Source: a virus. Taken from it: 28,430 nucleotides of DNA. The translations under genes and the position numbers were made by a program. This document shows positions 1 to 28,430 of this stretch, piece after piece (within the stretch, counting starts at the first letter, position 1; every line of letters begins with the position of its first letter). A model generated the notes under the pieces. That model was not told the origin of the DNA. It did no database searches and worked only from the letters and a program-made list of their open reading frames with translations. Location: positions 1-28,430 of IMG/VR virus record IMGVR_UViG_3300047554_000118; one strand, 5' to 3'.

Positions 1-459
1 TCCACCGCCACCTGCAGGAGCATTGATAGTAACAGTTGGGGCAGATGTGTATCCAGAACCAACGTTAGAAACAAAAATACTAGTAATAATAGAATTACCG
101 ATTGTAACAGTACCTACTTCTGCACCTGTGCCATTACCAGAAATAACAGCAGATGGAGCAGATGTATAACCAGTACCAGCATTAGTGATTGTGATACCAG
201 TAACAACACCGCTGGAAATAATAACAGTACCTTGTGCTCTAACACCACCAGTTACTTGTGGTAGGGCAAAATCTACAGTAGCTGTAGTGTATCCAGATCC
301 ACCGCTAGAAATTGTGGCAGCAGTAACTCCACCACCAGACAATCTTGCCACGCCAGTTGCAGTAACACCTCCTGGAGTTTGTGGGTTTGAGAATGTTACT
401 GTTGGAACATCAGTGTATCCAGATCCTGGTGTAGTTATTGTTACGCCAGTAACCATACC
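1..459 (-). repeat. Glycine-rich GSGYTSAPTVTI-type protein repeats inserted in gp18
   Basis: Four degenerate units of roughly 30-45 residues encode a glycine turn, Gly-Tyr-Thr, a Pro and a short beta strand, separated by valine-rich strands such as GVVTGITIT. The same type of unit recurs in gp8 at 17326-19095. The repeats run off the left edge, so the total number is not visible. Confidence 0.8.
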
Positions 460-750
460 AGTTTGAACTGCTACAGCGTTTCTTGCCTCAGCAGAATCTG
501 TTCTAACTGCGATTAAATTGTTTGTATATGATAGGAAGTTTGCAGCAGTGAAAAAGTCTGCAGCATTATGTTCTTCTGGTTTGCCAAAGTTACGAACCAA
601 TTCATTTTCTGAAGACACTGTAGTAGGAGCCAATACTGGACCCCACTGGAAATGCCCAGCAAAACCGCCAGCAGAGCTAGATACCGCTGGAACGATTGAA
701 GAAAAATCTTTTTCTGTGACTGCAACGCCTGGAGATAGTTGGAACGGCAT
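1..750 (-). CDS. 18: Tail sheath protein gp18, N-terminal part (cut by left window edge)
   Basis: This is the contractile sheath subunit that polymerises around the tail tube. The frame is open from an ATG at 748-750 to base 1, giving 250 residues with no stop. The start is set by a strong ribosome site (AAGGAGAA) about 6 bases upstream. Residues 1-90 match the T4 gp18 N-terminus in order: a LSPGV start, FQWGP near residue 34, NELVRNFGKP near 49-58, then ADFFTAANFLSYTNNLIAVR. From about residue 98 to the window edge the protein becomes glycine-rich repeats with GSGYTDVPTVTF, GSGYTTATVDF, GTGYTSAPSAVI and GSGYTSAPTVTI cores. T4 gp18 has no such repeats here, so they look like an insertion into the sheath fold, probably surface-exposed. 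The gene follows gp17 as in T4. The gp18 assignment is firm; the role of the repeats is unknown. Confidence 0.92.
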   Translation of the reverse strand, partial: MPFQLSPGVAVTEKDFSSIVPAVSSSAGGFAGHFQWGPVLAPTTVSSENELVRNFGKPEEHNAADFFTAANFLSYTNNLIAVRTDSAEARNAVAVQTGMVTGVTITTPGSGYTDVPTVTFSNPQTPGGVTATGVARLSGGGVTAATISSGGSGYTTATVDFALPQVTGGVRAQGTVIISSGVVTGITITNAGTGYTSAPSAVISGNGTGAEVGTVTIGNSIITSIFVSNVGSGYTSAPTVTINAPAGGGG

Positions 751-780
751 TGTTGTTCTCCTTGTTTAATAGTTTTACTC

Positions 781-798
781 TAGACAATTTTATGTCTA
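781..798 (-). other. Weak AT-rich inverted repeat between gp17 and gp18
   Basis: TAGACA and TGTCTA arms of 6 bp flank a 6-base AT loop in the 75-base gap between the terminase stop and the sheath start. There is no clear U-tract. It could be an mRNA processing or stability hairpin in the gp18 leader, or chance. Confidence 0.25.
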
Positions 799-803
799 CA
801 TTT

Positions 804-810
804 TATTTAG
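804..810 (-). promoter_or_regulatory. Candidate late promoter upstream of gp18 (CTAAATA)
   Basis: The minus strand reads CTAAATAAA about 54 bases before the gp18 start. It resembles the T4 late promoter TATAAATA with a changed first position. A dedicated promoter would suit a highly expressed sheath gene. The same heptamer also occurs inside coding regions, so support is modest. Confidence 0.3.
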
Positions 811-825
811 TTTTTACAGGATTTC

Positions 826-2403
826 TCAAAAGTCTAAGGGGTCTGATTCTGGCTGTCCATCATCATAGAAACCGAATGGAGTCAATTCCTCTTCAATTGC
901 CTGAATTTGCTTCTTATACATAATTTCTCTTAGGTTTATGTTATTTAGGTCTTTAAAATAACTGTTTGTAGACAACCAGCTAAACAAGACCAAAGGCATA
1001 ACCAAGTCATCATGATAACCTTCATCTGCTTCATACGAACCTTTCTTTTCGATAAATGTCGAAATTTCAGATATCGTGTCTGCGTCATTAATAATAAGTT
1101 TATTTTCTTCTACCATAGCTTTGAAGTTATGGCATCCGATTCTCTTGATTTTCTTGTCAGTGACAACACCAAGTTGTGTTTTACCACCACCAAATCCACC
1201 AGAAACGACCTGTCCACCATTTGTTCTGGTAACCATCAAAATATTCTCATACTCTAATTCTTGATACAAAATATGAGCCACTTGCTCGGAGATGTTAATC
1301 TCTAATAACACAAACGCTTCATTGTAGTCTTTGCCTACCTTGTAGATTACGTTTGGATACAGCAGTGGACTGATTTCGTTATTTCTGTACTTTGCAACAA
1401 TTCTGTAAGGTGTTTCTGTTATGTCAATAACTTGGAAGGCTGAGTAGTCGCCACCAACACCTTTGGCAACGTCGGCTATCATACAGTAAGTGTGTCCAGC
1501 TTGTGGTTTCACATAGACATCTAGACCATCTTTACTATACTGAATAGTATCTACTGACATTCTAGCAATAACATCGGCATTGACTAGGGTTAAACTAGAA
1601 CCCAAGAATTTACATAAAACCTCTTGGTTATACTTGAGGTCGCCAAGCATGGCTTTTTGTTCGTTCGCCCATGCTTCATCTCGACCTGGAATTTCCCAGT
1701 AAGGAATGAATAGTGGGACAAAACCATTGCGACCATTTTCTGCATCATTCCAAAACTTCCAAAAGTGGTTATAACCTAGTGGAGTTGAACTCAATAGAAT
1801 CTTGGTAGTTTGACCAGCAGAAATAGTTGGGTATACTGATGTAAAGAATTCTTCAGCAACGTTGTTCGGAATAATCGCAGCTTCGTCAACGTAAAGCATG
1901 TTAACAGACTTACCACGAATACCAGACTTACCAGTGGCAGCAGTGAATACTTTTGATCCGTTTTCCAGTTCAATGTCGCCTTTGTTCCAAGTAGTAACGC
2001 CTTGTTGCATCCACTTTGGTAGTAACTCATACATTGTTTGATAACGATCCAAAACTTCACGGGCAGCAGTAGCTTTGTTAGCTAGAATAGCAACAGTTTT
2101 ATTTGCTTGGAATAAGGTGTACCAAAGGATGTAAGCAGCAGAAGTAGTAGTCTTACCTTGCTGTCGTCCTTCCATAAGAATAACGCGACGGTTATTGTGG
2201 ATGATGTTTACTTTATTTTTCTGACATTCGTACAGTTTGAATAACTTTAGACCGTGATCCAGAGTAACGATCTGGCAATAGTTTTCAATAAAGTAAATCG
2301 GATCCTGAGAACACTTAATGTACTCTTGGATATTCTGTGGTGTAAACTCAACTGTAACGCCAGCCGCTTTAAGGTTAGCGTTACTATTATAAATCTCAGC
2401 CAT
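826..2403 (-). CDS. 17: Terminase large subunit gp17 (packaging ATPase-nuclease)
   Basis: This is the DNA-packaging motor that docks on the portal, translocates DNA into the prohead by ATP hydrolysis and cuts the concatemer. The 525 residues contain Walker A GRQQGKTT (79-86), Walker B VNMLYVDEAA (167-176) with catalytic Glu174, and the coupling motif LLSSTP (203-208). The C-terminal RNase H-like nuclease has acidic residues in IADVAKG (Asp311), LLEIN (Glu368) and YHDDLV (Asp465/466), in the order seen in T4 gp17. It is shorter than T4 gp17 (610 residues), mostly at the N-terminus. The start lies 3 bases beyond the gp15 stop, so its ribosome site is inside gp15 and is weak. No small-terminase (gp16) gene lies between gp15 and gp17. 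Confidence 0.96.
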   Translation of the reverse strand: MAEIYNSNANLKAAGVTVEFTPQNIQEYIKCSQDPIYFIENYCQIVTLDHGLKLFKLYECQKNKVNIIHNNRRVILMEGRQQGKTTTSAAYILWYTLFQANKTVAILANKATAAREVLDRYQTMYELLPKWMQQGVTTWNKGDIELENGSKVFTAATGKSGIRGKSVNMLYVDEAAIIPNNVAEEFFTSVYPTISAGQTTKILLSSTPLGYNHFWKFWNDAENGRNGFVPLFIPYWEIPGRDEAWANEQKAMLGDLKYNQEVLCKFLGSSLTLVNADVIARMSVDTIQYSKDGLDVYVKPQAGHTYCMIADVAKGVGGDYSAFQVIDITETPYRIVAKYRNNEISPLLYPNVIYKVGKDYNEAFVLLEINISEQVAHILYQELEYENILMVTRTNGGQVVSGGFGGGKTQLGVVTDKKIKRIGCHNFKAMVEENKLIINDADTISEISTFIEKKGSYEADEGYHDDLVMPLVLFSWLSTNSYFKDLNNINLREIMYKKQIQAIEEELTPFGFYDDGQPESDPLDF

Positions 2404-2406
2404 ATT

Positions 2407-3153
2407 TTAGAATGTGTCTTCCCAACTCTCGCTAGTTACTTGTGCTGTAGCTGGATCACCAGTTGCAGTATATGTTTGATTTGGATTAGTCAAGTCAGCA
2501 TTATTACCGACATTCGCGTTGACTGTTTGAATAACTTCTTTGCTGCCAATTCCACCAAATATGTTGGTTTTCATTTGGAATTGTAGAGTGTGTGTTACGA
2601 ATCTACGTGTTTGAAAGTCACCATCATACTCATCGGATACGCTTACACTATTCAATATGATAGGAACATCTAATTTAACGTTCATGTCTGGTACAGCATT
2701 GATAGTTAAGGTGTACTCTGGAGTGAATGTTGGGAGAATTTGTTCTAATATCTGTAGACCATCTTCTTGAGTCTTTGTCAAGATATACAAAGAAATATCA
2801 ATGTTGTATGGCACTGGAGTATACAGAGTTGGTACTGAACCTAAACCACCACCACACTTGATTTGTTGCATACGATTCATCTTACGAGTTGGATCATAAG
2901 AGTATCCATTGATCTCAAAAGACATCCTTGGTAGAGAAACGTATGTGTTGTTGTCTAGGTTTGGATCTGAATCTATTCTAACCAACCATTTTTCTTTTGG
3001 CGCATATGCAAGTGGAACTTGTAATCGTTGTACAGTTGCACCAGTCACAGAGTCGCCTTGCTTTCTGTCGATATAGATGTCACTGAACAGTCTACCGAAT
3101 GCTACGATAGACTTTCTAATTATTCCGTGATAAAAAACATTACCGTTTAACAT
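2407..3153 (-). CDS. 15: Tail terminator/completion protein gp15
   Basis: This hexameric ring protein caps the tail tube and sheath and forms the head-joining face of the neck. The 248 residues align in order with T4 gp15 (272 residues): an N-terminal FYHGIIRKSIVAFGRLFSDI resembling the T4 start, then VPLAYAPKEKW, LPRMSFEI near 83, a cluster around YNIDISLYILTKTQEDGLQI and EQILPTFTPEYT, and a final part with RRFVTHTLQFQM. Start and preceding stop share TAATG (1-base overlap with gp14), indicating translational coupling. The order gp13-gp14-gp15 is the T4 neck cluster. Confidence 0.9.
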   Translation of the reverse strand: MLNGNVFYHGIIRKSIVAFGRLFSDIYIDRKQGDSVTGATVQRLQVPLAYAPKEKWLVRIDSDPNLDNNTYVSLPRMSFEINGYSYDPTRKMNRMQQIKCGGGLGSVPTLYTPVPYNIDISLYILTKTQEDGLQILEQILPTFTPEYTLTINAVPDMNVKLDVPIILNSVSVSDEYDGDFQTRRFVTHTLQFQMKTNIFGGIGSKEVIQTVNANVGNNADLTNPNQTYTATGDPATAQVTSESWEDTF

Positions 3154-3809
3154 TAGGCAACCTCACCGAATGGGTTTGATTCATTGAACAATACATCAGC
3201 TGCTTGAGTTTTATATGCATTGTTATCGCCGTATGATTCTTGTACATCGATATCTGGTGCTTTGTCTACATCAAATGTTTTTAGATTTTCAAAGGCATCA
3301 ACTTCAGCAACACCAGTATTGATAATCTCTGATGAGTACTGGAATAGTTCTACTTGCAATTTGTACACGTACAACTTTCCTATTTGATAGAATGGATCTT
3401 GGTGTTTGACAAACTTGATCTCAAACAATCCCTTTGTCAGAGGAAAGAATATTAAATCACCTTCAGCTGGGCGATTAGGTAGTATAGAAATGTTTTGCGA
3501 TCCAACAACTTGCTCCCATCTACGACGAGAGACCACAAGCGTTGCAGACTGTTCCATCATAAGACCAAACTTTTGAACGAATGCGCCTTGCCCATCAAAG
3601 TTGTCGATGTTTTCAAAATACATCTCTAGTGGGACAGCGTGTTCAAATTTACTTAATCTGTCTTCGCCAAGAATTTCATCTTTTGATACCAGAGATCTTG
3701 GAATGTAAAGAACATCATTACCATACATCTTCAACGATTCGATGATGATATCCTCAATGAGATTTCTCTCATTGGTAGTGCCGTGTGAAAAGTATGGATT
3801 TGTTGCCAT
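3153..3809 (-). CDS. 14: Neck protein gp14 (head completion)
   Basis: This neck/connector protein works with gp13 to close the filled head before tail joining. The 218 residues follow the T4 gp14 pattern: DIIIESLKMYGNDVLYIPR (20-38), GEDRLSKF near 48, a NFDGQGAFVQKFGL segment, GDLIFFPLTKGLFEIKFV and DPFYQIGKLYVYK, and a C-terminus ending SNPFGEVA that recalls the T4 ESNPFDNDF tail. T4 gp14 is 256 residues. The start lies 3 bases after the gp13 stop (TAATAATG), consistent with coupled translation. Confidence 0.92.
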   Translation of the reverse strand: MATNPYFSHGTTNERNLIEDIIIESLKMYGNDVLYIPRSLVSKDEILGEDRLSKFEHAVPLEMYFENIDNFDGQGAFVQKFGLMMEQSATLVVSRRRWEQVVGSQNISILPNRPAEGDLIFFPLTKGLFEIKFVKHQDPFYQIGKLYVYKLQVELFQYSSEIINTGVAEVDAFENLKTFDVDKAPDIDVQESYGDNNAYKTQAADVLFNESNPFGEVA

Positions 3810-3811
3810 TA

Positions 3812-4549
3812 TTATCCCAAGAAAAAGTCTAGTGGAGCAGACTTGTTCATTAGATCGTCTTCTAAATCTTTGATCTCTGTAACGGCTTCGTCGTACAACT
3901 TATCGCCGTCCAAGATAACACCGCCTGGAAGTTGAATTCCAGAAAACTTCTTAATGTTTATAGCCCACTGCTTTTTGAATAGTGCAGTTACGTAATGTTT
4001 CAACCAAGACTCATTCCACATCTTAGTGTATGTAGTTGGGTCTAGAGCGCGATAGCATTCTACTACCACGTATTGACCTTCTTGCACATCTGATTCCCAA
4101 TTCACATCCAACATCAATCTGCCTTGGATTCTATTGAAGCGATAAAGCGTTGCGCCATTCAGCTCCATATCCAACAAAGACAAGTGACTCATAATAGTCT
4201 TGTAGTAGATGATAGAAGTTGAAGTTAAGTCATACAAGTCGTGTAATCTCAGTTGGTACTGAACGTCGAATAGACTCTTAGAAGAAGATGAATGTGAGAA
4301 AGGAATAACGCGAGTAACACCATAAACTAAGTCTGGCATTGGAAGATATTGATTTGCGATATCTTCTGCAGTCACTTGGTGTTTTAGATAAACCTTTTCA
4401 GAACCATCCCAGTGATATTGTCTCCAGTATTCGATAGCTTCGTCTATTCTATCTTCTAGCTGGACATTATCTACGTTAATTTCGACAACAGGTGCACCCA
4501 GCGCTCTAAGCGCATATTCTTTTAGTTGTTCTCTAGTGCTTACTGCCAT
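3812..4549 (-). CDS. 13: Neck protein gp13 (head completion)
   Basis: This head-completion protein binds the portal and recruits gp14. The N-terminus LKEYALRALGAPVVEINV, followed by an acidic DRIDEAIEYWRQYHWDG stretch (about 33-49), matches the diagnostic T4 gp13 start with its RRLGAP and helix motifs. The rest is a mixed fold with VECYRALDP near 163 and an acidic C-terminal helix. It is 245 residues against 309 in T4. The start is preceded by CAGGAAAATAAC. It is the first gene after the accessory cassette and has candidate late promoter motifs immediately upstream, so the neck-terminase-sheath block may be its own transcription unit. Confidence 0.92.
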   Translation of the reverse strand: MAVSTREQLKEYALRALGAPVVEINVDNVQLEDRIDEAIEYWRQYHWDGSEKVYLKHQVTAEDIANQYLPMPDLVYGVTRVIPFSHSSSSKSLFDVQYQLRLHDLYDLTSTSIIYYKTIMSHLSLLDMELNGATLYRFNRIQGRLMLDVNWESDVQEGQYVVVECYRALDPTTYTKMWNESWLKHYVTALFKKQWAINIKKFSGIQLPGGVILDGDKLYDEAVTEIKDLEDDLMNKSAPLDFFLG

Positions 4550-4566
4550 GTTATTTTCCTGAGTGT

Positions 4567-4581
4567 TATTTATTATTTATC
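4567..4581 (-). promoter_or_regulatory. Tandem candidate late promoters upstream of gp13 (GATAAATAATAAATA)
   Basis: The minus strand carries GATAAATA and AATAAATA overlapping in tandem, 18-32 bases before the gp13 start and covering the TAA stop of the asparagine-synthase-like gene. Both differ from the T4 late consensus TATAAATA only at the first base. They would start transcription close to gp13, so the more distal copy fits the spacing better. Confidence 0.5.
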
Positions 4582-5614
4582 CAGTAAAAATGTTCTGATA
4601 GTCGTCTAGTAAGAACAACCACTCAGGCTCATGGATAGAAAACGTTGAAATCTTTTTTGGTTTATTTCTAGCATAGTGTTCCATACCTCGATCTGCTAGA
4701 AAGTCTCTCATCTGCCATCTGTGTGTAAAAGAGTCGCCTTTAACTTTTGTAAATGGTTCGTTGGTGCTAATAGCCCACTGCTGAAATTCAGTAGAATCAA
4801 AAAACCCATGAATCATTTTAGCTTTTTCTGGGCTAAGAAGAATCTTGTGTTCGTATATCGCTGTATACCAGTCTAGGTTAAAAATGCAATACCATCTAAG
4901 GTCTGCAATAGTTTCTATTTTTCTTGGTGAAGTTTGAATAATTGGGTTTAAAAATTCAAGCAAGTCTTCATTAACATTACCGATATAAGACTCATATATC
5001 GTTTCTTTGTTACCTAGTGTATGATGAAACATAGCCTTATCGCCAGTAGCAAACATATCATCAGTTGGTCCGAACAATTGATTACCACACATACCACTAA
5101 CAAAGATAGAATCATCAGTATTGTGAAAGCTAAAGTTATTTCTGGCTCCAACCCTAATATCAAATAAGAAATCGTTCTTTATCTTAGATTCAAAAAGATC
5201 GCCAGATTCTATGATAGAATTATATGTGCCGAATACCCTTACTTGATCTTTATCTACAGCAAACTCTTTTAAAATGTAAAGAATATATGTACTGTCGATG
5301 CCACCAGACCACATAACATTAATTTTTTTACCAGTAGATAGAAGTTCTTTAGCTCGACGCTCTGCAACTTCATGAAAGCTAGTGTTATAGTTTTCTACTC
5401 GTTTTGGGATTGGATGAAGGTTTGGAGTTATATCGAGAAAGTGTTTCAGGTTTCCAGTCCTATCATAAACAGCATTATGCTTGTTTAGACCGAACCACTC
5501 ATAACTCTCGAATACATCTCTTGTATTAGCTAAGAATGGTGTTGACTCTATTGTTTCTCGACTTCCAGTTAGAAGTTCTGATATTAGTTGTGGGTTATAA
5601 TATAAAATAGACAT
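4577..5614 (-). CDS. Asparagine synthase-like PP-loop ATP pyrophosphatase without a glutaminase domain
   Basis: This is a 345-residue predicted ATP-dependent, AMP-forming ligase of the asparagine synthase/PP-loop superfamily. The PP-loop is clear at 99-109 (NVMWSGGIDST), and a second nucleotide-site segment, SGMCGNQLFGPTDDMF (173-188), is analogous to the Asn-synthase GADELFGGY region. A helix-rich C-terminus with DSTEFQQWAI near 272-281 fits the family. The first ~85 residues do not begin with the catalytic Cys2 of Ntn-type glutaminases and are too short for that domain, so glutamine hydrolysis is not encoded here. Family members amidate Asp, sugars or peptides or close lactams (lasso-peptide cyclases). 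The substrate cannot be read from sequence. It lies 40 bases after the DctP-like gene, with a hairpin between, and ends at the gp13 promoter region. It may modify a virion protein, or host surface sugars as suggested for other phage copies. Confidence 0.75.
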   Translation of the reverse strand: MSILYYNPQLISELLTGSRETIESTPFLANTRDVFESYEWFGLNKHNAVYDRTGNLKHFLDITPNLHPIPKRVENYNTSFHEVAERRAKELLSTGKKINVMWSGGIDSTYILYILKEFAVDKDQVRVFGTYNSIIESGDLFESKIKNDFLFDIRVGARNNFSFHNTDDSIFVSGMCGNQLFGPTDDMFATGDKAMFHHTLGNKETIYESYIGNVNEDLLEFLNPIIQTSPRKIETIADLRWYCIFNLDWYTAIYEHKILLSPEKAKMIHGFFDSTEFQQWAISTNEPFTKVKGDSFTHRWQMRDFLADRGMEHYARNKPKKISTFSIHEPEWLFLLDDYQNIFTG

Positions 5615-5631
5615 AGTGCCTCTAAGGAATC

Positions 5632-5652
5632 AAGGGAGCCGAAGCTCCCCTT
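5632..5652 (-). terminator. UUCG-loop hairpin between the DctP-like gene and the Asn-synthase-like gene
   Basis: On the minus strand GGGAGC-TTCG-GCTCCC forms a 6-bp GC-rich stem with the very stable UUCG tetraloop. Two further A-T pairs extend it beyond one bulged G. The following bases (TTGATTCCTT) are only moderately U-rich, so it is either a leaky terminator or, as for T4 intercistronic UUCG hairpins, an mRNA 3'-end stabiliser. It would lower expression of the downstream gene relative to the upstream one. Confidence 0.6.
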
Positions 5653-5654
5653 TA

Positions 5655-6602
5655 TCATTGCAATTTAATTTTTTCTACTAATCCAGGTGAGAAGTAGTCT
5701 TGAAATTTATCATATACTGTAGAAGTGATTTCTCTAAACTTAGATTCTTCTTCTTCACTCATCTTGACAACTTGAATGTCATTTTGTTTACATTGTTCAA
5801 GAATATTTGGGATATCAGCAACAGACTCTTTACGCTCTTGACGCGCTGCGTTAAATGCAGCAGTAGTCATAATCTTCTGAGTCTTTTTATCAAATTGCTT
5901 AAAGAAGTCTTGATTAACAATAATAGAAGTTAAGAACAAGCTATGTGATGTTTCGTTAACTATCTTGAAAGACTTATATTGATCTAATGGGAAAACACGA
6001 ACGTATGTAGACTCACCTGCAGCAATCTCGCCTTTGTCTGCATACTGGTTCATTTCTTCCAAAGTGATATCTTCGCGTGGAATAGAACCAAGAGCCTTAA
6101 ATGTTTCAACGGCAACTGGAGAACGAGAAGTTCTAACCACTTTACCTTTCCATGCATCTACAGTGTTTGCAGCAAATGTAGATGGAACAATACGGTAACC
6201 ACCAGAGTATGTAAATGACATAGCTTTAATGTTGGAATTCTTAGAAACCCCAGCCAATAGTTCTGTGCCAACTTCACCTTCTAGAACACGGTCAGCGTGT
6301 TCATGATCTTTGAACAAAAACGGCAGATCAAATGCATGTAGATCTTTGTTGTAGTCGCCAAGCCAAGTAGTGTAGATGTGAGACATCTCAATCTTACCTG
6401 TATTGATTAAATCCATAAGATCGTATTTTGTTACTTTCTTACCATCGTTATATTTTTCAGCATAGTCAGAAAGAGACAAAACTTCGATGTCAAACGCACC
6501 GTCCGTTTTCTCGTTAACTTCTTTTGCAAATCGTTCAGCTACCTTCAAAAACAAGCCGATTGGCTCGTGGGCGATAACCCATTTGACATGTTTAGTAGTC
6601 AT
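5655..6602 (-). CDS. TRAP-type (DctP, SBP family 7) solute-binding protein lacking a signal peptide
   Basis: This 315-residue protein has the fold signature of the periplasmic binding subunit of TRAP transporters, which capture carboxylates or related organic acids. Recognisable parts are the N-terminal strand and helix (WVIAHEPIGLFLKVAERFAK), the FDLPFLFKDHEHADRVLEG block (91-109), GGYRIVP (134-140), and WKGKVVRTSRSPVAVETFKALGSIP starting near 151, with Arg157 at the family's conserved carboxylate-binding arginine. An EMNQYADKGEIAAGE segment follows. The start ATG overlaps the stop of the 100-residue gene (ATGA). The protein begins MTTKHVKWVIAHEP with no hydrophobic signal, so it should stay in the cytoplasm or enter the virion. 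No TRAP membrane subunits are encoded nearby. Transport is therefore unlikely; it may bind a small molecule or act as a structural or adaptor protein. Family call good, role unknown. Confidence 0.75.
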   Translation of the reverse strand: MTTKHVKWVIAHEPIGLFLKVAERFAKEVNEKTDGAFDIEVLSLSDYAEKYNDGKKVTKYDLMDLINTGKIEMSHIYTTWLGDYNKDLHAFDLPFLFKDHEHADRVLEGEVGTELLAGVSKNSNIKAMSFTYSGGYRIVPSTFAANTVDAWKGKVVRTSRSPVAVETFKALGSIPREDITLEEMNQYADKGEIAAGESTYVRVFPLDQYKSFKIVNETSHSLFLTSIIVNQDFFKQFDKKTQKIMTTAAFNAARQERKESVADIPNILEQCKQNDIQVVKMSEEEESKFREITSTVYDKFQDYFSPGLVEKIKLQ

Positions 6603-6901
6603 TTTAGTTCCTCTAAAACTTTGGTTTCAAAAAACCATTTTTCTGTTTGTGATTTTAAATCTATTTGCCTTCTTAAGAAGGGAGTTCTATTATTTATAAG
6701 AATCCTAATAATACTCTCTTCTGGAATTTCTTCTTTATTTAGGATCTGGGATGTCGGTATAACCGTATCTCTGTAACCATATTCCTTCGCAGAAGAGTCG
6801 TAAAAAAAGTAGTCCTTGACCGTGAATCCCTCACATCCACTTAGCGGAGATCTAGGGTACTGATTTATCTCGAATAGAAATTCATTAATATATGGTGTCA
6901 T
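6599..6901 (-). CDS. Unknown 100-residue protein coupled to the radical SAM gene
   Basis: I do not recognise this family. It encodes 100 residues, with one Cys near position 23, several aromatic residues in VKDYFFYDSSAKEYGYRD (28-45), and a charged C-terminal half containing RRQIDLKSQTEKWFFE. No membrane segment or signal is evident. It overlaps the radical SAM stop by 4 bases (ATGA) and the DctP-like start by 4 bases (ATGA), so it is translated as the middle of a three-gene coupled set. That placement suggests an accessory subunit or substrate-handling partner of the radical SAM enzyme. A peptide-recognition role like that of PqqD-type proteins is possible from size and location, but no motif supports it. 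Confidence 0.65.
   Translation of the reverse strand: MTPYINEFLFEINQYPRSPLSGCEGFTVKDYFFYDSSAKEYGYRDTVIPTSQILNKEEIPEESIIRILINNRTPFLRRQIDLKSQTEKWFFETKVLEELK
6691..6698 (-). promoter_or_regulatory. Perfect T4-type late promoter motif TATAAATA inside the 100-residue gene
   Basis: The minus strand reads TTATAAATAATAG, an exact match to the T4 late promoter core, about 90 bases before the DctP-like start. It could give extra expression of the DctP-like and PP-loop genes independent of the radical SAM gene. It lies in coding sequence (Ile-Asn-Asn codons), so a chance AT-rich match cannot be excluded. Confidence 0.4.
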
Positions 6902-8271
6902 ACAGATACGATCGGAATTACTTTTTTCTTGGTTTCGACTTTTCCATTAATCATCCAGAAAATGTCTTTTCTGTCTTGTCTTAGTGGTCCATCGATATAA
7001 ACTGGAATGTGTCCTGTTAAAATTTCAATAGCTGCGCAAAAAATGACAATGTTGTCGCTAAATGAGTTATCGCATGTGGCTTCCCATAATGGACCAGTTA
7101 AAAAGAAACAAGCACCTTTACAGATGTGTAACACAGGGCACTTAGAACATTCTTCTCGATCACTCCAATGCGTTCCTGTTTTTATCTCAATATTTTTAAG
7201 ATCTTTAACATTACCCAAGTGGTGTGAAATTCCAGATGGATTATGCGAAACTGTAGATACATTCTGGCAAGTTAAGACATTACCCTTTAAGTCTATAGCA
7301 ATATTTTCAGACTTGTCCATACCACATTTCTGAGATAAGGTTTCTTTTCTAACTCCAGTTTCCAGAGACTTAATAAAGTTACTTATTTTTGTTTGTATTG
7401 TGCTGTATCGAGTAACACTGTCTGCGCGAAGTTCGTCGAATGTAAATTTTCTATAGTTAATATGAGATTCATCATTCATTAGAGAGTTAGCAGTACCACC
7501 CTCGTCGTATGCGTCAATAAAAGTGCCTTCGCCGATTGATAGGTACTTTACATATTCTTCACCAAGTTCTTTTCTGATTAACTCTTCGAAAAATAATTGA
7601 ATGTTTTTACGGCTAATATTTTTGTTAGTTATCATAGAATTGAAACTAACACGACCTAGAGGAGCTAAAGTTTTATATGCGTAGATGATACCTTCTCTAC
7701 TGGATGGGTCATCTAGTGGGTCTGGACCGCGAATAAATTGACCAACCGCATCATGAGAAATACCAACAGTAAACCTTAAGTTGTTTAACCAATCAACCTT
7801 TTCTTTGTCTAGTAGACTACCATTAGTGATAATAGAAAATTCTGAGTTTGGATACTTAGCGCGAATTTCTTCAGCAAGAGGTTTCAAGGTCTTCCAATAT
7901 ACTAGAGGTTCACCACCCCAAAATTCAAAGTATCTATTCGAACCCTTACCGTCTTCTCCACCATCAAACCATGATGGTATTTGTTCTACAAATTCTTGAA
8001 TATCATTTGGGTTTGTAGAATCTGCGTGTGGCACAAATCTCTGATTGCAGTAATCACACTCGAAATTACAAGAAAGACCAAGCTGTATCTTAACAGTTTT
8101 TGGTGCCTTGCCAATTTCTAGTTTTTTCTGAGATTGTGGGAGATTGTTTATTCTAGTTTCGATGACAGCGGTGCCATCTTCCCATGTTAGGGTGCTAAAC
8201 GTAGAATTATAGATCAATTTTTTAGTTAGACCGTCTTTTGGGTTAACTGCTATTATTACAAATTTTGACAT
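6898..8271 (-). CDS. Radical SAM/SPASM domain enzyme (peptide or protein maturase type)
   Basis: This 457-residue enzyme uses S-adenosylmethionine and iron-sulfur clusters for radical chemistry. The CxxxCxxC site for the [4Fe-4S]-SAM cluster is SCNFECDYC (Cys68, Cys72, Cys75), followed by the SAM-binding FWGGEPL (117-123) and an IITNGSLL strand. The C-terminal SPASM domain is textbook in spacing: Cys316, then Gly330-x4-Cys335, then Cys375-x2-Cys378-x5-Cys384-x3-Cys388, with Cys400 and Cys412 downstream. SPASM enzymes typically modify peptides or proteins (sactipeptide thioethers, formylglycine, quinone cofactors). It is complete with no missing ligand. The start is supported by AAGGTATATA before ATG. 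It lies downstream of a tail fibre with a Cys-rich end and is coupled by ATGA to the next gene. The substrate is unproven, but finding it inside a virion operon suggests a structural protein target. Confidence 0.9.
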   Translation of the reverse strand: MSKFVIIAVNPKDGLTKKLIYNSTFSTLTWEDGTAVIETRINNLPQSQKKLEIGKAPKTVKIQLGLSCNFECDYCNQRFVPHADSTNPNDIQEFVEQIPSWFDGGEDGKGSNRYFEFWGGEPLVYWKTLKPLAEEIRAKYPNSEFSIITNGSLLDKEKVDWLNNLRFTVGISHDAVGQFIRGPDPLDDPSSREGIIYAYKTLAPLGRVSFNSMITNKNISRKNIQLFFEELIRKELGEEYVKYLSIGEGTFIDAYDEGGTANSLMNDESHINYRKFTFDELRADSVTRYSTIQTKISNFIKSLETGVRKETLSQKCGMDKSENIAIDLKGNVLTCQNVSTVSHNPSGISHHLGNVKDLKNIEIKTGTHWSDREECSKCPVLHICKGACFFLTGPLWEATCDNSFSDNIVIFCAAIEILTGHIPVYIDGPLRQDRKDIFWMINGKVETKKKVIPIVSV

Positions 8272-8289
8272 TATATACCTTAAATGAAA

Positions 8290-8310
8290 TTCTGGGGACT
8301 AGCCCCAGAA
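8290..8310 (-). terminator. 8-bp perfect hairpin between the 259-residue gene and the radical SAM gene
   Basis: The minus strand forms TTCTGGGG-CTAGT-CCCCAGAA, an uninterrupted 8-bp stem with a 5-base loop, followed by TTTCATTTAAGG. The T-run is short and broken, so termination may be partial. It lies downstream of a candidate late promoter motif, so it could also be a 5' leader hairpin of the radical SAM transcript. Confidence 0.55.
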
Positions 8311-8313
8311 GTG

Positions 8314-8321
8314 TATTTATC
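8314..8321 (-). promoter_or_regulatory. Candidate late promoter before the radical SAM gene (GATAAATA)
   Basis: The minus strand reads TTGATAAATACAC, one base from the T4 late core TATAAATA, and it overlaps the TGA stop of the 259-residue gene. The distance to the radical SAM start is about 43 bases, suitable for a late promoter with a short leader containing the hairpin. The overlap of stop codon and motif matches those before gp13 and before the DUF4815 gene. Confidence 0.5.
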
Positions 8322-9099
8322 AAGAAATTGTTATGGTAAAATCAGCTATACCTGTGTATTTTCTATGACCAGCCTTAACTCTCACTAAGTCTCCAACATC
8401 CATACCAGTAGTTAAAAGTTTAAACGAACCAGAACCATTGGTTAATGGCACTCTAAGTTTATTTGGAATTCCATAAACTTGCTCTAAATAAACTTCCTTG
8501 ACAGTAGGGCTAGAAGAAACATCAATAGTAATACTAGAGTCTACTCCGACAGAAGACTGTGTAGAAGATAATGTCACTGGAGCTATTAGATCTCTAGTGA
8601 AACGAACTGTTTCGCTTGTGACATGTTGAGCAGATGGACCTTCTACGATATAATCTACATCATCGCTATCTTTGATAACATATGTAAAGTCCGTGAAATC
8701 TCCCTCAGAATCTTCAACGAAAATTCCAAACGGTGTGTAGAAAAAACCAGATTCCTGAGAATACCCTTGTTTCTTAGAGACTAGTGTTTCTGCCAATAAA
8801 TCTATGACCATTGGAGCAGAAACTGGATGTTGTGTGTTGTTGCCCTCAGAATCTAGTAATGGATAACAACTTTCTACAACAGTCCAAACAGATTGGTCGC
8901 AGAAACCTTTTGATGCCTTTAATGTTTGTAAAGACATTTCACACCAAAATATTTCTTTATACTCTCCGTCTTTATTGACAGAGACTTTAACTTCTAATAG
9001 CTCGGGTTGTATGTTTAAAAAAATCTTAGGCGGAGATAAATGATCACCTGATTCTTTATTAAAAATTGTATTTGGCGTTTTCGATCTAATAATTCTCAT
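8320..9099 (-). CDS. Unknown 259-residue protein downstream of the tail fibre, possibly virion-associated
   Basis: I do not recognise this family. The N-terminal part (1-165) is mixed and includes FYTPFGIFVEDSEGDFTDF and acidic stretches. The last ~90 residues (about 169-259) alternate beta-prone segments such as SSITIDVSS, VKEVYLEQV, NGSGSFKLL and YTGIADFTITIS, resembling an immunoglobulin-like or other beta-sandwich domain as found in many phage appendages. There is no signal peptide or membrane segment. It starts 8 bases after the fibre stop with an AAGGTAAT ribosome site, so it is cotranscribed with the fibre. Location and composition suggest a fibre-associated, chaperone or tip protein. 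That is inference. Confidence 0.65.
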   Translation of the reverse strand: MRIIRSKTPNTIFNKESGDHLSPPKIFLNIQPELLEVKVSVNKDGEYKEIFWCEMSLQTLKASKGFCDQSVWTVVESCYPLLDSEGNNTQHPVSAPMVIDLLAETLVSKKQGYSQESGFFYTPFGIFVEDSEGDFTDFTYVIKDSDDVDYIVEGPSAQHVTSETVRFTRDLIAPVTLSSTQSSVGVDSSITIDVSSSPTVKEVYLEQVYGIPNKLRVPLTNGSGSFKLLTTGMDVGDLVRVKAGHRKYTGIADFTITIS

Positions 9100-9107
9100 A
9101 GATTACC

Positions 9108-10253
9108 TTAACAGTTGCAGTTGCAGTTACAATTGTGAGCGCGAACAACCATGTTAGTTCCTTGTCTAATTGTATCATACCATTGTTGGTCATGTCCATA
9201 CAATCCTCGCTGGGCATTGCCCATACAGTTACCGAGCACACGCCCACCACCACCATCAACGAAGAAACCGTAGTTGCCTAAGTTGTTAACGAATTGAGAT
9301 AGGTGACCTGGACGACCTTGTACGTTACCCCATGGAGTCACTTCAGCATAGAATGCATATCCAACGTTAGTTACGCTAACTGCTCCAGTGTTACCTTGAA
9401 CAGATGTAACTGGGACTGAGACTACAACTGCGCCAGTGTTACCTTGAACAGATGTAACATGAGCAGAAACTGTTGGATTACCAGCAACACCATCTCCGTT
9501 AGAAACTGTAATACCACCACCAGCAACAATAGTTCTTGTTGCCATGGTACCAGTACCAGTTCTTGAAAGCATACCAGTTGTAGTCAAACCAGACAGAGCA
9601 GACAAGTCAGAGTCGAATGGTTGAACATCAGTACCGATTGTTAGACCAAGAGTGGCGCGAGCAGTAACTGCATCGCCATCGTCTAACAAAGTTCTAGCAT
9701 AAGGGGTCAGGCTAGTTGTTGTAGCAGTTCCTAGACCTGTATAGTAAGGTAATGTATTAGCAGCAGATGTTGTTGCTGCTAATGCGTCTAACTCTAGATT
9801 CCACGCTTGTACATCAGAACCAATGGCTAGACCCAAGTTAGTTCTAGCACCAGCTGATGTAGATGAGCCAGTACCACCGTCTGCAATTGCCAAGTCTGTG
9901 ATACCTTGGATTAAACCACTGGTAATTGCTGCTTCGCCAGAATGCTTACCACTAAAATCTGTAGCTGTAATTACGTTTGCTTCAAAGTTACCTGAAGCAT
10001 CACGAACTACTGCAGAGCTTTTATCAGCACCAGCTGGTAGCAATACAGATGCACTATAACCATCTAGTAAGTCGGCATCTAAGCCAGAACCGCTTCCGTC
10101 AACTGTTTTAAGTTTAGTTAAGATATCAGCTGCATTATAATCAACAGCTGTTAATTTTGTGGCTAATTCGTTGTTCAGGTTACTAAAGTTTGCATCGACT
10201 TCAGCGTTAGTCAGCGGACTTCCTTTAGTACCTCTTAATGTAATAACTGCCAT
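9108..10253 (-). CDS. Tail fibre protein with C-terminal Asn-Cys repeat
   Basis: This is a 381-residue predicted trimeric tail or short fibre protein for host contact. The N-terminus [20 protein letters not shown], followed by ANFSNLN, is the type used by T4-like marine phage fibres for attachment. The shaft contains fibre repeats: [20 protein letters not shown] (about 126-145), a second [20 protein letters not shown], and two copies of [11 protein letters not shown]. The tip region (about 305-370) is rich in glycine and aromatics ([14 protein letters not shown]), ending [10 protein letters not shown]. The closing eight residues are four Asn-Cys pairs, unusual for a cytoplasm-assembled fibre and a possible site of metal binding or enzymatic modification. 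It lies at the position of the fibre/whisker genes between gp8 and gp13 in T4. The ribosome site is AAGGATCC upstream of the ATG. Confidence 0.85.
9111..9134 (-). repeat. Codons for the terminal (Asn-Cys)x4 of the tail fibre
   Basis: Four consecutive AAY-TGY codon pairs, mixing TGT and TGC and AAT and AAC, immediately precede the TAA stop. They encode N-C-N-C-N-C-N-C at residues 374-381. His373 precedes the run. The protein has only one other cysteine that I see (near the NCMGNAQRG segment), so the cysteines are concentrated at the end. Confidence 0.95.
9379..9458 (-). repeat. Direct repeat in the tail-fibre shaft, 48-bp period
   Basis: A 32-base segment at 9379-9410 recurs at 9427-9458 with one mismatch and encodes [11 protein letters not shown] twice. 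It is a typical fibre-shaft duplication and could expand or contract by slippage or recombination. Confidence 0.85.
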
Positions 10254-10264
10254 TTAAGGATCCT

Positions 10265-10504
10265 TTATTTTTGCAAAATTTGGAGAATCAAAGATTTTAT
10301 CTCTTGCAATTCATTCTTTATATTATTTATCTCTTTGGTATTATGAGAAATTTGATCCATCTTTTCCTTTTGGATTCTGGCTTCTTCTCTTCTCTGTAGA
10401 TACCTTTGAACTTCGGTCTTATCAGTATTTATGATAGCCCCGTTAGAGACATCCCTAACTAGGCTATCGTGACCAGCAACCTTCAGTCTATCAAGCACAA
10501 GCAA
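10265..10504 (-). CDS. Small coiled-coil protein of the marine T4-like tail cluster
   Basis: The 79 residues begin MLVLDRLKVAGHDSLVRDVS, then NGAIINT, a start I associate with a small conserved hypothetical protein in marine T4-like phages. The second half (about 38-79) is charged and heptad-like (QKEKMDQISHNTKEINN, then IKNELQEIKSLILQILQ), predicting a helical coiled coil. Its start overlaps the end of the DUF4815 gene by 14 bases, so translation is coupled. Its gene lies directly upstream of the tail fibre. A role as fibre connector, trimerisation partner or assembly factor fits; the function is unknown. Confidence 0.75.
   Translation of the reverse strand: MLVLDRLKVAGHDSLVRDVSNGAIINTDKTEVQRYLQRREEARIQKEKMDQISHNTKEINNIKNELQEIKSLILQILQK
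10324..10331 (-). promoter_or_regulatory. Candidate late promoter upstream of the tail fibre (GATAAATA)
   Basis: Inside the 79-residue gene the minus strand reads GATAAATAATATAAAG, about 70 bases before the fibre ATG. It is one mismatch from the T4 late core and identical to the octamer before the radical SAM gene. A CATAAATA at 10426-10433 is a weaker neighbour. Confidence 0.35.
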
Positions 10505-13500
10505 TAACTCTTAAATCTTTAATTCTAGGAACGGCTGAACTATTTGTTGACTTCATTACAATCTTAACAACGATATTGTCGAATGGAGCCATGTTATCGA
10601 TAGTGTAATCACAGTCGTAGAACGAGTCATTTCCATTCTGAACTTTAACTAAATTGGAATCTGGTGTTGCCAGTGTATATTTAGTTGTTGTTAATTTAGT
10701 CTTGTCGCCAACACAAGTCTTGTAGTATACAAGTACATCTGAAGAGTTAGGAATATTTGCAGCAAACTTAACTCTAACATTAGTAGATACGTTTTCCAAC
10801 TTGACTGCAGAAGTAACGTACTTGCTTAGAGATGAGCTGCCGTTAGGTGAAATATCATCCAAGAACAGTTCTCTGATTGAAACAGATGTACCGCTAACAG
10901 AACTCTCAGCAGTGAAAGTTGTGTCTAGAGTCAATGTACCAGTTGTGCCGTCATCTGCATAACCAGTGATTAGAACAGTCTTGTTGTTAGCGCCAGTTGT
11001 AGCGCCAGCAATAGTAATGTACTTACCGATAGAAGCAATAGCCATTGCAGTTCTAACCTCAGCGTCTGTAGATGTTATAGTACCACCAGCGGTAAAGTTA
11101 AACACACCGTCTGTGTGAGAGAAAATCTGCTTAACGTCTAACGCTGATACGTTGACATTAGACTCTGATGGGCTATTGATCTTGTTAGAGATAGCAATCA
11201 AACTTGTACGAGCAGTATCGATAACTGGTGAAACCGCATCGTTAGAAGTTTGTAAACGAGCAGAGAATGTCAATGACTTGTTACCAGACATCAAGCTGTT
11301 TTCGTTTGGCTCAGAAGAAATAACTCTTGGAGTGTAGAAGTAGTTGTTGTCCTTAACCAAGCAAGGAGAGAATCCTGTATCAATTACATAAGGAGTTTCA
11401 CCACCATCAACAGACTTGCCTGATGTAGTCTTCACTGAGAATGAAGCATTTGTATCAGAGAATGTTTGCATCTGAACAGATGGAACCAACACGTCGTATT
11501 GAATGTTTGCAGTGGCTCTAACACCCAGACCACCAGCATATCCAGTAGAAGTGGCAGCAGTAGTAGTTGTGATAGTGTAAGAATTCATATCAACGTTTGA
11601 AATCAAGTGTTCTTTGTTGAACTCTGACGCTGGGATACCGTTGATCGCAGAAGTAACGCTGTCGATAACAACTCTAGAGCTAACAGTCATACCGTGGTCT
11701 TTGTGCCATACGCGAACTGTTGTAGAACCTACAGCAGTTTGGAATGGATCGTTTTCGATCTCAACGTATGGTAGAACGTCGTTAACAAACTCTACGTTAC
11801 CGATAACGCTAGTGTCAAACTGTGCTCTGTAGATAGAGAACTTAATATCTTGGTTTTGATCAGCTGTCCATGTAGAAGCGTTTTGTGATTTAAACATAAC
11901 GCCAGCATAAGGCTGCTCAGAAATAGTTCTGCTAGTTCCAGGAATTGTATCGCCTACGTTAGAGATCCAAACTTTGTAGTTGTTTGAGTCAGACAGTAGA
12001 ACAAAACAGTACTCAGCATTATCTTGAACGTAAACAGGAGTTTCGAAAGTAAACGATGTTGCTGTGTTGTAGTCAGCGTATGATACATTGTCTAGAGTAA
12101 CAGCAGTGTAACCAGCAGCAACTGGGTCTTCACCAGCAACTGGAGCATTAACAACTTCTGGCTTTAGAGTAACTCTAGAGAATGGAAGAATGTTCTTACC
12201 TGGATATCCATTTACCATCTCTCTGATTTCAAGAGAAACTGGCACTGCAACGTCTTTAGTTGCAAAGAACACATCAATCTTTGTCAAGAAAGCACCACCC
12301 TTTTGCTGAACCAAGAATGATTGAGCAAGTGGATCGTACCAACCTGTGTCTGAAACAACGCGCTCAGATGTTTGATAGATTGTTTGTCTAGCTTCTGGAT
12401 CGTCGTTTGGACCAATAACTTCTTTAACCAACTCTGCATTACGCACAGCGTTGATGATAGATTGTTTAGTCTCTAGAACACCTTGTGCTCTATACATACC
12501 ACGACCACGAGATGTGAATTGTCCGTTAACAGTTGGAGTGTCTACCAACTTCAATTCTCTAGAACCAGTGCGGAATCTAACTGAATCTGTGTTAGGGATA
12601 TTGAACAAGAAGTTAACTTCACCATTCTTGTTAGAAACTAGAGTAGTTGGTGTTGCTACAGAAACAACAGTACCTGTTGCTCCAGAAACAGAACCAGAGA
12701 ATGACTCGCCAACTGCAAATGTACCTTTAACGTTAGCCAATTCCAGAGTTAATGTATCTGTTTCTGGATCGATAGACTTGCTAATAACTACAGCAGAAGC
12801 TGTGTCCAGAGAATTAGTGATAACATCACCACGGTTCAAACAAACTTGAGAATCGCCGTTAATTCTACGCTTTGTTTCAGATGACGCACCACCAACGTTT
12901 GTGTCAGTGTCAAATACACCAACGCCAGCTGTGTAAACCATTTTGATAGATGGAGTCACAAAAGAAGAGATATCGATATCGTCAAAGAATGGATAGAAAC
13001 GCGTTTCTGGCTTCATACCCTTTACCTGAACTAAAATATTTCTAGAACGGATATAAGGAATTGTTGCAGTAGAAACAACACGTTCACCAACTTGTTGGTA
13101 ATCAGTCTTTGTTGCTAGCTTAGTTCTGATGCCAGTTCTTGATTGACCAACTGGTGTAGCAAAAACCTCGCTAACAACTTGACGGATAGCCCATCCACTT
13201 GCTTCTGGACCAACACCAAACTTGGCATCTAGAGCAGCACCGCCATCACCACCACGACGATCAGCAGAGTAGCTGCGTGTGCCTTGAGAGATTGGTTGAC
13301 CAATCCACTCATCTTTCCAAGCACCCCAAACAGTACCATAACCGTTTTCTTGAATAGTGCCAGACTTGATTGCCAACTCGCGAATCAAGTTGTAGTTACC
13401 TTCTACATTGATGATGTCTGGAGCAACTTTGTTAGTTTCAAACCAATCATCAGAAGGTGGGTTGATGCTAACATTACCCAAGAATGTGAAGATTGCGAAT

Positions 13501-16500
13501 GGGTTAATGTTTTCTAGTCTAGAAGCATATTCTTGCTTGACCAAAACTTTGTCTGCAATGATAGGCAATGTGATAACATCACCATTGATCTGGTAGTTAG
13601 AACTGTCACGTTGGATATCAGTAGAGTTCTTTTCCAACAGATTAACGTTCTTCATAGTGTAGAATGGACGCAACTCTCCATTGTTCATATCAATAGAACA
13701 GTAGTAGTCAGGTGAGCCGACGTTACCGATATTGTTACCAGTAAAGTTATCTACAATAAAACCATTCTTTGTTCTGTCTAGACCGTACTCGTCTGTTATC
13801 TTAAGAGACTGAGTTTCTTGCTCTAGTAGAGAAAGAGAAGTGTAGTATTCTAAGTTGTTGATTCTAGTTTCTAGCTTACCAATGTCGCGCATTGTGTAAC
13901 GCTTGTTTTCTAGTTTTTGAACATTCACGTTGTTTGACTTAGTGCCAAATGTGTATGGTTCTAGTGTGATGTTATACAACACCATACCCAATGCTGGGTC
14001 TTGAGGGTCACCTGGATTTAGAGATGATACGCCAGCAACAGAGAAGAACTTACCATTGAAGTCGATAGCGATCTTGTCTTTTCTAGCAAGATAGTAGCTA
14101 AAGTCAGCCAACACATCAACACCACGCTTTGGAATTGATGTTAGAGAAGAACCTGTGCCAATAAAGTTTCTAGTAGAACCAGCGCTCTTGTTGGCTACAC
14201 GTGGTCTAAAGTCAATCGCATCACGGCAGTTAGCAGGGATTGACTTGTAATCAATGTTTGTGTAAGAGTTAACGTCAAAGTAATCACCAACACCATGTTC
14301 GAAATATTCGTACTGGATTCTGATTGGGCTGTTTGGAGCGCTATAAGACGCTTTAAGAATTAGTCTACCTAGATCGTAGTGTGTTGTGCGTTGACCATCA
14401 TCAAACTCATAGAAGTCTGTGATGTCTGTTGTGTAATCTTCTGGTGCTGGAGTTGAACCAAATGCAAAACCACTAGCCATCTTAACACTAATCAATCTAA
14501 ACACGTCAGCGTGTTCTAGCAAGATAGTAGATGCTTTGGCATCAGAAGCGCTAGTCAAAGTCATTGGTGTTGCTGTTGTTAGAGTCTTTGTTTTCTCGAA
14601 AGAAGAACCAGAACGAACGACAGCTGCAATAACAGAGATAGAACGGTTTGCTCTGCCAGATGGAACCAATACAGTTAAGTTAGAACCAGATGGAGTTACA
14701 GAGTCTGGTGTGAACACTTCACCGCCTGCAGTGGCATCATTATCAATAAAGATATAGTTGTCTGTTTCAGCGTAAGAAGCAAATGTACCAGAGATAGAGA
14801 ATGTAACTGATGTGCCAGTTGCAGTCTGAGTAATCTTTTGGTAGCATGTGTAGCTAGTATCGTTGATACCACCAGTACCAGCTTGACGCATAGATCTAAC
14901 AGCGTAGTATGGTAGTGGGAACAACAGAGAGTTATTTCCTGGTTCTACAATTTCTGTTGTTGCCAAGCTATATGCTTTGCCTGTGAACGAGAATGTAGAT
15001 GGAACAGTCGCTGCTTCTTGGCTAGATGGATTAGCAGTAATACGAACCATCTGTCCGTCGACTACAATATAATCACCTGCAGAAAGATCTGTCTGGAATG
15101 ATGTTCCAACACCAGTTAGTGTACCGCCAGAAGCGCTAACAGAACCAGAAAGAGTAGATGTTACTGGATCAATATCAGCAGAGAAGCTCAACTGAGGATC
15201 TCCAGAAACGCTGTAGTAGAATGATTTTACATCACGGTTGAAGTCAAACCCGTTGTTCATTTGAACATCGAACAGACCAAGTTTATAAACAGAAGATGTG
15301 TTAAATGGCAAGCCAGTGTGCCATTCAATAAAACGAATGCGGGCAGTACCAATGTTGTTACCAACTGCAGTACCACGAGCGCTAGAGCCTGTTATTTGAT
15401 CATACAAACGAATTGTGTCATATGAGTCAACTGGTGGCAAGTTGTTCACGTTCTTAACAAGAACATAGTTACCAACAGTGGCTGGAATAATAGCGTCAAC
15501 GGCTTGAGCGTATTCTCTGGACTTTGATACTGGAAGATATGTTGTTGAGTCTTTTTCGATCTCATAACCGCGAACATATGCCTTACCAGCTTCTAGTCCG
15601 ATAGCTAGTTTTGTTTCATCGCCATTCAAGTAGATACCACGGTTGTAAGCTGGAGCTTCTGTGTATTCCCAGTTGATACCTGTAGAACCTGGACCGTCAT
15701 ATGCAGTTCCAGTTGTATGAGTTGGAGCAGTTGTTACAGATGAGCCGCTGTTTTTCGCAACGTATAAGTTACCAGCATGTGCAACAATATCACCAATCAA
15801 GTAACTGGTGTTTTGAGACCAAGCGCCACGATCGTTGTTACGGTGTTCTCTGATATCGATTGCAAATTCTTTTACAGTGTAGTCACCAGATTCGTCGTAA
15901 GTTCTACGAGCCAATTCTTTGCCAATCAAAGAATACTCTGTTGTCTTAACGATTGTGTCTACAGTACCATTGTTAACACGAATCAATTCTACAAAGTCTT
16001 GATCGTCTGTGTCGTCTAGTGCTTTCTTGATAAGAAGCAACTCAATGTAGTAACGATGCGCACCTGGAGCAGCAAAGTTGTAGCTGTTTTGTGCGTTGTC
16101 CAAAAGAGTTTCGTCTTCTTCTGGAGTAATAACTTTCTCATTAACATCCAAACCAACTCTGTATGTTGGGCTATTTGAATATTTTTCTAGAATAATTGTC
16201 TGTTCTTCAACTAAACAGAAGTGTCCATTGATGTAGTAAACACCTTCTTTAACTGTAGCCAAAGAACCTTTACCAACTGCTCCAGTAGAAGCAGCTTGGA
16301 AAGAGTAAGCACCGTCTTCAGTCTGAATAACTTCAGAGTTTGAGAATGTTTTTGTTTGTCCGTCAGTGCCTGAGTTTAGATAACGGACATACAATGTTGT
16401 TGGATCAGATTCTTCAGCGCTTTGAGTTTTGATAACTTGCGCTTTGACACCGCTAGAACCAATGATAATCTGATCTTTAAGACTAGTCAAAAATGTTTCG

Positions 16501-16772
16501 ACTGCAACACCAGAGTACAAAGAAACTAATTTGATATAATCAGAACCTTGATTTTGTTGTGTTACAGTTTCAACAGATGCTTGACCTGGAATGACCATAG
16601 CACCTTGCTTAAAGATAGCATCGCCATGTCTCTTAATTTGATTCTGCAGAATAGTCTGCATTTGAGTAAGTTCACGTGCTTGAACTGCAAATGAAGGGCG
16701 ATACAAGATTCGGTAAAACTTTTTACCTTCTTCAAAGTCATCATTATACGGTTCTGTGTTGAAATCTATCAT
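10491..16772 (-). CDS. Giant virion structural protein, DUF4815 type (peripheral baseplate/tail)
   Basis: The 2093-residue protein is the largest gene in the window. The N-terminus MIDFNTEPYNDDFEEGKKFY, then RILYRPSFAVQARELTQMQT and ILQNQI, is the hallmark of the DUF4815 virion proteins of marine T4-like phages. Residues about 317-370 form an inserted module (NTSYLIGDIVAHAGNLYVAK then APTHTTG) resembling carbohydrate-binding modules and also present twice in gp8. The middle and C-terminal parts are beta-rich repeats and sandwiches, including TGVGTSFQTDLSAGDYIVVD near 556-575 and a conserved WYDPLAQSFLV segment in the C-terminal half. There is no transmembrane segment. By position between gp8 and the fibre it replaces T4 genes 9-12, so it may form the peripheral baseplate or fibre-attachment structure. 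Fold and role of most domains are unassigned. Confidence 0.85.
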   Translation of the reverse strand: MIDFNTEPYNDDFEEGKKFYRILYRPSFAVQARELTQMQTILQNQIKRHGDAIFKQGAMVIPGQASVETVTQQNQGSDYIKLVSLYSGVAVETFLTSLKDQIIIGSSGVKAQVIKTQSAEESDPTTLYVRYLNSGTDGQTKTFSNSEVIQTEDGAYSFQAASTGAVGKGSLATVKEGVYYINGHFCLVEEQTIILEKYSNSPTYRVGLDVNEKVITPEEDETLLDNAQNSYNFAAPGAHRYYIELLLIKKALDDTDDQDFVELIRVNNGTVDTIVKTTEYSLIGKELARRTYDESGDYTVKEFAIDIREHRNNDRGAWSQNTSYLIGDIVAHAGNLYVAKNSGSSVTTAPTHTTGTAYDGPGSTGINWEYTEAPAYNRGIYLNGDETKLAIGLEAGKAYVRGYEIEKDSTTYLPVSKSREYAQAVDAIIPATVGNYVLVKNVNNLPPVDSYDTIRLYDQITGSSARGTAVGNNIGTARIRFIEWHTGLPFNTSSVYKLGLFDVQMNNGFDFNRDVKSFYYSVSGDPQLSFSADIDPVTSTLSGSVSASGGTLTGVGTSFQTDLSAGDYIVVDGQMVRITANPSSQEAATVPSTFSFTGKAYSLATTEIVEPGNNSLLFPLPYYAVRSMRQAGTGGINDTSYTCYQKITQTATGTSVTFSISGTFASYAETDNYIFIDNDATAGGEVFTPDSVTPSGSNLTVLVPSGRANRSISVIAAVVRSGSSFEKTKTLTTATPMTLTSASDAKASTILLEHADVFRLISVKMASGFAFGSTPAPEDYTTDITDFYEFDDGQRTTHYDLGRLILKASYSAPNSPIRIQYEYFEHGVGDYFDVNSYTNIDYKSIPANCRDAIDFRPRVANKSAGSTRNFIGTGSSLTSIPKRGVDVLADFSYYLARKDKIAIDFNGKFFSVAGVSSLNPGDPQDPALGMVLYNITLEPYTFGTKSNNVNVQKLENKRYTMRDIGKLETRINNLEYYTSLSLLEQETQSLKITDEYGLDRTKNGFIVDNFTGNNIGNVGSPDYYCSIDMNNGELRPFYTMKNVNLLEKNSTDIQRDSSNYQINGDVITLPIIADKVLVKQEYASRLENINPFAIFTFLGNVSINPPSDDWFETNKVAPDIINVEGNYNLIRELAIKSGTIQENGYGTVWGAWKDEWIGQPISQGTRSYSADRRGGDGGAALDAKFGVGPEASGWAIRQVVSEVFATPVGQSRTGIRTKLATKTDYQQVGERVVSTATIPYIRSRNILVQVKGMKPETRFYPFFDDIDISSFVTPSIKMVYTAGVGVFDTDTNVGGASSETKRRINGDSQVCLNRGDVITNSLDTASAVVISKSIDPETDTLTLELANVKGTFAVGESFSGSVSGATGTVVSVATPTTLVSNKNGEVNFLFNIPNTDSVRFRTGSRELKLVDTPTVNGQFTSRGRGMYRAQGVLETKQSIINAVRNAELVKEVIGPNDDPEARQTIYQTSERVVSDTGWYDPLAQSFLVQQKGGAFLTKIDVFFATKDVAVPVSLEIREMVNGYPGKNILPFSRVTLKPEVVNAPVAGEDPVAAGYTAVTLDNVSYADYNTATSFTFETPVYVQDNAEYCFVLLSDSNNYKVWISNVGDTIPGTSRTISEQPYAGVMFKSQNASTWTADQNQDIKFSIYRAQFDTSVIGNVEFVNDVLPYVEIENDPFQTAVGSTTVRVWHKDHGMTVSSRVVIDSVTSAINGIPASEFNKEHLISNVDMNSYTITTTTAATSTGYAGGLGVRATANIQYDVLVPSVQMQTFSDTNASFSVKTTSGKSVDGGETPYVIDTGFSPCLVKDNNYFYTPRVISSEPNENSLMSGNKSLTFSARLQTSNDAVSPVIDTARTSLIAISNKINSPSESNVNVSALDVKQIFSHTDGVFNFTAGGTITSTDAEVRTAMAIASIGKYITIAGATTGANNKTVLITGYADDGTTGTLTLDTTFTAESSVSGTSVSIRELFLDDISPNGSSSLSKYVTSAVKLENVSTNVRVKFAANIPNSSDVLVYYKTCVGDKTKLTTTKYTLATPDSNLVKVQNGNDSFYDCDYTIDNMAPFDNIVVKIVMKSTNSSAVPRIKDLRVIACA
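15663..15824 (-). other. Carbohydrate-binding-like module in the DUF4815 protein
   Basis: Residues 317-370 follow the pattern W-x-x-x-T-x-Y-x-x-G-D-I-V...G-N-L-Y-V-A...A-P-T-H-T-x-G...W-x-Y. This matches the general style of CBM5/12-like modules with exposed aromatics. Two related copies lie in gp8, so the module has moved between virion genes. Confidence 0.55.
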
Positions 16773-16806
16773 TCTTTTTACTCTCGAAAAATTATTTGTT
16801 ATACAT

Positions 16807-16814
16807 TATTTATT
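16807..16814 (-). promoter_or_regulatory. Candidate late promoter upstream of the DUF4815 gene (AATAAATA)
   Basis: The minus strand reads TCTAATAAATAATG, with the gp8 TAA stop embedded, 35-42 bases before the DUF4815 ATG. It is one mismatch from the T4 late core, and the spacing suits a late promoter with a short leader. This is one of the few intergenic gaps in the wedge cluster. Confidence 0.45.
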
Positions 16815-19395
16815 AGAATCTGATAACAGTTCTTAATGTAACAGTTTGGTCTGCAGTTGGAGTGAATGCTTGTTTGTTGTCAATGAATAGCAAGTCACCA
16901 GAGTATTTGTCTACTGTTGGGTTGCTAACACCAGAAGCAGCAAACGCTTCTGCTTCTTCGTTCTGGAATACAGAACCAACTTGAGGTACAGCGTTGTCTA
17001 AAGATTGTAACAAAGCGCCAGTAGAAGTCAACGCAACAATTCTAAATCTTGGACCACTAGCAGAACCCATAGTTACTAGCATATCTTGGCTAAAGTTGTT
17101 AACATCAACATATCCAGAAATAACATAACATCCTGAACCCAATGATGTTTTTAATAGCGCTGTTTTACCGTACTGTCTTGGGTTTTTAATAATACCCAAT
17201 TGACGGAAGTCGTTATTAACTTCAAAACCTTGGTTCTTGTCCTTGGAAATATTTGAGTAGAACATCAGTGTTCTAGCAAACATACCATTAATAGGATCTT
17301 TACCGTGTCCACCAAATGGAGCCATAACAGCACGAGCGGTAGCACCTTCACCAGCACCAGTGATAGTTACTTTAGCCCAACGATATCCAATACCGTATTG
17401 TGTTGGTGTTATCTTGATAACTTTACCAGCTTCTACTTGAGCAACAGCCTCAGCACCTTCACCATCACCTTCAATAGTGATTGTTGGTGGTGTTCCGTAT
17501 CCAAAGCCACCAGAAATAACTGGATATGCCATGATACGACCATCTGTTGTCAACAATTCAGTGTTTGCTTGTAGTGTATTAATATCGCCTGGAGATAAGT
17601 CAGAAGTTATAATCGCCCCTGTGCCGTCACCAGCAACAGAAATGTTGGCATATGTATAACCAATACCACCCTCGACAATAGAAACACCAACGATTTGTCC
17701 AGCGTCTAGAATTGGAATTAACTTGGCAGATGATTTAACACCTTGACAATAAGCTGTAGCGCCACTACCACCAGAAACTGGTTGAATAGAAACACCTGGA
17801 AGAGATGAGTATCCAGAACCGTACTTAAGCGAGATAGTACCAGTTGCTGGGCTACCAACATATTGTAAAACTACAGTGCCATTTGAATCAGAACCAGATG
17901 TATGAGTTGGAGCAGTAGCACCTGAAGTTCCAGCAGATGTTACGGTGTATAATCTGTTGGAATAGAAAATCTGTTGGTTAACTGTATATGATGTAGTAGC
18001 TTGCCATTCAGTGCCAAATACGATGTTGGGGGCAGATGTGTAATTATCACCAGAGTCTTGAACAACAACGTAAGCAACGCTAGTACCTTGCATAACAGCT
18101 TGACCTAGAGCGCCACTACCACTACCCCCAGAAATTGTTACTGTTGGGACAGCTGTGTAACCTGAACCACCATCAATGATGTTTACATCATACACAGAAC
18201 CATTTAGAATAATTCCAGTAACATGTCCATCTGAAACTGTTACCTGACCAGTGACAGTAGAACCGATGTACTTAAGCACAGCAGTACCATTTTTAACTTC
18301 TCCGCTCTTGTGTGTTGGGGCAGGAGATGCTAATGAACCAGATAGAGTTGCTTCGTAAAGATTACCTTCATGTTCAATCTTTTGACCTAGCAAGACGCCA
18401 ATGTCTTCAACCCATGGGTTAGCGCCAGCAAATGGTGGTTCAAATGCAACTGTCGCGCCAGATGTGTAATCAGAACCGCCACTAGATATCGCTACGTTTT
18501 GTAACAATAAAGGATCAGATGCTCTGTAACCATCTCCTTGGACAACCAAAGAAGCGAAAGTGTAGTTCTCTCCACCAGATTCAATAATTGTGTTTTGAAT
18601 CTCACCGTTAGAATAAAACTGTGAACGTAGAGAGTTAACGACTGGCATATAAGCATCAGTCAAAAACTTATTACGTAGGGCAATTGGAATACTATACAAG
18701 TATTTCCACATATAACCATCTGGCATGATAACAGGGTCAACAACAGTACCGATAGGTTTATATGTCGATGATGCACCGTTGTTATTATCAAGGCACTTGT
18801 ATACGTTAAATTCGTCTGTGATAACGTAGTTATTTGTGTCTTCTAGAAGTTGAGTGCCAGAATATCCTTTTACAACCACAGCTGCAGCCGCACAACCTTC
18901 ACCACCACCGCCAGTGATTTCTACTGTTGGACTAGATGTATATCCACGACCACGTGTTAGTAAATCGATAGCAACAACAACGCCATCTAATACAATAGCT
19001 TCTGCTGTAGCTCCAGATCCACCACCACCAGTGATTGTGATTGTAGGAGGGTCTGAATATCCAAAACCACCAGAAATCACGTCAATACCTTGCACTTCAT
19101 CGCTATATTGATCGTCATACATATCATAAACAGTGCCAGTTACCCAGTCAACACGTGGCACAACGAAAGCTACGTCTGTAGACTTAATTTCTTTCATTGT
19201 GATAATTTCAGAACGAGTTTTTAGTTCGTAATCGAAACTATCGACTGGAAATGGCGGCACTGTGTCATCACCAGTCCACTGAATTGTTCTACCTAGAAAA
19301 TAGTAGTAACGAGCGGTACGGTTTTGAATTTCATTATATAAACCCTCTGCGATAGAGTTATGTAATGCAGATTTCAATAGAGATGAAGTCGCCAT
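16813..19395 (-). CDS. 8: Baseplate wedge subunit gp8, enlarged by glycine-rich repeat insertions
   Basis: gp8 is a wedge protein linking the inner baseplate to peripheral parts. Core segments match T4 gp8 in order: YYYFLGRTIQWTGDD, PPFPVDS, VPRVDWVTGTVYD (1-95); VYKCLDNNNG, MPDGYMWKYLYSIP (about 190-240); GHGKDPINGMFARTLMFYSN (697-716), IIKNPRQYGK; and DLLFIDNKQAF near the end. Removing residues ~101-178 and ~270-690 leaves about 360 residues, close to the 334 of T4 gp8. The insertions are repeats of the ISGGFGYSDPPTITITGGGG type, plus two carbohydrate-binding-like modules (328-379 and 462-514). The insertions therefore decorate two surface loops of a standard gp8 fold. The start follows a CAGGAA ribosome site after the 149-residue gene. 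Confidence 0.88.
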   Translation of the reverse strand: MATSSLLKSALHNSIAEGLYNEIQNRTARYYYFLGRTIQWTGDDTVPPFPVDSFDYELKTRSEIITMKEIKSTDVAFVVPRVDWVTGTVYDMYDDQYSDEVQGIDVISGGFGYSDPPTITITGGGGSGATAEAIVLDGVVVAIDLLTRGRGYTSSPTVEITGGGGEGCAAAAVVVKGYSGTQLLEDTNNYVITDEFNVYKCLDNNNGASSTYKPIGTVVDPVIMPDGYMWKYLYSIPIALRNKFLTDAYMPVVNSLRSQFYSNGEIQNTIIESGGENYTFASLVVQGDGYRASDPLLLQNVAISSGGSDYTSGATVAFEPPFAGANPWVEDIGVLLGQKIEHEGNLYEATLSGSLASPAPTHKSGEVKNGTAVLKYIGSTVTGQVTVSDGHVTGIILNGSVYDVNIIDGGSGYTAVPTVTISGGSGSGALGQAVMQGTSVAYVVVQDSGDNYTSAPNIVFGTEWQATTSYTVNQQIFYSNRLYTVTSAGTSGATAPTHTSGSDSNGTVVLQYVGSPATGTISLKYGSGYSSLPGVSIQPVSGGSGATAYCQGVKSSAKLIPILDAGQIVGVSIVEGGIGYTYANISVAGDGTGAIITSDLSPGDINTLQANTELLTTDGRIMAYPVISGGFGYGTPPTITIEGDGEGAEAVAQVEAGKVIKITPTQYGIGYRWAKVTITGAGEGATARAVMAPFGGHGKDPINGMFARTLMFYSNISKDKNQGFEVNNDFRQLGIIKNPRQYGKTALLKTSLGSGCYVISGYVDVNNFSQDMLVTMGSASGPRFRIVALTSTGALLQSLDNAVPQVGSVFQNEEAEAFAASGVSNPTVDKYSGDLLFIDNKQAFTPTADQTVTLRTVIRF
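17326..18588 (-). repeat. Large glycine-rich repeat block in gp8 (second insertion)
   Basis: Residues ~270-690 hold about eight degenerate beta-type units with cores such as GGSGYTAVPTVTISGG, YGSGYSSLPGVSIQP and GGFGYGTPPTITIEGDGEG. Two carbohydrate-binding-like modules are interspersed at 18259-18414 and 17854-18012, both containing an APTH motif. Confidence 0.8.
18862..19095 (-). repeat. Glycine-rich repeat pair in gp8 (first insertion)
   Basis: Residues ~101-178 carry two adjacent units, GGFGYSDPPTITITGGGG and GRGYTSSPTVEITGGGG, each followed by an alanine-rich strand. They are very close in pattern to the units in gp18 at the left edge. Confidence 0.8.
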
Positions 19396-19409
19396 TTATA
19401 AATTCCTGA

Positions 19410-19859
19410 TTAGCTTACTGTAACAACCCAAGTGATAGCAATAGAGTCACCAGCAGCTTTGTTAACAACTGGGAAAGTTGTACGGCATAGCATGATACCA
19501 CCAGTAGTGTTATTGAAAACACCAGCTTCAGTAATGGCACCAGTACCAGTACCAGCTGGGAAAGTGGCAGTGTAAGTAACTTGGTTGTTTGCAGCAGAAG
19601 CAGAAGCCAGTGTAACACGACCAGCTTCAGTTCCTAATGTAGTGTTTGCCACGGCTGGAGTTGCAGTACCAGTACCAATAGCCATATGTGACATAATATC
19701 GTTTGCAACACCAACAATACGTGAAGCAATATAGTTCTTACCAACAGTAACAACTAAGTTCTTGATATCACGTTCGTCTTTAATATTACCGAATGCATCT
19801 TTTAGAACGACTTTAAGTTCGCCCTTCATTGTTAGCATTTCTTGTTCTTGTAGATTCAT
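19410..19859 (-). CDS. Small phage structural protein (149 residues), function unassigned
   Basis: I choose the ATG at 19857-19859 because AAGGAGAT lies just upstream and because a longer frame beginning at 19910 would start inside the upstream 716-residue gene with an unrelated peptide. The protein begins MNLQEQEMLTMKGELKVVLK, then DAFGNIKDERDIKNLVVTVG, and ends with a beta-rich domain (ITEAGVFNNTTGGIMLCRTT, ITWVVTVS). This C-terminal pattern occurs in small tail or fibre-associated proteins of many phages. No signal or membrane segment is present. It lies between the gp7-position gene and gp8, so a baseplate component is likely; the exact role is unknown. Confidence 0.75.
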   Translation of the reverse strand: MNLQEQEMLTMKGELKVVLKDAFGNIKDERDIKNLVVTVGKNYIASRIVGVANDIMSHMAIGTGTATPAVANTTLGTEAGRVTLASASAANNQVTYTATFPAGTGTGAITEAGVFNNTTGGIMLCRTTFPVVNKAAGDSIAITWVVTVS

Positions 19860-19869
19860 ATAATCTCCT

Positions 19870-22020
19870 TTAGAATAAAATTTCTGTTCCGACGTACAAT
19901 CCACTATCATTTAAGAAAAAGCCAGCTTCACCGTAAGGGTTAAACTCGATAATACCACCTGAGTCTACAATTTCACTGATATCGATACCAGAAATTGTAG
20001 GATCAATAATTTTCTCTAATATGAATGCGGGGACTGTTCTATTTAGGTCGGATCCCGTTACATCTTCCATAACTACGTGTTCGTAGTTAGTTCCACCGTC
20101 ATAAAGAATATGAGCGTCTAATAATTTTTCCATATCAATGATAGCCAAACCAGTTCTGGTTCCCACTAACATTGGATATTCTGGTTCGATCATGACAACA
20201 GATTGTTGATCATAAACCCCATCATAATTTGCTACTGTTGCATCTACCAGTTTGTTAAATGTCATGTATGGATAAGTTCTGTCCATACCAGTTCCAGTTT
20301 CATCAACTGGCACAACATTTTCTTGATCTATAACACCATCGTAGTTTAATGTTGTTATTGTAATGGTCTTATGAGAATCAAAGAATGGACCAGTACGATC
20401 TAGACCTTCTCCAACCTCAGAAGACATAAACACTTCATGACCTTCGACCAACCCATCGTAGTTTGGTGTAGTGTTTATAATGTTCTTTCCAACTAACAAG
20501 TATGGATAAGTTCTGTCCATACCAGTACCAATTTCGTCGAATGGGCGAACTACATGTCCTTCTAGAGCATTATCATGGTTTCTTACATAATCGTCTAGAT
20601 ACTTACTAAAGTGTTTTATTTCGATTAAGTTTTCAGCAGTAACTTCTTCACTCTTAGAAAGAGTCAAGATTCTAATTAGAGATTCTAGTTCTAAGCTAAT
20701 ATCGAATTCGTTACGAATATCGTACTCACCGAACATAGCCATACCAGCTGGGTGAATCAAGTTCTTGACTGCAGTCTTATAACGATCTAGAGTCTCGTCG
20801 ATCTTAATAACGTAAGAGAACGCTTGATAGTATCTAGAGTCTTGGATATAAATCGCATCATCCAAGAAGCCATCGTTGTTAATATAGTAACCTGGATATT
20901 TCGCTAGAGCACCAAGTTTAACTTTAATAATGGCTGGATTACTTTCAGTTACTTTAGAGTCGATAGTAGAAATACCGAATTCTCTAAGCACGTTACCTGC
21001 ATAAGTACCGTCAATGGCAGGGGCAGTTGGGTTCGCTGGATCGAATGCGTAGTCAAACGTGTTGATTGTACCGCTTTCAGAATAACCATCCAAACCTTCT
21101 GAAATATTAAGATTAGAACCAATACGCTGAATAACAGTACCAGATGTACCAGAAACATCCTGACCAGACTGAGCAGAAATTGTAGTTGTGAAGTCTGTGC
21201 TGTAACCTATACCGTATTTAATGAATTGAGCTAGTTCAATACCACCAGTAGAGTTAACTTTAGAAACTTTTAGAATAGAACCATAACCGTTAAAGTTACG
21301 GATATTATACAGCTGACCAACTTTAAATCCAGAACCTGCTTGTTGAACTTCTAGAGCAGTTGTTGTTGCTAGAATCTCAGCAGTAAAGTAAACACCCTCT
21401 GCATCATTTCTATAACGTAATCTGTCGCCAACTGAAACATTACCAAAGAATCGACGATCGATTAGAAATTCATAAACAGTATCAGACAAACGAATTGTTC
21501 GTTCAACTTCAACTTCAACGTCTTGTCTTCTATCAACTAGAACACGAATAATTTTATTTGGTGTGATAACATCAACTAATTTACCAACAACATCGTTTGG
21601 TGTACCAGTCAATATCTTGGCAAAAACAGAAACGTCTTGGTTCCATTTACCGTCAGATGCGCGAAGCATTTGTTTAGAAGGATAGTCAATAGACACTTCC
21701 TTGTTAAACAAAATTCTGAATAGCAACTTAAATGATGCTTCAGAACCCTTTGCTTTGTACTGATCTTTAATATGCTGTAGTAAGAATCTTTCACTAACAG
21801 TAGAATATGGAATGTTTGACCCATATTCATTTCTAAAGTGTTTGATGAAACTGTCTAGTGTACTATCTAAATCTCTCAGAGTCTTTAAGTCGACTTGTGT
21901 AGATTCTAGATACGTGTAATACGCTTCTAAGAACGAAACGAATGTATCGTATTCTTCTCGTACAAACTCTGGTAGCTGATTTGCTACCAGAGTTGAAATC
22001 TTAGGTTTTGTTAATGCCAT
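19870..22020 (-). CDS. Baseplate-associated structural protein at the gene 7 position, with tandem 39-residue repeats
   Basis: The 716 residues start MALTKPKISTLVANQLPEFV, then an aromatic helix EEYDTFVSFLEAYYTYLES (22-40). The region 40-130 is helical and includes YKAKGSEASFKLLFRILFN. Residues 140-430 are beta-rich, with GSGF and GIGY turns (about 229 and 270) recalling the gp8/gp18 repeats. Residues 483-679 are five tandem repeats of 39-41 residues with the theme DETGTGMDRTYPY...NYDG. It shares TAATG with the gp6 stop. T4 places gp7 between gp6 and gp8, so this may be the functional counterpart, but I see no clear sequence match to gp7 and leave the symbol empty. Confidence 0.75.
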   Translation of the reverse strand: MALTKPKISTLVANQLPEFVREEYDTFVSFLEAYYTYLESTQVDLKTLRDLDSTLDSFIKHFRNEYGSNIPYSTVSERFLLQHIKDQYKAKGSEASFKLLFRILFNKEVSIDYPSKQMLRASDGKWNQDVSVFAKILTGTPNDVVGKLVDVITPNKIIRVLVDRRQDVEVEVERTIRLSDTVYEFLIDRRFFGNVSVGDRLRYRNDAEGVYFTAEILATTTALEVQQAGSGFKVGQLYNIRNFNGYGSILKVSKVNSTGGIELAQFIKYGIGYSTDFTTTISAQSGQDVSGTSGTVIQRIGSNLNISEGLDGYSESGTINTFDYAFDPANPTAPAIDGTYAGNVLREFGISTIDSKVTESNPAIIKVKLGALAKYPGYYINNDGFLDDAIYIQDSRYYQAFSYVIKIDETLDRYKTAVKNLIHPAGMAMFGEYDIRNEFDISLELESLIRILTLSKSEEVTAENLIEIKHFSKYLDDYVRNHDNALEGHVVRPFDEIGTGMDRTYPYLLVGKNIINTTPNYDGLVEGHEVFMSSEVGEGLDRTGPFFDSHKTITITTLNYDGVIDQENVVPVDETGTGMDRTYPYMTFNKLVDATVANYDGVYDQQSVVMIEPEYPMLVGTRTGLAIIDMEKLLDAHILYDGGTNYEHVVMEDVTGSDLNRTVPAFILEKIIDPTISGIDISEIVDSGGIIEFNPYGEAGFFLNDSGLYVGTEILF
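19984..20574 (-). repeat. Five tandem 39-residue repeats in the gene 7-position protein
   Basis: Units at residues 483-521, 522-560, 561-599, 600-640 and 641-679 each begin with Asp followed by Asn or Gly. Most carry GTGMDRTYPY or a relative (GEGLDRTGPF, GSDLNRTVPA). The first four end in Tyr, three of them as NY. The fourth is divergent and 2 residues longer. At the DNA level they have drifted, so this is an old duplication under selection. Confidence 0.85.
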
Positions 22021-23852
22021 TATGATCTGCTTGTGCTAAAGACGTAATTGTATCCGCCACGAAGATCTCCAGTAGCTGCCTTATCAGAAATTGCTTTAAT
22101 TGTCAAGTGATCTCTGGCAATTTCAGCGATTTGGGTTAGAGCGGAGACCACATCATTAGATTGTGGTTTAATAGAAATCTCAAAGTCGATATCAGCCAAT
22201 GCTGTGATGTGTAAGTTTCTAATGTCTACGATACCGTTAGCGTAGTCAATAGTACCGATTCTGTTATTTACATATTGTTTGATAGCGTTTGGACCATACT
22301 TAAACAGTCTAACATATCCAACACCATCATCGTTCATATAGTGAACTTCATCGCTACCAGCAATAAAGAAACCAGTTGTTAAGAATGAACCAGATTCACC
22401 CTGTCCATCTGCGTAGATTGGGTTAATGATGTTCAAGATATATTGAGCGCTAACATTATAGCGAGGAATCAATCTTCTTCTTAATAGAACAGTAGTAATG
22501 TTGCTGACAATAGATGGGTCTGCTGCGTCAATAATTCTACTTAGTTTAGAGAATCTAAACATACCATCGAATCTCTGCAAGTCATCATCATCGTATTTAA
22601 AGATTGCGTTTGTAACGATTGTTTCTATCTCAGAAGCAGTCTTTGTAGTTTCTTGCTCGTTGTAATAGATTGTAACATCTAGAGCGATGTTAATATATTC
22701 TGGATCTAAAATTTCTGGAGTAACAGAAACAACGCTACGCTGAGACAACACGCTGGAAATAATAGATGCTTTTTGAACCGATGTCAACTTAGAAGCATTC
22801 TTTGGTTTGACACAGATAAAAGTTTTACCGTAAACTGGTGGGTTGTTATCTTCACCACCCCAAACAGAAACTGACTTGGCTTCTGGCACAGATGCATAGA
22901 TAAGAGCCTTGTAATCATCTGGGGTAACAGCACGGTTTTGTGCTGAGTACATTTTTGGAGCATTGAATCGAATACTCTCTATGTCTTCTCTATCAGATCC
23001 ATTAGAAGCTGGAGAAGTAGTAGTAATAGTTATAGTAGAACCACTCAATAGAGTTGAACCATTATATGTGAATGCTCTAGCGCCATTGGCTATTTCTTTA
23101 CTGGAAACAAAATATTCGATGTGAATCACATTACCATTAGAAAGAGCCTTACCCAAATTACCATCACCGAATGTCAACTCATAAAGACTATCGTCGATCT
23201 CTTTGATCCAGTATAATTTAGAATCTGGTGTAGCTTTGACTAATGTGTCTGCACGAGAATATGTCTCGTAGAAAGAAGATGTAGAACTTTCCTGAACTCT
23301 AACAGTTAATGTGTCTAAGTCAATATCAGCGTTTGGCACAATATATCTTGCACCGTTGCTAACTAGAAACTTATTAGATAGTGGTGCACCTTCGTGGATT
23401 TCAACACCAGTAAATGTATAAGTGTTTCCATTACGGTTAGTTGTAATAGAACCTCTGTTGAAAAATGTCAAAGATGTTCCATCAACAGTAGTATTAAATT
23501 GACTGAAGGCTGGAATTGTTAAGTTTGTTGGGCTAGAAGTACCGCCTGCAACTGTGATATTAACTGTAGCAGAAGCGCATTTAGCTGAACGTGGTGTGTA
23601 GCCAAGATGCTTGGCTAGAGAAACTACGCTGCTTCTTTTTCTGGCAGAGTCCAAGAACATTTCGTTAATCGTCATGTTATTGTACAATGCATTGTAGTGT
23701 GTGTTGTAGGCTAGTGTGTCCATCAGCACGGACATCGCAGAACCTTCAAAATCATAATCTTGAAATTGTTCTTGTCCGCTTAAAAATTCTTTGATGTTAG
23801 ACTTGATTGCATCAAAGTCTAATTCTGTTACATTAATCTTTTTGTTAGCCAT
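22020..23852 (-). CDS. 6: Baseplate wedge subunit gp6
   Basis: gp6 forms the ring of heterodimers at the baseplate core and is homologous to the J protein of simpler contractile systems. The 610 residues (T4: 660) show the family N-terminus: NVTELDFDAIKSNIKEFLSG (6-25), YDFEGSAMSVLMDTLAYNTH and YNALYNNMTINEMFLDSARK. RSSVVSLAKHLGYTPRSA follows. A middle domain has NRAVTPDDYKALIYASVPEA, typical of baseplate J/gp6 proteins, and the C-terminus carries a YNYVFSTS end. Start and gp25 stop share TAATG, so gp25 and gp6 are coupled and likely made stoichiometrically. Confidence 0.93.
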   Translation of the reverse strand: MANKKINVTELDFDAIKSNIKEFLSGQEQFQDYDFEGSAMSVLMDTLAYNTHYNALYNNMTINEMFLDSARKRSSVVSLAKHLGYTPRSAKCASATVNITVAGGTSSPTNLTIPAFSQFNTTVDGTSLTFFNRGSITTNRNGNTYTFTGVEIHEGAPLSNKFLVSNGARYIVPNADIDLDTLTVRVQESSTSSFYETYSRADTLVKATPDSKLYWIKEIDDSLYELTFGDGNLGKALSNGNVIHIEYFVSSKEIANGARAFTYNGSTLLSGSTITITTTSPASNGSDREDIESIRFNAPKMYSAQNRAVTPDDYKALIYASVPEAKSVSVWGGEDNNPPVYGKTFICVKPKNASKLTSVQKASIISSVLSQRSVVSVTPEILDPEYINIALDVTIYYNEQETTKTASEIETIVTNAIFKYDDDDLQRFDGMFRFSKLSRIIDAADPSIVSNITTVLLRRRLIPRYNVSAQYILNIINPIYADGQGESGSFLTTGFFIAGSDEVHYMNDDGVGYVRLFKYGPNAIKQYVNNRIGTIDYANGIVDIRNLHITALADIDFEISIKPQSNDVVSALTQIAEIARDHLTIKAISDKAATGDLRGGYNYVFSTSRS

Positions 23853-24244
23853 TATCGTGTTCTCTCTAGAGTTATATCAAGAGTTAAAGGTCTCTCTGTA
23901 TTAACGATCTTAAATTCTATGGTTATGTCAACAGAATTTTCGTCTTCTAATAATGAGACGATAACATCTATAACTTCAACTCTTGGTTCGTAGTTGTTTA
24001 TGACATCAATAATTGCTCTTCGTAAAGTCGCTTCCAACATTGGAGTAGCTGGTTCGAATAGCAAAGCCATAACGGGAGAACCAATTTCGCTGTGGAATGG
24101 TCTCTCATAGTTTTTAGTAAGTATCAAAGTTTTCAGCGCTGCCTTGATCGCATTGTCATCATATCGGCGTGCAATGTCTTTCGTCACTGGATGTGCAGTG
24201 AAGTTAAAGTCTAAATCAGAGAATATTCTTGTGTTTCTTGCCAT
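23852..24244 (-). CDS. 25: Baseplate wedge subunit gp25
   Basis: gp25 is the small conserved wedge protein that bridges the gp6 ring to the sheath (homologue of W/GpW-type wedge proteins). At 130 residues it equals T4 gp25 (132) in length. It shows DLDFNFTAHPVTKDIARRYD (10-29), then ALKTLILTKNYERPFHSEIG with the family's RPF-G start, and the NNYEPRVEVIDV motif (EPR) near 88-99. It overlaps the gp6 start by one base. Confidence 0.95.
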   Translation of the reverse strand: MARNTRIFSDLDFNFTAHPVTKDIARRYDDNAIKAALKTLILTKNYERPFHSEIGSPVMALLFEPATPMLEATLRRAIIDVINNYEPRVEVIDVIVSLLEDENSVDITIEFKIVNTERPLTLDITLERTR

Positions 24245-24250
24245 AACTAT

Positions 24251-24257
24251 TATTTAG
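24251..24257 (-). promoter_or_regulatory. Possible late promoter-like heptamer before gp25 (CTAAATA)
   Basis: The minus strand reads AACCTAAATAATAG in the 14-base gap before gp25. It is only 7-13 bases from the ATG, too close for a leadered transcript, and would give a nearly leaderless mRNA. I list it because it is in one of the few gaps of this cluster; the evidence is weak. Confidence 0.2.
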
Positions 24258-24258
24258 G

Positions 24259-24543
24259 TTATTCTATTATGGTTTTTGCATTGCCGTCTGCAACTTGGTC
24301 GCCATCAGCAATTGGATCATTTACTCTCGCAGCTGCAAAACCTTCGAAGAAAGTCTTTGCAGCACCTGCTGTTATTTGTCTCTGTGCTCCAATATGCCCT
24401 AGGTGTGGCGCAAACTGGTCACCAACTACACCCACTAACACTCCACCAACATAAGTTTTAACACATTGGATTTTAGCAGTAAGGGCTGTTGGTGGACCAT
24501 CCAAACCCTTACTCAGCGCACCTTTATATGTTAAGTTTGGCAT
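24259..24543 (-). CDS. PAAR-like spike tip protein (gp5.4-type)
   Basis: The 94-residue protein has the pattern of PAAR-motif spike tips that sharpen the cell-puncturing needle: GDQFAPHLGHIGAQRQITAG (41-60), a short AAKTFFEGFAAARVNDPIA, then DGDQVADGNAKTI. The two His near 47 and 50 and further polar residues could bind the tip metal ion, though I cannot confirm the full ligand set. It follows the gp5-type gene by a TAATG overlap, the expected partner. In T4 the analogous tip protein is gp5.4. Confidence 0.85.
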   Translation of the reverse strand: MPNLTYKGALSKGLDGPPTALTAKIQCVKTYVGGVLVGVVGDQFAPHLGHIGAQRQITAGAAKTFFEGFAAARVNDPIADGDQVADGNAKTIIE

Positions 24544-27500
24544 TATGCTTTCTTAGCCTTTGGTGGAATAGTGTCGTGTAAGTAGAATCCTTCAGGAATT
24601 CCAGCAGAGTTTCTGTGGTAAATAGCATCATTAACCATAGTGAAAGCCATCTTTCTAGTACCTTTAGGTCTGTAAGATATGTGAATCCAAGTAGATTCTG
24701 GATAACGATACTCTAGAATAATCTGATCATAAGGCATTAGTTTTTCAAACTTCTGAACAAGCTCATATGTCTTGTTAATCTTATCATTACCTAGAATACC
24801 AATGTCAAAAGCCAAACCTTTGCAGTGGTCAGAATGAGGAGTAGAAATGCCACCAACCTGTCTATAACCAGAGTTGATTCTCCATAGTTTGTTATATCCA
24901 CCGATACCACCTGGAAGTATTTCTAGTGCTGGCTCAAGAATATTTTGGCAAGCCTGAGCTAAGTTACAAACGATCTCTCCGACTGTATAAAGTCTTTCTG
25001 GACCAGTCTTAGACTCTCTTAGCATTTGGTCGACCAATTTATGTTTACCACCAACGCCACCATCAATGACCATACCTAGACTAAAGTTCTTAGATAAAAC
25101 AAAGTCGTTAGTGAAGTTTGTAGTTGCGTAGATAACTTGGCAATCAACTGGAATCTTAGATGAAACGCCACCACTAGGAAGTGGTGCGCTTTCAGAAGCA
25201 ACTGGTGCTGGGGCATTAGGAACACCTTGCAATGTTTCTTTGTTTGATTGCTGACGACCTTCTGGTGTATCCCATTCATCTGGTGTCTCAATAGAAGACT
25301 TGTCTTCAAATTGTCTTTCTGGTGGGATTAGATATGGAACTACAGAATTTACTGGTATTCCAACAGCAGGTGGTGTTAGTTCTACATCAACAGCGCCACT
25401 TGCGCCGTTACCAAACTGCCCTTCAGCATAGTCAGTGTGTAGTGTAGCACCAGCTAAAATATTCATATCTGCCGTTGATTCTAAATTCATATTAACGGAC
25501 TTTTGATTGATATTTGCAGCTTGTATATTAAAATCACCGCCAGCTTTAATCAGCACATCACCACCAGCTGCCATGTAAATATCATTTGCAGCACCAACAG
25601 TTAGATTATTACCAACAGTCAAATTTGCATTTTGAGACACTTCAATATTAGCGTCTGAACGAGCAAAGATGTTTGTATTTCCATCTACTGTTATATTACA
25701 CTCACCTGCAACGTGCACGCATCCATTTCTTTCCATCAAGATAAAATTGTCACCCACAATATAGTTTACTTGTGTGCCTTGAGAATCAATCTCAGTGAAA
25801 GTGCCAGAACGATGGTATGTATGAATGCGTTCTTGACCTGGAGTGTCATCAAATTCTTGAATGTGACCAGACTCAGTTTCATAAACTTTATTGAATGGAT
25901 ACTTTGCGCCAAATGGTGCTTGTGGTTGATCCCAAATACCACCAGAAGCAGTTGGTACACCTTGAACACGAGTGGCGTCTTTTTTATTGATAACTGTACC
26001 TTCTATGATACCTCGAGCAAGACGGTTTGTGTCTGGTTCATTAATATAATCTGGTAGTGGATATTTGTTATTTGGATCTCTAAATCCTGTATTATCTGTG
26101 CCACGTTTGACAGACTCAGGAGAAGGTCCAGGTTTAACAACACCATCTGTTTGTGGTGGTACTGCTATTGGCGCACCAGCATCTTTTTCTACACCACCGT
26201 ATGAATTCTCACCATAAAAGTATTCATAGAATTGTCTTTTTGCTGCAGCGATGTTTGGTACGTTAAATCCAACAGCTTTCTTTGCCGCTTCAAAATAACC
26301 AGGATGTGCACTAGGGTTAACCTTAGGTGGAACCTTTATCTTAAAGTAGAGAGCAGCCACGACCGCTGACACATTAATATCTGTGTCCAAAGAATCTGGA
26401 TTGTTAACAAGATCAAGAGTTATACCAAATTCCTTAGCTTTTTGCTGGAATAGTGTATAGTTTTCTCTGCCAGTTAACCCAATAAATCCACGCCCATAAT
26501 ATTTGCCACCGTCTTCATCTGTCTTGTTACCCAAAAAGTTTTTACCACGAGTAGTTGGTCCATACACCCATGAGAAGAATTCTTCTCTTGACATACCCTT
26601 TTTCTTGGCATTTGAGTACTTTTCTACTTGCTCTGGTGTTGCAAAAGAAAACACCTCTTTCAATCTAGCTGGCGAGTAATTATACGCTTCTTGTTGTGGA
26701 ATCCAAGCACTCTCGCCACCAGCAATACCAAGTAGAGCACACTTTTGTTCTTTTGTAGTAAGACCTACTTTATCACAAGCAGCAAGAAGTGCTTTGATAC
26801 CTTCTTTTGCCTTTGCTTCGTTTGGAGTAGATCTCTTTGGTGGGATCGTTGGAATTGATTGATTGGTATCAGTTTGCTTAACTGGACTGTCTGATATAAC
26901 GATAGGTTTACCGCTACCAGAAAGTACTGGTTCTCCAGTCGTTGTAGTTAGAACTCCCTCGACTTTAGATTGTAGCACTGCGTCTAAGTTAGTTGGCGCT
27001 TCTTTAAATGAGATTATGTTTTCGCCATAACCAGTAACTGCAGAACTAATAGTTATCTCAGTGCCACTGTCAATACTAACAATGAATGTGTTTTCTGGAA
27101 TACCAAAGCCAATAACACGCATGTTGGCTTTTAGACTTCGAGTCAAGTCGACTCTACCCAACTCAGGATCAATGAATGTTAGCTTCTTACCAGTAACTGG
27201 TCCAGCTATAGTTCTAAGTTGAATGTCTTTTATTTTCTCTGTAATTTCACCATCATCATCAGAACCAATAGCAGATGGTGTTCTTGCAATACCACCAACA
27301 GTTCCAAGCATTATAGGATACTGCTGGTCTTCATCGGCATAAGTGATAATAACTGTTGTACCTTCAACTGGACCAATTGGCGTTTGACCAATACCATTCA
27401 TCGCAGCAGATGTTACTGGTTGTAATGGAATAGCCCATGGAAGGTGATTAGTTGGAAGTTGAGTTTTGTCATGGGTATGCAACCCGACAACTCTAACTTG

Positions 27501-27557
27501 ACAACGACCAAGACTTAGCGGATCGTTTCTATTTTCTACAACACCAGTATAAAACAT
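24543..27557 (-). CDS. 5: Baseplate hub spike gp5 with GH19-like lytic domain and C-terminal M15-type peptidase domain
   Basis: This is the cell-puncturing spike with cell-wall activity at the baseplate centre. Domains: OB-fold (1-95, GVVENRNDPLSLGRCQVRVV); a small beta domain (about 113-185); a GH19-like domain (about 245-410) with putative catalytic Glu282 in GIAGGESAW, NYSPARLKEVF (293-303) and KYYGRGFIGLTGRENY (352-367); a gp5C/VgrG-type beta-helix (about 530-705), with repeats like NITVDGNTNIFARSDANIEV; a Pro-rich linker; and an M15-type D-Ala-D-Ala peptidase domain (about 850-970). The last has HSDHCKGLAFDI (908-919; His911, Asp918) and WIHISY (957-962; His959) as zinc ligands. T4 gp5 is 575 residues and carries a GH24 lysozyme instead, so the lytic domain is replaced and a peptidase added. 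The start has an AAGGTT site. PAAR follows by TAATG. Confidence 0.92.
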   Translation of the reverse strand: MFYTGVVENRNDPLSLGRCQVRVVGLHTHDKTQLPTNHLPWAIPLQPVTSAAMNGIGQTPIGPVEGTTVIITYADEDQQYPIMLGTVGGIARTPSAIGSDDDGEITEKIKDIQLRTIAGPVTGKKLTFIDPELGRVDLTRSLKANMRVIGFGIPENTFIVSIDSGTEITISSAVTGYGENIISFKEAPTNLDAVLQSKVEGVLTTTTGEPVLSGSGKPIVISDSPVKQTDTNQSIPTIPPKRSTPNEAKAKEGIKALLAACDKVGLTTKEQKCALLGIAGGESAWIPQQEAYNYSPARLKEVFSFATPEQVEKYSNAKKKGMSREEFFSWVYGPTTRGKNFLGNKTDEDGGKYYGRGFIGLTGRENYTLFQQKAKEFGITLDLVNNPDSLDTDINVSAVVAALYFKIKVPPKVNPSAHPGYFEAAKKAVGFNVPNIAAAKRQFYEYFYGENSYGGVEKDAGAPIAVPPQTDGVVKPGPSPESVKRGTDNTGFRDPNNKYPLPDYINEPDTNRLARGIIEGTVINKKDATRVQGVPTASGGIWDQPQAPFGAKYPFNKVYETESGHIQEFDDTPGQERIHTYHRSGTFTEIDSQGTQVNYIVGDNFILMERNGCVHVAGECNITVDGNTNIFARSDANIEVSQNANLTVGNNLTVGAANDIYMAAGGDVLIKAGGDFNIQAANINQKSVNMNLESTADMNILAGATLHTDYAEGQFGNGASGAVDVELTPPAVGIPVNSVVPYLIPPERQFEDKSSIETPDEWDTPEGRQQSNKETLQGVPNAPAPVASESAPLPSGGVSSKIPVDCQVIYATTNFTNDFVLSKNFSLGMVIDGGVGGKHKLVDQMLRESKTGPERLYTVGEIVCNLAQACQNILEPALEILPGGIGGYNKLWRINSGYRQVGGISTPHSDHCKGLAFDIGILGNDKINKTYELVQKFEKLMPYDQIILEYRYPESTWIHISYRPKGTRKMAFTMVNDAIYHRNSAGIPEGFYLHDTIPPKAKKA

Positions 27558-27569
27558 TATTTTCTAACC

Positions 27570-28430
27570 TTATTCAAAACTTTCTTTAATCAATTCCATA
27601 TGACACTCATGTTCTTTTTTAGTTATATGATGATTGATAGCAGAAATCAAATACTTACCAGAAAACATCTTATCTCTAATATCACGATCGTCTTGTGTTA
27701 TCTGCTCTACTTTATGTAAAGAAACTGAGACTAATTGACCAACAGTATAATCAGTTCGACCTGGGACTGTAATACTAATCTTATTAGACTCTGCAAGTTT
27801 CATTAGAGAAAGTCTCTCTTGGAAAGTTTTAATGTTACTTGTATCTTCAAATCCATTGAATGTATTTAATTGTCTTGGGTAGTTGACCAACAAAGCATTC
27901 GATCTAAACACTAGCTTGTCAGATGTTATTGGGAATTTGTTTAGGTGGTACTGTTTAGTGTATTTGTCAAACATTGTGTATATCTTGACATTATACTTCT
28001 TGTTCGTTAAATCATAAGATATAGCTTTTGAAGCGAATGCTCCACCCATGATTCTGTCCATATAATCAAAACCAGTTGCTATGTTTATGCTGGTGATTCT
28101 TTTAAAATCTTTTTCTACGTTTCTAACTGTGCCACCGCCAGCAACATTGTCTCTGCTGTATCTATCATAAACAAAGTCTTGATACACTTTTTGATCGTAA
28201 AGTGATTCTAAACTAACAAAATTAAACCCATCTCTGTTCTCAAAGAATGTGTAGCTAGGAGAACCGTTTCTGTTAACAGCATTCTCAGTAGCATAAGTGA
28301 TAATCTTAACTGGAGACCAGAAATTTGATATGAATGAAGTGTCTTGTGTTGTTGGTTCTACTTTTAATCGCTTGCTGCTTTGTAGACCATTTAACTTATC
28401 TTTAACGACATCCGTTACAATATCTCCAAC
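27570..28430 (-). CDS. 27: Baseplate hub protein, gp27-like (cut by right window edge)
   Basis: The frame is open from a TAA stop at 27570 to the last base, 286 residues, with the true start beyond the window. An internal GTG at 28185-28187 is not the start, since the reading continues upstream as good coding sequence (NFWSPVKIITYATENAVNRN). The C-terminal part has TVPGRTDYTVGQLVSVSLHK, then FSGKYLISAINHHITKKEHE and CHMELIKESFE, the strand-helix-strand pattern typical of gp27/GpD-type hub proteins. The next gene, 12 bases on, is gp5, its physical partner in the T4 hub (gp27 trimer plus gp5 trimer). I am fairly confident of the hub class but less so of strict gp27 homology. Confidence 0.7.
   Translation of the reverse strand, partial: VGDIVTDVVKDKLNGLQSSKRLKVEPTTQDTSFISNFWSPVKIITYATENAVNRNGSPSYTFFENRDGFNFVSLESLYDQKVYQDFVYDRYSRDNVAGGGTVRNVEKDFKRITSINIATGFDYMDRIMGGAFASKAISYDLTNKKYNVKIYTMFDKYTKQYHLNKFPITSDKLVFRSNALLVNYPRQLNTFNGFEDTSNIKTFQERLSLMKLAESNKISITVPGRTDYTVGQLVSVSLHKVEQITQDDRDIRDKMFSGKYLISAINHHITKKEHECHMELIKESFE

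What the first reader, a model, noticed from the sequence alone, without database searches (positions are those of the whole stretch)
4577..8271. Accessory enzyme cassette (radical SAM/SPASM, 100-aa protein, cytosolic DctP-like, PP-loop enzyme) inside a T4-like structural operon
Between the fibre block and gp13, exactly where T4 goes from 12/wac to 13, sit four genes not found in T4. The first three are joined by ATGA overlaps at 6898-6901 and 6599-6602, so they are translated as a set, and the fourth follows within 40 bases. A radical SAM maturase plus an ATP-pyrophosphatase is the enzyme pairing of peptide-modifying pathways, while a solute-binding protein without a signal peptide could supply or sense a small ligand. 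In a late virion operon, a modification system acting on a structural protein or on host surface polymers is plausible. To my knowledge this exact combination is not a named system.
Basis: partly seen in the sequence, partly recalled or inferred. Interest (0 to 1): 0.88.

Follow-up and report, generated by a model that had tools for sequence, protein, structure and literature searches.

The report
Enzyme cassette modifying phage tail-fibre tips
Next to the genes of its tail fibre this bacterial virus carries an enzyme of the kind that rebuilds peptides chemically, and across many viruses that enzyme travels with fibres ending in a Cys-Asn-Cys-Asn tail, which suggests that phages chemically finish the tips they touch their hosts with.

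Summary
The four genes are real, at the stated coordinates. The key lies 0.8 kb outside them: the upstream fibre gene (9108-10253) encodes a protein ending ...HNCNCNCNC. The radical SAM/SPASM gene is tied to such alternating-Cys proteins. Of 106 IMG/VR contigs found by an NCNCNC-stop DNA pattern alone, 74 carry it on a fibre-like or short ORF; 62 also hold the enzyme gene, and the other 12 end 72-1420 bp past the tail. Of 112 loci found by the enzyme alone, 96 have an alternating-Cys protein within 5.2 kb; far regions do in 9 of 71 loci. Carriers differ: long fibres, 74-173 aa proteins (some in tandem), and fibres whose motif runs into a Hint-type domain. Best explanation: a RiPP-like maturase modifies the fibre's Cys/Asn tail, probably by Cys thioethers; action and chemistry are inferred. 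The 100-aa, DctP-like and PP-loop genes are a separable set: 11 of 66 full-set loci (3 of 34 clusters) show no radical SAM gene. Oxygenase-like genes or a flavin halogenase lie there in other loci. I found no paper describing it.

The parts
9108..10253 (-). tail-fibre protein (381 aa), proposed substrate; its only five Cys are residue 343 (GNC) and 375, 377, 379, 381 in the C-terminal (NC)4 tail
   Evidence: (tail-fibre PHROGs)
9108..9134 (-). codons of the C-terminal tail NCNCNCNC plus stop: proposed site of modification
   Evidence: CNCNC-TAA occurs once in the window, none in 100 shuffles
8320..9099 (-). 259-aa protein, two beta domains, C-terminal Ig-like domain; frequent partner of the radical SAM gene
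   Evidence: 91 of 112 loci; pLDDT 92.9; residues 173-259 to intimin, Z 10.7, rmsd 1.9, 84 aligned
6898..8271 (-). radical SAM/SPASM maturase (CNFECDYC; auxiliary-cluster Cys set), phrog_1802
6599..6901 (-). 100-aa protein, confident predicted fold without a PDB match found; set with DctP and PP-loop
5655..6602 (-). DctP-type solute-binding protein without signal peptide
4577..5614 (-). PP-loop (SGGIDS) ATP-pyrophosphatase-like enzyme, weak resemblance to asparagine synthase

Best explanation
A fibre-tip maturation system that works like a RiPP pathway. The radical SAM/SPASM enzyme made from the late operon acts on the C-terminal (NC)4 tail of the fibre encoded just upstream, using the fibre body as its 'leader', before the fibre is built into the virion. 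Most likely product (inferred, about 45% within this explanation): carbon-sulphur thioethers between the alternating Cys and neighbouring Asn carbons, giving a rigid, redox-stable ladder at the receptor-binding tip. The 259-aa Ig-domain protein is probably a virion partner or cap of that tip. The 100-aa/DctP/PP-loop set is an optional second tailoring step (ATP-dependent activation of a carboxyl or amide, perhaps with a small acid bound by the DctP protein), in the neighbourhood that 2OG-Fe(II) oxygenase-like genes or a flavin halogenase occupy in other loci. Shown: gene identities, tail, linkage, carrier diversity, Hint fusions. Inferred: that the enzyme acts on the tail, the chemistry, the role in adsorption, the role of the trio.
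For: Tail to enzyme: of 106 IMG/VR contigs found only by NCNCNC-TAA, 74 have it ending a fibre-like or short ORF; 62 of 74 hold the radical SAM gene, the other 12 are cut 72-1420 bp past the tail (whole-record checks). As clusters at 90% identity: 41 of 48, the other 7 all cut. Enzyme to tail: of 112 radical-SAM-selected loci 96 have an (xC)3+ protein on the same strand within 5.2 kb; far control 9 of 71; as clusters 73 of 81, 5 without, 3 too short. A sample chosen for neither (32 of 80 loci found by a neck protein): radical SAM in 5, each with an alternating-Cys protein beside it; in the other 27 the tail pattern matched only twice, both antisense to predicted genes. Tail and enzyme stay together on different carriers: fibres of 357-442 aa, 74-173 aa proteins, two or three in tandem at some loci, one 1082-aa fibre (L124), and 9 loci with the motif running straight into CFPAGT or a variant (L001, L002, L172, L179, L206, L210-L212, L221; Pfam Hom_end_hint 3e-12 for L002), so that autoproteolysis would free the tail's C-terminus. 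The enzyme is of SPASM type; the NCBIfam rows shown include PapB, Nif11, DynA, QhpD and SCIFF maturases. Tailoring-type enzymes lie next to it in other loci.
Against: No biochemical or mass data. No recognisable RRE: the 100-aa and 259-aa models are beta-rich. No NCBIfam maturase model reaches its cut-off (25 of 42 rows seen). Six radical SAM loci with enough upstream sequence lack an (xC)3 protein (L015 and L016 have NCRNCNC; in L166, L189, L201 and L204 I saw none). Eleven contigs have NCNCNC ends on other proteins without a radical SAM gene in the stretch (7 of the 11 searched as whole records, 0 with it), so such an end does not need the enzyme. The trio occurs without radical SAM.
Confidence: 0.72

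Rival explanations
1. The (NC)n tail is a metal- or disulphide-stabilised needle like the HxH iron needle of T4 gp37 (recalled), needing no covalent change; the radical SAM enzyme acts on something else in the same module, for example the 259-aa partner.
For: Alternating residues in a trimeric beta needle would line up Cys on one face (inference). Other NCNCNC-ending proteins occur without the enzyme.
Against: The enzyme follows the tail across different carriers and gene orders; the 259-aa family has no hit near the enzyme in 21 of 112 loci, among them both Achromobacter phages and most Hint-fused loci.
Confidence: 0.12
2. The enzyme is an anaerobic-sulfatase-maturase-like oxidase that turns Cys of the tail into formylglycine, giving an aldehyde-bearing tip that reacts with host surface amines.
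For: Second-best NCBIfam row is TIGR03942 (3.9e-16); the PDB profile search aligns anSME 4k36/4k37 over profile positions 71-391 of 462.
Against: 59.1 bits against a cut-off of 349.45. The aligned anSME segment reads YPCDF where this family has TCQN, with the Gln invariant in 23 of 23; that this Asp is the anSME catalytic base is recalled. No CxPxR-type site in the tail, by eye.
Confidence: 0.07
3. The radical SAM enzyme epimerises or otherwise modifies alternate residues (polytheonamide-like, recalled), giving an alternating D/L helix.
For: Strict alternation of the motif; the epimerase YydG is a distant profile hit (E 2e-6; its reaction is named in an abstract start, PMC7026026).
Against: Cys at every second position is kept while the spacer varies (N, D, A, V, T, R, Q, E), which fits Cys being the reactive residue.
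Confidence: 0.08
4. For the 100-aa/DctP/PP-loop genes only: an independent auxiliary small-molecule set that merely shares the hypervariable host-recognition region with the fibre system.
For: Trio present without radical SAM in 11 of 66 full-trio loci (3 of 34 clusters); 0 of 24 trio-, DctP- or PP-loop-bearing records searched whole had a radical SAM hit (some of these are cut at a contig end beside the trio, e.g. L327, L329). The PP-loop family has tandem paralogues elsewhere (L377, L380).
Against: Where radical SAM is present the trio is mostly directly beside it, often with overlapping genes; trio and oxygenase-like genes rarely coexist (0 of 164 loci; 2 of 107 representatives), though the phylogeny-aware test is not significant (median p 0.25).
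Confidence: 0.4

Closest known systems
SPASM radical SAM RiPP maturases (ranthipeptide PapB, SCIFF, Nif11, Cys-rich families)
   Same: CX3CX2C core, SPASM domain, Cys-rich substrate candidate encoded beside the enzyme, extra tailoring-type enzymes at some loci
   Different: candidate substrate is the C-terminus of a virion fibre, not a small secreted peptide; no RRE, export or peptidase gene noticed; below every maturase cut-off shown
QhpD and anSME: radical SAM maturases of whole proteins (recalled)
   Same: act on a protein, not a free peptide; sequence similarity
   Different: different partner; anSME Asp replaced by invariant Gln
T4 gp37 HxH iron needle tip (recalled)
   Same: alternating metal- or thiol-type residues at the tip of a fibre
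   Different: Cys instead of His, extreme C-terminus, linked enzyme
Host recognition cluster of pelagimyophages (PMC7029224; passages read)
   Different: in the passages read no substrate, tail or function is proposed
Radical SAM genes of Campylobacter T4-like phages (PMC3322345; passages read)
   Different: only 27% of the query aligned, at about 28% identity

Membership tests
SPASM radical SAM protein | CX3CX2C core and SPASM Cys set above family cut-off | tested here: met
   PF04055 38.1 bits (cut-off 29.5); TIGR04085 34.5 (cut-off 27); the Cys invariant in 23 sequences
PapB ranthipeptide maturase NF047865 | score over curated cut-off | tested here: not met
   60.8 against 340 bits
PapB ranthipeptide maturase NF047865 | thioether at Cbeta/Cgamma of the acceptor (recalled) | not testable with these tools
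   needs MS or NMR
Anaerobic sulfatase maturase TIGR03942 | score over cut-off, and catalytic Asp after the SPASM Cys (recalled) | tested here: not met
   59.1 against 349.45 bits; Gln in 23 of 23
RiPP biosynthetic cluster | precursor with Cys-rich core encoded beside the maturase | tested here: met
   (NC)4 tail 0.8 kb upstream; linkage; that it is the substrate is inferred
RiPP biosynthetic cluster | RRE domain | tested here: inconclusive
   100-aa and 259-aa predicted folds are beta-rich; the enzyme's own N-terminus was not modelled
RiPP biosynthetic cluster | release of the core by proteolysis | tested here: inconclusive
   none noticed in the window; Hint-type fusions in 9 other loci would free the tail's C-terminus, not the peptide
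DctP TRAP solute-binding protein | family profile | tested here: met
   PF03480 148.6 bits, cut-off 23.4; TIGR00787 114.2 is below its cut-off 175.05
DctP TRAP solute-binding protein | signal peptide for the periplasm | tested here: not met
   sequence begins MTTKHVKWVIAHEPIG; read by eye, no predictor run
Asparagine synthase | PF00733 over cut-off | tested here: not met
   14 against 21 bits

The most novel reading that the evidence does not exclude
Many phages and prophages build their receptor-binding tips as virion-embedded RiPPs: a ribosomal Cys/Asn ladder at the fibre C-terminus is cross-linked by a dedicated radical SAM enzyme and further hydroxylated, halogenated or conjugated by swappable cassettes (2OG-Fe(II) oxygenases, flavin halogenase, DctP/PP-loop set), giving a chemically modified adhesive tip outside the 20 standard amino acids.
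Probability: 0.5. Interest if true: 0.93.

Novelty: new variant of a known kind. Interest (0 to 1): 0.85.

Why it matters
Receptor-binding tips decide host range and are usually read as plain protein. A conserved maturase-substrate pair at the tip would mean that structure prediction from sequence misses the part that touches the host, that such fibres cannot be studied in recombinant form without their enzyme, and that a reservoir of protein-modifying enzymes sits in host-recognition regions. It also gives phrog_1802 a testable substrate.

Tried and rejected
An obligate four-gene unit: rejected, since the trio occurs without radical SAM and radical SAM without the trio. The 100-aa or the 259-aa protein as RRE: predicted folds are beta-rich; for the 100-aa model the best Foldseek match in the PDB has E 0.3 and none of 652 chains reaches VIA Z 2, which does not show a new fold. 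A close cultured relative: tblastn in 50,697 phage records gave 61 records for the radical SAM protein, with full-length matches in 3 only (Achromobacter phage 2-1 and JWF, JWF under two accessions; 42-43.5%), nothing for the PP-loop or 100-aa proteins, and 7 records for DctP at 21-26%. Trio/oxygenase exclusivity as proof of shared function: Fisher p 2e-9 on 107 representatives, but the phylogeny-aware pair test is not significant. A difference in tail endings between trio and oxygenase loci: my regular expression miscounted some ends, so it is not used. NCNCNC ends as always radical-SAM-linked: 11 contigs with other proteins go against it. Papers: eight searches in a CC-licensed library without preprints; the listings were capped in five of them; no listed title or abstract start links radical SAM to fibre tails. 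Beyond listings I read only passages of two papers.

Caveats on counts: in my scripts the labels 'gp13' and 'gp14' are swapped (P0009 is the PF11649 neck protein, P0006 the phrog_211 adaptor). In one search, L080 is counted as lacking radical SAM although saw its first 43 codons at the contig end. Many loci are near-copies or the same contig fetched twice (the 164 loci, the 66); one search gives counts as clusters. Of the 80 loci, 32 were searched as whole records, chosen for length. In the 27 negative records, 15 of 20 CxCxCxC matches were checked for frame (longest open frame 68 codons). One search left out L003 (the window) and loci whose best radical SAM score was 200 bits or less; its near and far regions differ in size. 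Only 1 of 5 oxygenase-like representatives passes a Pfam cut-off. The tree is a quick one with a few very long branches.
Full report
OBSERVATION. The four ORFs, their overlaps and their place between the fibre block and the neck genes are as described. Identities hold for the radical SAM/SPASM protein and the DctP-like protein; the PP-loop call rests on the SGGIDS motif and a sub-threshold Asn_synthase match (the PDB profile's best row is a nitrile synthetase, E 0.005 over 33 residues). The 100-aa protein has no family match.

THE MISSING PIECE. The gene cluster starts earlier than the finding. The fibre at 9108-10253 ends ...[13 protein letters not shown]; its only other Cys is residue 343. 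Between it and the radical SAM gene is a 259-aa gene (8320-9099). A DNA pattern for CNCNC-TAA occurs once in the window and in none of 100 shuffles.

LINKAGE, TESTED IN BOTH DIRECTIONS. Of 112 loci with a radical SAM score over 200 bits, 96 have a same-strand ORF with three or more consecutive xC units within 5.2 kb; 10 more hold under 4.5 kb upstream; 6 lack it, two of them having NCRNCNC. Regions over 5.5 kb away show such an ORF in 9 of 71 loci. As clusters at 90% identity: 73 with, 5 without, 3 too short, of 81. (b) From the tail: a scan for NCNCNC-TAA gave 106 contigs. In 74 the pattern ends a fibre-like or short ORF; 62 of these contigs hold the enzyme (55 in the stretch, 7 elsewhere in the contig), and in the other 12 the contig ends 72-1420 bp after the tail. 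Eleven carry the end on other proteins, 21 have no ORF of 50 aa or more there. As clusters: 41 of 48 with the enzyme, the other 7 cut. Whole-record checks found the enzyme in 2 of 4 fibre records whose stretch had been too short, 0 of 7 records with other proteins, and 1 of 16 records with no ORF. (c) From neither: of 80 loci found by a neck protein, 32 records were searched whole; 5 have the enzyme, each with an alternating-Cys protein beside it, in one case CECQCQCQC on a 68-aa ORF next to a distant relative of the enzyme. In the other 27 the tail pattern matched twice, both antisense to the predicted genes.

DIFFERENT CARRIERS, SAME TAIL. Fibres of 357-442 aa in the T4-like contigs; proteins of 74-173 aa, two or three in tandem in L041, L091, L097, L110, L115, L118 and L138; a 1082-aa fibre (L124); Cys-rich 128-151 aa proteins (L174, L175, L426). 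In nine loci the motif runs straight into a CFPAGT-type start (L001, L002, L172, L179, L206, L210-L212, L221), recognised by Pfam in L002 (Hom_end_hint 3e-12) and below cut-off in L212; the others are by motif. Autoproteolysis there would leave the Cys motif as the new C-terminus, the same end state as in the window (inference).

THE ENZYME. 23 diverse sequences keep CX3CX2C, the SPASM Cys and a QKCxMD...TCQN block. The NCBIfam rows shown (25 of 42) are mostly peptide or protein maturases, best PapB, none over its cut-off apart from the SPASM domain model. The anSME alignment has Asp where this family has an invariant Gln.

THE PARTNERS. The 259-aa family lies within 5.2 kb of the enzyme in 91 of 112 enzyme-selected loci; the 21 without a hit include cut loci, both Achromobacter phages and most Hint-fused loci. 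Its model is confident (pLDDT 92.9); residues 173-259 match Ig-like domains, best intimin (Z 10.7, rmsd 1.9, 84 aligned), which fits a virion adhesin or cap (inference). The 100-aa protein has a confident beta-rich model (pLDDT 87.5) without a PDB match found.

THE TRIO. The 100-aa, DctP and PP-loop genes occur together in 66 loci of the DctP- and PP-loop-based sets; 11 lack radical SAM in the stretch, or 3 of 34 clusters. These 11 loci lie on 9 contigs: 7 were searched whole, none with the enzyme, and 2 are held whole. None of all 24 records has it. So the trio is separable. In 57 of 164 radical SAM loci (near-copies included) an oxygenase-like gene of three clusters lies nearby, in 41 a trio gene, never both. 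Of five representatives one passes a 2OG-Fe(II) Pfam cut-off, four match below it. On 107 representatives with wider profiles: trio 37, oxygenase 46, both 2; each label needs at least 14 changes on the tree. Fisher p is 2e-9, but the phylogeny-aware pair test is not significant. Eight loci carry a halogenase-like gene (Pfam PF04820 1.3e-31 for the one tested).

MECHANISM. I commit to: the radical SAM enzyme modifies the Cys/Asn tail of the fibre. Thioether formation is my preferred chemistry because Cys is kept at every second position while the spacer varies, and because the best-matching family makes C-S bonds (recalled); this is inference. Function at the receptor-binding tip is inferred from position (last residues of a fibre in what PMC7029224 calls the host recognition cluster).

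NOVELTY. Radical SAM cassettes in this region were noted before (PMC7029224, passages) and radical SAM as an oddity of Campylobacter phages (PMC3322345, passages), without a substrate in the passages read. Eight searches listed nothing closer; preprints and most subscription journals were not covered.

Noticed in passing
window 5634-5649 and 8290-8310: Two GC-rich hairpins (GGGAGC-UUCG-GCUCCC after the DctP gene; TTCTGGGG-CTAGT-CCCCAGAA before the radical SAM gene) flank the first three genes; z-scores -1.4 and -1.75, so only weakly unusual.
   Followed up: partly
L425 (3902-9312): A T4-like phage with several radical SAM-type genes in a row beside a 68-aa ORF ending CECQCQCQCSRGTF, a Gln/Glu version of the tail.
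   Followed up: partly
L001/L002 6844-8295; L206, L210-L212: Alternating-Cys motif followed at once by a Hint-type start in fibres of Achromobacter phages and in Rhodospirillales loci.
   Followed up: partly
L075 5871-7073, L426 7662-8852: Flavin-dependent tryptophan-halogenase-like genes near the radical SAM gene (Pfam for L075; L426 by eye).
   Followed up: partly
L322, L340, L389, L405: Trio or DctP/PP-loop genes without radical SAM, near small membrane proteins resembling DUF2061 and, in L322 and L340, IscU-, IscA- and glutaredoxin-like genes (by eye; no family search).
   Followed up: no
L377, L380: Three to four tandem copies of the PP-loop family without a radical SAM gene in the stretch.
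   Followed up: no
L053, L056, L087, L105: Phage proteins of 184 and 202 aa that also end in NCNCNC but have no radical SAM gene in the record.
   Followed up: partly
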